Source of the DNA: Muribaculaceae bacterium
GTDB taxonomy: Bacteria > Bacteroidota > Bacteroidia > Bacteroidales > Muribaculaceae
NCBI GenBank assembly: GCA_017454355.1
Contig: JAFTDD010000001.1
Span: 1 to 54,798 of the forward strand
Direction of reading: 5' to 3'
Length of the DNA stretch: 54,798 nt
Position numbers and translations under genes: made by a program. This document shows positions 1-54,798 of the stretch, piece by piece. A model generated the notes under the pieces. The model did not search any database. It worked only from the letters and a program-made list of their open reading frames with translations, and was not told the origin of the DNA. The number at the start of each line of letters is the position of its first letter. Within the stretch, counting starts at the first letter, position 1.

Positions 1-179
1 CCGTCGGCACGCATGGCGACCGCCTTTGGCGAAGCCAGCAGTGCGCCGGTGTCAATGACACCTAACAGCGTGATTTGCTCCTGCCAAATCTTCAGCATCG
101 TGTCATTGAAGCCGTTGACGTACTTCTCGAGCTCTTTCTGCGCTTGTTGCTCGGTGATGTTATTCCCACTCGGCTGCAT
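1..179 (-). CDS. Phage-type hypothetical protein, 5' part only
   Basis: The ATG is at 179-177 on the minus strand and the reading frame is open to the window edge, so the C-terminal part is missing. The visible 59 residues begin MQPSGNNITEQQAQKELEKY and continue into a helical stretch and then LLGVIDTGALLASP. From memory this resembles a small protein of Bacteroidetes prophage modules that has a 'VIDTGALL' motif; I could not check this. It overlaps the end of the upstream gene by 20 nt, so the two belong to one transcript. Function unknown; a structural or head-tail adaptor role would be a guess. Confidence 0.55.
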   Translation of the reverse strand, partial: MQPSGNNITEQQAQKELEKYVNGFNDTMLKIWQEQITLLGVIDTGALLASPKAVAMRAD

Positions 180-933
180 TGTATCTCAAATCGGTATAGA
201 CATCGACGGCGACTTGGAAAAACGCGCAAGCGCAGCCCGAAAAGAAATATCGGTCAATCTCGTTGAACGATATTCTTGGGTCAAGATATATGCACTGCTG
301 CTCCAGTTTGGTTTTCTCCAGAATGAGCAGCGACATATACTGACGGAACAACTCGCGCATAATATCCATGCAGGTATTGCGAGCCGCCATGTCGTCAATC
401 TTGTGGCGCATCGCCATGAAGATTGTCTTGACACGGCGTGTGCGTGGCGTGTTGTTGAGTTCGGTGTAGCCGTTGGCGATGTCGCTCACGCAGACAAACG
501 CTGTGGACTGCTGCATGTTCTGCAGCGCTTCCTGGCGGGTGGCCAGAAAACCTTGATAGAGGTTGTCGGCCACGATGTATATCTCGAATGGCACGCCGGC
601 GAAGTCGGCCGCCAAGGCACGGTGGCGGCCGATGCGCTCCATGCGCACGGGCACCGGCGAGGGCTCGTCGAGCCAGTCGAGCGCATGGGTGGCTCGTTCC
701 ACCTGCTCGGCAGAGAGAATAAACTCTTGATTGCCGTGCCGACAAGCCTAGCCGTTATTGCCGTAGCGGTGCAGGACTTTCAGCCCTGCCCAGCAGCAGA
801 GGCAATAGGCTTTGACTTCGGTTGCGGTGAAGCCCTGCGCGAGCAGGGCGAAAACGTACCGAAGTTGTTTGTCCGATAAATCTTCCCATTTGGTGGGAAG
901 TTTGAGGTCGATAGTGATGGAGCCGGTCTGCAT
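160..933 (-). pseudogene. Phage-module hypothetical protein interrupted by an in-frame TAG
   Basis: Read from the ATG at 933, this is one 258-codon frame broken only by TAG at 750-748. The first part, about 61 codons, contains KLPTKWEDLSDKQLRYVFAL and ends GNNG. After the TAG the same frame continues ACRHGNQEFILSAEQ, then a region with VPFEIYIVADNLYQGFL and a helical C-terminus, to the stop at 160. No ATG follows the TAG closely; the first possible restart is a GTG near 702. The two halves read as one protein family of Bacteroidetes phage modules (recollection, not searched). Either it is a recent nonsense mutation (CAG to TAG would do), or the amber codon is read through. The start codon lies inside an inverted repeat. 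The gene overlaps the next one by 20 nt. Confidence 0.6.
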
Positions 934-980
934 AGAAAAACGATTATCGTACTGCGAAGGTACGATAATCGTTTCTATGC
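930..980. repeat. Inverted repeat over the start of the interrupted phage gene
   Basis: The arms 941-952 and 960-971 are perfectly complementary (12 bp) around a 7-nt loop. They continue outward as 930-940 against 972-980, with two extra A residues on the left. The ATG of the minus-strand gene (933-931) is within the left arm, so the structure would form in DNA or at the mRNA 5' end. It could be an operator or simply a hairpin that hides the start codon. There is no T-tract to suggest a terminator. Confidence 0.7.
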
Positions 981-1000
981 GGAAAAGACAGGAGGCGGAG

Positions 1001-1333
1001 TTAGAAGTTTTCGTAATCCATATCGAAAACTTTATATTTAGCCATGTCTACGAAAATTTCAACCCAGTCTTTCTGTTGACCATCGAGACCGTCAAGATTT
1101 CGATGTTCAGTTATGCTGTCAATGATTGATTTGAAATATGGTTCATTGGGAGCATTAAGAGGATTGAGTTTCGATTGAGCAACGAAAATCTTTTTCAGTC
1201 GCTCAATGCTCTTGTCGGAGAGGCGGTTGTTGGTTCTTAACTCACGCCAGATATGTCCGAGTTTGGCTACGAGACTTCTGTCGAGCCTAAGTTCGTCGAA
1301 GGGACAATCTGAACAATTGTATTGTTTTGCCAT
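1001..1333 (-). CDS. Hypothetical protein, 110 aa, phage module
   Basis: I chose the start at MAKQYNCSDCPFDELRLDRS (ATG 1333). The frame stays open upstream to 1402, but the promoter at 1365-1396 would place the transcript start near 1358, so the longer start is not transcribed. A Cys-x2-Cys pair near the N-terminus (CSDC) could bind metal, but no second pair is visible. The rest is charged and mostly helical. No family recognised. It lies between two phage-type genes on the same strand and probably belongs to the same remnant. Confidence 0.6.
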   Translation of the reverse strand: MAKQYNCSDCPFDELRLDRSLVAKLGHIWRELRTNNRLSDKSIERLKKIFVAQSKLNPLNAPNEPYFKSIIDSITEHRNLDGLDGQQKDWVEIFVDMAKYKVFDMDYENF

Positions 1334-1364
1334 AGCAGAAAGGATAAAATGTGAATAACTGGCG

Positions 1365-1396
1365 CAAAGGTAAGAAGTAATATTATCTGCGCCAAA
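1365..1396 (-). promoter_or_regulatory. Bacteroidetes-type promoter for the 110-aa gene
   Basis: Read on the minus strand: TTTG at 1396-1393, a 20-nt spacer, then TACCTTTG at 1372-1365. This matches the TTTG / TAnnTTTG consensus. The expected start of transcription is near 1358, just ahead of the ATG at 1333. Confidence 0.7.
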
Positions 1397-1467
1397 AATC
1401 ATTAACAGTTATTCACATTTGATGCCCTATAGTGCTAGTTGACACAAACGTTTTTTTTTAACAATAA

Positions 1468-2256
1468 TTAAAAGAAGTAGCCCTTATTTGACTTTTTGTT
1501 TTCGAAGATGGGCGGGTCAAAGAGTTGGTAGGTGGCGGAGTTGCGGAAGTCGGGGAAGCGATCCTCGTTCTTGCGCATGAAGTCCACTATGTCGCGCAGG
1601 GAGTGGACTGGCATAGGCTCGCCTTTGAGTATGCGGACGACGATGGAACGGAGGAGTTGGGTGACGGAGTTGTGCTGCGATGTGGCGAGTGAGAGTTCGC
1701 CGTCGAGCGAGCAGTTCTCGTCGTGGAACACGGCGAGTTGCTCTGGCGAGACGTAGTCGTTGGCGATTTGCTGCTCGACCTCGATTGCGCGAGAGCGCAG
1801 GTCGATGTAGTTAGTCCAGCGATGTTCGGTGAAGCCGCAGAGGTTTGCGAGGTCGATGTTAGGAAAGAGCGTAGCGGTGAACCATCGACGCATGGGGGTG
1901 TCGTACCATTGAGAGGATTGGAAGAGGTACGAGATTAGTTGCTCGATGGCATTGTCGCGGCTCGTCTCGAGCGAGGCGATGAGCCGTGCCACACGGTCAC
2001 GGCTCACCGGCGCCACGTTCTGGTTGCTCACAATGCCGAACCCGTTCGGCGTGAGCACCAGGTCGAGGCTCGGCACCGCGTTGCGCAGCGCCTCAAGGGC
2101 GACAATGCAAGAGGCGGCGATACGCTCCGGCTCGGTTTCCTCGATGTCGAGGAACCGAGCGGCGAACTCCTCGCCGATGAATTGTGCAAATAGCCAGTTC
2201 TCGGCGGTTTCCAACCAGGGGCAATGGAAGCGCAAATATTCTGACTGAGCAAACAA
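1468..2256 (-). CDS. Phage-module hypothetical protein, 262 aa, no ATG start
   Basis: A long minus-strand frame starting near FAQSEYLRFHCPWLETAENW. No ATG is available near the 5' end: the frame opens after a TAG near 2310, and the first usable start is TTG at 2256. Either a TTG start is used or the gene lost its true start. The protein is mostly helical and has no signal peptide. It may resemble uncharacterised Bacteroidetes phage proteins such as DUF6712 (a weak recollection). It is the first gene of the minus-strand phage-like block and is followed by a hypothetical gene with its own promoter. Confidence 0.55.
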   Translation of the reverse strand: MFAQSEYLRFHCPWLETAENWLFAQFIGEEFAARFLDIEETEPERIAASCIVALEALRNAVPSLDLVLTPNGFGIVSNQNVAPVSRDRVARLIASLETSRDNAIEQLISYLFQSSQWYDTPMRRWFTATLFPNIDLANLCGFTEHRWTNYIDLRSRAIEVEQQIANDYVSPEQLAVFHDENCSLDGELSLATSQHNSVTQLLRSIVVRILKGEPMPVHSLRDIVDFMRKNEDRFPDFRNSATYQLFDPPIFENKKSNKGYFF

Positions 2257-2692
2257 ATTCGCAAAGAGAGGCCTGAGTTGAGCGAAAAAAATCAGAAACG
2301 GCTATTCAAGAATTTTCGCATGGGCACAATCCCCATATATATCTTGAACAACCGTCTATCGGTGACAAAGGTAGTGAAAGTTCTGCACCTGTGCAAGGGA
2401 AAGGCGCAGAAACTACGGAGACGGGCGGACAAAGCGGCGTGGCCGCTTTGCACACGACTCCGTTTTCAAAGCGGCACGGTCGCTTTGAAAACGACTCGGC
2501 CGCTTTGCACACAACTCGGCCGCTTTGCACACAACTCGGCCGTTTTGCACACAACTCGGCCGCTTTGCACATGACTCCTTTGAGTGATAGAGGTGGAGGC
2601 TCGGAGTCGTCATAGGGTAGCGGCGATTCTGCCAGCGAGATGTATGATATCCCAGAGTCAAAAATATTGGTTTTACCGGAGAGCAATGGGGT
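2257..2692. repeat. Repeat-filled spacer with palindromes and a 20-nt tandem array
   Basis: No convincing gene. 2429-2460 holds a palindromic element (AAAGCGG / CCGCTTT arms) that recurs at 8183-8214. 2462-2492 is a second palindrome with arms GTTTTCAAAGCG and CGCTTTGAAAAC. From 2501 to 2580 there are four head-to-tail copies of a 20-nt unit, CGCTTTGCACACAACTCGGC, the third with one base change and the last degenerate. The array sits between the phage remnant and the end of uvrA. Confidence 0.85.
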
Positions 2693-5515
2693 TTATAGGG
2701 TGGAGGGTGGTTGGGGGGCGAGGTAGGGTTGGAGGGCGCGGGCGGTGTGGCTAGTGGGGGAGAGGGCTACCTGCTCGGGGGTGCCTGTGGCGACGATGTT
2801 GCCGCCGTCGTCGCCACCCTCGGGGCCGAGGTCGATGATGTGGTCGGCGCTCTTGATCACTTCGAGGTTGTGTTCGATGACAATGACAGTGTGTCCGGCC
2901 TCGATGAGGTGTTGGAGCGATTGCATGAGGGTGTTGATGTCGTGGAAATGCAGTCCTGTGGTTGGCTCGTCGAGGATGAAGAGGGTGTGTTCGCGTCGTT
3001 CGCCACTGAGGAAGTAGGCGAGTTTGACTCGCTGGCTCTCGCCTCCGCTGAGGGTGCTTGACGCTTGTCCGAGTTTGATGTAGCCGATGCCGACGTCTTG
3101 TAGAGGTTTGAGGCGTTTGACGATGCGTTGCTCGGTGGCGCCGTTTGCTTGGCTGAAGAAGTCGATTGCTTGGTTGACGGTCATGTCGAGAACGTCGGCG
3201 ATAGAAAGGCCTCGGTAGGTCACTTCAAGTGCATTGCGGCTGTATCGCTTGCCGTGGCAATGCTCGCATGGCAGTGATATATCGGCCATGAATTGCATTT
3301 CGATGGTGATGGTTCCCTCGCCTTTACAATCCTCACATCGTCCGCCTGGCGAGTTGAAGGAGAAGAAGCCAGGTGAGTAACCCATCTGTTTGGCGAGTTG
3401 TTGCTCGGCAAACAGCGCTCGGATTTCATCGAAGGCTTTGAGGTAGGTAGCGGGGTTGCTGCGCGTGCTCTTGCCGATTGGTGTCTGGTCGACGAGTTCA
3501 ACGCCGTTGAGCCTGTTGATGTCTCCTTGCAGGTTGCCGTAGGAGCCCGGGGCGTCTCCTCCGTTGCCGAAGTGGCGGTTGAGGGCTCGATAGAGGATAT
3601 TTGTGACGAGAGTGCTCTTGCCGCTGCCGCTCACTCCGGTGACGGCGGTGATGATGCCGAGCGGGAAGCGAGCGTTGACGTTTTTGAGATTGTTCTCGGT
3701 GGCTCCGGTGATCTCGATATAGCCGATGGGTGGCCGACGGCTGGTTGGGACGGGAATGGACAGGGCGCGGGTGAGGTAGCGTGCGGTGTAACTACGCTCG
3801 GCGCGGCGGAGGGCATTGTTGTCGACCGGACCTTGATAGACCACTTCACCGCCTCGTCGTCCGGCTTCGGGGCCGATGTCGATGAGCCAATCGGCGGCTC
3901 GCATTATTTCCTCGTCGTGCTCGACAACGACGACGGTGTTGCCGAGTTCTTTGAGGCGTTGCAACACGCTGATGAGACGGGCTGTGTCGCGTGGGTGTAG
4001 GCCGATGCTGGGCTCGTCAAGGATATAGATGGATCCGACGAGCGAACTGCCGAGTGATGTGGCGAGGTTGATGCGCTGGTTTTCGCCGCCGCTGAGGGTG
4101 TTTGACGGGCGGTCGAGGGTGAGGTAGCCCAAGCCGACGTCAAGCAGATAAGAGAGGCGGTTGTTGATCTCGGTTACCAATCGCCTTGCGATGGCCGCTT
4201 GATGCTCATCGAGGGTGAGATTGCCGAACCACTGCTTGAGGTCGGAAACGGGCATACTGACGAGTTCGCCGATAGTTTTGCCGCCTATTTTGACGTATGA
4301 CGCTTGTTTCTTGAGTCTCATGCCATTGCAGGTTGGGCAAACAGTCTTGCCGCGGTAGCGAGATTGGAGCACACGGTATTGGATGGCGTAGGCCTTGGAT
4401 TGCACCCACGCGAAGAAGCCGTCGATGCCTCGCCACGAGGTGCCGTTGCCTTTCCAAAGGAAGTCGCGTTCGGCTTGAGTGAGTTGGTAGTAAGGGCGGT
4501 GTATGGGGAAGCCGGCCTCGCTGGCGGCATGTATAAATTCAGTTTTCCACTCGGCCATGACGTTGCCTCGCCACGGGGCGACGGCGTCGTCATAGACCGA
4601 GAGCGCGCGGTTGGGAATAACCAGTTTCTCGTCCACGCCGATGATTGAGCCGAAGCCTTCACATGTCGGGCAGGCTCCGACGGGGTTGTTGAAGTTGAAC
4701 ATCAGTTCGCTTGGCGGCTCAAACTTGATGTTGTCCATCTCAAACCGTTTGCTGTATCGTTTGGCTGTTGGCGCGCCGCCGTCGGCGTTCCACACCAGTA
4801 GCAGGCACTCGTCGCCGCCCTCATAGAAGGCTTGCTCCAACGAGTCGAGCAGTCTCACCTCATCGTCGTGGTTGTGTGTGACTACCATGCGGTCGATGAG
4901 TAGATAATATTTAGAGGAGTCGATTTCGCCCTCGTTGTCGAGCATCTGCGCGATGGTTGAGGTGCGTCCGTTGTCGGCTTGCATTAGCCTTGAGTAGCCT
5001 CCGGCCTGTAGCACTTCGAGTTGTTGTCGTGCGGTGCGTCCCGAGGGGACACGCAGGTCTGTGGCGATTGCGAATCGTGTGCCGTCGTCCAGGCTGTTGA
5101 TATCGGCGATGACATCGGCGGCGGTGTGCTTCTTGACGAGATTACCACTGATTGGAGAGTAGGTGAGGCCGATGCGTGCGAAAAGCAACCGGAGGTAGTC
5201 GTAGATTTCGGTGCTTGTGCCCACAGTAGAGCGACTGTTGCGAGTGGTTGTTCGCTGCTCGATGGCAATCGCCGGCGGCAGTCCGCGGATGAAGTCACAT
5301 TCCGGCTTTGACAGTCGTCCCAGGAATTGGCGTGCGTAACTGGAGAGGCTCTCGACATACCTGCGTTGTCCCTCGGCATAGAGAGTGTCGAAGGCAAGTG
5401 ACGATTTCCCGCTGCCACTCAGTCCGGTAATGACAACGAGTTTGCCTCTTGGGATAGAGACGTCAATATTCTTGAGGTTGTTGGCTCTCGCGCCTTTGAT
5501 GATAATGCTATCCAT
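2693..5515 (-). CDS. uvrA: Excinuclease ABC subunit A (first paralogue)
   Basis: UvrA is the damage-recognition ATPase of nucleotide excision repair; it loads UvrB on distorted DNA. The 940 aa match the usual length. The first Walker [10 protein letters not shown] is at about residues 31-39, with the first signature LSGGENQR near 473. The second Walker [10 protein letters not shown] is near 629 and the second signature LSGGESQR near 823. Zinc-binding cysteine pairs are present: CPTCEGFG and CPTCNGMR in the first half, CEDCKGEG and CEHCHGKRY in the second. All catalytic motifs look intact. The start [16 protein letters not shown] is the standard UvrA N-terminus. It follows the amylase gene by 50 nt and may be co-transcribed with it. 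A second full-length paralogue of equal length lies at 8876-11698. Confidence 0.95.
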
Positions 5516-5565
5516 CTGAGTGGTTATTGGGCGGGGCGGTGCCCGCCCATCTTGAACGGTTGCGG

Positions 5566-7260
5566 TTAGTTATTGCTCTTAATGTCAAGGATGAGGGCGT
5601 CGTGGGCAGGCACGGTGGCCGGCACGAGGCAGTCGGGAGACAGAGAGACGGTTGAACTTTGAGCCGCGGAGTGTAACAGGTCGGTGACTGTCGCGCTGCC
5701 CGTGGGGAGGTTGAGGCAGTCGAAGGCATGGCCGGGGATGCGGACGCTGACGCTTCGGTCGCTGCCGCTGAAGTTGGCGATGACCAGCACCGCTTGGCCG
5801 GTGCGTTGGTCGTGCCGCAGATAGGCGTAGAGGTCGTGTCCGCCGTCAAGCGTGTCACCGTTGACCCACATGAGATCGAACATTGAGCCTCGCTGCAAGG
5901 CCGGGTTGCTATTGCACAGTCGCAGCAGAGTGCGGTAGAACGACCGCAGGGCGCGTTGCTCGCGCGTCAGCGCCCGCGCGTCCCATCGGCCGCCGTTGTT
6001 CCACGCTCTGAGCGACGGCACACTCCAGTAGTCAAAGATAGTTGTGCGCCCGTCAGGTCCGCTATAGCCTTCGGCGTCAGTGCCCGTTTCGCCGAGTTCC
6101 TGACCGGCGTAGAGCATAAACGGTGCCCTGCTGATAGTGGCACTCACCACGGCGGCGGGACGTGCCACAATGGCGTTGCCGGCAAACTGTGGCGAGGCAA
6201 TGCGCAACTCGTCATGGTTCTCGAGGAAGTTGAGCATGTGGTCGCGAATGTCGTCCACGCTCTGCCAGCATGCCGTCAACCGTGATGCCGGCGCTTGGCC
6301 GCGGATGATGGCAAAAAGGGTGTCGTAGAGCGTGACTTTGTCGTACAGGTAGTCAAAGCCGCCGTAGTGGATATAGGAGTGATAAAGAGCGGGGTCGTAG
6401 ATTTCGGCGATAAATCGGATAGCGGGGTAGTGGCTCTTCACCGCGGCGATTGCCCAATGCCAAAACTCAACGGGAACCATGTGCGCCATATCGCAGCGGA
6501 AGGCGTCAACACCTTTTGCGGCCCAAAAGAGCAAAATCGCCAGCATCTTGTGCCACGTGGGCGGAATCGGCTCGAAGTGTCGGCTGCCGTTCCACGGGTC
6601 AATGCCGTAATTCAGTTTGATGGTCTCATACCAGTCGCAGGCCGATGGCGAGGCGGTGAAACAATCGTTGCCCGTGGCCCGTGCCGGGAACTCGTCGTAG
6701 CGGTTGTCGCCGCTGCCCAAGTCAACGCCAGATGGACGGAACGGCTCGCCGGTGATGTAGTAGAAATTGTTGGTAGGAGAGAAGAACATGCCCTTGTCGT
6801 CATCACGGCCCAGGTCACTCACGCCAGCCGGCGCGGCGTCGCTGTGATATTGGCGGGCCACATGGTTCGGGACAAAATCAAGCACAATCTTCAGGCCCGT
6901 GTTGTGAATGCGTTGCACGAGAGCCTCAAACTCTTTCATCCGGTGTGGCACGTCCACGGCAAGTTCGGGGCTGATGTCGTAGTAGTCGCGGATGGCGTAT
7001 GGCGAGCCGGCCTGCCCCTTCACCACATGCGGGTTGCACGGAGCGATGCCGTATTGCGAGAAGTCGGTGCATGTGGCATGCTCAATGACGCCGGTTGGCC
7101 ACACGTGGGTGGCTCCCAGGTCACGAAGTTTGGCAAGCAGTTTGTCGTCAATATCGTTCAGTTTGCCGCAGCCGTTCTGTCGCATGGTGCCGCCATGCAC
7201 GGGATTGGGGTTGTCGTTGGTGAACCAACGCGGGAAGAATTGATAGATAATGGGCTTCAT
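5566..7260 (-). CDS. GH13 alpha-amylase family glycosidase, intracellular
   Basis: A retaining alpha-glucan hydrolase of family GH13. The conserved regions are in order: region I DFVPNH (about residue 125), region II GVDAFRCDMAH with the nucleophile Asp (about 252), region III FIAEIYD with the acid Glu (about 285), region IV FLENHDE with the second Asp (about 348). A beta-sandwich C-terminal domain follows. There is no signal peptide (MKPIIYQFFPRWF), so it acts in the cytoplasm, probably on maltodextrins or glycogen. It begins 6 nt after the DUF4836-type gene, which suggests one transcript, although that neighbour is an exported lipoprotein with no obvious link to sugar use. Exact substrate cannot be told from sequence. 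Confidence 0.9.
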   Translation of the reverse strand: MKPIIYQFFPRWFTNDNPNPVHGGTMRQNGCGKLNDIDDKLLAKLRDLGATHVWPTGVIEHATCTDFSQYGIAPCNPHVVKGQAGSPYAIRDYYDISPELAVDVPHRMKEFEALVQRIHNTGLKIVLDFVPNHVARQYHSDAAPAGVSDLGRDDDKGMFFSPTNNFYYITGEPFRPSGVDLGSGDNRYDEFPARATGNDCFTASPSACDWYETIKLNYGIDPWNGSRHFEPIPPTWHKMLAILLFWAAKGVDAFRCDMAHMVPVEFWHWAIAAVKSHYPAIRFIAEIYDPALYHSYIHYGGFDYLYDKVTLYDTLFAIIRGQAPASRLTACWQSVDDIRDHMLNFLENHDELRIASPQFAGNAIVARPAAVVSATISRAPFMLYAGQELGETGTDAEGYSGPDGRTTIFDYWSVPSLRAWNNGGRWDARALTREQRALRSFYRTLLRLCNSNPALQRGSMFDLMWVNGDTLDGGHDLYAYLRHDQRTGQAVLVIANFSGSDRSVSVRIPGHAFDCLNLPTGSATVTDLLHSAAQSSTVSLSPDCLVPATVPAHDALILDIKSNN

Positions 7261-7266
7261 TTAATT

Positions 7267-8778
7267 CTAATTGCTAAAGCGGTTGGTCGGGCGCACGGAG
7301 GCCAGCAGGCACATCAATTGAAGAGTAGGGTTGCCATCGGGCGTGCCGGGTGAGAATGTGGCAAGACCTTTTGTGTGGTTCTCCATAGTGAAAATTATGT
7401 TGCCGGCACTGCCGTCGGGTGTGTTCACGCGGGTGTAGCATGCGGTGATGGCGCCCGCAAAGGCCTCTCGCAGCCCGGCGATGTCGCTTGCCGGGCCTTC
7501 CGTCTGGATGTAGTCGAGCATCTTGACGTAGACGATGTTGCCGCGAGCGCCCACGCTCACCATCTTGTTGTCCCAACCGTAAATCAGTTCGCCGTCTTGT
7601 TGTTGCGGGCGTTGCCCGTAAGCGCTGCCGAAGTCACTGATATACTGCAGCACTTGCCCGGGCGCGTTGGAACGCGCGGCGATGACTGCGTTCCACACGT
7701 TGTAGAGGTGCGGGTCAGCCGCAAAGCCACACGCGATCGGGCCATCGATTGTCGCCAGAATTGGCTTGAGGTCCATTCGCCCGATGTATTGTTGTTGCTT
7801 GAACATATCAAGCATCTGCTGCACTTGAGGCAAATCCGTCAGCCGGTCGCCGTGCACGCTCATCATCGCGATATTGTCCATCGTGGAGGGAATGGTCTGC
7901 AGCACGTTGGCGTCGGGCCAAGAGAGGATTTTAGCCATCAGGCGCGAATAGTCGCTCTCGGGACGCGCCGTAATGTCGAGGCTTGCTGTGATGCTGCCGT
8001 CGCGGCGTTGGCAGTCGAGCGCAATCAAGTCGATGTCGCTCTCGGTGAACAATTGAATAACCGGCGCCACGCTCACCGCGCGGGTGTACCAATCACTTGC
8101 CGCCAGCATTTGGTTCAAGGCCGTCGGCTTGACACATGCCGCCGCCAGACTCGTCTCGTTAGCCACCACGCGTGACATCGGCGAGTCCTGTGCAAAGCGG
8201 CCGCGCCGCTTTGTCTCCGCGCCGTTCAAGATGTCAGCCGCCTCAGTCACCGCTTGCTCTCCTCCTTTAAGCGTGGAGGAAAAAGCCCCACCGGAGCGAG
8301 TGAGGCTCGCTGCCAGCAGCGTTTTCCCTTTTATCGCGCATACCAGTCCGCCGGTGCAGATAGTTTTGATGCCGTCATCACCCTCCGTGAAGTCGGTGCC
8401 TGTCATACGTTGAATCGTAGTCGTTGCAGATTCCACGTCACTCAACGCCGCCAGCACCACCAACCGCATCGACCCCTTGCACGGCATGAAAGCATACACG
8501 TGGCTTTCTGTGTCAAGTCCCAGTCGAGGCAACTTCGCCAGCGCCATGCACAGTGGCGAGTCGTCGTTGTCGCCCACCGCGTCGCGCAATGCCTGCGGCA
8601 ACTTCAACTCACCGGCGTCCATGCCCATCTCCTCAATCAGCAGCCCCATATTCAACACCGCCACCGCATCCGCATCGGCAGGTATCATGCCGCGCAAGTC
8701 GGCATCCACGTCGCGGCACGACAATAGCAGTGACGCCAAAGCAAGGCAGCAACCGAGCACACAAAATTTAAAATTCAT
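7267..8778 (-). CDS. DUF4836-like lipoprotein with an embedded repeat
   Basis: The N-terminus MNFKFCVLGCCLALASLLLS followed by Cys is a lipoprotein signal peptide. The next part (IPADADAVAVLNMGLLIEEM) and the overall 503-aa layout match Bacteroidales DUF4836 proteins, whose function is unknown. The product should sit on the periplasmic or outer face of an envelope membrane. It is unusual in that codons at 8183-8214, encoding part of NGAETKRRGRFAQDSP, are a copy of the intergenic palindrome at 2429-2460, inserted in frame. It has its own well-formed promoter at 8805-8835 and is followed within 6 nt by the amylase gene. The family call is moderately sure; the signal peptide is clear. Confidence 0.75.
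   Translation of the reverse strand: MNFKFCVLGCCLALASLLLSCRDVDADLRGMIPADADAVAVLNMGLLIEEMGMDAGELKLPQALRDAVGDNDDSPLCMALAKLPRLGLDTESHVYAFMPCKGSMRLVVLAALSDVESATTTIQRMTGTDFTEGDDGIKTICTGGLVCAIKGKTLLAASLTRSGGAFSSTLKGGEQAVTEAADILNGAETKRRGRFAQDSPMSRVVANETSLAAACVKPTALNQMLAASDWYTRAVSVAPVIQLFTESDIDLIALDCQRRDGSITASLDITARPESDYSRLMAKILSWPDANVLQTIPSTMDNIAMMSVHGDRLTDLPQVQQMLDMFKQQQYIGRMDLKPILATIDGPIACGFAADPHLYNVWNAVIAARSNAPGQVLQYISDFGSAYGQRPQQQDGELIYGWDNKMVSVGARGNIVYVKMLDYIQTEGPASDIAGLREAFAGAITACYTRVNTPDGSAGNIIFTMENHTKGLATFSPGTPDGNPTLQLMCLLASVRPTNRFSN
8183..8214 (-). repeat. Palindromic repeat copy inside a coding region
   Basis: Read on the minus strand, these 32 nt match 2429-2460 on the plus strand at 30 of 32 positions. 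The core is CAAAGCGG, 5 nt, CCGCTTTG. It adds a basic stretch (TKRRGRFA) to an otherwise ordinary protein and keeps the reading frame. Confidence 0.8.
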
Positions 8779-8804
8779 CAGAATTCTGTATAAAATATTT
8801 TTTG

Positions 8805-8835
8805 CAAAGATAACACTTTTTTGTGATAAAACAAA
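8805..8835 (-). promoter_or_regulatory. Consensus promoter of the DUF4836-like gene
   Basis: On the minus strand: TTTG at 8835-8832, a 19-nt spacer, TATCTTTG at 8812-8805. It lies 27 nt before the ATG at 8778 and probably drives the lipoprotein-amylase-uvrA series. Confidence 0.75.
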
Positions 8836-8875
8836 TATCGGGAGTGGTACAAGACCTCGTCTTGCAATACACGAC

Positions 8876-11698
8876 TTAATTCAGGCAAGATGCGAGGAAT
8901 GGAGCGGTGAGGCTGGCTGTGGATTTCGCAACCTGTTCCGGAGTGCCGGTCGCCACAACTCTGCCGCCGACACGACCACCCTCCGGACCCATGTCGATAA
9001 CATAATCCGCACTTTTGATCACATCCAAGTTGTGCTCAATAACAATAACTGTGTTGCCACGCGCGACAAGGCGCTCCAATACACTCAACAAAATTTTGAT
9101 GTCCTCAAAATGCAACCCTGTCGTCGGCTCGTCAAGGATATACACCGTACGCCCGGTGTCCCGCCGAGACAACTCCGAGGCCAACTTCACACGCTGACAT
9201 TCGCCACCACTCAGAGTGCTTGACGGCTGCCCCAGTTTGATATAGCCCAAACCCACATCCTGCAAAACCTTAATCTTGTTCAGAATGTGAGGTATCGCGC
9301 CGAAAAACTCAACAGCCTGATTAATAGTCATGTCAAGAACATCAGCGATTGACTTGCCCTTATATTTAACCTCCAATGTCTCACGGTTGTAGCGCTTCCC
9401 GCCACAGGCCTCGCACGGGACGAGCACATCCGGCAGGAAATTCATCTCGATGGTCTTGTAACCGTTGCCCTTACAAACCTCGCAACGCCCGTTACCCGTG
9501 TTGAACGAGAAACGTCCCGGCTTATAAGCGCGTATTTTAGACTCGGGGAGACCGACAAAAAGATTGCGGATATCGTTGAACACTCCCGTATAGGTTGCCG
9601 CATTCGAGCGGGGAGTGCGACCCAGCGGCGACTGGTCCACAGTCACAACCTTGTCGATATTCTCCAACCCCTCAACGCTGTCGTAGGGCAGCGGTGCCGT
9701 GAGCGATCGATAGAGGTGTTGGCTCAAGATGGGTTGCAGCGTGGCATTGATGAGCGTACTCTTGCCGCTGCCGCTGACACCCGTCACGCAGATGAGGGTT
9801 CCCAACGGGAAGGTGACGTCAACGCCTCGCAAGTTGTTGCCGCGACATCCACGCAGAGACAACGTCGCGCCGCTGCCTTGTCGCCGATTGCGCGGCACGT
9901 CAATCGCCTGCGTGCCGTTCAGGTAGTCAGCCGTCAGGGTGTGGGTGGCAAGCATCGCGTCCACCGTGCCCTGGAAGACGACATGTCCGCCACGCCTGCC
10001 GGCCTGCGGACCAATGTCGATGATATGGTCGGCGGCAAGCATCATGTCGCGGTCATGCTCCACGACAACCACCGTGTTGCCCTGGTCGCGCAAGTGTTTT
10101 AGAGAGTTGATAAGACGCTCGTTGTCACGCTGATGGAGACCGATGCTGGGCTCGTCGAGGATATATAGGACGTTGACCAGTTGCGAGCCAATCTGCGTGG
10201 CAAGGCGGATGCGCTGGCTCTCGCCGCCACTCAGTGTCGCGCTCGCGCGGTCCAGCGAGACGTAGTCCAAACCCACGTCGAGCATAAACTGCAATCGCGA
10301 CGAGATCTCCTTCACAATCTCGCGTGCCACTTCCCACCGCATGCCATCCAAGTGATTGTGAAGGTCATCAACCCACTGCTTGAGTTGAGCGATGTCCATT
10401 GCGGCAAGTTGAGCGATGTTTTGCCCTGCAATCAAGAAGTGCAGCGCCTCGCGGTTGAGACGCTGGCCGTGGCACTCGGGGCACGTCATGCGGGAGTAGA
10501 ACTGTGTGGCCCACTTCTGGGCCTGGCTGCCTGCATTCTCATCTTGTTGCATCTCGATATACTTGAGCACACCCTCAAACGTGTGGAAATAGTTCGTTGT
10601 GGAGAGGGTCTCGGTGTGAACCGCCAGCCGCTCGTCGGTGCCGTTCATAATGTCGTCGAGACATTCGTCGGATAGTTGGCTCAGCGGGGTGTCGAGCGAG
10701 AAACCATATTTCTCGCAGATGGCTTGAATCTGCCAGAAGATGAGTGCGTTCTTATATTTGCCTAACGGCACGATACCGCCGGCGCGGATGCTCACGTCCA
10801 TGTCGGGCATCACTTTGTCGCGATCGATGAGGTTGACGTATCCCAATCCTTTGCATCGCGGGCAGGCTCCGAGTGGCGAATTGAACGAGAAGTTGTGTGG
10901 CGCGGGCTCCAGATAACTCAAGCCGGTGTCGGGGTCCATGAGAGCCTTGCTATAGTAACCGAGTTCGTCACTATCGGCATCAAGGACGATGAGTTGGCCT
11001 CCGCCTTGCTCAAAGGCCCGCGTGGCCGTGTCTTGCAGGCGCTTGCGGTCTTTATCTTGAACTTTGAGGCGGTCAATGACCAGTTCAATGCTGTGATTGC
11101 GGTAGCGGTCGAGTTTCATGCCGAAGGTGATTTCCTGCAGTTGGCCGTCGACACGCACGTTGAGGTACCCCTTCTTGCGCAGTTGCTCAAAAAGGTCTTT
11201 ATAGTGTCCCTTGCGGTTTTTGACAAGCGGGGCGAGGATATACACTTTGTGGCCGGTATAGCGCGAGAGAACCATGTCGATGATTTTCTCGACCGTGTAT
11301 TTGACCATCGGCTTGCCGCTCAGGTAACTGACAGCCTCGCCGGCGCGAGCGTAGAGCAGGCGCAGGTAGTCATACACCTCGGTCGTTGTTCCAACCGTGC
11401 TGCGGGGGTTGCGGTTTGTCGTCTTTTGGGCAATGGAGATAACGGGACTCAACCCCGTGATGAGGTCTACGTCTGGGCGTTCGAGCACACCAAGCATGCC
11501 GCGGGCGTAGGCCGAGAACGTCTCGAGATAGCGCCGTTGACCTTCCGCAAAGATAGTGTCAAAAGCCAGCGAACTCTTGCCGCTGCCGCTCAAGCCGGTG
11601 ATGACGGTGAGGCTATAGTGAGGAATTTCAACGTCGATATTTTTGAGGTTGTGTACGCGGGCTCCCAGCACCGTCACGCTACCTTTTTCATAATTCAT
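8876..11698 (-). CDS. uvrA: Excinuclease ABC subunit A (second paralogue)
   Basis: A second complete UvrA, also 940 aa. Walker [10 protein letters not shown] is near residue 36, the first signature LSGGESQR near 498, the second Walker [10 protein letters not shown] near 650 and the second signature LSGGECQR near 835. Zinc-site cysteines are present: CPRCKGLG, CPECHGQR, CEVCKGNG and CEACGGKRY. Bacteroidota often carry more than one UvrA; which copy is the main repair protein cannot be decided here. The sequence is clearly diverged from the copy at 2693-5515, so it is an old paralogue and not a recent duplication. Its start codon lies inside an ATTCATAATTCACA-type repeat, so the first residues (MNYEKG) probably come from the repeat. 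Confidence 0.93.
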   Translation of the reverse strand: MNYEKGSVTVLGARVHNLKNIDVEIPHYSLTVITGLSGSGKSSLAFDTIFAEGQRRYLETFSAYARGMLGVLERPDVDLITGLSPVISIAQKTTNRNPRSTVGTTTEVYDYLRLLYARAGEAVSYLSGKPMVKYTVEKIIDMVLSRYTGHKVYILAPLVKNRKGHYKDLFEQLRKKGYLNVRVDGQLQEITFGMKLDRYRNHSIELVIDRLKVQDKDRKRLQDTATRAFEQGGGQLIVLDADSDELGYYSKALMDPDTGLSYLEPAPHNFSFNSPLGACPRCKGLGYVNLIDRDKVMPDMDVSIRAGGIVPLGKYKNALIFWQIQAICEKYGFSLDTPLSQLSDECLDDIMNGTDERLAVHTETLSTTNYFHTFEGVLKYIEMQQDENAGSQAQKWATQFYSRMTCPECHGQRLNREALHFLIAGQNIAQLAAMDIAQLKQWVDDLHNHLDGMRWEVAREIVKEISSRLQFMLDVGLDYVSLDRASATLSGGESQRIRLATQIGSQLVNVLYILDEPSIGLHQRDNERLINSLKHLRDQGNTVVVVEHDRDMMLAADHIIDIGPQAGRRGGHVVFQGTVDAMLATHTLTADYLNGTQAIDVPRNRRQGSGATLSLRGCRGNNLRGVDVTFPLGTLICVTGVSGSGKSTLINATLQPILSQHLYRSLTAPLPYDSVEGLENIDKVVTVDQSPLGRTPRSNAATYTGVFNDIRNLFVGLPESKIRAYKPGRFSFNTGNGRCEVCKGNGYKTIEMNFLPDVLVPCEACGGKRYNRETLEVKYKGKSIADVLDMTINQAVEFFGAIPHILNKIKVLQDVGLGYIKLGQPSSTLSGGECQRVKLASELSRRDTGRTVYILDEPTTGLHFEDIKILLSVLERLVARGNTVIVIEHNLDVIKSADYVIDMGPEGGRVGGRVVATGTPEQVAKSTASLTAPFLASCLN

Positions 11699-11872
11699 AA
11701 TTCACAATTCATAATTCACAATTCCCCTAAATTCCGCAACTCGAAAAATCTCTCACGTAAAATTCGTAAAATTTATCGTAAAATATCGTAAATAAATATT
11801 TTACGGGTTTTACGTGAAGTTTTACGAATTTTACGTGAAATATAATTTCCTGAGATTTACGTGAGGATATCA
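11699..11872. repeat. AT-rich repeats: AATTCACAATTCAT and ACGTAAA families
   Basis: 11699-11728 is a run of ATTCATAATTCACA-type units. 11749-11872 is an AT-rich array of TTTACG / CGTAAA words, with CTCACGTAAAATTCGTAAAA on one side and TTTACGTGAG on the other, so it can fold back on itself. The same words recur at 50825-50895 and 53285-53425. Confidence 0.75.
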
Positions 11873-11929
11873 AAGGTTGCGGATTTTAGGATTCACAATT
11901 ACCTCTCCATAAAGTGGAATAGGAGGGTG

Positions 11930-13345
11930 TCACTCGACAACGCCGCCGCCATCATCGCCGCCGCCGGTATCGGGCAAAGTGCCCTCCTCGTCGCCGTCGC
12001 TTGTGTAGGGGTTCTTCTTGTGGCGGATGATGTTGATATCGCCGCTGAGTTTGTATTTCTTCCCATCGCTGCCGGTTGCTTGGATAACGTAGTAGTAGAC
12101 ACCGGCTCCGACGAGTTTGCCGTGATAGGTGCCGTCCCACCCCTGCGAGGGGTCGGTGAACTCACACACTTTATTGCCCCACCGGTTGAAAATCCAGCAG
12201 TGGAAGTCGATAATCGAACTGTAAGATACTTTCCACACGTCGTTAGTTCCCTCGCTTGAGCCGGGCGAGAAGACGTTGGGGCAAAGCAACTCGCTCACGC
12301 CGATGTTGACGGTGAACACGTCGCTGATGGCCTCGCAGGTGCCGTCGCCGTTTGCGACCACATAGCGCAAATAGAAAGTTCCCGCCTCATTGAAGGTCTG
12401 GTCCACCTCGTCGGCGTTAATTCGTTGGTCAATAGTCTCAAACTCGGCGTCGGTCGAGAGTTGCCACTCGCGATAGACGACGGCATCGGTGGGATGGCCG
12501 GTGAAAACGATGTGTACCGGCGCGCTGCCGCCAAGCATCTCGCCACCCTCGCCTCCGGCGACTTGCCTCTCGTTGTCGTTCTCGCGGACGTCTTGCACGG
12601 CCGTGGCGCGGCAGTCAACGGTGCGTGTCACATAGGTGTTGTCGCTTTCCATAGTAATCGCCTCTCCCCATTGTTCCATAAAGCGGTCACCACTCAAGGT
12701 GAAAGTGGTGTTGCACAGTGGCGCCGGGACGACAATCTCGCTTTGCAGGCTCTCAAGGTTGCGCTCCACCGGAGCCTGTTGCCACTCGGTGGCGGTGCTG
12801 TCATTCACCCATTCGAGAGTGTTATAAGTTAACTTGAATTGGCGATCGAGCACGCGGCGCGCGCCGTTGATTGAGTAGTAGACAATCTCGGGCGCATCGC
12901 CGTCGATTATCAGGCGTGTAGTGCCGCAGTCGTCGGTGGCAGCGTTGTGGCTGATGCCATGCAACTTCATGCCGAATGTGCTGTAGTCTGTCACCCAAAC
13001 GTAGGTGGGCGTGGTGCCCTCGGTGATAATATAGCCGTGGTTGGGGGTGATGTTCGACAAGCGGGTCATGCGACCGGTGCGTGTCACGCCCTGAGTGTCT
13101 TGAACCGAAGCGCCGCCGCCGTCGCTAAAGTCTTGCCACGTGACGGTCGCCGTCGCGCTGGCGGCCGTATAGGTCATTGTCACGCCGTCAACGCCATCGA
13201 GCACGTAGATGTGGTGCAGACCGGTGGAGGCCTCGGGCGACACGTCGATAACCTCACGCGTGTTGCCGTTGAAGCCAATAGTGCCGGCCGAGGCGACAAC
13301 CGCGACTATAGCGGCCAATATTGTGAATAATCTTTTTGTTCCCAT
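11930..13345 (-). CDS. Secreted protein with type IX (CHU_C-like) C-terminal domain
   Basis: I place the start at MGTKRLFTILAAIVAVVASA (13345), which gives a clean signal peptide; an in-frame start at 13372 would add nine residues before it. The body contains beta-rich Ig-like segments. The C-terminal region, about residues 355-445, has CPNVFSPG, then WIFNRWGNKVCEF, QGWDGTYHGKLVGAGVYYY and a final strand. This is the gliding-motility-type (CHU_C, type B) domain that directs export by the type IX system. An Asp/Gly-rich tail of about 25 residues follows, which is unusual after this domain. The product should be outside the cell or on its surface; its ligand is unknown. Confidence 0.8.
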   Translation of the reverse strand: MGTKRLFTILAAIVAVVASAGTIGFNGNTREVIDVSPEASTGLHHIYVLDGVDGVTMTYTAASATATVTWQDFSDGGGASVQDTQGVTRTGRMTRLSNITPNHGYIITEGTTPTYVWVTDYSTFGMKLHGISHNAATDDCGTTRLIIDGDAPEIVYYSINGARRVLDRQFKLTYNTLEWVNDSTATEWQQAPVERNLESLQSEIVVPAPLCNTTFTLSGDRFMEQWGEAITMESDNTYVTRTVDCRATAVQDVRENDNERQVAGGEGGEMLGGSAPVHIVFTGHPTDAVVYREWQLSTDAEFETIDQRINADEVDQTFNEAGTFYLRYVVANGDGTCEAISDVFTVNIGVSELLCPNVFSPGSSEGTNDVWKVSYSSIIDFHCWIFNRWGNKVCEFTDPSQGWDGTYHGKLVGAGVYYYVIQATGSDGKKYKLSGDINIIRHKKNPYTSDGDEEGTLPDTGGGDDGGGVVE

Positions 13346-13390
13346 ATCAATAAATAACGAGCGGCCCCTCACTATTATTTTATCGGTAGG

Positions 13391-14377
13391 CTAATTGAGG
13401 GTCCAGCCTTGTGACAACGGGCGGCCGAGCAGGAAGTCGTGAGCCGTCATACGGCGTCCGCCGGCGCTCTGCAACTCGTCGACGCGAAGGTAACCGTCGC
13501 CGGTGGCGATAAACAGTTCGCGGTTGAAAACCATTGGCGAGCCGGGCCTGTGGAACTCTTCGGTGCCGGGTTGCCAGTCGCTATCCATGGGGCGTGTGAC
13601 AAAAATCTTGAGTTTCTGTGGCTCGCCGTCGCGTGGCACGAGCATTGTCCAAGCCGCCGGCACCGGCGAGAGGCCACGCACGAGGTTGTGAAGTTCGCGC
13701 GCCGGACGTGACCAGTCGATGCGGCATGTGTCGGCAAAAATCTTTGGTGCCGGCGTGGCAACTTCGCCCGCGGCAATCAATCTGTCTTGAGGGATTGTCT
13801 TCACGCTGCCGCGGGTGATTTGCCTGACGGTGTCGATGACCATGTCGGCACCCAGACGCATCAAGCGGTCATAGACTTGCCCGAGGTTGTCGTCGGGGCC
13901 GATGGGAACGCGTCGCTGGTCGATGATGTCGCCGGTGTCAATCTCATGTTGCAGGAAGAATGTTGTGACGCCGGTTTCAGTGTCGCCGTTGATGATGGCC
14001 CAGTTGATTGGCGCCGCGCCGCGATAGCGCGGCAGCAGCGACGCGTGCAGGTTGAAGGTGCCCAGGGGCGGCATGGCCCACACGGCCTCGGGCAGCATGC
14101 GGAAAGCGATAACGATATGCAGGTGGGCGTCCAGCGAGCGCAACTGTTCGATAAACGTCTCGTCCTTGAGACGCTCGGGTTGCAACAGCCGCAACCCATG
14201 CGCGAGAGCATATTGCTTGACCTCGCTCTGAATGAGATGATGCCCGCGCCGGCCGGGCTTGTCGGTGGCGGTGACAACGGCCACGATGTTATACCCCTCG
14301 TCAACAAGGCGCGAGAGGCTCTCGACAGCAAACTCGGGAGTGCCAAAAAACACTATTCTCAGGTCTTTCTTTTCCAT
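13391..14377 (-). CDS. fmt: Methionyl-tRNA formyltransferase
   Basis: Fmt formylates Met-tRNA(fMet) with 10-formyl-THF so that translation can initiate. The N-terminal domain shows FFGTPEFAVESL, the catalytic-loop motif SLLPRYRGAAPINWAI, and TGDIIDQ. The C-terminal OB-like domain includes PAPKIFADTCRIDW. I start at MEKKDLRIVFFGTPE (14377, 328 aa), the normal family start, and not 8 codons upstream. The -7 element TAATTTTG at 14406-14399 lies just ahead. It ends 45 nt before the type IX-exported protein. The divergent neighbour is the YIP1-like gene. Confidence 0.93.
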   Translation of the reverse strand: MEKKDLRIVFFGTPEFAVESLSRLVDEGYNIVAVVTATDKPGRRGHHLIQSEVKQYALAHGLRLLQPERLKDETFIEQLRSLDAHLHIVIAFRMLPEAVWAMPPLGTFNLHASLLPRYRGAAPINWAIINGDTETGVTTFFLQHEIDTGDIIDQRRVPIGPDDNLGQVYDRLMRLGADMVIDTVRQITRGSVKTIPQDRLIAAGEVATPAPKIFADTCRIDWSRPARELHNLVRGLSPVPAAWTMLVPRDGEPQKLKIFVTRPMDSDWQPGTEEFHRPGSPMVFNRELFIATGDGYLRVDELQSAGGRRMTAHDFLLGRPLSQGWTLN

Positions 14378-14421
14378 CGGTGATACATAAAATAATTGCA
14401 AAATTACAACATTTATTTCAT

Positions 14422-14454
14422 CTATCGACTAACGACTATCGACTAACGACTAAC
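14422..14454 (+). repeat. Heptamer repeat (CGACTAA/CGACTAT)
   Basis: About four units of a 7-nt word, in the same orientation relative to the downstream plus-strand gene as all other copies in the window. Here it lies upstream of the promoter of the YIP1-like gene and not in its leader. Confidence 0.8.
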
Positions 14455-14469
14455 AATTAATAAAATTTT

Positions 14470-14500
14470 TTTGCAGGGTCGAGCGTTTTTTGTAATTTTG
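14470..14500 (+). promoter_or_regulatory. Consensus promoter of the YIP1-like gene
   Basis: TTTG at 14470-14473, a 19-nt spacer and TAATTTTG at 14493-14500. Transcription should start near 14507, giving a leader of about 14 nt before the ATG at 14521. Confidence 0.8.
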
Positions 14501-14520
14501 CACTCCAATTTTTCGACACA

Positions 14521-15084
14521 ATGGGAATGATAAAGAACATAGCACACGTCATCGTCTCGCCACAAGACGGTTGGGAAACGGTGAACATGAGCGACTGCCG
14601 CACCCAAGACCTTCTCTCCAAGGCCTTCTACCCGTTATTGGGGGTGCTGGCACTATCGTCGTTTGTGCCGATGATAGCCTATGACCACACAATCACGCTG
14701 GCCCAGTCTCTCACGGGCGCGATGATTGCTTTTTTCTCTTATTTTGTGACCTATTTTGTGGCGGTGCAAGTGCTCGGGATGGCATTCCCCGAACTTGTTA
14801 ACACTAAGGTGGCCTCTGACCGTTTGAGCGACTATGTACTCTACAACCTGATTATCCTTGTGCTGGTGTCAATTGTGCGCAACATATTGCCCACTGATTT
14901 TATGCCGATTGCCATCATGGGGTTCCTTTATGTGCCGTGGGTCGCTTATCGCGGCACGGCCTATTTGGGCGCCAAGGGGCAGCGGGCTGTAAAAATAGCA
15001 ATCTTGGGCTCTGCTCTGATGCTGGGACTGCCGTTGTTCCTGTCCTATGTGATGACTTCTCAATTAATAATAAAAGAAGGTTGA
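14521..15084 (+). CDS. YIP1-family membrane protein
   Basis: 187 aa with about five hydrophobic segments, for example FYPLLGVLALSSFVPMIA, a long one near residues 70-90, LYNLIILVLVSIV, and ALMLGLPLFLSYVM. The N-terminus (MIKNIAHVIVSPQDGWETVN) is typical of Bacteroidetes YIP1-like proteins. It should be an inner-membrane protein of unknown function. It stands 41 nt upstream of smpB on the same strand; the gap carries an ACGAAA-type repeat that also precedes the DUF1232 gene. Confidence 0.8.
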   Translation: MGMIKNIAHVIVSPQDGWETVNMSDCRTQDLLSKAFYPLLGVLALSSFVPMIAYDHTITLAQSLTGAMIAFFSYFVTYFVAVQVLGMAFPELVNTKVASDRLSDYVLYNLIILVLVSIVRNILPTDFMPIAIMGFLYVPWVAYRGTAYLGAKGQRAVKIAILGSALMLGLPLFLSYVMTSQLIIKEG

Positions 15085-15125
15085 GAGGTTTAGAGGAAAC
15101 GTAAAACGAAAGACGAATAACGAAA

Positions 15126-15578
15126 ATGGCAACATCAAATATCAATATCAAGAATCGCCGCGCGACGTTTGACTACGAAATTCTGGAAACGTTCACGGCC
15201 GGCATAGTTCTCACCGGCACCGAGATCAAGTCGCTGCGGCAAGGTCGCGCGGGTCTGACCGACACTTACTGCTTGCCGGAAAACGGTGAATTATGGCTGA
15301 AAAATATGTACATTGCGGAGTATTCGTTCGGGTCATATAATAACCACGCGACACACCGCGACCGCAAATTGCTGTTGCAACGCAAAGAGTTGACGCGCAT
15401 TATCAAGGCTGTGCAGCAGGCCGGAGTGACTGTGGTGCCCCTGCGTGTGTTTATCAACGAGCGCGGCTATGCCAAGGTGGTGATTGCCATCGCCCGCGGC
15501 AAGAAGAGTTACGACAAACGACAGTCCCTCAAAGAGCGAGAAGACCGCCGTTCGATGGAACGTGCATTGAAAGGTTGA
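15126..15578 (+). CDS. smpB: SsrA-binding protein SmpB
   Basis: SmpB binds tmRNA and brings it to stalled ribosomes for trans-translation. The 150 aa fit the family. Visible hallmarks are [56 protein letters not shown] and the basic C-terminal tail KREDRR-like ([14 protein letters not shown]) that enters the mRNA channel. The tmRNA gene itself was not seen in this window. A mobile-looking repeat element begins immediately after the stop codon. Confidence 0.95.
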
Positions 15579-15592
15579 CCGTTTAGGGGTTT

Positions 15593-15720
15593 AGCGTTGA
15601 GAGGTTGAGCCTCGCGCTGGCGCGCTCGGGGATAATAGTTTTGTCACTGCTTGCGGCCAGGCCCTACATTTATTCCCATTTGCGAAGCAAATGGCTCAAC
15701 CTCTCAACGCTCAACCTCTC
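15593..15720. repeat. MITE-like element, copy 1
   Basis: About 128 bp bounded by inverted GAGAGGTTGAGCC / GGCTCAACCTCTC termini. Inside are CTCGCGCTGGCGCGCTCGGG, CCAGGCCCTACATTTATTCC and CATTTGCGAAGCAAATG. A close copy lies at 32017-32213 and half of one at 46378-46430. It has no coding capacity. Confidence 0.8.
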
Positions 15721-15721
15721 A

Positions 15722-15958
15722 TTAAGAGTCAAACTCGCCATAAACGTCCCAAACGGAATCGCGCTGCTCGGCCAATTGGTCGACAAATTCGCGATAGCCG
15801 TTGCGGGGACGGTAACTGTTAGCCTGACACCATTCCAGATAGGCATCATTCAACTCGGCGTCACGCTCGAGCATAACAGCAAACTCGCTGTCGAGTTCAG
15901 TGCCTGCTCCTAACCTATCATATAGTTCACGGAGCGTATCTTCAATATCGTTGTTCAT
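15722..15958 (-). CDS. Small acidic hypothetical protein, 78 aa
   Basis: Begins MNNDIEDTLRELYDRLGAG and ends VWDVYGEFDS. It is strongly acidic and mostly helical, without signal peptide or cysteine motif. A -7 element (TAATTTTG, 16000-15993 on the minus strand) sits 35 nt upstream, which supports a real gene. The C-terminal codons abut the MITE-like element. No family recognised. Confidence 0.6.
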   Translation of the reverse strand: MNNDIEDTLRELYDRLGAGTELDSEFAVMLERDAELNDAYLEWCQANSYRPRNGYREFVDQLAEQRDSVWDVYGEFDS

Positions 15959-16100
15959 GATTTTAGTCTTGATTGTTGTTTGGTTTACACGGCAAAATTA
16001 ACAAAAAAATTGATAATACAACACCTGTCGCGCCACATTACTACTTCTTCCAATAACATTGTAATATTTTTTTGCAATCATTAACATTTTTATGTGAAAA

Positions 16101-16177
16101 GTTGACCGTTGTAAAGAGTTGACCGTTGATCGAGGGTTCACTCCCCGGTCAACGGTCAACTTTTTACAACGGTCAAC
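16101..16177. repeat. Long inverted repeat of GTTGACC heptamers
   Basis: 16101-16129 and 16149-16177 are complementary over 29 bp with a single mismatch. They are made of GTTGACCGTTG words and enclose a 19-nt loop. It lies just after the end of the DUF4954 gene (minus) and could act as a transcription barrier; the same word family is inserted in prmC and surrounds the M3 peptidase start. Confidence 0.8.
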
Positions 16178-16182
16178 CTTTA

Positions 16183-18039
16183 TTACATGTAGAGGCGTTG
16201 GTTCTCGAAGTCAACCTCGTTCTCCAGTTTGCTCACAAAGTCGTCGAGGACTTCCTTGGCGACATCACCTTGAGCGTACTCCTTCTCGGCGTCTTCACGG
16301 ATGAGTTGAATCCACTTGCGCCGCGCGGCGATGTAGTCACCGTGGATGTGCTCAACAAATTCGTCGGTGAGGTGGTCGATGCCGTAGTAGTCGAGAATCA
16401 TGCGGTAACTCCACGCCCAACGCAGTTCGTTGTAGTCGTCGTTGATTTCGCGGAAGCGGGCGAGCACCTCGTCGACGCTCTTGAGCCGCTCGGCCTTGAT
16501 GTCGTCAATCAACCGCGTCAGTTCGCTCTTTGGCATCAGCAATCCGGCCAAGTCGGTCCAATCGCCGGTGCCGCGCGTCGTCTTTGGCGGCGCGGGGTTG
16601 TGGCGCTTGAGCACCGCTCCCATATAGATGCGCAGGGCGAGGTCATAGAACTCGATGCCTTTGCGCAGCAACGGAGCCTTGATAACATACTCGTGGTAGT
16701 TATATGTGCTCACGCGCTCGCCGCTGGCCTTACGCAGGCGTTCGAGAATTTTCTTGCCCTTGAGAACCTCACTGATGGTGAACGGGCTGAGCCAGTCGAA
16801 GTTGACAATGCTCTTGCGTGCGCCCTCGGGGCGCTTGTCGCGCTTGGGCCACTTGCGGATGTCGCGGTATAGTCCCACCGTGGCGAAGTTGCGGCCGGGC
16901 ACAAGATACATCGTGTCGCCGTAAGCAATCAGGTAGGAGAACGGCAGCGAGCGAGTGTCGGGATGGTACATCAGTTTACCGAACAGCACCGAGAACGCGC
17001 CGATATTGGCCGGCATGAGCAGATAGGCTCCGCTGGCTGTCTTGGCACCGCGCTCCAGAGTGCCGTAGTGCAGCGGACCCATCTTGTAGGCGTGGTTGCT
17101 GAAGTTGGTCGCCGACCCGGCGTTGTAGAACGAGAACATGCCGCCGATGAGCAATGTGCTCTTGTGATGGCTGACGCTGAACGGGCCGCAGAAGGCGGCG
17201 CATGCCTCGCCATTGCTCATGTAACTGTTGGCAAAGAACACACTGGCTTCGGCAGTGAAGCCTGTGGCCATTTCGCACGCCTCACCCACGTGGCAATTGC
17301 TCAACTTCACACTGCCGGTGATTTTTGAGCCACCGTTGACAATGGTGTTCTCGCAAATCACGCCAGTGCCGATGTGGATGGGGTTGGCAAGAGTGCTCGC
17401 GATGGTACATTCACTCAGTTTGGAGGCACCGCCAATGTTGCAGCCATCGCCGATGATAGCATTGGTGATTTGCCCGGTGTTGCCAATCTCAACATTGTTG
17501 CCGATGGTGGTGCACTTTGGACGTGTCTCGGCCACCTTGCGGTCGACCATGGCGTTGAGTTTTTCCATCAAGTCCTTGTCACTCTCGTTGTTGACCATCA
17601 GCGCCGCGAACTGGCTGTTGAGGTCGGTGAAGAGGCGCAGGTTGCCGTCGCCGGCCTCGTTGAGCACCGCAATCTTGCAGCCTTGACCGTAGGTGGCTTC
17701 GCCGCGGGTGTCGATCGTGCTCACGTTGCTGATGTGGCACCCGTCGCCGATGGTAACGTTGTTAATGTAGTTGCCGATGTTCTCAATCAGGCAGCCGTCG
17801 CCGATGGTGACGTTGCGCAGCGTGGCATTGTTGATGCCGCAGGACTTCACAAAGCCTTCGCTCACCTCGATGGTGCCGGCACTGCTGCCAAGGCGTGCCG
17901 TGCCATAAAACATGACACGATGCAGGCTATTGGCGTCAAAGCCGTCACCAACGGTGATGTCTTTCCAGTCCTGGGCAATGCAACCGTTGGCCTCGAGCGT
18001 GCGCACCTCGGCTTCAGTCAATTGTCTGTACTTTTTCAT
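16183..18039 (-). CDS. DUF4954 family left-handed beta-helix protein
   Basis: 618 aa. Residues from about 50 to 300 carry repeated hexapeptide-like turns (VTIGDGCLIENI, NNVTIGDGCHISNV, IGNNVEIGNTG, AIIGDGCNIGG), the signature of a left-handed parallel beta-helix as in sugar-nucleotide and acyl transferases. The C-terminal half is helical. The layout matches DUF4954 proteins of Bacteroidetes, whose reaction is not established; a role in carbohydrate or nucleotide-sugar handling is only inferred from the fold. No signal peptide. A -7 element TATCTTTG is at 18089-18082 on the minus strand. Confidence 0.8.
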   Translation of the reverse strand: MKKYRQLTEAEVRTLEANGCIAQDWKDITVGDGFDANSLHRVMFYGTARLGSSAGTIEVSEGFVKSCGINNATLRNVTIGDGCLIENIGNYINNVTIGDGCHISNVSTIDTRGEATYGQGCKIAVLNEAGDGNLRLFTDLNSQFAALMVNNESDKDLMEKLNAMVDRKVAETRPKCTTIGNNVEIGNTGQITNAIIGDGCNIGGASKLSECTIASTLANPIHIGTGVICENTIVNGGSKITGSVKLSNCHVGEACEMATGFTAEASVFFANSYMSNGEACAAFCGPFSVSHHKSTLLIGGMFSFYNAGSATNFSNHAYKMGPLHYGTLERGAKTASGAYLLMPANIGAFSVLFGKLMYHPDTRSLPFSYLIAYGDTMYLVPGRNFATVGLYRDIRKWPKRDKRPEGARKSIVNFDWLSPFTISEVLKGKKILERLRKASGERVSTYNYHEYVIKAPLLRKGIEFYDLALRIYMGAVLKRHNPAPPKTTRGTGDWTDLAGLLMPKSELTRLIDDIKAERLKSVDEVLARFREINDDYNELRWAWSYRMILDYYGIDHLTDEFVEHIHGDYIAARRKWIQLIREDAEKEYAQGDVAKEVLDDFVSKLENEVDFENQRLYM

Positions 18040-18169
18040 CGTTGGTAAATAAATTAGTAATTAATAAACACAAAAACGCGGCAAAGATACGGCTTTTTTT
18101 CGATATTTCTTTCATATTTCAACAAATTAATGCCTTTGTGGGCCTGATTAACATCTCTTCACAGAATTA

Positions 18170-18201
18170 TTTGCCGCATTGAAATATTTTCATTACCTTT
18201 G
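18170..18201 (+). promoter_or_regulatory. Consensus promoter of the nucleoside hydrolase fusion gene
   Basis: TTTG at 18170-18173, a 20-nt spacer, TACCTTTG at 18194-18201. The predicted transcript starts near 18208, so the heptamer repeat 18217-18253 is in its 5' leader. Confidence 0.75.
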
Positions 18202-18216
18202 CCACTGAAAGCATAT

Positions 18217-18253
18217 CTATCGACTATCGACTAACGACTAATAACTAACAACT
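18217..18253 (+). repeat. Heptamer repeat in the leader of the fusion gene
   Basis: CTATCGACTATCGACTAACG-type units ending 9 nt before the ATG at 18263. Same orientation relative to the gene as the other copies. Confidence 0.8.
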
Positions 18254-18262
18254 GTGAATACT

Positions 18263-20197
18263 ATGCGTTACTTATCAATTTGCCTGTTGGCACTCATCGT
18301 TTCGCTCGCCTCATGCAGCAGTTCGCGTGAAGCGGCAAAAACTGCAAGGGCGCGCGTGAACACCGCCCCCGCCGCCACTACCGCTCAAAAGCCAATCCAG
18401 ATGATTCTTGACTCGGACTTCGGCAGTTCAACCGACGACCTGTTCGCCTTGATGATGCTTCATCACTACATCAACGACGGCCGCGTTGACCTCAAGGGCA
18501 TCATCGTTGACCGCGAGGGAGAAAAGAATGCCGGCGTGGTCGACATCTTCAACAACTACTACGGGCACCCCAATATCCCCGTGGGTCTCGAGCGCAACGG
18601 CGTCAAAAATCCGCGTTGCTTTATCCCTTACAACGGCATCTGTGACATGAAGGACGCCACGGGCAAACCGCTCTTCAAGCGTACGCTCGACACGTCAAAG
18701 TTGCCCGACGGTTACAAACTATATCGCCAGATCCTTTCCAAGGCCGGCGACAAGGAGATTGTTATCGTCGCCATCGGTTTCGCGACAACGCTCTCTCAAC
18801 TGATGGAGAGCGGTGCCGATGAGTATTCCAAACTCAGCGGAGTGGAATTGCTCGACAAGAAGGTGAAGGCAATCTATATCCAGAGTGGCCGCTTTGAGGC
18901 GGGCGACAGCTTGAGCGGATACAATATGCGGGCCGCAAGCCGCCAGAGCGCTGTTTTCTATAGCAAGTTGCCGGCAAGTGTCGACTTGATTATGTCGCCA
19001 AGCAACGTGGGCGACGGTATGGACTACGTGCCGCGCGATGTGCTGGCCGACCTGTCGACTGTGGAGGTCAACCCCATCAAGAGCGTTTACTCGTTCTATA
19101 CTTGCGACACCGGGCAACGTATGTGGGACACCAACTGTCTGGTCAATGCCGTGCTCGGCGACAGTGAGTATATTCTCTCGCCGCGCGGCCGCGTCACCTT
19201 TGTTGACCGCGGTGAGGAGTCGCTCATGCTCTTCAAGCAAGACGCTCATGGCAACGCCCGCTATCAGTTGCCGGGCGACAGTTACTTTAACCAGAACAAA
19301 TTGATGGACATCCGCCGCCTCAACCGCATCAACCCCAACCCCTCGCCCTACACCGTCGAGGCCCCGCAGCCTCAACTCATCGGCAGTGCCGCCACCGCGT
19401 GGGTCAAGCCGCGTCTCAACCAACTAGTTGACAAATATATGGCCAGCGCCGGCAACACGCTTGACCCGGCCGATGTGATGATGCTCCTGCGCCCCATCGG
19501 ATACATCGCTTCTAATGCCGCCGACTATAGTGAGGCTACCGCCGTGCTTGAGGACGCCATTTACAAACGTATGCTCCAGCGTGCTGTCGCTATGGGTAAA
19601 AACTCGATGGTTATCGTCACCGGGCCGCCGGCAAGCGGCAAGAGCACAGCAGTGAGGGCATTGAAACTCGGCGGAGCCGGTTTGGTCTATGACGCTGACC
19701 TCAGCGACGCACGCCGTCTCGTTGACGTCATCAATTTGGCCTATACAGCCGGAATGAGCGATGTGAGCGTTGTGATGGTCTACAACGACCTTGTCACGTG
19801 CTTTAAGAATGCCGTTAACCGTGGCCACACCAAGTGGCGCTTCACGCCCATGGACCAACTGGTGGCGGCATATAGCAGCAACACCGGCAACATTGACCTG
19901 CTGCGCGCGGCCTATCCCGACGTGGCGATTCGGCCAATCAACTGCGCCGGCAATGGGGGAGTGCGACCGGTGTCGCTCGAGGAAGCCGCAAAGTGGAAAT
20001 ATAATGTTGACGAGGCACTGATGACGGCCCTGCTCAACTGCGCTCAAGAAATGATTGACAATGGCGAACTGAGAGGCACCGACATTCCGGCTGCCTTGGG
20101 TGATGTGCTGTCTATCCCGCAACTCACCGATGCCACGCGTCCTATGGCTCAACGCCTCGACTATAAGGTGCGCGAGGTGCAGAGCCAGTGGAGATAA
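18263..20197 (+). CDS. Lipoprotein: nucleoside hydrolase-like domain fused to a P-loop kinase-like domain
   Basis: I use the ATG at 18263, since MRYLSICLLALIVSLASC is a lipoprotein signal with the Cys directly after it; a GTG at 18254 would add three residues. Residues about 45-390 resemble inosine-uridine nucleoside hydrolases: ILDSDFGSSTDDLFALMML holds the Asp-rich metal-binding motif in the longer variant with two Asp after G-x3, and IVIVAIGFATTLSQLM and MWDTNCLVNAVLG fit later core segments. Residues about 445-600 form a separate domain with a perfect Walker A, GPPASGKST (454-462), then VYDADLSDARR and a helical region, reminiscent of zeta-toxin or shikimate-type small kinases. A lipidated protein would face away from cytoplasmic ATP, so this pairing is odd. 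It precedes the DUF1232 gene by 88 nt. Confidence 0.7.
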   Translation: MRYLSICLLALIVSLASCSSSREAAKTARARVNTAPAATTAQKPIQMILDSDFGSSTDDLFALMMLHHYINDGRVDLKGIIVDREGEKNAGVVDIFNNYYGHPNIPVGLERNGVKNPRCFIPYNGICDMKDATGKPLFKRTLDTSKLPDGYKLYRQILSKAGDKEIVIVAIGFATTLSQLMESGADEYSKLSGVELLDKKVKAIYIQSGRFEAGDSLSGYNMRAASRQSAVFYSKLPASVDLIMSPSNVGDGMDYVPRDVLADLSTVEVNPIKSVYSFYTCDTGQRMWDTNCLVNAVLGDSEYILSPRGRVTFVDRGEESLMLFKQDAHGNARYQLPGDSYFNQNKLMDIRRLNRINPNPSPYTVEAPQPQLIGSAATAWVKPRLNQLVDKYMASAGNTLDPADVMMLLRPIGYIASNAADYSEATAVLEDAIYKRMLQRAVAMGKNSMVIVTGPPASGKSTAVRALKLGGAGLVYDADLSDARRLVDVINLAYTAGMSDVSVVMVYNDLVTCFKNAVNRGHTKWRFTPMDQLVAAYSSNTGNIDLLRAAYPDVAIRPINCAGNGGVRPVSLEEAAKWKYNVDEALMTALLNCAQEMIDNGELRGTDIPAALGDVLSIPQLTDATRPMAQRLDYKVREVQSQWR

Positions 20198-20214
20198 TGG
20201 CCTTGTCCTCCCCC

Positions 20215-20237
20215 AGCCCCCTCCCGAAGGGGGGGCT
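20215..20237. repeat. C/G-rich hairpin repeat after the fusion gene
   Basis: AGCCCCCTCCC, GAAG, GGGGGGCT folds into a short GC-rich hairpin. No T-tract follows directly. Similar CCCCCTCCCGAAGGGGGG words are common spacer repeats in Bacteroidales (recollection). Confidence 0.6.
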
Positions 20238-20284
20238 ATTGGTGGAAGAACAAACGAAAAACGAAAAACTAACAACGAAAATAG

Positions 20285-20662
20285 ATGAAAAAGATATTTG
20301 ATTTTGAGGCCTATCGTCGGTTTTTTGACACCGGCAACTTTTGGCGGAAACTCGCCGGTGTGGCAAAGCGTGCCGGCATCAAATTGGTTTACATGGCTCT
20401 TGTGTTGTACTACGTTACACGTGACCCTCGCGTGTCGTCGACCGACAAGATGAAAATCTATGGTGCGTTGGGCTATTTTATCCTTCCGGCAGACCTCATT
20501 CCCGATGCTATCGCGGTGATGGGATTTACCGATGACTTGGCTGCTCTGACCTGGGCGATGTACACCGCAAGCGCCTACGTTACGCCCGAAATAGAGCAGC
20601 GTGCCGTCGACAAACTGCATGAGTGGTTTGGCGACTACGATGTTGATGAAGTGAGATCCTAA
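20285..20662 (+). CDS. DUF1232 (YkvA-like) membrane protein
   Basis: 125 aa. The DUF1232 core is visible: LVLYYVTRDPRVSSTDKMKI, then YGALGYFILPADLIPDAI and MGFTDDLAALTWAM. It is a small protein with one or two hydrophobic hairpins, probably in the inner membrane. The leader carries ACGAAAAACGAAAAAC repeats up to the start. It is followed after 13 nt by the alpha-2-macroglobulin-like gene and may be co-transcribed with it. Function unknown. Confidence 0.85.
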   Translation: MKKIFDFEAYRRFFDTGNFWRKLAGVAKRAGIKLVYMALVLYYVTRDPRVSSTDKMKIYGALGYFILPADLIPDAIAVMGFTDDLAALTWAMYTASAYVTPEIEQRAVDKLHEWFGDYDVDEVRS

Positions 20663-20675
20663 TTTTTATGTGACT

Positions 20676-23600
20676 ATGAAACGTTTTTTTAATCTATTAA
20701 TAATCATTCTATTTGTCATGGCATTCACACCATTATCATCACATGGTGCCGGCAAGCAGCAACGTGAGGTTGACTTCAACTTCCCGCAAGACGTGTCCAA
20801 AGAGGCTCTCGCCGATTTGGACAAGGCCCTCAAGAAAGGCGATGGTTACACCGTTGTCGATGCCCTCGTGCGCTACTCGCTGGCACAAAGTTCCATTTCG
20901 CCCGACAATCTGCCGGAGATTATCAACCGCATTGAGCATACCGCCAACAAGGAGAAAGACCCGGCCCTCAAGGCATTGCTCTTCTTGCTTGAGGCGCGCA
21001 TCTTCAACGACTATAGCGAATATTACGGCGTATGGGACCGCCGCCGTATCGCCGACCTTGACGACGACCCTGACGAGGAAGTAGGGTCTGGCTCTGGCCT
21101 GACCTCAAGCGGCAACGGCGAGGACTACAGTGAGTGGGCACCCGAGCAGTTCAAGAACCGCATCGACTCGTTGCTGCGCCTCTCGATTGCCAACACGGCG
21201 GCCCTGAAGGCCGTGCCCCTGCGCTCGCTTGAAGGCATCGTGCGCAGCGAGAGCCCCGTCGGCTACGACTTGTTGCCAACGCTACTCTCCTTTGTCTGCT
21301 GCCAAGCCTCCACGCTCGTCACCGACGATAACCTCGAAATCGCTATTGACCGAGCATGGGTCGAGGGGACAAAGGGTGACCCGGCTCCCCACATTTATGC
21401 CTTGATGAAGGCTGACGACGATGCCGGTGGCAAGGGTTATAGCGACATCTATAATGAGTGGCGTGACAACCAGTGGAGCGGCCTCGCCCTGCGTATGCTC
21501 TACGCCGGCGACCACTATGCCGACCTCAAGGACTACGTCGCCCGTTTCCCCGACTCGCCATTCACTCCGGAGTTTAGAAACAAAATTGTGAACATCGAGG
21601 AGCGCAACATGGCGCTGTCCTACCGAGAGCACATCACCTCGCGCGACGACTTCAAGGTGAACGTGCGCATGTCGAATATCAATAGCGGCACCGTGCGCCT
21701 CTATCAAGTGCCCGACACGATGCTCGAGCGCTTGTCAAAGCAAAATTGGCCGCGCTTGGTGATAAAGACTCTGCCACTCGTAGCCGAGCGACAAGCCACA
21801 GTGCAGGGACAGATGCCGTTCAGTGCCGAGGCCGAGGTGAATTTCGGGAGTCTGCCTTTTGGTAGTTATGTCGCCATTCCGGCCTATAAAGTGAATGGCG
21901 AGGAGATGTCGCTCGCCGAGGAGCCGCTCGCCAGCATCGTGCGTGTTCACGATATCAACACGTTCAATATCGCCACTGTGTCCGATGGAGGATTGATTAT
22001 TGTTGTCGACTGCAAGAGTGGCGCGCCGGTCAGCGGCGCGTTGGTCAAGAGCACGAGTTCGCTTGTAAGGCTAACCGATGTCACCGGCGATAAGGGCGAG
22101 GTTGCCGTGCCTAACAATCTTACCTCAAGTTTTGACTACACTGCCGTCAAGGGCAACGACCGCTATCTGCCCGGCCAACATTACTATATCAAGACGTCAG
22201 ATTATAGAACGAGCATGACGGTGAAACTCTATACCGACCTGGGTATCTACCGACCGGGCGAGACAGTACAGTTGGCCGGCGTGGTCTATAAGGGCGATGG
22301 CATGAGTAATGCCGTGCTGCCGGGGACCAAACTCAGCATTCAACTCGATGACGCTGCCAACAATAAGGTGGAGTCGCAAGAGGCAACCGCTGACGAGTTT
22401 GGCCGCTTCACCGCATCGTTTGACTTACCCACCGACCGCATGAACGGCTCGTGGACCTTCCGCGTCCGCGCACTTGCTTCCCGTGAGGCGTATTTAGGCA
22501 ATACAAGTTATAAAGAGATTGAGGTGAGCGAGTACAAGACGCCAACGTTTGAGATCGAGTGGATTGATGTCAAGCAAAGTTACGTCAACCACCAGCCGGT
22601 GAAACTCGCCGGCCGTATAATGACCTATAGCGGCATGCCGCTGCAAGACACCGAGGTGCAACTGCTCGTCAATCAAGAGGAGTGGAGTTGGTGGTGGCGC
22701 TACAGCAGCCGCGACACCGGCGACGAGGTGTTTAACGACACCGTGCGCACCGACTCCAACGGCCGCTTTGAGATTGTCATACCGGCCGAGGAGTTTGAGG
22801 AGAATGAGTCCGGCCGCCGGTATTGGTGGTCGCTCTACCGCTACACGGCCCACGCTATGGCCACCGACAAGGCCGGCGAGACCCACGAGGCTCACCACGG
22901 ATTTATCATCGGCACCCGTCGCGGACTGCAATTCACCAAGAATGAGATAGAGTATCGCAACACGGCTCCCATCAAGTTGCCGCTTGTTTACAACACCACC
23001 AGCGAGACCCAGACTTGGGTGCCCTGCACGTGGGAGTTGCTCAAGGGCGATGAATCGGTCGCGACCGGCAACCTCAACACCAACGACCCGACCATCGACC
23101 TGACCAAGGTGCCGAGCGGGAAGTATCGCATCAAGGTGCATATCCTCGATGCCGGTGACGATGAGGACGACGCCACCGTGACGGCCGACATCATCCTCTA
23201 TCGCCTCGACGATAAGCAGGCTCCGGAGGCCGACACGCCGCTGTGGGTGCCCGAATCCGAGCGAAGCGTTGATGACAAGAACGTGGGACGTTTCCTTGTG
23301 GGTGTCAGCGGCAGCGAGGCTCACGTCTATATGGTGACAAGCACGCGCACCAAGGTGCTCGACAACCGCTGGCTGCACCTCAAGCCGGGTATGCACACCA
23401 TCACGGTGAATGTGCCGCGGGAGGCTGAGGAGTGTGTACACGTCAAACTCATCGCCATGCGCGATAACAAAGTCTACAACGAGGATTTCACTCTCGAGGC
23501 TCCTGCCAACATCGACGGACTGAAGGTGGCCGTGAAGAGTTTCCGAAACAAACTGGTGCCGGGCGAGAAGGAGCACTGGACGTTTACCGTCAAGGGGCGT

Positions 23601-26303
23601 CATGGCGACAACCGCCACGCGGCGATGATGCTCGAGATGTTTGACAAGGCCCTCAACACGCTCGCCGACAACTCGTGGAGCGCGCCGCAAGGTCGCCTCT
23701 ACCGTTATGACCCCGTGAGAACATACACCTTCTCTTACTTAGGCTTCAACAGTACCAACCGCCGATGGAGCGGCAAGACGTTTAATGCCGTCGACATCGA
23801 TGAGCCGTATTTCTACCTCTACGACGAATCCTTCTTCGGCACGATGGGCTACAAATATTTAAATTTCGAGGCCGGTGCCTCGAGGAGGCTATATAAAATG
23901 CAAGCAACGGCCGACATGGCCAGTCCGATGATGGTGGAGGATGAAATCTCGATGGAGGACGGCGCCGCCGAACTCGGCGAGGTGGTTACCGCCTTTGGTG
24001 TGAGCACCGAGGCCAAGGAACAACTCGACAACGTGCAGATGCGCATGGCCGACGTCAAGACGGCCTTGTGGAAGCCGATGCTCACCACCAACGAGCAGGG
24101 CGAGGCGCAGGTAGAGTTTGACGCGCCGCAGTTCAACACCACATGGATTGTGCAGGCTGTCGCGTGGGACAACAGGGTCTACGGCGACCGCATCAACTTT
24201 GAGGTGCTCACCCAAAAGCCAATCATGGTCAAGGCCAACCCGCCGCGCTTCCTGCGCCAAGGCGACACGGTGACGCTCGCCGCGAGCGTGCAGAACGCGA
24301 CCGACGCGCCTGCCGCCTATAACGCCGTGATTGAACTCTTCGACCCGCGCACCGAGGCTGTGCTGGCCACACGCAATGTGCAAGGCAATCTCGAGGCGAT
24401 GGCCACCGACGCCATCACCATCGACTGGCAGGTGCCGGCCGACGCCGCGTTTGTCGGAGTGCGCGTCAAGGCGGTCGCCGGCGGCTTCGGCGACGGCGAG
24501 CAGGTGATGGTGCCCGTGCTGGAGAACTCTCAGCCGGTGATTGAGTCCACCCCGTTCTACATCGAGGCCGGCACCGCTCACGCCAGCATCGACCTGCCGC
24601 AATTCCCCGAGGGAGCCCGCGTCACGCTTGAATATTGCGACAACCCCGTGTGGTACTGCGTCACGGCGCTGCCCACCATCTTCGACGGCGATTACGTGAG
24701 CGCCAGTTCGTTGGCCCATAACCTATTCGCGCTGCGTGTGGCGCAAGGTGTGGCCACCCTCAAGCCGGAAGTCAAGCAGGCCATCGATTATTGGAAAGCC
24801 AACGATGAGGATTCGACTCTCGTGTCGATGCTCGCTACCAACCGCGACCTTAAGATCGGCACGCTGCTCGCCTCGCCGTGGCTGCCGGAGGCCGATCGCC
24901 AGACACTGCGCATGAGCCGCCTGAACGAGTTGTTTGACACCGAAAAGATGGCCGCCGAGCAGACGCGTATCGTTGACCGGCTGCTGTCGCTGCAGAACGC
25001 CGACGGCGGTCTCTCCTGGGTGGACTATCCCTACCGCGAGTCGAGCCTATGGGCCACAGGACTGGTGCTGGAAATCATCGGCCAGTTGCGCCAGATGGAA
25101 TGTCTCAACAAGGACGAGCGCCTCGAGGGACTTGTGCAACGCGCCATCGCCTTCTACGACCGCGAGACGCTTGCCGAGGTTGACCGCCACATCAAGATTG
25201 TGGGTAAGAAGAACGCCAACTACCTCCTCTGGAGCGACTACGTCTATACGCGCCAAATGCATTCCGGCATCGCTATGCCAAAGGCCAACGCCGAACTCGC
25301 CAAAAAGGTTCTCAAGGCGATGGACGCAAGTTGGAGCAAGGGATTGACCCACGGCGAGAAAGCGTTCTATGCGCTCACCCTCGACCGCGGCGGCTACCAC
25401 AAGACGGCCGCGCGCATCGTGGAGAGCCTGCGGCAGTTTGCCATCGTCAAGCCTCACCTGGGCACCTATTGGGACAATATCAACCGCGGATGGCGTTACA
25501 GCGACAAGGTGGCGGTCACGGCTCGCATACTGCAAGCCTTTGACCAAATCGACCCGCGCGAAGACGAGATTAACGGCATCCGCAAGTGGATGCTGCTCAT
25601 GAAGCAGACCAACGACTGGGGCTCGTCGAGCCTCGCGGCCGATGCCGTGTTCACCCTCCTCACCACGGGCAGTCAGTGGCTTGAGCGTGCGCCGCAGTCG
25701 CCGCGTGTCACCGTCGCCGGGCAGCCGGTCGCCTTCAACAAGGTTGACGAGTGGCTGGGTTACGCTCGCAAGACAATTGACGCGACTTCGACCGGCAGTG
25801 TCGTTATTGACCGCACGGCTTCCGGCCCAGCATGGGGCGCGATCTACGCCCAATGGGTGGCCCCGATGACCCAAGTGAAGGCCGCTGCAATCGAGGACCT
25901 GAGCATCTCCAAGCGGCTCGCGCTATATAACGCCGACGGCTCGCTCAGTGCCGCCGACGTCAGCGAACTGCACGTTGGCGACAAGGTGCAGGTGCGGCTC
26001 ACCATCAAGAACCAGCGTGACCTCGACTACGTCACCGTCATCGACGAGCGTGGCGCCTGTTTCGAGCCGGTGGACCAGACCAGCGGCCACCGCTATGCCG
26101 ACCGCATCGGTTACTATCACGAGACCAAGGACAGCAGCACGCGCCTCTTCTTCAACTCGCTCGACAAGGGCACCCACGTGATCACCTACGACCTCTACGT
26201 GATGGCCGCCGGCGAGTTCAGTGTGGGCATCGCCACCGTCCAGAGCCAGTACGCTCCCCAGGAGACGGCCCACACCGCCGGCCTCACTGTCACCGTCAAG
26301 TAA
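20676..26303 (+). CDS. Alpha-2-macroglobulin-like envelope protein, 1875 aa
   Basis: The ATG at 20676 is chosen over a GTG 6 nt upstream; it gives MKRFFNLLIIILFVMAF, a signal peptide. An N-terminal helical part is followed by MG-type beta domains, with the MG2 hallmark GIYRPGETVQLAGVVYKG near residue 520. The A2M family block TTNEQGEAQVEFDAPQFNTT lies near 1145. A helical alpha/alpha-toroid follows (LQNADGGLSWVDYPYRESS near 1440) and then a C-terminal beta domain. The thioester CxEQ of protease-trapping A2Ms is absent where the toroid begins (around VTALPTIFDGDYVSASSLAH). It therefore belongs to the thioester-less Bacteroidetes type. A perfect terminator hairpin follows at 26319. Confidence 0.88.
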   Translation: MKRFFNLLIIILFVMAFTPLSSHGAGKQQREVDFNFPQDVSKEALADLDKALKKGDGYTVVDALVRYSLAQSSISPDNLPEIINRIEHTANKEKDPALKALLFLLEARIFNDYSEYYGVWDRRRIADLDDDPDEEVGSGSGLTSSGNGEDYSEWAPEQFKNRIDSLLRLSIANTAALKAVPLRSLEGIVRSESPVGYDLLPTLLSFVCCQASTLVTDDNLEIAIDRAWVEGTKGDPAPHIYALMKADDDAGGKGYSDIYNEWRDNQWSGLALRMLYAGDHYADLKDYVARFPDSPFTPEFRNKIVNIEERNMALSYREHITSRDDFKVNVRMSNINSGTVRLYQVPDTMLERLSKQNWPRLVIKTLPLVAERQATVQGQMPFSAEAEVNFGSLPFGSYVAIPAYKVNGEEMSLAEEPLASIVRVHDINTFNIATVSDGGLIIVVDCKSGAPVSGALVKSTSSLVRLTDVTGDKGEVAVPNNLTSSFDYTAVKGNDRYLPGQHYYIKTSDYRTSMTVKLYTDLGIYRPGETVQLAGVVYKGDGMSNAVLPGTKLSIQLDDAANNKVESQEATADEFGRFTASFDLPTDRMNGSWTFRVRALASREAYLGNTSYKEIEVSEYKTPTFEIEWIDVKQSYVNHQPVKLAGRIMTYSGMPLQDTEVQLLVNQEEWSWWWRYSSRDTGDEVFNDTVRTDSNGRFEIVIPAEEFEENESGRRYWWSLYRYTAHAMATDKAGETHEAHHGFIIGTRRGLQFTKNEIEYRNTAPIKLPLVYNTTSETQTWVPCTWELLKGDESVATGNLNTNDPTIDLTKVPSGKYRIKVHILDAGDDEDDATVTADIILYRLDDKQAPEADTPLWVPESERSVDDKNVGRFLVGVSGSEAHVYMVTSTRTKVLDNRWLHLKPGMHTITVNVPREAEECVHVKLIAMRDNKVYNEDFTLEAPANIDGLKVAVKSFRNKLVPGEKEHWTFTVKGRHGDNRHAAMMLEMFDKALNTLADNSWSAPQGRLYRYDPVRTYTFSYLGFNSTNRRWSGKTFNAVDIDEPYFYLYDESFFGTMGYKYLNFEAGASRRLYKMQATADMASPMMVEDEISMEDGAAELGEVVTAFGVSTEAKEQLDNVQMRMADVKTALWKPMLTTNEQGEAQVEFDAPQFNTTWIVQAVAWDNRVYGDRINFEVLTQKPIMVKANPPRFLRQGDTVTLAASVQNATDAPAAYNAVIELFDPRTEAVLATRNVQGNLEAMATDAITIDWQVPADAAFVGVRVKAVAGGFGDGEQVMVPVLENSQPVIESTPFYIEAGTAHASIDLPQFPEGARVTLEYCDNPVWYCVTALPTIFDGDYVSASSLAHNLFALRVAQGVATLKPEVKQAIDYWKANDEDSTLVSMLATNRDLKIGTLLASPWLPEADRQTLRMSRLNELFDTEKMAAEQTRIVDRLLSLQNADGGLSWVDYPYRESSLWATGLVLEIIGQLRQMECLNKDERLEGLVQRAIAFYDRETLAEVDRHIKIVGKKNANYLLWSDYVYTRQMHSGIAMPKANAELAKKVLKAMDASWSKGLTHGEKAFYALTLDRGGYHKTAARIVESLRQFAIVKPHLGTYWDNINRGWRYSDKVAVTARILQAFDQIDPREDEINGIRKWMLLMKQTNDWGSSSLAADAVFTLLTTGSQWLERAPQSPRVTVAGQPVAFNKVDEWLGYARKTIDATSTGSVVIDRTASGPAWGAIYAQWVAPMTQVKAAAIEDLSISKRLALYNADGSLSAADVSELHVGDKVQVRLTIKNQRDLDYVTVIDERGACFEPVDQTSGHRYADRIGYYHETKDSSTRLFFNSLDKGTHVITYDLYVMAAGEFSVGIATVQSQYAPQETAHTAGLTVTVK

Positions 26304-26318
26304 CCTCCTCCCAGATTC

Positions 26319-26354
26319 TAGGGTTCCTAGTTCTCCTAGGAACCCTAGTTTTTC
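26319..26354 (+). terminator. Rho-independent terminator built from CTAG repeats
   Basis: CTAGGGTTCCTAG at 26319-26331 and its exact complement at 26337-26349 form a 13-bp stem with a 5-nt loop, followed by TTTTT. Further CTAG-type units continue to about 26395. Confidence 0.75.
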
Positions 26355-26420
26355 TAGGAGCCCTAGTTTTTCTAGGAGCCCTAGTTTTTCTAAAAAATTA
26401 TCCTCAATAAAATCATTACT

Positions 26421-27131
26421 ATGGACGAGAACGACATCCCTCGCGTTTTGAGAAATCAAGTGCCATACAGAGAACTCTATTTCTATCAGAAATCAGAAGT
26501 CATTTATGCTATGACTTACTATTTCGCCCATAAATATTATGTCGCACGAAAAGACCGCACGGTTGACCAAATCATTCAGGCAGCGCGTAGCGGCAAGCAA
26601 AACATAGTCGAGGGATTCGCCGACGGTGTCACGTCCACTGAACTTCAATTAAAACTGATTAACGTAGCCCGTTCTTCTCTTGAGGAAGTAAGGGCAGACT
26701 ATGAGGACTATATTTTAACCCGTAATCTGTCGTTGTGGGATGCTGCTCATCCTCGTTATGAGGAGATGCTTAACTACTGCCGTTCCCGCAACAGAGTTGA
26801 TGATTATAAGCGTTATTTTGAAAAGTGGGATGCGGAAGAGTTTTGCAATGTGGCACTAACCCTGTTACACATGACCGACAAAATGATGATTTCTTATCTC
26901 AAGGGACTAGAAACGCAATTTATCACACAGGGCGGTATCCGCGAGAGGATGTATGCCGCTCGCACCGGTTATCGCCAAAATATCGATAACGAACTGCAGG
27001 CACTGCGTGATCAAGTAAAGAGCCTGAGGCAACAACTGTCAGTAAAAGAGCAAGAAATTAACCGTCTTCTTGCCGAGAACCACCATCTTGAGGTCCTCCT
27101 CACCCAATCCCGCCATCCCGGAGCCCAATAG
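26421..27131 (+). CDS. Four-helix-bundle protein of the 23S-IVP/Avd-like superfamily with coiled-coil tail
   Basis: 236 aa. Residues about 25-130 contain FYQKSEVIYAMTYYFAHKYY, QIIQAARSGKQNIVEGFADG and LKLINVARSSLEEVRADYED. This is the pattern of four-helix-bundle proteins related to the 23S rRNA intervening-sequence protein. The 'suffix' part to residue 185 is typical of the longer Bacteroidetes version, and residues 190-225 form a coiled coil (LRDQVKSLRQQLSVKEQEIN). The same fold includes Avd, the accessory protein of diversity-generating retroelements, but this one is about twice as long and may be unrelated in function. It stands 947 nt upstream of a gene with a DGR-like variable end. CTAG repeats flank it on both sides. 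Confidence 0.75.
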   Translation: MDENDIPRVLRNQVPYRELYFYQKSEVIYAMTYYFAHKYYVARKDRTVDQIIQAARSGKQNIVEGFADGVTSTELQLKLINVARSSLEEVRADYEDYILTRNLSLWDAAHPRYEEMLNYCRSRNRVDDYKRYFEKWDAEEFCNVALTLLHMTDKMMISYLKGLETQFITQGGIRERMYAARTGYRQNIDNELQALRDQVKSLRQQLSVKEQEINRLLAENHHLEVLLTQSRHPGAQ

Positions 27132-27141
27132 ACTCTGCCCA

Positions 27142-27345
27142 TAGAATTTATAGAATCCCTAGAATCCCTAGAATCCCTAGAATCCCTAGAATCCCTAGAA
27201 TCCCTAGAATCCCTAGAATCCCTAGAATCCCTAGAATTCCTAGAATTCCTAGAATTCCTAGAATTCCTAGAATTCCTAGAATCCCTAGAATTCCTAGAAT
27301 CCCTAGTTTTACTAGGAACCCTAGGAACCCTAGGAAAAATAGTTT
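27142..27345. repeat. 9-nt tandem array TAGAATCCC and CTAG terminator-like end
   Basis: About 18 head-to-tail units of TAGAATCCC/TAGAATTCC run from 27142 to about 27306. They are followed by TTTTACTAGGAACCCTAGG words that are complementary to the array. The same word family is at 26319-26395 and 37057-37125. The high copy number of a short unit makes length change by slippage likely. Confidence 0.85.
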
Positions 27346-27417
27346 CCCTCGCCCCGCTAAAATAGAGAGGCGGTGGTGAGGAAATCCATCTTCTTTCTCT
27401 CATTTTCCCGGGAAAGT

Positions 27418-27449
27418 GTTGTGTGAATGAAAAAAATGCAGTAATTTTG
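27418..27449 (+). promoter_or_regulatory. Promoter of the putative structured RNA
   Basis: GTTG at 27418-27421 (one mismatch to TTTG), a 20-nt spacer and a perfect TAATTTTG at 27442-27449. The predicted start is near 27456. Confidence 0.6.
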
Positions 27450-27455
27450 CAAGCG

Positions 27456-27754
27456 ATCGGCCGGTCCTCTTTGGGCGGGTGGGTCAATACATTATTGTAA
27501 AGGACGTTTACTTTAACGTTTTCTTCCACTATCGAATCTCGCAAATTCATTGTTCCGGAAGAAACGGCAACGTGACGTCCGCGCTTTGGGCGTATATCTG
27601 TCGTCGCACTCGGTTGCCGCGAGGCTGCCGCCGTGTAGTGTCATATATGCTTAACAGGCGTGGGCTGGCCGGCGTTGCTTATCTCGGAACAAGGCCATGC
27701 GAGAGCCTGATGGTGGGATAAGCAGATAAGGTGCAGTATCCCACGTCTTTTTTT
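27456..27754 (+). ncRNA. Putative structured small RNA, rod-shaped, possibly 6S-like
   Basis: No convincing reading frame exists here. Five complementary pairs are strictly nested: 27550-27557 with 27685-27692 (TTGTTCCG/CGGAACAA), 27567-27572 with 27673-27678, 27579-27584 with 27658-27663, 27590-27597 with 27643-27650, and 27612-27618 with 27623-27629 closed by a GCGA tetraloop. Together they predict one long rod with internal loops. A terminator ends the transcript, and a promoter stands about 100 nt before the first stem. A rod with bulges, promoter and terminator suits 6S RNA, which binds RNA polymerase, but I cannot confirm the family. Start and length are approximate; the 5' 90 nt fold less clearly. 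Confidence 0.55.
27713..27754 (+). terminator. Terminator of the structured RNA
   Basis: GTGGGATA at 27713-27720 pairs perfectly with TATCCCAC at 27737-27744, with a 16-nt loop. A run of T follows at 27748-27754. Confidence 0.8.
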
Positions 27755-28078
27755 GTTAACCAATCGTGCCGACTCCGGGGAAACTATAGGCAGCCTATGG
27801 TGTAATTATCTGTGTTCACTGCAAATAGCCGCTGATTTTTTAACACGAATGTCCATAAATTATCCATTAATTTTTATCCCAAAATAGCGATGCGACTATG
27901 ATTAATGAGTATTAATGGATATTCATGTAAAAAATAATTTGCGGTATGGGACTATTCACTTTTTAAAGTGTGCTCAATAATTCATGAATAATTCATGGTA
28001 ATTCATGTTTAAAAACATTACTCGGTAGTAATATTTGCAGTAAGCAGAGTAAGTATCACTTTTAATCCTATAGTTTCT
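27755..28078. other. AT-rich leader region before the BspA/FGE gene
   Basis: About 320 nt with no gene. It contains several ATTAATGG and ATTCATG words. A -7-like TAATATTTG at 28028-28036 (one base longer than consensus) is a candidate promoter about 43 nt ahead of the start codon. I see no known riboswitch. Confidence 0.4.
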
Positions 28079-30187
28079 ATGAAAAACTTTTACAAAATCC
28101 TGTTTTCTCTGTTGGTGTTGTGCTTAGCGCCACAGTTGGCGCGCGCCTATGATTTTATCTTGGGCGGCATCGCCTATGAGGTGGTGCCGGGCAGCAACAT
28201 GGTGAATGTGGTGAGCCTGCCGCAGCAAGGCGAGAATTACCCCGGCCTTGCGGTGGCGCAGATTCCCGCATCGCTCACCCTTGACGGCATCCCCATGACG
28301 GTGTCGATGATTAGTCAAGGCGCCTTTGCCGGAGCCAAGTCGCTTGTGATGGTGAGTGTGCCGTCGTCGGTCACCTACATCGGCGACCGTGCGTTTTACA
28401 ACTGTCAGTCATTGGTTAATGTGACGTTTGCCTCCGGCCTCATCGCTGTGGGCGACAACGCGTTTGCCGGATGTGTTCGCCTCTCGGCGGTGGCGTTGCC
28501 GTCGACGGTGATCACGCTCGGCGCGAACGTGTTCAACGGCTGCTCGGCAATGAAGTCCGTCACGCTATCCACATCGTTGCTCACGGTGGGGGAGGGGCTG
28601 CTGGACGGCTGCTCGTCACTCTCGGCGTTGACTCTCCCATCGTCGCTCACCGAACTGCCGGCCCGCATGGCACGCGGCTGCACCTCCGTCAAGACCGTCG
28701 CCGTGCCCAACTCGGTGACAACCATCGGCGCCTCGGCCTTCGACGGCTGCACGGCGCTGGCGACCCTGACACTGGGCAACGCCGTCGAGACCATCGGCGG
28801 CCGGGCCTTTTTCGGCGCGGCAATTAAAACGGTGAAGATTCCGAACGCAACAACCTCCATCGGCAATGCGGCATTTCAGAACTGCGCCTCATTGGCGTCG
28901 CTCACGCTGGGAAACAATGTCGCCCGTATAGGAAATTATGCCTTTGACGGAACGATTGTGAAGTCTTTGTCGTTGCCAAGCACATTGAGCAATATCGGCG
29001 CATATGCATTCCAGAACCTGCCGATAAAGTCGTTGTCGGTTCCTGATAAAGTTCAGACGATTGGCGACGGTGCCTTCATGGGGTGCTCGGGATTGACGGC
29101 GCTGACGTTGCCGGCGAGTGTGACGAGCGTAGGGGCGGAGGCGTTTGCCGGTTGCGAGGGCTTTGACCACGTGCGGGTGCTGGCGACCACGGTGCCGGCC
29201 AGCGGCGCGAATATGCTGGGTGACTATAACAAGGTGGTGATTGTGCCCACGGCGGCGAAGTCGGCCTACGCGCAATCTGCCTACTGGGGCTTCTACGACG
29301 TGGCGAGCGAACAGGAGTGGAGCGGCGGCCGCGACTGCAACAGCGACGGCATGGTCGACGTGGGTGACGTTAACTTGGTGCTGGCCGACATCCTCGCCGG
29401 CGGCAAAACCCAGTCGTTGGACGTCAACAACGACGGCAAGGTGGACGTGGGCGACGTGAACAGCGTGCTCGAGTATATCCTCAGCGGCGAGGGTGCCCTG
29501 GTGCGCATCCTGCCCGAAGACAAGGAGTACACCGTGAACGGCGTCAAGTTCAAGATGAAAGGCGTGCAGGGCGGCGTGTTCATGATGGGGCAGGAAGGAG
29601 TCGCCACGCCCGTCCATCAAGTGAAAGTGCCTGATTTCCACATCGGCGAGACCGAGGTGACCGAGGCGCTATGGACGGCGGTGATGGGCACCAACCCGAG
29701 CTATTACGCGCGCGGCGCCACCCATCCGGTTGATAATGTCTCGTGGGGAGACTGCCAGACGTTTATCACGAAGTTGAACGAGTTGACGGGCGAGACGTTC
29801 CGTTTGCCGACCGAGGCCGAGTGGGAGTTTGCGGCCCGCGGCGGCACCAAGAGCGAGGCCTACCAGTATGCCGGCAGCAACGAAATCGACAAGGTGGCGT
29901 GGTACTCCCGCAACAGCGGCAACGTGAAGCATCCGGTGGCGACGAAGGCCGCGAACGAGTTGGGTCTGTACGACATGAGCGGCAATGTGGCGGAATGGTG
30001 CCAGGATTGGCTCGACAACTATAGCAACGGTGCCGTTGTCTATCCGACGGGCCCCACTATGGGCTCCAGCCGCGTGGCCCGCGGCGGCCGCTGGAACGGC
30101 GACGCGGAGGACTGCCGCGTGTCGAACCGGCTCGCCTTCGAGACGTCGTACTGGTACCGCAACCTCGGTTTGCGTCTTGCCCGTTAG
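28079..30187 (+). CDS. Surface protein: BspA-like repeats, dockerin-like module, FGE-fold variable domain
   Basis: 702 aa. MKNFYKILFSLLVLCLAPQL is the start of a signal peptide. Residues about 75-400 are BspA-type leucine-rich repeats (IGDRAFYNCQSL, IGASAFDGCTAL). Two Ca-binding loops, CNSDGMVDVGDVN and VNNDGKVDVGDVN, make a dockerin-like module near 420-475. The C-terminal 215 residues are a formylglycine-generating-enzyme (sulfatase-modifying factor) fold: GETEVTEALWTAVMG, RLPTEAEWEFAARGG, LYDMSGNVAEWCQDW and a final RVARGGRW...LGLRLAR. The FGE fold is a C-type-lectin variant often used as the diversified domain of retroelements, and the last 40 codons here show that pattern. The paired cysteines of catalytic FGE are not evident, so it is a binding domain. 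A close homologue is at 53759-54683. Confidence 0.88.
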   Translation: MKNFYKILFSLLVLCLAPQLARAYDFILGGIAYEVVPGSNMVNVVSLPQQGENYPGLAVAQIPASLTLDGIPMTVSMISQGAFAGAKSLVMVSVPSSVTYIGDRAFYNCQSLVNVTFASGLIAVGDNAFAGCVRLSAVALPSTVITLGANVFNGCSAMKSVTLSTSLLTVGEGLLDGCSSLSALTLPSSLTELPARMARGCTSVKTVAVPNSVTTIGASAFDGCTALATLTLGNAVETIGGRAFFGAAIKTVKIPNATTSIGNAAFQNCASLASLTLGNNVARIGNYAFDGTIVKSLSLPSTLSNIGAYAFQNLPIKSLSVPDKVQTIGDGAFMGCSGLTALTLPASVTSVGAEAFAGCEGFDHVRVLATTVPASGANMLGDYNKVVIVPTAAKSAYAQSAYWGFYDVASEQEWSGGRDCNSDGMVDVGDVNLVLADILAGGKTQSLDVNNDGKVDVGDVNSVLEYILSGEGALVRILPEDKEYTVNGVKFKMKGVQGGVFMMGQEGVATPVHQVKVPDFHIGETEVTEALWTAVMGTNPSYYARGATHPVDNVSWGDCQTFITKLNELTGETFRLPTEAEWEFAARGGTKSEAYQYAGSNEIDKVAWYSRNSGNVKHPVATKAANELGLYDMSGNVAEWCQDWLDNYSNGAVVYPTGPTMGSSRVARGGRWNGDAEDCRVSNRLAFETSYWYRNLGLRLAR

Positions 30188-30212
30188 TCTTAGTTTCCCT
30201 CCTGCAAAAAAT
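30062..30212 (+). other. Candidate DGR variable region, copy A, with conserved 3' flank
   Basis: Compared codon by codon with 54558-54708. Many codons differ at positions 1 and 2 but keep the third base, for example AAC/TAC, GGC/TAC, GAC/AAC, CTC/AGC, TTC/CGC, TAC/AGC and CGC/TAC. All of these can come from AAC by adenine-specific change. Constant blocks between them (TGCCGCGTGTCG, TTGCGTCTTGCCCGTT) are identical. Similarity continues past the stop codon (TTAGTTTCCCTCCTGC), as expected of a site that primes template copying. Confidence 0.7.
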
Positions 30213-30231
30213 AAAAATGAAATAAAACAAT

Positions 30232-30297
30232 GTTAGTTTCATGAGATGATTGGGAAAAAGGGGCTTTAGCCCCGCCCAATCATCGCGTGAAACTAAC
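30232..30297 (+). terminator. Long hairpin after the variable region, copy A
   Basis: GTTAGTTTCA (30232-30241) pairs with 30288-30297, GATGATTGGG (30245-30254) pairs with 30275-30284, and GGGGCT pairs with AGCCCC inside. It lies 44 nt after the stop codon. It may terminate transcription, or be the cruciform that helps retrohoming at DGR targets. Confidence 0.7.
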
Positions 30298-30306
30298 GCC
30301 CCCGTG

Positions 30307-30339
30307 TTTCGCGGTGAAACAGAAGAACCGTCCCCGTGT
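30307..30339. repeat. Half copy of the GGGGACGGTTCTTCTGTTTC repeat
   Basis: GCGGTGAAACAGAAGAACCG followed by TCCCCGTG. This is one arm of the two-hairpin elements at 39500-39694 and 45473-45652. Confidence 0.8.
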
Positions 30340-30379
30340 TCCGCATAATTCATGTTAAAAGGAACTTGATGCGTGGCAT

Positions 30380-30598
30380 TTATTGGTTTTCGGTGAGTTC
30401 TTCGTAGAGTGCCACCGGACCGAGATGCCACTTTTTTGTGGCCTCTTTTTCCAAACCGGAATAAGTTGTTGATGAATAAATTTTTCTGATTGCAGCAACA
30501 ATACTCAGTCCTTGATGATGATGTAGCATATCAACAAGCCAAGCCACTTTGGAGGGCAACAGCAGGTAGAGATTATCTTGAGTAATTTCCGGTGTCAT
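30380..30598 (-). CDS. Small hypothetical protein, 72 aa (partner of a DUF3791-like gene)
   Basis: Begins MTPEITQDNLYLLLPSKVAW and ends with TKKWHLGPVALYEELTENQ. The pattern 'Y-S-x-x-Y-x-x-L-x-x-E-x-T-K-x-W' is shared, as I recall, by a family of small Bacteroidetes proteins found next to DUF3791 genes. Its ATG overlaps the stop codon of the upstream fragment (ATGA), so the two were translationally coupled. It lies at the 3' end of the prmC transcript. Such pairs may be toxin-antitoxin-like, but that is not established. Confidence 0.6.
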   Translation of the reverse strand: MTPEITQDNLYLLLPSKVAWLVDMLHHHQGLSIVAAIRKIYSSTTYSGLEKEATKKWHLGPVALYEELTENQ

Positions 30599-30678
30599 TT
30601 TTGCTCCTCGTGTTTGCGATGGTTGATAAAATCGTCAATGTCCTCCATAATCCATTGCCGGCTTTGGGTGTGTAGCAT
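30595..30678 (-). pseudogene. 5'-truncated DUF3791-like remnant, 27 aa
   Basis: A 27-codon frame starting within the prmC stop codon (TAATG). It reads MLHTQSRQWIMEDIDDFINH and five more residues. This matches the C-terminal end of DUF3791 proteins ('LHTQG...DI..FI'), so the N-terminal half has been lost next to prmC. It overlaps the following 72-aa gene by 4 nt. The family assignment rests on memory of the conserved ending. Confidence 0.5.
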
Positions 30679-31583
30679 TAGATAGAGGGGAGGGAGGCGG
30701 TGGCGAAGCGGAGGCGGCCGTATTGGTCGCGGTGGAGGCGGCAGTCGGTGAGGCCGCTGTCTTTCAGGAGTGTGAGGGTTTCGTTAGCCAACAGCGGGTT
30801 GATTTCCAAGTAGAGGCGGCCGCCATTGTAGGGACACAATTCATTGTGTCCATCTTGTGGAGTGAGTGCCGTCATGGCGAGGGTTGCGATGGCTCGGTAG
30901 AACAGCAACGGGTCGTCGTCGGGGACGAAAAGGGCGCTGCGTGGCTCATAGTCGAGCACGTTGGCGTCCATTGTCGCGGCCTCGCTTTGCATCACGTATG
31001 GCGGGTTGCTCACGATGATGTCATAAGTGGAAAGGTTGACCGTTGACCGTTGACCGTTGACCGGGGCGAGAACATCAGCCTGGCGGAAGTTGACGGTGGC
31101 CTTGAGGCGGCTGGCGTTGTCGCGTGCCACGGCGAGGGCCTGCTCGCTGATGTCGATGGCGTCGACAGTGGGGAAGCGCAGCGCGCGCGCCAGCGCGATG
31201 GCGATACAGCCGCTGCCTGTGCCGATGTCGAGCACACGCAGGTCGGTGCGGTCGCCACAGTCGTCCACAATCATGTCGACGAGCATTTCGGTCTCGGGCC
31301 GCGGAATGAGGGTGGACGGTGTGACCTTGAAGTCCATGCCGTGGAAGCGGGCGGTGCCCAGCACATACTGTAGCGGCTCGTGCCGCTCCAGACGGTCAAG
31401 GATTTCCCGCAAACGCTGCGGCGCGAACTCGGGCAGTTCGCTCTGCTCGCGCAGCACGATGTCCACCGGCGAGTAGTTGACGACGGCGAGCATGATGTCG
31501 CGCATCATCGCTTGCGCCTCGTCGGCACCGTAGAGCGGCGTTAGACGTCGCATTATCAATTGAGTAGCCTCGCGTGTTGTCAT
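30678..31583 (-). CDS. prmC: Peptide chain release factor N5-glutamine methyltransferase
   Basis: PrmC (HemK) methylates the GGQ glutamine of release factors with SAM. The helical N-domain is followed by IPRPETEMLVD, SAM motif I LDIGTGSGCIAIALA (about residue 118) and the catalytic NPPY in IIVSNPPYV (about 190). Two segments are not normal for the family. VNGQRSTVN before IIVSNPPY is encoded by four GTTGACC heptamers (31034-31064), and the segment before GGRLYLEIN (HNELCPYN) is encoded by a palindromic repeat (30826-30853) nearly identical to one at 53513-53540. Both keep the frame. The start overlaps the stop of the S4 gene (ATGA), so the two are coupled. Confidence 0.92.
   Translation of the reverse strand: MTTREATQLIMRRLTPLYGADEAQAMMRDIMLAVVNYSPVDIVLREQSELPEFAPQRLREILDRLERHEPLQYVLGTARFHGMDFKVTPSTLIPRPETEMLVDMIVDDCGDRTDLRVLDIGTGSGCIAIALARALRFPTVDAIDISEQALAVARDNASRLKATVNFRQADVLAPVNGQRSTVNLSTYDIIVSNPPYVMQSEAATMDANVLDYEPRSALFVPDDDPLLFYRAIATLAMTALTPQDGHNELCPYNGGRLYLEINPLLANETLTLLKDSGLTDCRLHRDQYGRLRFATASLPSI
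30826..30853. repeat. Palindromic repeat inserted in prmC
   Basis: 28 nt including GGGACACAATTCATTGTGTCC; 27 of 28 positions match 53513-53540. Encodes about nine residues in prmC. Confidence 0.8.
31034..31064. repeat. Four GTTGACC heptamers inserted in prmC
   Basis: On the coding (minus) strand the unit is GGTCAAC, which has no stop codon in any frame; on the other strand every unit contains TGA. Loss or gain of one unit would shift the prmC frame. Confidence 0.85.
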
Positions 31584-32002
31584 GTGATAGATTCATCGTC
31601 AAGGTCGTCGAGGTCATCAAAGCCAAAGAAGGCTTCCTCGGTGAATTGTTTCATCTCGCGGCCTTCCTTTTTTGTGGGGCGCCCCATTCCTTTCTGGCGG
31701 CGGACAAAGCCGCTGATGCGCGCCATCTCGAGCAGTTCACGCTGTTCGGGCGTGGTGAGGTCTTCCAGATAATCAGGCACGAGTTTTGCTCCCACGCGAT
31801 TAGCCGGAATGGCGACCACGCGCAGCGTGAGCGTGATGGGCGGTTTGCGCACCTCGATGACGTCGCCCGCCTTGACGGTGCGCGACGCTTTGACGTTCAT
31901 ACCATCGATGGTGACGCGCCCCAGGCGGCACGCGTCGGTGGCCAGAGTCCGTGTCTTGAACACGCGTGTGGCCCATAGCCACTTGTCAATCCTTGCTTCC
32001 AT
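31580..32002 (-). CDS. S4-domain RNA-binding protein (Hsp15-like)
   Basis: 140 aa. The S4 fold is plain at the N-terminus: RIDKWLWATRVFKTRTLATD, then ACRLGRVTIDGMNVKAS and VKAGDVIEV. The Hsp15 family binds stalled 50S subunits with peptidyl-tRNA. The C-terminus is charged and ends in an Asp-rich tail. It overlaps prmC by 4 nt and lies downstream of pth and rplY, all concerned with ribosomes and tRNA. The symbol hslR could apply but is not certain. Confidence 0.85.
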   Translation of the reverse strand: MEARIDKWLWATRVFKTRTLATDACRLGRVTIDGMNVKASRTVKAGDVIEVRKPPITLTLRVVAIPANRVGAKLVPDYLEDLTTPEQRELLEMARISGFVRRQKGMGRPTKKEGREMKQFTEEAFFGFDDLDDLDDESIT

Positions 32003-32016
32003 TAATTATGATGAAA

Positions 32017-32213
32017 GGTTGAGCGTTGAGAGGTTGAGGGGTTGAGCGTTGAGAGGTTGAGGGGTTGAGCGGTTGAGTGGTTGAGCCTCGCGCTATCGCG
32101 CTCGGGGATTATGGATTTTGACTCCGGAGCGGCCAGGCCAAGGCCAGGCCCTACATTTATTCCCATTTGCGGTAGCAAATGGCTCAACCTCTCAACGCTC
32201 AACCTCTCAACCC
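32017..32213. repeat. MITE-like element, copy 2
   Basis: Same order of parts as at 15593-15720: GTTGAG words, CTCGCGCTATCGCGCTCGGG, GGCCAGGCCCTACATTTATT, TTTGCGGTAGCAAATGG, then CTCAACCTCTCAACG. Additional GGTTGAG units extend the left end. It separates the S4 gene from pth. Confidence 0.8.
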
Positions 32214-32220
32214 CTTTGAT

Positions 32221-32784
32221 TTACTTGTTGTTGTAGTGGGTCATGGCGAAGTCGATGCCGCTGAGCACGGCTGCTTTGATGGCATCGACGGCCACGGCGG
32301 CGCGCTCGGGCAGGATGGCGAGTTCTTCGGGGGTGGGGTAGCCCAGGACGTAGTCGATTTGTGCTCCGCGCGGGAAGTCGTTGCCGATGCCAAAGCGCAG
32401 TCGCGCGTAGGCGTTGGTGCCCAGCGTGGCGTCGATGTGCTTGAGGCCGTTGTGACCGCCGTCGCTGCCGCTGCGCCTGAGGCGGATTGCGCCGAAGGGC
32501 AATGACAGGTCGTCCAGCACAACTATCAGGTGTTGCAGGTCGATGTTTTCTTGTTGCAGCCAGTAGCGCACGGCGTCACCGCTGAGGTTGACGTAGGTGG
32601 ACGGCTTGAGCAACACCAATTGCTGGTTTTTGACACGCATTTGAGCCACGGCGCCGTAACGAGCCGTGGAAAAAACAACATTGGATGCCCCCGCGAGGGC
32701 ATCCAATATTGTGAAACCGATATTGTGGCGGGTACCCTGGTACTCTGCCCCGATGTTACCCAGGCCAACAATTAAGTGCTTCAT
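32221..32784 (-). CDS. pth: Peptidyl-tRNA hydrolase
   Basis: 187 aa. Pth frees tRNA from peptidyl-tRNA dropped by ribosomes. Visible features are HLIVGLGNIGAEYQGTRHNI with the catalytic His, KPSTYVNLSG, IVVLDDLSLPFGAIRLR with the Asp, and SGSDGGHNGLKHID. All active-site residues are present and the length is normal. It follows rplY after a 68-nt spacer that holds a 13-bp inverted repeat. Confidence 0.95.
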   Translation of the reverse strand: MKHLIVGLGNIGAEYQGTRHNIGFTILDALAGASNVVFSTARYGAVAQMRVKNQQLVLLKPSTYVNLSGDAVRYWLQQENIDLQHLIVVLDDLSLPFGAIRLRRSGSDGGHNGLKHIDATLGTNAYARLRFGIGNDFPRGAQIDYVLGYPTPEELAILPERAAVAVDAIKAAVLSGIDFAMTHYNNK

Positions 32785-32801
32785 TTTAATTTCACATTAG
32801 A

Positions 32802-32842
32802 CAATTCACAATGCGTAATTGTGAATTATGCATTGTGAATTG
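32802..32842. repeat. Inverted repeat between rplY and pth
   Basis: CAATTCACAATGC (32802-32814) and its exact complement at 32830-32842, made of AATTGTGAATT words. It may attenuate transcription from rplY into pth. Confidence 0.75.
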
Positions 32843-32852
32843 TGAATTGGGA

Positions 32853-33524
32853 TTAGGCCTCGGCCTCCTCGGTATCGGCGGCAGCCTTGGCGGCACGCGT
32901 GGTGCGCACACCGGCGATAACGAGATCCTTGGGGTTGACGAGTTCGAAGTTGTCGAAGTGCAGGTCGCCCACCTTGATGGCATGACCGATAGCGCACTCG
33001 GTAACGTCGACCATAATAGTCTCGGGAATCTGGGTATAGATAGCCTTCACCTTCACCTTCTTGAGGTTGAGATAAAGTTTACCACCGGCCTTCACACCGG
33101 CAGCGTGACCCTCAACGTGGACGGGCACCTCAACGATGACGGGCTTCTGGTCGTTGACCTCGAGCAGGTCGATGTGGAGAATGGCGTCGCTCACCTTGTG
33201 GAACTGGATGTCCTTCAGGACGGCCATACGGGTCTGACCGTTGAAGGTCAGTTCGATAGCAAACACGTCCGAGCTGTAGATGAGCTTGCGGATGTCGGCG
33301 AAGTTCACCTGCAGGTCAGTGGTGATGATGGCCTTGCCGTCGCGGCCCACGGGCACAACCTTCTCGCCGGGCAGCAATGTGCCGGCATAGTTGCCGTCCT
33401 TGTCAAGTTCAACGAGTTTGCCGCCATTGAGCACCACGGGAATCTTGTTCTCTTTGCGCAACGCCTTGGTTGCCTTCTTACCCAGAGCCGTACGCGGCTC
33501 GGCATTCAGCTTGAATGTCTTCAT
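32853..33524 (-). CDS. rplY: 50S ribosomal protein L25 (CTC type)
   Basis: 223 aa, the two-domain form. It starts MKTFKLNAEPRTALGKKATK, has IPVVLNGG early, VHVEGHAAGVKAGGKL in the second domain, and an Ala/Glu-rich tail. It binds 5S rRNA. A -7 element TACCTTTG lies at 33626-33619 on the minus strand, about 95 nt upstream, and no TTTG is found at the right distance. It is the first gene of the rplY-pth-S4-prmC series. Confidence 0.93.
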   Translation of the reverse strand: MKTFKLNAEPRTALGKKATKALRKENKIPVVLNGGKLVELDKDGNYAGTLLPGEKVVPVGRDGKAIITTDLQVNFADIRKLIYSSDVFAIELTFNGQTRMAVLKDIQFHKVSDAILHIDLLEVNDQKPVIVEVPVHVEGHAAGVKAGGKLYLNLKKVKVKAIYTQIPETIMVDVTECAIGHAIKVGDLHFDNFELVNPKDLVIAGVRTTRAAKAAADTEEAEA

Positions 33525-33674
33525 TCTGTTTGTTAAATGATTGTGTTACTAAAAATTAAGTGTCTCTGTTGCTTCCTTAATTTCCCATCACACGGATGCT
33601 TGTGTTAAAAAAGCGCCGCAAAGGTACAAAAAATAATTCATAATTCATAATTCCTAATTCATAATTTTTCCATT

Positions 33675-34061
33675 TTACCAGATTTCGGGTTGTAGGTCGG
33701 CGGGGAAGGTGTCAAGGGGCTCGTCAAGGGTGGCAGTTGTGTCGAATGTGTCTATAGGTATTATGGCGCGGGTGCTGTCGGTAACGGTTGGCTTGGGTGT
33801 GGTGGCGCTGTCTGCAACGACGATTGTTGTTGCAGGCTGCGGTGGTGTGGTGGCGCGGTTGTGTGAGGACCGGTAATACCATAGCCAAAGGCCGGCGCCA
33901 ATGACCACCAGCGCCAGGATTACCCACGGATTGAACTCGGTGCCGTCGCGTCGTCGCCGTTTAGGCATCGAGCCGCTGCGGATGATGATTGGCGCGCCGC
34001 AGTTGGGACAGTAGTGAGAGTTGTCCGAAACGGGGCTGCCGCAGTTGTCACAGAAGTACAT
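33675..34061 (-). CDS. Zinc-ribbon single-pass membrane protein, 128 aa
   Basis: The N-terminus has two CxxC knuckles, CDNCGSPVSDNSHYCPNCG, forming a zinc ribbon. After a basic stretch comes one membrane helix (WVILALVVIGAGLWLWYY, about residues 46-65) and then a Thr/Pro/Asp-rich tail on the other side. Function unknown. Its ATG lies at the end of a heptamer repeat shared with the stop codon region of the upstream sensor gene. Confidence 0.75.
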   Translation of the reverse strand: MYFCDNCGSPVSDNSHYCPNCGAPIIIRSGSMPKRRRRDGTEFNPWVILALVVIGAGLWLWYYRSSHNRATTPPQPATTIVVADSATTPKPTVTDSTRAIIPIDTFDTTATLDEPLDTFPADLQPEIW

Positions 34062-34062
34062 T

Positions 34063-34093
34063 TTAGTCGTTAGTCGTTAGTTATTAGTCGTTT
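34063..34093 (-). repeat. Heptamer repeat between two genes, supplying a stop codon
   Basis: On the minus strand it reads CGACTAATAACTAACGACTA and on to the ATG of the zinc-ribbon gene. The last codons of the upstream sensor gene (AAC GAC TAA) are the first unit of the repeat. Confidence 0.8.
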
Positions 34094-36963
34094 ATAGGTT
34101 TAACCTCGTACTTCGTACGGTATTGCAGTGGGGCTATGCCCTCATGTTGCTTGAAGATGCGCGAGAAGTAACCTTGGTCGGCGAAGCCGCAGGCGGCGGC
34201 CACATCGGCTATCGACAATTCGGGTTGAGAGGTGAGCAGGTGTTTGGCGCGCGAGATGCGCAGGTCCGCGATGAACGTGGTCGTGTTTCGGCCGGTGAGC
34301 GCCAGAATTTTGCGGCGCAGTTGAGCCGGGTTCATGTTGAGTTGTCTTGCGATGTGTGCCACCTCCAGTGAGCCTTCGGCGCCGCGGTCCATCTCGCTGC
34401 CCACGATGCCGGTGAAGCGTTCAATGAAAGAGGTGTCGCCTGAGGCGAAGGGCGGCGCATCGATTGCCGTAGCCGCAGTTGCCGCGTCGGGGTTGGTGTA
34501 GCGTTCGCGCAGTTGTTGCCGCTGGGCGAGCAGATTGGCTATGACTGCGCGCAACTCGTCGGCATTAAAAGGCTTGTAGAGGTAAGCGTCGGCGCCGGCT
34601 TCGATACCGGCGATGCGGTCGGTGGACGTGCTGCGCGCGCTGACGACCACGATAGGAATATGTCCCAGCACTTGCGAGGCTCGCACTTGCCGGCATAGGG
34701 CGAGGCCGTCGATGGCACCCGGCATCATCAGGTCGGTAACGATGATGTCCGGAATGAGTTGCCTTGCCCGCGCCAGGGCGTCGCGGCCGTTTGCCACAAT
34801 GGTGAGGTCGTAGAGTTGCTCGAGTTGAGAGGCGACATAACGTGCCACGTCGGCATTGTCCTCAACGATGAGTACGCGTGGCCGCTGGCTGTCGTTGCCG
34901 TCTGAAGGCTCCCATCCCTCATCGGCCTCGGGAGGCGTCTGGACCATCATGCCGGCTGCCGCGGCGCGTCGTGTGGCTGCGGCGGTGTCGTTGTCGAGCG
35001 GTTGATAACCGGTTTGCCTCACCGGTAGTTTGACGGTGATTGTCGTGCCGCCAGCAACGACACTCTCTATTGCCACACTGCCGCCCATGGCTTCGGCCAT
35101 CTGCCTGACCAGCGGCAAGCCCAGGCCGGTGCCGTAAATGTGGTCATTGTCGTGGGCCTGGAAGAACGGGTCAAACACATGTTGCACCTCGTCGGGCTTG
35201 ATGCCGATGCCGGTGTCGGCCACGGTGATGATGACGTTGCCGCCGGTGTCGCGTGTCGAGACGGTGATGCTGCCAAATTCCGGCGTGAACTTCACCGCGT
35301 TGGACACCAGGTTGGCCACAATGCGGTTAACGTAGTAAGGCACAAAGTCGGTTTTGACCCCGGCGTCCGGCCGAATATAGGACAATTCTATATTCTTGCG
35401 TGAGGCCATATCCTGCATGTCCTCGACCACCATGGCCAAATAGGCGGCGATATCGCCGTGGCGCCACTCGGCGTTGCCGATGGCGTTCTTCACGCGGCTG
35501 ATGTCGAGCAGTTGGGTAATGAGCGCGAGCAGGTTGTTGCCTTGACGGCTGATGGCTGCCGCGCGCGACACTGTGGCCTGGTCGTCGCTGGTGCGGGCGA
35601 TGTCGTCGGCCACGCCGTTAATCACGGTTAGGGGTGTGCGGAACTCGTGGGTGATATTGGTAAAGAAGTCGCTGCGTGTGCGGTCCATCTGTTCGAGCAG
35701 TTTCTGGTTGCGGGCCCTCAGGCGCAGCGAGTATAGCAGGAACGAGATTGCCGCCAGGGCCAGCAGCAGAATCAGGGTGCCGATGACGAGGGCGGTGTTG
35801 CGCCGGCTGATGTCACCGGTGTACTCGTTGTGGAGACTGTCGATGGCCATCTGGCGCAGTTCGCGCTCGTAGTTAACGCGCATTTTGAGCAGGTTGTTGA
35901 GGTTTTGGTTGCCTTGCACACTGTCCATCAGGGCGATGTGGCGCTTGTAGTGGGCCAGGGCACCCGCATTGTCACCGCGGCTGGCGGCGAGCCGGTGTTT
36001 GAGGTCTTCAACTACCGCCTCATGCTCGAGCGAACCGATTTCGGCAGAGATGCCGGCGCTGCGGTTAATAAAGGTGGCCGCATCGCCGGTGTTGCCTTGC
36101 TCGAGTTTGACGCGCGCGATGGAGAGGCAAGCCTCGAGGTAGTGCCAACGGTCGTCGGTCGAGGCGAGGCGGTCGTGTGCTACGGTGTACTCTGCCAGGG
36201 CACTGTCGAGTTTTCCGGCTTCCTCAAGCAGCGAGCCGAAGTAATTGTGACACAAGGCGATGCCGAGTTGTGAGCCGGCTCGCGTGTTGAGTTCGAGAGA
36301 ACGGCGGTAGTAGGCCCACGCCGAGTCGGTGCGGCCATAATGCTGGTGAATGGCTCCCAGATTGGCGTAATTGATTGCCTGCCCCAAATCGCTGCCCAGA
36401 CGTTGCTCGCCGTTTAGGGCGGCTCGCAGCACGCTGTCGGCGAGTTCATAGTTCTCGAGCGTCATAAAGATGTTTCCCAAGCCGTTGAGCGAGATGACGT
36501 GGTTTTTGACGGCCACATCGCTCGTCTTGTCACTCATCAGGTCACAGAGTGTGAGTGCCTGATAGTGGCAGTGCATGGCGCGCTCCATCTGCCCCATGCG
36601 ACGGTAGTCTGTGCCCAAGTTATTGGAGGCGCGCACCGCCTCGATAGTGTCGGCCAGTTGCAGCGCGGCGTCAAGGGCGCGGCTATGGGCGTTGACCGCC
36701 TCCTCAAAACGAGAGTTGTTGCGGTAGAGTTTGCCCAGGCGTTGGCTGGCGAGCATCACTCCGGTGAGGTCGCCTTGCTGCTGCCATTGCGCCTCGAGCA
36801 CGGCGAGAGAGTCGATGGTTGAGATGCCGACCACGATGCTGTCGATGGCCGTATAGTGGGCGGCCTGTTTGCGTTGCCGGGCAACGTCGCCGCCGCAAGA
36901 AGTTGCCACGAGCGCTATGCCGGTTATAAGAATGAGAATTAATCGTTGAGCGATAGTAGTCAT
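34084..36963 (-). CDS. Hybrid two-component system: TPR sensor, histidine kinase, receiver, AraC output
   Basis: 959 aa. The N-terminus MTTIAQRLILILITGIALVA followed by TSC looks like a lipoprotein or signal sequence. Residues about 60-380 are tetratricopeptide repeats (ALDAALQLADTIEAVRASNN, LGAIHQHYGRTDSAWAYYR). A membrane helix lies near 390-410. The kinase follows: HisKA THEFRTPL with His near 437, then HATPase_c with ADTGIGI and GTGLGLPLVRQ. The receiver has VLIVEDNADV and the acceptor in IIVTDLMMP (Asp near 742). The end is an AraC-type HTH (IADVAAACGFADQGYFSRIF). All catalytic positions look intact. Unlike glycan-sensing Bacteroides hybrids, the sensor is TPR and no polysaccharide locus is adjacent. 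Its promoter overlaps that of the divergent glycosyltransferase operon. Confidence 0.92.
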   Translation of the reverse strand: MTTIAQRLILILITGIALVATSCGGDVARQRKQAAHYTAIDSIVVGISTIDSLAVLEAQWQQQGDLTGVMLASQRLGKLYRNNSRFEEAVNAHSRALDAALQLADTIEAVRASNNLGTDYRRMGQMERAMHCHYQALTLCDLMSDKTSDVAVKNHVISLNGLGNIFMTLENYELADSVLRAALNGEQRLGSDLGQAINYANLGAIHQHYGRTDSAWAYYRRSLELNTRAGSQLGIALCHNYFGSLLEEAGKLDSALAEYTVAHDRLASTDDRWHYLEACLSIARVKLEQGNTGDAATFINRSAGISAEIGSLEHEAVVEDLKHRLAASRGDNAGALAHYKRHIALMDSVQGNQNLNNLLKMRVNYERELRQMAIDSLHNEYTGDISRRNTALVIGTLILLLALAAISFLLYSLRLRARNQKLLEQMDRTRSDFFTNITHEFRTPLTVINGVADDIARTSDDQATVSRAAAISRQGNNLLALITQLLDISRVKNAIGNAEWRHGDIAAYLAMVVEDMQDMASRKNIELSYIRPDAGVKTDFVPYYVNRIVANLVSNAVKFTPEFGSITVSTRDTGGNVIITVADTGIGIKPDEVQHVFDPFFQAHDNDHIYGTGLGLPLVRQMAEAMGGSVAIESVVAGGTTITVKLPVRQTGYQPLDNDTAAATRRAAAAGMMVQTPPEADEGWEPSDGNDSQRPRVLIVEDNADVARYVASQLEQLYDLTIVANGRDALARARQLIPDIIVTDLMMPGAIDGLALCRQVRASQVLGHIPIVVVSARSTSTDRIAGIEAGADAYLYKPFNADELRAVIANLLAQRQQLRERYTNPDAATAATAIDAPPFASGDTSFIERFTGIVGSEMDRGAEGSLEVAHIARQLNMNPAQLRRKILALTGRNTTTFIADLRISRAKHLLTSQPELSIADVAAACGFADQGYFSRIFKQHEGIAPLQYRTKYEVKPIND

Positions 36964-36967
36964 TACA

Positions 36968-36987
36968 AGTCGTTAGTCGTTAGTCGG
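36968..36987 (-). repeat. Heptamer repeat in the leader of the hybrid sensor gene
   Basis: Minus strand CCGACTAACGACTAACGACT, ending 4 nt before the ATG at 36963. It is downstream of the promoter, so it is transcribed. Confidence 0.8.
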
Positions 36988-36990
36988 TCG

Positions 36991-37038
36991 CAAAGTTATC
37001 GCTTTTTTTGGTAACACGCAAATTAATGCTTACCTTTG
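36991..37038. promoter_or_regulatory. Overlapping divergent promoters
   Basis: Minus: TTTG at 37022-37019, 20-nt spacer, TAACTTTG at 36998-36991 for the hybrid sensor gene. Plus: TTTG at 37007-37010, 20-nt spacer, TACCTTTG at 37031-37038 for the glycosyltransferase operon. The two promoters interlock, so they cannot easily be occupied at once. Confidence 0.75.
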
Positions 37039-37056
37039 CACTTAATTTTAAGAATA

Positions 37057-37165
37057 GAAATTCTAGAAACCCCTAGAAATCCTAGAAAATCTAGGAACTC
37101 TAGGAACTCTAGAAACTCTAGAAACTCTATCGACTATCGACTATTGACTAACGACTAACTACTAA
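37057..37165 (+). repeat. CTAG repeats and heptamers in the leader of the GT2 operon
   Basis: 37057-37125 holds TCTAGAAA/TCTAGGAAC units; 37127-37165 holds CTATCGACTA and GACTAACGACTAACTACTAA up to the ATG. Both lie downstream of the predicted transcription start (about 37045). Confidence 0.8.
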
Positions 37166-38119
37166 ATGGATATTTCGGTTGTAATTCCGCTATATAACGA
37201 GGCCGAGTCGCTGCCCGAACTGGCGCAATGGATTGAGCGGGTGATGACGGAGCATGGCTTCACCTATGAGGTGCTGATGATTAACGATGGCAGCACCGAC
37301 GGGTCGTGGCAGGTAATTCAGGGTCTGCACGAGAAGAACGCGGCATTCAAGGGCGTGTCCTTCCGCCGCAACTACGGCAAGTCGCCGGCTCTCTATGTGG
37401 GCTTTGACCGTGCCCAAGGCGATGTTGTCATCACTATGGACGCCGACCTGCAAGACAGTCCCGACGAGATTCCCGAACTCTACCGTATGATTAAGGAGGA
37501 GGGCTACGACCTGGTGAGCGGGTGGAAAAAGAAACGCTATGACCCGTTGAGCAAGACCATTCCCACCAAGTTGTTCAACGCCACGGCGCGATGGGTGAGC
37601 GGCATCGACAACCTGCATGACTTTAACTGCGGCTTGAAGGCCTATCGCCTCGATGTGGTCAAGCATATCGAGGTGTACGGCGATATGCATCGCTATGTGC
37701 CCTATTTGGCCAAGAATGCCGGCTTTACACGCATCGGCGAGAAGGTGGTCCATCATCAGGCCCGCAAGTACGGCACCACCAAGTTTGGCCTCGACCGCTT
37801 TGTGAACGGTTATCTCGACCTGTTGACGCTCTGGTTCCAAGCCAAGTTTGGCGTCAAGCCGATGCACTTCTTCGGGTTGCTGGGCAGCCTGATGTTCCTT
37901 GTCGGCTTCATCGCGGTGATAGTGGTGGGCAGCATCAAGTTAAGCCACATCATCGACGGCACGCCGCACCCGCTCGTCACCGACTCGCCTTATTTCTATC
38001 TGGCGCTCACGGCGATGCTACTGGGCACGCAGTTGTTCCTGACCGGCTTCCTGGGCGAACTGATTATCCGCAACTCGCCCTCGCGCAACAACTTCGAGAT
38101 TGCCGAGGCCATCGACTGA
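37166..38119 (+). CDS. Polyprenyl-phosphate glycosyltransferase, GT2 family
   Basis: 317 aa. The GT-A fold has VVIPLYNEAESLPEL, INDGSTDGSW and the metal-binding DADLQD (about residue 91). Two C-terminal membrane helices follow (FGLLGSLMFLVGFIAVIVV and FYLALTAMLLGTQLFLTGF). This is the DPM1/GtrB/ArnC layout: transfer of a sugar to undecaprenyl phosphate at the inner membrane. The sugar cannot be named. It leads a three-gene operon with a DUF6452-type lipoprotein and a DUF6048-type protein, a common order in Bacteroidetes as I recall. Confidence 0.9.
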   Translation: MDISVVIPLYNEAESLPELAQWIERVMTEHGFTYEVLMINDGSTDGSWQVIQGLHEKNAAFKGVSFRRNYGKSPALYVGFDRAQGDVVITMDADLQDSPDEIPELYRMIKEEGYDLVSGWKKKRYDPLSKTIPTKLFNATARWVSGIDNLHDFNCGLKAYRLDVVKHIEVYGDMHRYVPYLAKNAGFTRIGEKVVHHQARKYGTTKFGLDRFVNGYLDLLTLWFQAKFGVKPMHFFGLLGSLMFLVGFIAVIVVGSIKLSHIIDGTPHPLVTDSPYFYLALTAMLLGTQLFLTGFLGELIIRNSPSRNNFEIAEAID

Positions 38120-38128
38120 AGTGTTAAC

Positions 38129-38680
38129 ATGAATATCCATGAGTTGACCATGAGTTTTCGTGCTGTATTACTTATTGTTGCGGTTGGCCTCATTGCGGTT
38201 TTGGCCGCGTGTGGCGACGACACGTGCTATGACCAGCGCAGCGCGTTGCCCATGGCGCGGTTCTACTACAAGGGTGGTACAACAGCCGTCGCGGTGAGCG
38301 GCCTCACCGTGGGCGGCATAGGGGCTGCCGGCGACAGTCTGATTGTTGACAGCACCACCGTGAGCGAGTTCTATATGCCTCTGGCGCCGCGTGAGAGTGA
38401 GTGCCAATACTTCCTGCGCTTCACCATCGCCCAGGAGGGTGTTGACGGCGAGACCGGCAATACGGTGACCACTTATAGCCACCTCACCGACACGCTCACC
38501 GTGCGGTATGCGGCAAGGCCCTACTTTGCCTCGCGCGAGTGTGGAGCGATGTACTACTACGACATCGACGACTTGTCGGCCACTAACCATATCCTCGACA
38601 GCGTGGCCGTGGCCACCCCAACGATAACCAACGTGTCGCAGGTGAACTTCCGCCTGTTCCTGCCAAATGAGACCGAGTAG
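38129..38680 (+). CDS. DUF6452-like lipoprotein
   Basis: 183 aa from the ATG at 38129; an internal ATG at 38150 (MSFRAVLLIVAVGLIAVLAA then Cys) gives a better lipoprotein signal and may be the true start. The mature part is beta-rich with a few cysteines (DDTCYDQRSALPMARFYY, CGAMYYYDID). It probably sits in the outer membrane with the next gene's product. Its end overlaps the next gene by 14 nt. Confidence 0.7.
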   Translation: MNIHELTMSFRAVLLIVAVGLIAVLAACGDDTCYDQRSALPMARFYYKGGTTAVAVSGLTVGGIGAAGDSLIVDSTTVSEFYMPLAPRESECQYFLRFTIAQEGVDGETGNTVTTYSHLTDTLTVRYAARPYFASRECGAMYYYDIDDLSATNHILDSVAVATPTITNVSQVNFRLFLPNETE

Positions 38681-39479
38681 ACTTTCAATAGCGATAGCGT
38701 TGCTAATGGCGATGATGTCGGCTGTGGCAACAGCCCAGGAACCCGACCGCCGCCGCGTTGTCACGCCCGTGGGGCAGAACAACAACGTGGTGATGCCTCC
38801 GGCGCGCGGCACCAGCGACAAACTCGTGGAGCAGTACCTCAGCGGCGACACGCTGGCCGCCGAGCGTGAGGCGCGCGAGGACTCGATCAAACGGTCCTAC
38901 AAGCGTTATCCGCGACTGACCGACATCGCCGTGCACATCGACTGGCTCGACCTGCTGCTGATGGCCTGCGGACAAAAATATTGCAGCGTGGGAGCCGGTG
39001 TGACACTCAACATGTGGAACCGCCTGCAACCGGTGGCCGAACTGGGCATCGGCCGGGCGAAACTGACGCCAGATGACGGCAACTTCACTTATCGCGGCAA
39101 AGTGTCGCCCTACTTTAAATTGGGAGCAAACTATAATTTCCTGTTCAAGAGCGAACCGGCCTATCAACTGCTCGTGGGACTGCGTTTCGGCCTGTCGCCG
39201 TTCAGTTACGAGGTGACCGACGTCACCATACGCGACTATTATTGGCGACAAGATGCCGAACTTGAGATTACCGGGCAACGCTCCACAGCCATTTGGGGCG
39301 AGTTGTTGGCGGGCATCAAGGTGAAAATCGCGGGCCACGTGTCGCTCGGTTGGATGTTGCGTTACCACTTGATGTTCAGTTGCAAGAACGGCGATGCGGC
39401 ACGCCCCTGGTTTGTGCCGGGCTACGGCACCCGCGACGGCCATCTGCAAGCCACTGCCGCGGTTTATTACACCTTCTGA
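38667..39479 (+). CDS. DUF6048-like outer-membrane beta-barrel protein
   Basis: 270 aa with a signal peptide (SIAIALLMAMMSAVATAQ). The C-terminal half has alternating amphipathic strands and ends in LQATAAVYYTF with a terminal Phe, as outer-membrane barrels do. Cysteines in LMACGQKYCSVGAG are notable. It overlaps the lipoprotein gene by 14 nt, so they are co-translated and likely act together. Function unknown. Confidence 0.72.
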   Translation: MRPSRLSIAIALLMAMMSAVATAQEPDRRRVVTPVGQNNNVVMPPARGTSDKLVEQYLSGDTLAAEREAREDSIKRSYKRYPRLTDIAVHIDWLDLLLMACGQKYCSVGAGVTLNMWNRLQPVAELGIGRAKLTPDDGNFTYRGKVSPYFKLGANYNFLFKSEPAYQLLVGLRFGLSPFSYEVTDVTIRDYYWRQDAELEITGQRSTAIWGELLAGIKVKIAGHVSLGWMLRYHLMFSCKNGDAARPWFVPGYGTRDGHLQATAAVYYTF

Positions 39480-39499
39480 AGTACGAAGTACAAAGTGAG

Positions 39500-39694
39500 A
39501 CACGGGGACGGTTCTTGAGACACGGGGACGGTTCTTCTGTTTCACGACTTGTCGCTGAAACAGAAGAACCGTCCCCACATCGAGGCGGAAGATGCGGTGG
39601 TAACAGTCGTGATAAAAGAATGTTATGCCTCTAAAAGGGGACGGTTCTTCTGTTGTCAGCCGCTTCGCGCTGAAACAGAAGAACCGTCCCCGTG
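39500..39694. repeat. Two-hairpin REP/BIME-like element, copy 1
   Basis: Two palindromes with arms GGGGACGGTTCTTCTGTT and AACAGAAGAACCGTCCCC, at about 39520-39577 and 39637-39692, joined by a 60-nt spacer (starts ACATCGAGGCGGAAGATGCG, ends ATGCCTCTAAAAG). An extra single arm precedes it at 39500-39517. A second whole copy is at 45473-45652. Confidence 0.85.
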
Positions 39695-39740
39695 TGGCAC
39701 AAAATTTGCACGTACTTTTTTGAAAAGCAATTTACTCTAT

Positions 39741-41432
39741 ATGATTGATAAACTCAAGAACATAATATCGCGAGTCAAGTCGCTGCGTGAGCCCCCTCGC
39801 GCCGGCGACGCAATCCGTATGCTCCGCAAGTTTCTCAAGCAACGCGGCTGCCTCTACACCAAGCAGCGCAACGACGAGAGGCAACTCGACCTCTACTTCT
39901 TTGACTATCAAGGTGGACATTTTGTCGCGATAGTTCGTGACGACGTGGCAGGCGTCGAGTTGTCGCTGCCCGGCATCATGTCGGCGCCTATGTCGCGGCT
40001 CGAACTCGTCAGGCAGGCCTGCAACCGCGGTAACGTGGCCCTGAATAAATTTAAGGTTCTCTATATCCCTGATGGTGAGAAGGATGATATCAACGTCCAC
40101 CTGCAGGCGTTCCTGCTTGCGGTGGGTGACGATGGCCAACTTGACGAACTGTTGACCGACTTCTTTGTCGTGCAACGCGACTTCGTGGAACTGTACAAGC
40201 AACTTGAGAAGGAGGCAGATGAACAGCAAAGCAGCGACCCCGAGAGCGCGTCGGCGGCAAACGAACGCCTGATGGCACTCACCCGCGAGCAGGAAATGCG
40301 ACATCTCGAGCATGCCGACGCGGCAGCGCCCGCCGGCTCTCAGCCTATGGCCTATCGCCTCGCTTCTCTGCATGACTCCGCCCTCTCAGTCGGGCGCCTC
40401 GTTGACACCATCGAGGCGCATGGCGCCGTGATTTATCGCCGCCTGACCATCTGCACCTCGGCGGCCAAGGCGGTCATCGTCGACAATGCGACCGAGATTC
40501 ACAACTACGTCGTCACCGCGCCGCTCAACGATGACGCCTTGCTGCAGTGGATACATCTTGTGGTTGAATACACCGTGGGCGATGAAGACGCGCCCATGAT
40601 GATCGAAATCACGCTCTCGCCCGTGGCCGCTCAAGGCACAGCTCGATATGCGATGATGAATGTGGTAATCACCCCCGCCAGGAACTTCGTGGCGCGTGAG
40701 CCCATGCGGCACTACGGCGGCGAGGGCGTCCGCACCGGCGACATCCTCTGTTCGCTCGTGGCAATTGATGCCGACCCAAGCAAGATGAAAGCCGAGTTTG
40801 ACTATATCATCGGCGAGATTGAGCGCAAGGAGGCCGCCGGCGAGGACCTGACCACCGAGGAGGAGCAACTCTACGTGTTCAGCCGCAACGAGACCCTCGC
40901 CGCCTCGCTGCTCTACTGGGGGCGCAAGTCTCTGCTCGAGCAGCGGTGGCTGGACGCGCTGTTGATGCTCGAGACCGCATGCGACCTCACCCGCAAGGGA
41001 TATTATAACGGCGACAGCACCTATTGCCGACATTACGCCTCGGCCTGTTACTTCGTGGCAATGGCCGCCAACAAGCTCGGCCTCTACGACACCGCCCTCA
41101 AATATATCTCTCCGTTTGCGCGCGACGGACGCATCGCCCATGCCCGCGAGTGGCTCGTCGCATTGGCCGGTGCGCGCGACTTGCGCCTGTTCGACGAGTT
41201 GGAGCGGTTTCGCAACGATATCAACGAGGCCTACGACAACAACGACGATATGCCGGAGGAGTTGATTGATTTTGTCAACTTCATGAGGCGTTGCCGCGCA
41301 TGGGCCCTGGTGGAGTTTGGAGACTACGATGAGGCTCGCAAGATGTTGCGGTCACTGCTGCGAGATGACGCCAACCGCGACTTCGCCGTCGCCGAACTGA
41401 AGTATCTCGCCTCCATCCTGCCCGGCGAATAA
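39741..41432 (+). CDS. Large hypothetical protein, 563 aa, TPR-like C-terminus
   Basis: I start at MIDKLKNIISRVKSLREPPR (39741); the frame is open further upstream only because the repeat element has no stop there. It has no signal peptide. Residues about 1-170 look alpha/beta, 175-215 are a charged helix (LEKEADEQQSSDPES), and the middle is beta-rich. Residues about 390-560 are helical pairs resembling TPRs (SLLYWGRKSLLEQRWLDALL, ASACYFVAMAANKLGLYDTA). No family recognised. It is separated from the upstream operon by the two-hairpin element. Confidence 0.65.
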   Translation: MIDKLKNIISRVKSLREPPRAGDAIRMLRKFLKQRGCLYTKQRNDERQLDLYFFDYQGGHFVAIVRDDVAGVELSLPGIMSAPMSRLELVRQACNRGNVALNKFKVLYIPDGEKDDINVHLQAFLLAVGDDGQLDELLTDFFVVQRDFVELYKQLEKEADEQQSSDPESASAANERLMALTREQEMRHLEHADAAAPAGSQPMAYRLASLHDSALSVGRLVDTIEAHGAVIYRRLTICTSAAKAVIVDNATEIHNYVVTAPLNDDALLQWIHLVVEYTVGDEDAPMMIEITLSPVAAQGTARYAMMNVVITPARNFVAREPMRHYGGEGVRTGDILCSLVAIDADPSKMKAEFDYIIGEIERKEAAGEDLTTEEEQLYVFSRNETLAASLLYWGRKSLLEQRWLDALLMLETACDLTRKGYYNGDSTYCRHYASACYFVAMAANKLGLYDTALKYISPFARDGRIAHAREWLVALAGARDLRLFDELERFRNDINEAYDNNDDMPEELIDFVNFMRRCRAWALVEFGDYDEARKMLRSLLRDDANRDFAVAELKYLASILPGE

Positions 41433-41529
41433 GTCGATAGGAGAAATAAGAGCAATAGGAGCAATGGGGTAGTTTCTTATATCTCCCATTGCTCCTATAT
41501 CTCTTATATCTCTTATATCTCTTATTGGA
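41433..41529. repeat. Spacer with ATAGGAG / CTCCTAT inverted words
   Basis: AGCAATAGGAGCAATGGGGT on the left and CTCCCATTGCTCCTATATCT on the right can pair. Tandem TCTTATATC units follow. It lies between converging genes and may terminate both. Confidence 0.6.
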
Positions 41530-42177
41530 TCAAACGTACTTCGGCGATGGGCCGTACTCGTTGGTCTGCGGGTCGCTGTCCTTGGTCAGCCAAATGATGA
41601 GCAGGATCAATCCCACACACGGAATGAAACCAATCAGCAGCATCCAACCGCTCTTGCCGATGTCGTGCAGGCGTCGCGCCGCCACACCCAGGCTGGGCAG
41701 CAATAACGCGAGGCTCGCCAAACCGCTGAATAACTGGAAGCCGATGAAGTAGTCAAAAATACCCAGCACACACCCTAACGCGAAGTTGGCCAGCACAAAC
41801 CACCAATACTCCGAGCGGCGCGCGCGGCCGTTGAAGTCGAAGTACTTGTCCTTGACCACCGTTGTGACCGCCGTCATGAAGTCCATCTGCGGCAGTTCGC
41901 GCTTGGGACCGCCCTGGTTGCCGTAAGGCTGCTGCGGCTGTCCGTAGGCCTGCTGCTGATAGCCCTGCTGGCCATAATACTGTTGCTGCTGCTGACCGTA
42001 GCCCTGTTGACCGTAACCCTGCTGGCCGTAGCCCTGTTGACCGTAGCCCTGTTGACCGTAGCCCTGTTGACCGTAACCCTGCTGGCCGTAGCCTTGTTGA
42101 CCGTAACCCTGCTGTCCGTAACCCTGCTGTCCGTAGCCCTGGTTGTTGTAGCCTTGATTGTTGTAACCGTCGTTCAT
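41530..42177 (-). CDS. DUF805 membrane protein with prion-like GYGQQ repeats
   Basis: Start [13 protein letters not shown] (42177); an in-frame codon at 42210 would add 11 residues. The first 85 residues consist of about ten GYGQQ units, preceded by GYNNQ units and followed by a Q/P-rich part. The C-terminal 125 residues are a DUF805 domain with about four membrane helices ([38 protein letters not shown]). DUF805 proteins are common, but a Tyr/Gly/Gln low-complexity arm is exceptional; its composition recalls FUS-type phase-separating domains. The arm probably faces the cytoplasm. A -7 element TAACTTTG is at 42223-42216 on the minus strand. The 15-nt units could change number by slippage. Confidence 0.85.
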
Positions 42178-42326
42178 AATAGTTGATTGATTATAAGGTT
42201 GATATTTCAATGTCGCAAAGTTAATAATATTTTTTTAATTGCAAGCAATAATCAACAAAAAAGGGTCGCAATATTTGCGACCCTCGTTTTGTATGGCGAG
42301 ACGAAGTCTCGTAAGAGTGTAGTCGA

Positions 42327-45227
42327 TTACTCCTCGCTGCCGGCCGAGGCGTTGAGGATGGCGTCGAGGATAGCGTTCACGTCGCCCACATCAATGCGGG
42401 TGTCGTTGTTGACGTCAAACTTGGTGTCGGTGCTCTCGCTGAGGATTGCCTCGAGCACGGCGTTCACGTCGCCCACGTCCACCTTGCCGTCGCCGTTCAC
42501 ATCAAACGGGTTGGCAGGTTGCACGTCGTTGAGCGTGGTCACCGTGGCGGCCTCGCTCCACTCGCCGGTCACGCCGTCGGTGAAGATGGCGCGCACGTCA
42601 TAGGTGTAGGTCGTGGCAGCAGTCAGGCCGGTGACCTCAAACGACGTCCCGGTCAGGCCCTCATAAATCTCCTCGCGAGTGGCGGTGGCGTGGCGGCGCA
42701 CTGCCTGCTCGAGCGGCTCGTCGCCGGCCAGGTCGTCAAACGTGATGTCGTACTTGCCGTTGAGCACCACGATGCCGTTGATGACAACGCGCTTTTTGTT
42801 GGTGGTCGTCGAGAGCATCACGCGGTAGTCGGTGGCGCCGGGCAGCACGTCAAACTGCGCCACAACGGCGGTGTCGCCATTGATGGTGAATTCCTGCTCG
42901 GTTTCCGAGCCGCTAATCTTGAAGGGCACCTCGGTGTCGTTGGCGTAGGTGGTCAGGCTCACCAGCACGGTGTAGCCCTCCTTGGTGACGTCGAGCACGG
43001 GGCTGGTGAGGTAGCCGGTGCCTTTGCTCTTGCCGATGCGGATGGCACCCGGCATCTTGTAGATGGTGTTGCCCACCCAGCCCGGGTTGGCCATATACTC
43101 GTCAAGTTGCAGGCCGATGTCAGTGGTGGCCTCCTTGTCAAACACCTCGGGGTCGAACTCCTCAACAAGGATGAAGTCCTCGTCGGTCACGACCGGATCC
43201 TCAACCTCCTCGTCGTGACGCACGCGCAGGGTATAACTCTCCACGTTGTCGACGGCCGTCCAGTGGGCGACAAACGAGTTGGCGGTGATTTCGCTCTCCT
43301 CGATGGTGGGCACAATCTCCGGCTGGTCGTGGTGCATTTGCACGGTGGCCTTGACGGCGACCGTCACATCGTCCACGCCCTCGCTCGAGAGGGTGATAGT
43401 GCCGGTGTACTCACCCAGGGCAAGCGGCGTGAAGCCGACTTCGACCTCGGCACCATCGGCTGCCTGCTCGGCGGTGACTGTAGTGGCGCTCAGGCTGAGT
43501 TCCTCTCCATCTGTCGCGGTGAGGGTGATGTCGCCGGTGAGGGTGGTGCCAATCACGGTGAGGGTCATGTAGGTGGGTTCGCTGCCCAGTTCTACGGTGC
43601 CGAAGTTAAGCGACTTGGGCGTGACGGTGAGCGAGGGAGTGGGCTCGTCGCTCTTCATATACCAGAAGGTGACGGTGCCGTCGTTCTCGAGGTTAATCTC
43701 TGTGAGGGGCTGACCCATCTTGCCGGCGGCGCCGGTGCTGCTTGCCAGCGAGCCGTTGGCCTTCATGTTCAGGCCGGCGGCCGGTGAACTGGTGTCGGTG
43801 AGTTCATGGTTGGTCTCGCCGTAGAGGTCCTTGTTGTTGTTGCTGCTGCTGCACTGCCCGTCGGCCGGAATGATGGTGAAGAGCTGCACGGCGTTGTTGT
43901 TCACCGTGTTGTCCTCCCAGCGGCTGGCCACGTAGGTGACGTGGGTCACCATCATGCCCTCGTCCTCGATATATTGGTCCCAACCCTGCTTGGCGCGGTT
44001 CTCGAGCACGTAGTACTCGTCCTTGTGCAGCGGACTCTGGATTTTCACGGCCATGTCGTTGCCGGAGTTGAGCACGGGCAGCGTGTACTTGGTGTTCTGC
44101 ACCGGCTCGGTGTAGTCCAGCCAGCCCATGAAGTTCTTCTCGTAGCCGTTGTAGCCGATGGGCGTGTCGCCGTCGTTGTTGTAGCAGCCGTAGTCCATCA
44201 GATCCCAAGCGTCCATGCCGTAGCGTGACGTGCCTTCCGTGGTCTTGTAGAAGTCGGGCAGACCCAGGCAGTGGCTGAACTCGTGGCAGAAGGTGCCCAC
44301 GCCATCGAGCTTGGTGCTGGTGTCGCGGTCGCCGTTCAACTCACAGAAGACCGCAAACTTGTCGATGGTGATGCCGTTGCGCGAGCGCGTGCCGGTGCCG
44401 TCGCTGTACTTGGCGCCCTCGCTCAGGCTCCACTGGCAGGGCCACACGCTGCTGGGCACGGTGTAAGACGCCTGGGCCTCACCCACGCCGGCATACACGA
44501 CGATGCACACATCGGCCTCGCCGTTGCCGTCGTTGTCATATTTGGTCCAGTCAATCTCGGCTCCGGCCTTGTCGATTGCCTCGCCCACCATGCGAGCCAC
44601 GCCCTTGTCGTTGCCCTGGCTGTCGTTGCCGCCATAGGTGGCGCGGTTGTTGTTGAGAGTGTACGGGCCGTAGATATCATACTCGGGCACGTATTGCTCG
44701 TTGCTCTGGTCGATGAAGTATTGGCGCACGCTCTGGTTGCCCGTCTGGTATTGCTGCTGGAACGTGGCCAGGTTGTGGTTGTTCTTGAACTTGATGTCGG
44801 TGTATTGCACCAGGATAACGGGCACGCGGTTGCTGCCCAGACTGGGGGTCTGGCTGGCGCGGCGACGCTCATTCATGCGAGTCTTCTTGCTCTGCTGTGT
44901 GGGCGTGGCGATGGCCTCCATGGTGAGCCTGTCGCGTTGCACGGCAAGGAATGAGAGTTCGCTCGAGGTGCGGTCGGCGGCGGCGTGTGCGCGTTGCGTG
45001 GTGATGCCGTCGCGAGTGCGATAATAGAAATCGTTAGTGCCCTCGGCACGCTGGACGGTCAGACCGTCAGCCGTGACGAAACTGTGGTGCCACTCGTCAC
45101 CAACCATAGTGACGGTGATTTGCGTTCCGTCGCTCTGCGTGACCGTCACGGCCGAGCGCTTTGCCGGAATCGCGTTGGCGCCCAGGCCAATCATCGCGGC
45201 CAACGCCATTGTCATGATTTTCTTCAT
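42327..45227 (-). CDS. Secreted M6-like metalloprotease with C-terminal dockerin-like module
   Basis: 966 aa. Signal peptide MKKIMTMALAAMIGLGANA. The zinc motif is HEFSHCLGLPDFY (about residues 313-325), preceded by NNDGDG-like and YDNDGNGEADVCIVVYAG segments typical of immune-inhibitor-A-type (M6) proteases. After about residue 520 come Ig-like modules (LTVTPKSLNFGTVELGSEPT), then a fibronectin-III-like part. The end has two Ca loops, VNGDGKVDVGDVN and VNNDTRIDVGDVN, nearly the same as in the BspA/FGE protein. No cohesin gene is in the window. It has a good promoter at 45267-45298. Likely a cell-surface or secreted protease acting on host or dietary protein (inference). Confidence 0.88.
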   Translation of the reverse strand: MKKIMTMALAAMIGLGANAIPAKRSAVTVTQSDGTQITVTMVGDEWHHSFVTADGLTVQRAEGTNDFYYRTRDGITTQRAHAAADRTSSELSFLAVQRDRLTMEAIATPTQQSKKTRMNERRRASQTPSLGSNRVPVILVQYTDIKFKNNHNLATFQQQYQTGNQSVRQYFIDQSNEQYVPEYDIYGPYTLNNNRATYGGNDSQGNDKGVARMVGEAIDKAGAEIDWTKYDNDGNGEADVCIVVYAGVGEAQASYTVPSSVWPCQWSLSEGAKYSDGTGTRSRNGITIDKFAVFCELNGDRDTSTKLDGVGTFCHEFSHCLGLPDFYKTTEGTSRYGMDAWDLMDYGCYNNDGDTPIGYNGYEKNFMGWLDYTEPVQNTKYTLPVLNSGNDMAVKIQSPLHKDEYYVLENRAKQGWDQYIEDEGMMVTHVTYVASRWEDNTVNNNAVQLFTIIPADGQCSSSNNNKDLYGETNHELTDTSSPAAGLNMKANGSLASSTGAAGKMGQPLTEINLENDGTVTFWYMKSDEPTPSLTVTPKSLNFGTVELGSEPTYMTLTVIGTTLTGDITLTATDGEELSLSATTVTAEQAADGAEVEVGFTPLALGEYTGTITLSSEGVDDVTVAVKATVQMHHDQPEIVPTIEESEITANSFVAHWTAVDNVESYTLRVRHDEEVEDPVVTDEDFILVEEFDPEVFDKEATTDIGLQLDEYMANPGWVGNTIYKMPGAIRIGKSKGTGYLTSPVLDVTKEGYTVLVSLTTYANDTEVPFKISGSETEQEFTINGDTAVVAQFDVLPGATDYRVMLSTTTNKKRVVINGIVVLNGKYDITFDDLAGDEPLEQAVRRHATATREEIYEGLTGTSFEVTGLTAATTYTYDVRAIFTDGVTGEWSEAATVTTLNDVQPANPFDVNGDGKVDVGDVNAVLEAILSESTDTKFDVNNDTRIDVGDVNAILDAILNASAGSEE

Positions 45228-45266
45228 AAAATTGTTTTTTTAGGTTTTTGAGTTAAAACAGTCCGA

Positions 45267-45298
45267 CAAAGGTAGGCATTATTCCTCAATCGGCCAAA
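45267..45298 (-). promoter_or_regulatory. Consensus promoter of the M6-like protease gene
   Basis: Minus strand: TTTG at 45298-45295, 20-nt spacer, TACCTTTG at 45274-45267. It lies 40 nt before the ATG. Confidence 0.75.
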
Positions 45299-45472
45299 TT
45301 TTCCTCCCGAATTCCCTAATTTTTAGCATTTTTATACAATCCAACGTCGATGCCAATAATCGACTGTTCGACCAATCGTCTGTTTAGTTTTTGAGAAAAT
45401 TCATTGAAACAGATGGTCGCCTGACGGCGAGAATTTTTAAAAATAATTTTTTTGAAAGATCTCCCGCCTCGA

Positions 45473-45652
45473 AACACGGGGACGGTTCTTCTGTTTTCAG
45501 CCGTTTCGCGGTGAAACAGAAGAACCGTCCCCACATCGAGGCTGGATAATGCGGCGCTAATTTGCGTTATAACAGAATGTTAAGCCTCTGAACGGGGACG
45601 GTTCTTCTGTTGTCAGCCGCTTCGCGGTGAAACAGAAGAACCGTCCCCGTGT
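45473..45652. repeat. Two-hairpin REP/BIME-like element, copy 2
   Basis: Same order as at 39500-39694: palindrome, spacer beginning ACATCGAGGCTGGATAATGC and ending AAGCCTCTGAACG, palindrome. The arms are nearly identical while the spacer has drifted, which points to selection or recent exchange of the arms. Confidence 0.85.
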
Positions 45653-45675
45653 TTTGCCTTTTGTAGGGCGAGGCC

Positions 45676-46377
45676 CTACAATTCTTTGGGGGGGAGGAGC
45701 CGCGAGGCGCACCAGGAGTAGGCGCGGGCGTTGCGTGAGGCGAAGTGCTCGAAGTGGCCGCCGTCGTTCCACTCGAGCGTGCAACGCTCGTGGCCGAGTT
45801 GTTGCCGCAGCAGCGCGTGGGTGAAACGGATGTTGTCGCCAACGCGCGCGATGTGGGTGTTGCGCACGTGCTCCTCGCGGTCGCCCAGACTGAGGTAGAT
45901 GCATTTGGCATTGAACGTGTTGACCGCGGCGAACTCGCGCCAGCCGGTGATCCACACCGATGGCGAGGCGGCGGCGATGGCATCGAAGTGGTCGCACCGC
46001 GTGGCGGCCCAGAGGGCGAACAGCGCGCCGAGCGAGTATCCGCCCAGCACGACCGGCAGGTTGCCATAGCGCGCGGTGAGGTGGGGCAGCAGCCCTTCGG
46101 TGAGGTAGTCCAGCGTGTCGCCGGCGTGCTCGCCGTCGCCGTCCACGCGCGAGATGGCCGGGTCGGGCCACGGCAGCAGTTCGCGCTTCCAGTCGCCGAT
46201 GGCAAAGGCGGCGGTGATGGCCGGCACGCCGCTCAATGCTGCCGCCGTGAGTTCGACTTGATGCGTGAGCAGGGCGCGTTCCTTGACGTTGAGGGCGTGC
46301 AGCAGCAACACCCTTGGGGCGGTGTCGTTATACAAGATACATTCGCGGCCTCCGATGTATTCTCTATCTCCAATCAT
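45676..46377 (-). CDS. Alpha/beta-hydrolase fold protein (esterase-like)
   Basis: 233 aa without signal peptide. The nucleophile elbow is GGYSLGALFALWAA (Ser near residue 115). A likely acid is in YLSLGDREEH and the His is in NDGGHFEHF near the C-terminus. The layout (APRVLLLHALNVKER, ASPSVWITGWREF) recalls esterase-D/enterobactin-esterase-type enzymes of Bacteroidetes. Substrate unknown. The upstream spacer has a half MITE-like element, and a two-hairpin repeat follows the stop codon. Confidence 0.75.
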   Translation of the reverse strand: MIGDREYIGGRECILYNDTAPRVLLLHALNVKERALLTHQVELTAAALSGVPAITAAFAIGDWKRELLPWPDPAISRVDGDGEHAGDTLDYLTEGLLPHLTARYGNLPVVLGGYSLGALFALWAATRCDHFDAIAAASPSVWITGWREFAAVNTFNAKCIYLSLGDREEHVRNTHIARVGDNIRFTHALLRQQLGHERCTLEWNDGGHFEHFASRNARAYSWCASRLLPPKEL

Positions 46378-46430
46378 CGTTGAGAGGTTGAGCGTTGAGA
46401 GGTTGAGCCATTTGCTGACGCAAATGGGAC
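46378..46430. repeat. MITE-like element, partial copy 3
   Basis: TTGAGAGGTTGAGCGTTGAG, then AGGTTGAGCCATTTGC and CAAATGGGA. This is the right end of the element at 15593-15720, in inverted orientation. Confidence 0.75.
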
Positions 46431-46467
46431 GATACGAAAATTGACGGGATAAAATGTTATTGTGGGT

Positions 46468-48474
46468 TCAGGCGCCGAAGTCGCGGCGCAGCAGGGCATC
46501 GATGCGTGGCTCGTGGCCAGTGAAGGCAACGTAGAGGCTCATCGGGTCGGCGGTGTCGCCACGGCTGAGCACGCACTCGCGCCAGCGGCGCGCTGTGTCG
46601 CGGTTGAAGATACCCTCACGCTCGAAGCACTCAAAGGCGTCGGCGTCGAGCACTTCGGCCCACTTGTAGCCGTAGTAGCCGGCGGCGTATCCTCCGGCGA
46701 AGATGTGGGAGAAATGCGGCGACATCATGCAGCCCTCCACCGGGTCGAACAGGCTCACCTTCGCCATCGCGTCGCGCTCGAATGGAGCCGCGTTCTCGGG
46801 AGCGACCTCCCGGGTGATGGAATGCCACGCCATGTCGAGGTAGCCGAAACTGAGTTGGCGCACGCAGCCGTAACCGGCTCCGAAGCGCATCGCCGCCAGT
46901 TTGCCGGTGAGTAACGCGTCGGGCACGGCCTCGCCGGTGTCGTAGTGCGCGGCGAAGGTGTCGATAAACTCGCGGTGTCGCAGGAAGTTCTCGTTGAGTT
47001 GCGAGGGCAGTTCAACAAAGTCGCGTCGCACGTTGGTGCCTGAGAGCGACTCGTGGCGCACCTGCGACAGCAGGCCGTGCAGGCAGTGGCCGAACTCGTG
47101 CAGCAGGGTGTTCACCTCGCCAAAGGTGAGCAGCGACGGCTTGTCGCCGGTGGGGCGGCTGAAGTTGGTGGCGAGCATCACAAAGGGGCGGATGTCGCGG
47201 CCGTCGGCGTCGACGTGCTGCTCGCGGATATTGGTCATCCATGCGCCGCTTTGTTTAGTCGCTCTGGGGAAGAAGTCGGCGTAGAGGACGCCCACCTCGC
47301 GGTCGCCTTCATCGTCGGTGACGCGCCACACTCTCACCTCGGGATGCCACACCGGCGCGTCGTTGATGGGTGTAAAGCGCAGGCCGTAGAGGCGCGTGGC
47401 CAGGCCGAACACGCCTTTGATGACGCCCTCCAGCGGGAAGTAGGGTCGCAGTTGCTCGTCGTTAACGTTGTAACGCTCGTCGCGCAGTTTGTTGTAGTAG
47501 TAACTGTAGTCCCACGGCATGACGTCGACCGGGTGTCCCTCAACGCGGGCGGCGAACTCGCGGATTTCGTCCACTTCGCGTCGCGCGGCGGGCAGATAGG
47601 TGTCGCGCAGTTTGCCAAGCATGTCGAGCACGGCCTGCGGGCTGCCTGCCATCATGCGCTCGAGGCGATAGTCGGCGAATGTGTTGTGCCCCATCAGGCG
47701 GGCGAGTTGCAGTCGCAGGGCGGCAATGCGGGTGAGGATGGCCACGTTGGAGTGGTCGCCGGTGGAGCATAGCGAGCCGTAGGCCAGATAGAGCGTGTGG
47801 CGCAGGTCGCGTCGTGCGCTGTATTTCATGAACGGGCCGAAACTGGGAGCCTGCAATGTGATGAGCCATTGGTCAGGTCGGCCGGCCTCGATGGCGGCCT
47901 CACGGGCAGCCTCGACAATGCTTTCCGGCAGGCCGTCCAGGTCGTCCTTGCCGAGCCAAAGTTGGTAGGCGGCCATCTCGGCGAGCACGTTTTGCTCAAA
48001 CTGCAACGAGAGTTTCGAGAGTTGCTCGACCAACTCGCGGAAGCGGTCGCGGTCGTCGCCCTCGAGTGTGGCGCCGCTGCGCTCAAATGCTTCCACCGTG
48101 TTCTCGGCCAAACGCCGGTCTTGCTCGTCGAGCCCGTCAAGATGCTGTGCCGCCGTGCGGATGCGCTGCCACAGGCGCTCGTTGAGAGTGATCGAAGTGC
48201 TGTGGCGCGAGAGCAGGGGAGTGACGCGCTGTGAGACGGCCTGCATCTCGGGTGTGGAGTTGACGCCCAACAGCGGGAAGAAGATGCCGAGCACGCGGGT
48301 CAGTTCGGCACCGCTGCGCTCCAGGGCGAGAATGGTGTTGCCGAAGGTTGGTGCCTCGTCACTTGAGGCGATTGCTTCAACCTCGGCGTCGTGGGCGGCG
48401 ATGGCCTCGACGATGGTGGGTTCAAAGTCGTCGACCTTGATTTTATCAAATTGTGGTAGTTGCATATTTAACAT
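46468..48474 (-). CDS. M3 family metallopeptidase (oligopeptidase A / dipeptidyl carboxypeptidase type)
   Basis: I start at MLNMQLPQFDKIKVDDFEPT (48474; MQLPQ at 48465 is also possible). The frame is open to 48543, but that part is translated repeat DNA. The zinc motif HEFGHCLHG is near residue 461, preceded by SLLTFGEVNTLL, and the M3 C-terminal signature FGAGYGCVRQLSFGYLDMAW is present. There is no signal peptide, so it is a cytoplasmic peptide-degrading enzyme. Length (668 aa) is normal. It lies 80 nt downstream of the TPR gene on the same strand, with an inverted repeat between. Confidence 0.9.
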   Translation of the reverse strand: MLNMQLPQFDKIKVDDFEPTIVEAIAAHDAEVEAIASSDEAPTFGNTILALERSGAELTRVLGIFFPLLGVNSTPEMQAVSQRVTPLLSRHSTSITLNERLWQRIRTAAQHLDGLDEQDRRLAENTVEAFERSGATLEGDDRDRFRELVEQLSKLSLQFEQNVLAEMAAYQLWLGKDDLDGLPESIVEAAREAAIEAGRPDQWLITLQAPSFGPFMKYSARRDLRHTLYLAYGSLCSTGDHSNVAILTRIAALRLQLARLMGHNTFADYRLERMMAGSPQAVLDMLGKLRDTYLPAARREVDEIREFAARVEGHPVDVMPWDYSYYYNKLRDERYNVNDEQLRPYFPLEGVIKGVFGLATRLYGLRFTPINDAPVWHPEVRVWRVTDDEGDREVGVLYADFFPRATKQSGAWMTNIREQHVDADGRDIRPFVMLATNFSRPTGDKPSLLTFGEVNTLLHEFGHCLHGLLSQVRHESLSGTNVRRDFVELPSQLNENFLRHREFIDTFAAHYDTGEAVPDALLTGKLAAMRFGAGYGCVRQLSFGYLDMAWHSITREVAPENAAPFERDAMAKVSLFDPVEGCMMSPHFSHIFAGGYAAGYYGYKWAEVLDADAFECFEREGIFNRDTARRWRECVLSRGDTADPMSLYVAFTGHEPRIDALLRRDFGA

Positions 48475-48475
48475 A

Positions 48476-48556
48476 AAGGTTGAGTGTTTGAGTGGTTGAC
48501 CGTTTATCGTACAGGCCGGCGCGAGGGCGCGCGGCAAGGTCAACGGTCAACCTTTC
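48476..48556. repeat. Inverted GTTGACC repeat around a GC-rich core
   Basis: AAAGGTTGAGTGTTTGAGTG, GGTTGACCGTT on the left, and GGTCAACGGTCAACCTTT on the right, with a GC-rich core (GCCGGCGCGAGGGCGCGC). It resembles the MITE-like element in layout but with the GTTGACC word. Confidence 0.75.
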
Positions 48557-50765
48557 ATCTAACATCTGACAGTGAGGCGGCGTCGATGACCAGGCTCACA
48601 TCGGTCCGGTCAACGCCCAGTCGCACGAGGTGGTGGCGGTCGGCCTCAAAGAGTCGCCGGAATTCGTCGGGTCCGCCGTTTGTTGCCCGGCAGCAGAGGC
48701 TGTAGGCGTCGATGGCCTCCTTGACGCGCCCTGCCACAAGCAAGGCGTGGCCGCGGTTAAGGTGGTCGGCGGCGTCGGGCGTGTCCTGGTTGACGATGCG
48801 GTCATAGTAGGCGATGCTTCGCTCGGTGTCGCTCATCATCAGTGCGCACCATGCGATGGCCCGCCATGCGCGGTGTCCGGCGTTCTCGGTGAGATCCACC
48901 TGCAGATATTGGTTCATAGCCTTGTCGTAGCGCTCGGCCTCGAGCAACGTGTGGCCGATGCTGAGCATTGTGGCAAGGTGGCCGGGCTTGATGGCGAGGA
49001 TGCGGTTGTAGAGTTCGATAGCGAGGTCGTGCTCGCCGAGCATACGGTGGCAGGTGGCCATGTTGCGCAGCGTCCACACGTTGGTGTCGTCGGCCAGGTC
49101 ATAGAGGTTGTAGTTGTCGATGGCCTCGCGGTAGTGTCCCATACGCTGATGGGCGTAGCCGATTTTCTGATAGACCACCGGCGATGTGTCGTCCTCGCTC
49201 TCTATCAGGTCGCGGAAGTGTGAGATTGCGTCGTCGTAGAAGCCGTTGGCAAGGTAAAACTCGGCGAGCACGTTGAGCATCTCGGGTCGGCGGGTGAAAC
49301 GCTCCAACCCGGGCAGGTCGCGCAGGTCGAGCGCGGTGTCGAAGGCCGGGGCAAACTCTTTGCGTCGCGAGAACACGTTGAAGAAGCGGTAGAGGTCCTG
49401 CACACAGGCCACCACGATGCGGTCGCGGCGTTGGTGGCGGTCTTCGGCCACGCGGTCGGCGCGCGCCTGCTCCATAGCCTCGGCCTGCGTGGCGAGCGTG
49501 CTGGCGAGTTGGTCGCGCGCGGCCGTCATCATGCTGCGCAGCGACATGGCAAAAGAGAAGAGGTCGCTGTTGCACAGGCCACCGCCCAGCCTCGCGTGCT
49601 GCATGAGTTCGGCAATCACCTTGTCGCCGTCACCCATGAGCAGGCTATGGTCGAGATGGAACGGCCGGAACCAGTTGGCCAGCGTCTTGAAGAACGGGAA
49701 CGACTTGAGGTGGGCAAACGAGCCGGCGTACACGTCGTTGCCCTCCATCTGCAGTTCGTTGATCTCTTGGATTTTGTCGGCGATGCCGCTGTCGCGCATC
49801 ACTTGTTCCCACTCGGGGTTGATGCCGCCGTCCTCGCCGGGTGCGATGCCGCGCAGGCGGTCCTGCACGTCGGGCGACACCTTGGCGATATCGTTCATCA
49901 GGTCGTCGCGCACGTGTCGCGAGATATTGGCGGTGTTGCGCGCCTTGGCGAGGCGCTGCTGCACGATGGCGATGTCGTCGGCCAAGGAGGGCATCTCGAC
50001 CATCGCGTCGAGGCGCTGCTCGAGCGAGGAGTCGCCCAGCGCCACGCGGCGGCGGTGCAGACTCATGGCGAGCGCCAAATAGAGCAGCGCGCGCATGGCC
50101 AGCTCGTCGCTCTCGGCGCTGACGTAGGTCTGGGCCAGCAGTGCGAGTTTGTTGGGGTCGTAGAACTTGAGCAGTCCCAGCAGGCACGCGGCCACCACGA
50201 GGCAACGCGTGGGCAGCGGCAGGTTGTCGTCGCCGATGACTGTTGCCAGCAATTGGGTGTCGTCGTCGCCCATCGGCACCGTGGTCCATATTTTATTAAA
50301 GAGGTTGGTCTCTTGCTGCTCGAGGGCGGCGTGGGCGGTGATGAGCGCCTGCGCGTCGCGTTCGGCCTCGGGCAGCTCGTTAATCAGGTCGATGCGCGAG
50401 GCTTCGGCTCTCAGAGCGGCAGTGATGTCGCCGAGCGTGGTGGCGCGCAGGTCGGCGCGCCGCACAAAAAAGACTTCCCGCGAGCCGGTCACGTCGCCCA
50501 GACGGATTGCCGCGCGGTCCGCGATGGAATAGGTGCGCTTGACAAGCCGCCGCAGCACGCCCTGTCGCTCTGGGTCGTTCACGCCGTCGGCCATATACCT
50601 GAGCAAGCGGTCGTAACTCTGGGCAACATCGTCAATCTCGCCCTGCAACGTGTAGTCGCCGGCGAGTTTGGCAAACTCGCTCGTGCCGCGGATTGCCGCA
50701 TGGAAACTGTCGCTATTGAGCAGGACGCGAATCCCGATAAGTTTTTCAAATACTTCTGGTGTCAT
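48555..50765 (-). CDS. TPR-repeat protein, 736 aa
   Basis: No signal peptide. The N-terminal two thirds are helical and unrecognised. Residues about 500-690 are tetratricopeptide repeats (FYLANGFYDDAISHFRDLIE, VYQKIGYAHQRMGHYREAID, MATCHRMLGEHDLAIELYNR). A cytoplasmic scaffold or chaperone-like role is typical for TPR, but nothing here names a partner. The start follows a heptamer repeat (50772-50789). Confidence 0.75.
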   Translation of the reverse strand: MTPEVFEKLIGIRVLLNSDSFHAAIRGTSEFAKLAGDYTLQGEIDDVAQSYDRLLRYMADGVNDPERQGVLRRLVKRTYSIADRAAIRLGDVTGSREVFFVRRADLRATTLGDITAALRAEASRIDLINELPEAERDAQALITAHAALEQQETNLFNKIWTTVPMGDDDTQLLATVIGDDNLPLPTRCLVVAACLLGLLKFYDPNKLALLAQTYVSAESDELAMRALLYLALAMSLHRRRVALGDSSLEQRLDAMVEMPSLADDIAIVQQRLAKARNTANISRHVRDDLMNDIAKVSPDVQDRLRGIAPGEDGGINPEWEQVMRDSGIADKIQEINELQMEGNDVYAGSFAHLKSFPFFKTLANWFRPFHLDHSLLMGDGDKVIAELMQHARLGGGLCNSDLFSFAMSLRSMMTAARDQLASTLATQAEAMEQARADRVAEDRHQRRDRIVVACVQDLYRFFNVFSRRKEFAPAFDTALDLRDLPGLERFTRRPEMLNVLAEFYLANGFYDDAISHFRDLIESEDDTSPVVYQKIGYAHQRMGHYREAIDNYNLYDLADDTNVWTLRNMATCHRMLGEHDLAIELYNRILAIKPGHLATMLSIGHTLLEAERYDKAMNQYLQVDLTENAGHRAWRAIAWCALMMSDTERSIAYYDRIVNQDTPDAADHLNRGHALLVAGRVKEAIDAYSLCCRATNGGPDEFRRLFEADRHHLVRLGVDRTDVSLVIDAASLSDVR

Positions 50766-50771
50766 ATATTG

Positions 50772-50789
50772 CTAGTCGTTAGTCGTTAG
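50772..50789 (-). repeat. Heptamer repeat in the leader of the TPR gene
   Basis: Minus strand CTAACGACTAACGACTAG, ending 6 nt before the ATG at 50765. Confidence 0.8.
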
Positions 50790-50824
50790 GTGGCCGGCGC
50801 CGGGGGGCGCGGCATGGCCAACAT

Positions 50825-50895
50825 TTTTTACGGATTTTACGTGAGATTTTTTCTGGAATTCTCGTGAGAGATTTACGTGGATTTACAAAAAATTA
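50825..50895. repeat. AT-rich ACGTAAA-family repeat
   Basis: Words such as TTTTTTACGGATTTTACGTG, TCTCGTGAGAGATTTACGTG and ATTACGAGA. It overlaps the last codons of the HAD gene. Confidence 0.7.
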
Positions 50896-51560
50896 CGAGA
50901 TAAACAGTCAACGGTCAACCTTATTATGGCGGGGGTGACGGCGGCGATAGTCGGCAGGCAGCGGTCGCACAGCGGCTCCACCTCGGCTGCCGTGCAGGTG
51001 GTGGTCAGGCCAATCACGCGTGCGCCGCTCGCGCGCCCGGCGCGCAGGCCGTTGAGCGAGTCCTCGATGACCACACAGTGGCCGATGTCGATGCCCAAGC
51101 GCTCAGCGCCCAACCGGAAGCATTGCGGGTCGGGTTTGGGCCGCGTGACCATGTCGCCGGTGACCACGTCGGCAAAGCGGCGGCGGAAGTCGAGGTGCTG
51201 GCCGTAGACGGCCTCCATCTTCAGGCGGTCGCTACTGGTCACCAGGCAGGCGGGAATGCCCTCGGCGGCAAGGCTGTCGAGCAACTCAAGCGCACCCGGG
51301 AAGAAACGATACTCCATCCCGGCCTGAAAGCGGTCGAGCATCTCGGTCACTTCGCGTTGCAACTCGGCGCCGGGAAAGTATGTGTCAAGAATTGTGGCAA
51401 GGTTGCTGCCCTTGATGCGGTGGGCAAAATTGTCGATGCCGGTGGGGTAGCGGCGTTCGACGGCACTCCAAAACTCGGTGTAAGTGCCCTCTGTGTCGAG
51501 CAGCACGCCGTCCAAATCAAACAGTACGCCTGTCAAATTAAAGTCATTTTTCACTTTCAT
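50883..51560 (-). CDS. HAD-superfamily phosphatase (beta-phosphoglucomutase-like)
   Basis: 225 aa. The HAD motifs are in order: FDLDGVLLDTEG (nucleophile Asp), CLVTSSDRLK (motif II), TRPKPDPQCF (motif III Lys) and CVVIEDSLNGLRAG (motif IV). A helical cap lies between I and II. It should hydrolyse or transfer phosphate on a small metabolite, likely a sugar phosphate. The last about 14 residues (RLTVDCLSRNFL) are encoded by GTTGACC and ACGTAAA-type repeat DNA, so the C-terminus was extended by repeats. The -7 element TACCTTTG (51572-51565) ends 5 nt from the ATG, which would give a nearly leaderless mRNA. Confidence 0.88.
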   Translation of the reverse strand: MKVKNDFNLTGVLFDLDGVLLDTEGTYTEFWSAVERRYPTGIDNFAHRIKGSNLATILDTYFPGAELQREVTEMLDRFQAGMEYRFFPGALELLDSLAAEGIPACLVTSSDRLKMEAVYGQHLDFRRRFADVVTGDMVTRPKPDPQCFRLGAERLGIDIGHCVVIEDSLNGLRAGRASGARVIGLTTTCTAAEVEPLCDRCLPTIAAVTPAIIRLTVDCLSRNFL

Positions 51561-51634
51561 AGTGCAAAGGTACTAATTTTTTTGTTAGATGTTAGATTTT
51601 AGATGTTAGATGTTATATTTACGTTTTTTTTGAT

Positions 51635-51642
51635 TACCTTTG
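51635..51642 (+). promoter_or_regulatory. Likely -7 element for the flavoprotein gene
   Basis: TACCTTTG, 37 nt before the ATG at 51679. No TTTG is found at the expected distance upstream. Confidence 0.5.
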
Positions 51643-51678
51643 CAAATAACAATAACGGCTATTGGCTAACGATTGATT

Positions 51679-53259
51679 ATGAATTGTGTATTGCAATTAA
51701 GGGTTGAGCCGCGCGTGGCGGCTGTGGAAGATGCGTTGCGCGCTGCCGTGGCTCGCGAACTCGGTGTGGCCATCGGTCGCTTGACGGGAGTGAGGGTCAC
51801 CCGTCGCTCAATCGACGCGCGCCAGCGCCAAGTGATGGTCAATGTGGCCGTGCAGGCCGCCGTCGACGAGCCGTTGTCCTCTACGCCGCTTGTGCCGCCG
51901 GTCGACTATCGTGTGGTGCCCGACGGCGCGCCACAAGCCATCGTCGTGGGCTGCGGACCCGCCGGTCTCTTTGCCGCGTTGCGCCTTATCGAGCACGGCA
52001 TTCGGCCCATAGTGCTCGAGCGTGGCAAGAACGTCCGCGAGCGCCGGCGCGATGTGGCGCGCATCTCGCGCGAGGGCATCGTCGCCCCCGACAGTAACTA
52101 TTGCTTCGGCGAGGGCGGCGCGGGAGCCTATAGCGACGGCAAACTCTACACCCGCAGCAAAAAGCGCGGCAGCGTGGAGGCCGTGCTCGGCATCCTCGTG
52201 CAGCACGGCGCGAGTGAGGCGATTCTCGTTGACGCCCACCCTCATATCGGCAGCGACCGCCTGCCGGCCGTCATCGAGGCGATGCGCTGCACTATCGAGC
52301 GTTGTGGAGGCGAAGTGCATTTCTCCACGCGCGTAGCCGGGCTATTGCTCTCTGCCGGCTCGGTGGCAGTGGAGGGGGTGGTCACGGCCGATGGCCGCGA
52401 GTGGCGCGGACCGGTAATTCTTGCCACAGGACACTCGGCGCGTGACGTCTACCGCATGCTGCATGCCGCCGGCGTCGCGCTGCAGCCCAAAGGCATCGCC
52501 GTTGGTGTGCGTCTGGAGCATCCACAGCACTTAATCGACCAAATACAATATCACAACCCGGCAGGGCGTGGGCAGTGGTTACCGGCAGCGGAGTATAGTT
52601 TTGTCACACAGGTGAATGGCCGTGGCGTCTACTCGTTCTGCATGTGTCCCGGCGGCATCATCGTGCCGGCAACGAGCGAGCAGGAGTTGCTGGTGGTGAA
52701 CGGAATGTCGCCCAGCCGGCGCGACACGCAGTGGTCTAATAGCGGAATGGTGGTGGAGTTGCACCCCGAGGATTTACCGGCCAAATATGATGCGGGGCGA
52801 GACGTGTTGGCGATGATGCGTTTCCAGCACGACGTGGAGCGCACCGCATGGGAGATGGCCGGTTGCAGCCAGGTGGCCGGAGCCCAACGGATGAAAGACT
52901 TTGTCGACGGTCGCGACAGCCATCAATTGCCTCGCTCGTCCTATCCCGCCGGAGTGCAGCCCTCGCGGTTGGACCGCTGGCTGCCACCGATGGTGAGCGA
53001 GAGGCTGCGGCGTGGATTTGAGACCTTCGGCCGTCAGGCGCGCGGCTTCATGACCAACGACGCCGTCGTTATAGGCGTCGAGACACGCACCTCCTCACCC
53101 CTGCGCATTCCGCGCGACCCGGCCACCATGTGCCACATCGATGTGGCCGGCCTCTATCCTTGTGGCGAGGGAGCCGGCTATGCCGGCGGCATCGTCTCGA
53201 GTGCCATCGATGGTCAGCGCTGTGCCGACGCCCTGGCGTCCGCCAACTTCATTTTTTGA
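51679..53259 (+). CDS. FAD-dependent oxidoreductase of the uncharacterised dehydrogenase family
   Basis: 526 aa from the ATG at 51679 (a TTG 6 nt upstream is less likely). A ferredoxin-like N-domain contains VRVTRRSIDARQRQVMVNVA. It is followed by the dinucleotide-binding IVVGCGPAGLFAALRLIEHG and VLERGKNVRERRRD. Further hallmarks are FGEGGAGAYSDGKLYTR, VILATGHSARDVYRML and the C-terminal YPCGEGAGYAGGIVSSAIDG. This is the conserved family often annotated 'NAD(P)/FAD-dependent oxidoreductase'; its substrate is not known. Full length. The leader contains ATTATGAATTGTG words like those found in the AATTGTG repeats. Confidence 0.9.
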   Translation: MNCVLQLRVEPRVAAVEDALRAAVARELGVAIGRLTGVRVTRRSIDARQRQVMVNVAVQAAVDEPLSSTPLVPPVDYRVVPDGAPQAIVVGCGPAGLFAALRLIEHGIRPIVLERGKNVRERRRDVARISREGIVAPDSNYCFGEGGAGAYSDGKLYTRSKKRGSVEAVLGILVQHGASEAILVDAHPHIGSDRLPAVIEAMRCTIERCGGEVHFSTRVAGLLLSAGSVAVEGVVTADGREWRGPVILATGHSARDVYRMLHAAGVALQPKGIAVGVRLEHPQHLIDQIQYHNPAGRGQWLPAAEYSFVTQVNGRGVYSFCMCPGGIIVPATSEQELLVVNGMSPSRRDTQWSNSGMVVELHPEDLPAKYDAGRDVLAMMRFQHDVERTAWEMAGCSQVAGAQRMKDFVDGRDSHQLPRSSYPAGVQPSRLDRWLPPMVSERLRRGFETFGRQARGFMTNDAVVIGVETRTSSPLRIPRDPATMCHIDVAGLYPCGEGAGYAGGIVSSAIDGQRCADALASANFIF

Positions 53260-53758
53260 ATTTCCTAAATTTCGAGACTCGATATTTTCTCTCTCGATAA
53301 TTATCAAAAATTCACGAAAAATATTTTATCTCGTAAATTTTCGTAAATCCACGTAAATCTTTACGGATTTTACGTGAGAGATTTACGATAACTCACGGAA
53401 ATTCACGGGCGATAATTAATATTTTTCGGAAATTCTCGTTAATTTTCAAGAGAAAATTTCGAGTTACGGAATTCTGGTTCCGAAAGTGGGCAATGACTTG
53501 AATAGCAGCATTTTGTAGGGACACAATTTATTGTGTCCATGTGCCGCGGGGGTGGACACAATAAATTGTGTCCCTACAAAACGCTGGCTCATGTCTGAGA
53601 ACAAATGCGGTGGCACCTTGCGGCGGCGTGTGTTCCGGATAAATTAACATATCTTAACACGGGAAGTGGTGAAATTTTGCTAATTTTGTGAATAGAATGT
53701 GGGCAATGGCCCGCGGTGGTAACCGAAATATCACATTATCAACACAATATCTATTTTT
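53260..53758. repeat. Gene-free spacer with two repeat families
   Basis: 53285-53425 is the ACGTAAA/TTTACGTG AT-rich array. 53511-53581 is a perfect inverted repeat with two 29-nt arms made of TTGTAGGGACACAATTTATT and the rest, enclosing a 13-nt GC-rich loop; the same arm is inserted in prmC. From 53640 to 53758 the DNA is a normal leader, with a -7-like TAATTTTG at 53682-53689. No gene seen. Confidence 0.75.
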
Positions 53759-54683
53759 ATGAGAAAGACAACCTTAATGACAATTATGCTGGCGGTAAGT
53801 CTGGCGACTTCGGCTGCCACTACAGAATTGAACGGCGATGCGTCGTCAGTCGGTCAGAGAGCGGTTTGACCTGAACGATGACAAGCAGGTCGACGTTGGT
53901 GACGTGAACCTGCTGCTTGACTACATCCTTGACCCGTCGGCCTTTAACGACGAGCCGCAGGTCGAATCCAAGACCTATACTGTGAACGGCGTCACATTTA
54001 AGATGGTTGCGGTTGCGGGCGGCACGTTCACGATGGGTGCGACTTCGGAGCAGGGCAGCGACGCTTACAATTCCGAGAAACCGGCACATCAGGTGACGTT
54101 GAGCGACTACTGGATTGGTGAGACAGAGGTTACCGAAGGCTTGTGGACGGCCGTGATGGGCAGCAACCCGAGTTACTACAATAAGGGTGACATTTATCCG
54201 GTGGAGTATGTCACTTGGAATGATTGCCAGACGTTTATCAGCAAGTTGAACTCGTTGACGGGCGAGACATTCCGCCTGCCAACGGAGGCCGAGTGGGAGT
54301 TCGCGGCCCGTGGCGGCACTCAGAGCCAGGGCTATAAATACTCCGGCAGCAACACCATCGGCGACGTGGCGTGGTATTATGTTAACGCGTATAATGTCGG
54401 TTCAAGTAGTCCGAATTATGGTAAGCATCCTGTCGCGACGAAGGCCGCAAACGAATTAGGCCTGTACGACATGAGCGGCAACGTGTGGGAGTGGTGTCAG
54501 GATTGGTACGGCAGTTATAGCGGTGCCGCGCAGACGGATCCGACCGGCTCAATAGCGGGCTCCAGCCGCGTGAAGCGCGGCGGCAGTTGGTACTACAACG
54601 CGGGGAACTGCCGCGTGTCGTGTCGGAGCCGCCGCACGCCGTCGTACCGCAGCTACAACCTTGGCTTGCGTCTTGCCCGTTGA
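53759..54683 (+). pseudogene. Dockerin-like/FGE-fold surface protein with a frameshift after the signal peptide
   Basis: A signal peptide is encoded from the ATG at 53759 (MRKTTLMTIMLAVSLATSAA), but that frame meets TGA at 53867. The rest of the protein lies one base forward, open from about 53838 to 54683. It has one Ca loop LNDDKQVDVGDVN and then an FGE-fold domain: FKMVAVAGGTFTMGATSE, GETEVTEGLWTAVMG, RLPTEAEWEFAARGG, LYDMSGNVWEWCQDW and the variable end RVKRGGSW...LGLRLAR. The frames overlap between about 53838 and 53866, so a single-base indel there splits the gene; it could be a real mutation, a phase switch or a sequencing error. The FGE part closely resembles 28079-30187, but the BspA repeats are absent. 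Confidence 0.75.
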
Positions 54684-54708
54684 TTTAGTTTCCCTCCTGC
54701 GAAAAATA
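54558..54708 (+). other. Candidate DGR variable region, copy B, with conserved 3' flank
   Basis: Partner of 30062-30212. Codons in the variable stretch include TAC TAC AAC, GGG AAC, AGC CGC CGC ACG and AGC TAC AAC, nearly all ending in C or G where copy A ends in the same base. The flank TTGCGTCTTGCCCGTT and TTAGTTTCCCTCCTGC are shared. Confidence 0.7.
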
Positions 54709-54717
54709 AAAAATTAA

Positions 54718-54795
54718 AAACAATCGTTTGTGTGGGACAGCCGCCGCGTGTGGCGTCAAGCCCACGCGCGAGCGGTCCCACACAAACGATTGTTT
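54718..54795 (+). terminator. Long hairpin after the variable region, copy B
   Basis: A 21-bp perfect stem (54718-54738 with 54775-54795; arm AAACAATCGTTTGTGTGGGA and C) around a GC-rich inner part that can also pair. It starts 35 nt after the stop codon, in the same place as the hairpin after copy A, but its sequence is different. Confidence 0.75.
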
Positions 54796-54798
54796 CCG

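Follow-up and report, generated by a model that had tools for sequence, protein, structure and literature searches.

Two FGE-domain genes of a Muribaculaceae bacterium as very probable targets of a diversity-generating retroelement of a type found in its genus

Introduction

Diversity-generating retroelements (DGRs) work by error-prone copying of a template RNA, with random bases placed opposite A. The stretch of DNA considered here, referred to as the window, comprises the 54,798 nucleotides of contig JAFTDD010000001.1 in the assembly GCA_017454355.1 of an uncultured gut Muribaculaceae bacterium (G000), and contains two genes for surface-type proteins of the formylglycine-generating enzyme (FGE) family whose 3' ends differ in a manner reminiscent of such rewriting. 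This raises the question of whether the two tails, named VR1 and VR2 (Table 1), were written by a DGR and, if so, where the writer resides. The explanation that accounts best for the data, with a probability of about 0.93, is that VR1 and VR2 are target repeats of a type of DGR, consisting of an FGE-family target, an HRDC gene, a reverse transcriptase (RT) gene and a template, that is found in the same genus.

Table 1. Features of the two target loci (positions in the window).
Feature	Position	Strand	Remarks
Target gene 1	28079..30187	+	BspA-type leucine-rich repeats, a dockerin-like stretch and an FGE domain with VR1 at its end
VR1, variable repeat including stop codon	30062..30187	+	A-site and third-base tests
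Probable initiation site, conserved VR1 end (LGLRLAR and stop)	30164..30187	+	Placed by the end of homology in G017/G083
Block shared with VR2 after the stop	30190..30205	+	Exact pair, 0.01 expected
Inverted repeat after VR1	30232..30297	+	Arms of 23 nt with 91% complementarity; may be a target hairpin (weak evidence)
Target gene 2 (open frame)	53838..54683	+	Weak dockerin-like stretch, FGE domain ending in VR2
VR2, variable repeat including stop codon	54558..54683	+	A-site and third-base tests, same locus in G087
Probable initiation site, conserved VR2 end	54660..54683	+	Placed as for VR1
Block shared with VR1 after the stop	54685..54700	+	Exact pair, 0.01 expected
Inverted repeat after VR2	54718..54795	+	Arms of 33 nt, 88% complementary; contig ends 3 bases later

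The target genes and their neighborhood

Both target genes are related to the formylglycine-generating enzyme by matches at the level of the family (Pfam FGE-sulfatase). In target gene 1, LRR_5 and FGE-sulfatase score above the Pfam cut-off and Dockerin_1 slightly below it. The FGE-sulfatase match extends to the last residue, and the variable repeats are therefore predicted to form the end of a C-type-lectin-like domain. The closest solved relative of the VR2 protein is TvpA from Treponema (E=1.5e-36), which comes ahead of the true FGE enzymes. TvpA (PDB 2y3c) is the target of the Treponema denticola DGR, with the same FGE/C-type-lectin fold and, by alignment, a variable end at the same place.

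Several observations concern the surroundings of these genes. A signal-peptide-like start at 53759 (window 53759-53900) lies in a different frame from the dockerin and FGE part of the VR2 gene, which speaks against the preferred explanation. A third FGE tail, truncated, decayed and lacking the front part of the domain, is found elsewhere in the assembly (contig C31, around 5205-5450), and the palindromic element beside it also occurs upstream of the VR2 gene (window ~53511-53586). The flank that follows the VR1 gene (window 30690-31587) is present with 92% identity in the close relative G087 (contig C16, 35821-36685), with the VR1 gene itself unmatched beside it, so that near relatives may differ in whether they possess target gene 1. 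Positions 26421-27128, which precede the VR1 gene, encode a four-helix-bundle suffix-domain protein (TIGR04258). This protein was considered as a candidate for the accessory protein Avd and rejected, as it matches TIGR04258 and TIGR02436 and not the Avd models that are matched by the Avd of Prosthecochloris.

The codon pattern of the two tails

The tails sit where the preliminary description, made from the sequence alone, had placed them, and align without gaps over 41 codons and the stop. In both genes, the variable block starts at the same codon as the templates of two relatives (G017 and G083). Between VR1 and VR2, the differences at the first, second and third codon positions amount to 15, 10 and 6, and 16 of the 18 changed codons are non-synonymous. 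In the remainder of the aligned domain (198 codons) the corresponding counts are 46, 56 and 88. Third positions thus differ in 6 of 41 codons of the tail as against 88 of 198 in the body (p=3.5e-4), an indication that both tails derive from a common source by copying that took place after the bodies had diverged.

Some details of the initial reading have to be adjusted. It had counted about three exceptions to the rule of the unchanged third base, where there are six such codons, four of them non-silent and two silent. It had also described the differences in the body as mostly third-position and silent, which is correct for the GETEVTE...NPSYY stretch that it quoted and does not extend to the whole domain, in which third positions contribute 88 of 190 differences and only 47 of 116 changed codons are silent.

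A complete cassette in two congeners

The genus was searched in 101 genomes, G000 included, with Pfam RVT_1 and with an RT alignment. The RVT_1 search revealed an RT adjoining tail matches in two genomes, G017 (contig C30) and G083 (contig C23). Both loci have the same order: an FGE target, an inverted repeat, an HRDC gene, an overlapping RT gene and an AAC-rich template, whose start overlaps the stop codon of the RT gene. The HRDC gene encodes 153 or 158 amino acids, scores above the cut-off of Pfam HRDC and starts 128 (G017) and 156 (G083) bases after the stop of the target. Both templates follow the pattern GSNRVNRGGSWNNNARNCRVSNRNNNS(A or P)DNRNNNLGLRLA, in which 14 codons are AAC or AAT. 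Mismatches between template and target fall predominantly on template A, in 18 out of 19 cases for G017 and in 16 and 17 out of 21 for the two targets of G083.

The complete cassette is present in these two genomes out of the 101 searched. The RT alignment is matched at E up to 1e-10 by 21 of 101 genomes, but full scores (E below 1e-200) are reached only in G017 and G083, the next best being 2e-36, and several of the weaker matches belong to a second kind of DGR. The DNA of the template, in contrast, is matched at E up to 0.001 by 42 of the 101 genomes, not every match having been checked as a tail. Pieces of the cassette were found in four further genomes: a cut HRDC gene in G050 (contig C47), G069 (C43) and G078 (C25), with no RT match in the following ~1.5 kb, and a template fragment ~310 bases after a tail in G096 (C51), where the 8.5 kb inspected contain neither an RT nor an HRDC match. 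These scraps indicate that loss of the cassette happens within the genus.

Variation follows the adenines of the template

The tests of A sites were performed with the templates of the congeners G017 and G083, and not with one from the genome under study. VR1 and VR2 differ at 21 of 33 template-A sites and at 10 of 90 other sites (p=1.8e-8); with the template of G083 the counts are 20 of 33 and 11 of 90 (p=2.2e-7). Of the 14 codons opposite template AAN, all have C as the last base in VR1, where codon usage for its residues would give 9.3, and 12 do so in VR2, where 8.3 would be expected. The two VR2 codons without a terminal C and the ten differences that fall outside template A sites count against the preferred explanation. 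The latter also weaken the earlier proposal that both tails were written from one shared AAC-rich template, the template used in the comparison being that of a congener.

The same pattern was observed for the family as a whole in 44 of 54 rows, the two templates, the pair of FGE genes from contigs C79 and C64 described below and six rows of other length having been dropped. In these 44 genus tails, residue entropy reaches 3.21 bits at the 14 template-AAN codons and 0.71 at the other 27, and C ends 549 of 616 template-AAN codons, where 394.8 (sd 11.3) would be expected from codon usage.

These results bear on a rival explanation, namely that the tails came to differ without any DGR, through ordinary selection or through recombination between FGE paralogues. 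The genome does hold an FGE gene family, with 11 matches, and the gene bodies show signs of recombination among paralogues. Neither process, however, predicts a constant C in the third base of template AAN codons or a clustering of the differences at template A sites, and this alternative appears very improbable.

The same locus in a close relative

An additional line of evidence comes from G087, whose contig C53 contains the upstream neighbor of VR2 (95% identity over 1600 bases) together with the VR2 gene region itself (89.6% identity over 1283 bases). The differences between the two copies at codon positions 1, 2 and 3 are 12, 5 and 49 in the body (208 codons) and 13, 12 and 4 in the tail (41 codons). 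With a congener template as reference, 21 of 33 template-A sites differ as against 8 of 90 others (p=2.3e-9). Since the template-A sites are near saturation and the other sites of the tail are not, the writing looks recent.

For comparison, another FGE pair from the same two genomes (G000 contig C79 and G087 contig C64), 98.8% identical over 3432 bases, shows far less change in its tail, which further argues against an origin without a DGR: within its terminal 41 codons, 3 of 82 sites at codon positions 1 and 2 differ, compared to 25 of 82 for VR2 (p=4.9e-6). The tail of this pair nevertheless changes more than its body, where 0 of 376 first and second positions differ (p=0.0056). The pair therefore serves as a control by degree only, and it may itself once have been a target.

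The body of the VR2 gene differs from the G087 copy by ~11% and its upstream flank by 5%, implying that recombination among paralogues has probably acted as well. As a consequence, a shared locus does not necessarily imply that the VR2 gene has descended unbroken over its entire length.

Taken together, the AAC-rich template and RT of two congeners, the A-site test, the third-base test and the comparison of the same locus in G087 strongly support the original assignment of both tails to A-mutagenized DGR targets on FGE/C-type-lectin-like domains.

Downstream of the stop codon

The preliminary description had also noticed homology past the stop codon and had seen in it the initiation site. The homology is real: TTAGTTTCCCTCCTGC occurs at 30190 and 54685, two matches where 0.01 would be expected, allowing up to two mismatches. 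It is probably not the initiation site, as the homology between template and target stops 4 bases (G017) and 15 bases (G083) beyond the stop codon. The initiation site is thus more likely to lie in the conserved end encoding GLRLAR, and, judging from sequence alone, the LGLRLAR-coding end of the tails is its most likely position. The TTAGTTTCCCTCCTGC block, which starts 2 bases past either stop, is a target-side flank.

Inverted repeats follow both tails. For the DGR of Bordetella phage BPP-1, a hairpin with an 8-bp stem and a 4-nt loop has been described after the target repeat, and stems of 7-10 bp are given for other phage DGRs (PMC3240598); the arms in the window are considerably longer, with 23 and 33 nt. 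These repeats first looked like a strong sign and are treated as a weak one, since their score is equaled after 6 of 23 other genes of the window, compared to 23 of 49 tails (p=0.12; 5 of 54 rows dropped, namely two templates, the two C79/C64 tails and one other FGE). The regions after both templates fold no better than shuffled sequences. Long inverted repeats were also observed after the genes at 16183-18039 (-), 38667-39479 (+), 39549-41432 (+) and 13-879 (+), and the genome seems to be rich in intergenic palindromes.

The whereabouts of the writer

A DGR RT and its template would be expected in the genome, and neither was found in its assembly, which comprises 2.7 Mb in 102 contigs and is 89% complete, with ~11% of the genome missing. 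In this assembly there are no RVT_1 matches, no RT-alignment matches and no match to the HRDC accessory gene, and a template search by DNA and by pattern returned only the two VRs plus weak or chance matches. The outcome that the preliminary description had named as refuting its reading, a genome without DGR RT or template, therefore applies to this incomplete assembly. The writer is either lost or located in the unassembled part, two possibilities of similar probability.

According to the first of these possibilities, the writing cassette was lost from the lineage and the tails are frozen relics that now drift, for which the chances are about even. Besides the failure to find RT, HRDC gene or template, this would agree with the RT-less scraps in G050, G069, G078 and G096, the ten non-A differences between VR1 and VR2, the start of the VR2 gene divided between frames and the decayed third tail on contig C31. 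Isolates of Treponema denticola with targets and without the RT provide a parallel (PMC4891356). Against it stand the incompleteness of the assembly, the contig stopping just before the expected HRDC start, and the near saturation of the template-A sites, and not of other sites, relative to G087.

Alternatively, the cassette would be present in the organism but unassembled or unbinned, a reading that is slightly less likely. Beyond the 89% completeness, it draws on the end of the contig at the inverted repeat after VR2, in a position where the unit of HRDC gene, RT and template comes right after such a target in G017 and G083; the sequence ends 115 bases past VR2, short of the 128 and 156 bases at which the HRDC gene starts in those genomes. 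In G087, however, the contig with the VR2 locus continues for some 370 bases beyond the stop with no HRDC or RT match, and full-score RTs are, relative to template DNA, fewer in the genus than incompleteness alone seems to give.

Relation to known DGRs

This kind of DGR is already known from the TvpA/HRDC DGRs of Treponema, and the new aspect is that a single genus shows many targets but few recovered writers. In T. denticola, the HRDC gene overlaps the RT, as in G017 and G083, and HRDC-bearing DGRs occur there together with remote targets and targets lacking an RT (PMC4891356). The two systems differ in that Treponema has its accessory gene between template and RT, while the templates of G017 and G083 overlap the stop of the RT and extend past it. 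The DGR on plasmid pPAES01 from Prosthecochloris aestuarii shows the same order of FGE-family gene (as annotated), HRDC gene and RT, but has avd between the latter two, whereas the HRDC gene of G017 and G083 runs directly into the RT. The BPP-1 system (mtd, brt) has a related RT, with 33% identity across 85% of the query, and differs in its phage tail target and in a template that comes before the RT. By gene order only, the G017 and G083 cassettes correspond to DiGReF Group 3, in which the template overlaps an end of the RT frame; cassettes of this arrangement, and others with broken RTs, are on record (PMC3521204). In the open full-text literature, with subscription papers and preprints outside the scope, a search for DGR together with Muribacul- returned a liver-disease review only.

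A scan of named genomes retrieved 80 loci with related RTs, many of them from Bacteroidota by record title. Among the 29 examined, 27 have a template/target pair (the exceptions being L174 and L177). In 25 of them, template A accounts for 75% or more of the mismatches, with L180 (12 of 17) and L182 (14 of 20) below this value; one survey describes a share of 75% or more as the overwhelming rule for DGRs (PMC8144416). Of the ten other cassettes compared, seven have templates with 82-88% DNA identity to the G017 template and RTs 50-58% identical to the G017 RT; in the remaining three the values are 72-79% and 46-53%.

In a tree of 31 RT rows, those of G017 and G083 group with template-paired RTs (13 rows, support 84/90). 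The RTs of BPP-1 and Prosthecochloris stand beside this group, not inside it, and DGR-labeled rows require two changes, the interposed group being another kind of DGR. The RTs of G017 and G083 are not mutual nearest rows, although the fork that separates them is weak (85/77), and this is the pattern that moving cassettes would give. A phage or plasmid origin of the cassette was considered and rejected: the RT matches in those collections are all below 60% identity, and the 16 viral-contig loci reach at most 35% to this type.

The second kind of DGR in the genus (L109-L115, L118, L120 and L128) is ordered target, template, RT in the loci translated, with an unrelated target tail, and 80-100% of its template/target mismatches are at A, or at T on the other strand. 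NCBIfam and PADLOC models label its RTs only as generic or UG-type. Genus RTs with frames of 435-535 amino acids were also discarded as writers of VR1 and VR2: A- (or T-) biased template/target pairs occur at 10 of the 14 loci scanned, the target tail is unrelated in the five that were translated, and none was found in the genome under study.

Proposed mechanism and implications

On the preferred explanation, an error-prone RT would copy an AAC-rich template RNA with random bases placed opposite A, and the resulting cDNA would replace the 3' end of the target, homing at the conserved GLRLAR-coding end. Homing into the target 3' end and its requirements on the target have been treated for other DGRs (PMC3240598). 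The two surface proteins would then display the ~14 variable residues on the ligand face of their C-type-lectin-like fold, and the writer would have reached VR1 and VR2 from another place in the genome, remote targets being also a feature of the Treponema system.

A more speculative proposal, rather unlikely as it stands, is that the genus holds a standing library of FGE adhesin tails, near constant in their non-A bases, and that itinerant cassettes of HRDC gene, RT and template, with very similar templates, rewrite any resident target in trans before they decay. If this were true, hypervariation would be shared and supplied intermittently, instead of belonging to individual genomes.

The imbalance between abundant targets and scarce writers makes this genus an interesting case, and the analysis illustrates that, even when the RT is not available, DGR targets can be recognized and their writing situated with respect to a close relative. 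The presence of template DNA in 42 of 101 genomes (not all checked as tails), compared to a full-score RT in 2 of 101, suggests that RT-based counts of DGRs miss DGR-made diversity in gut Bacteroidales.
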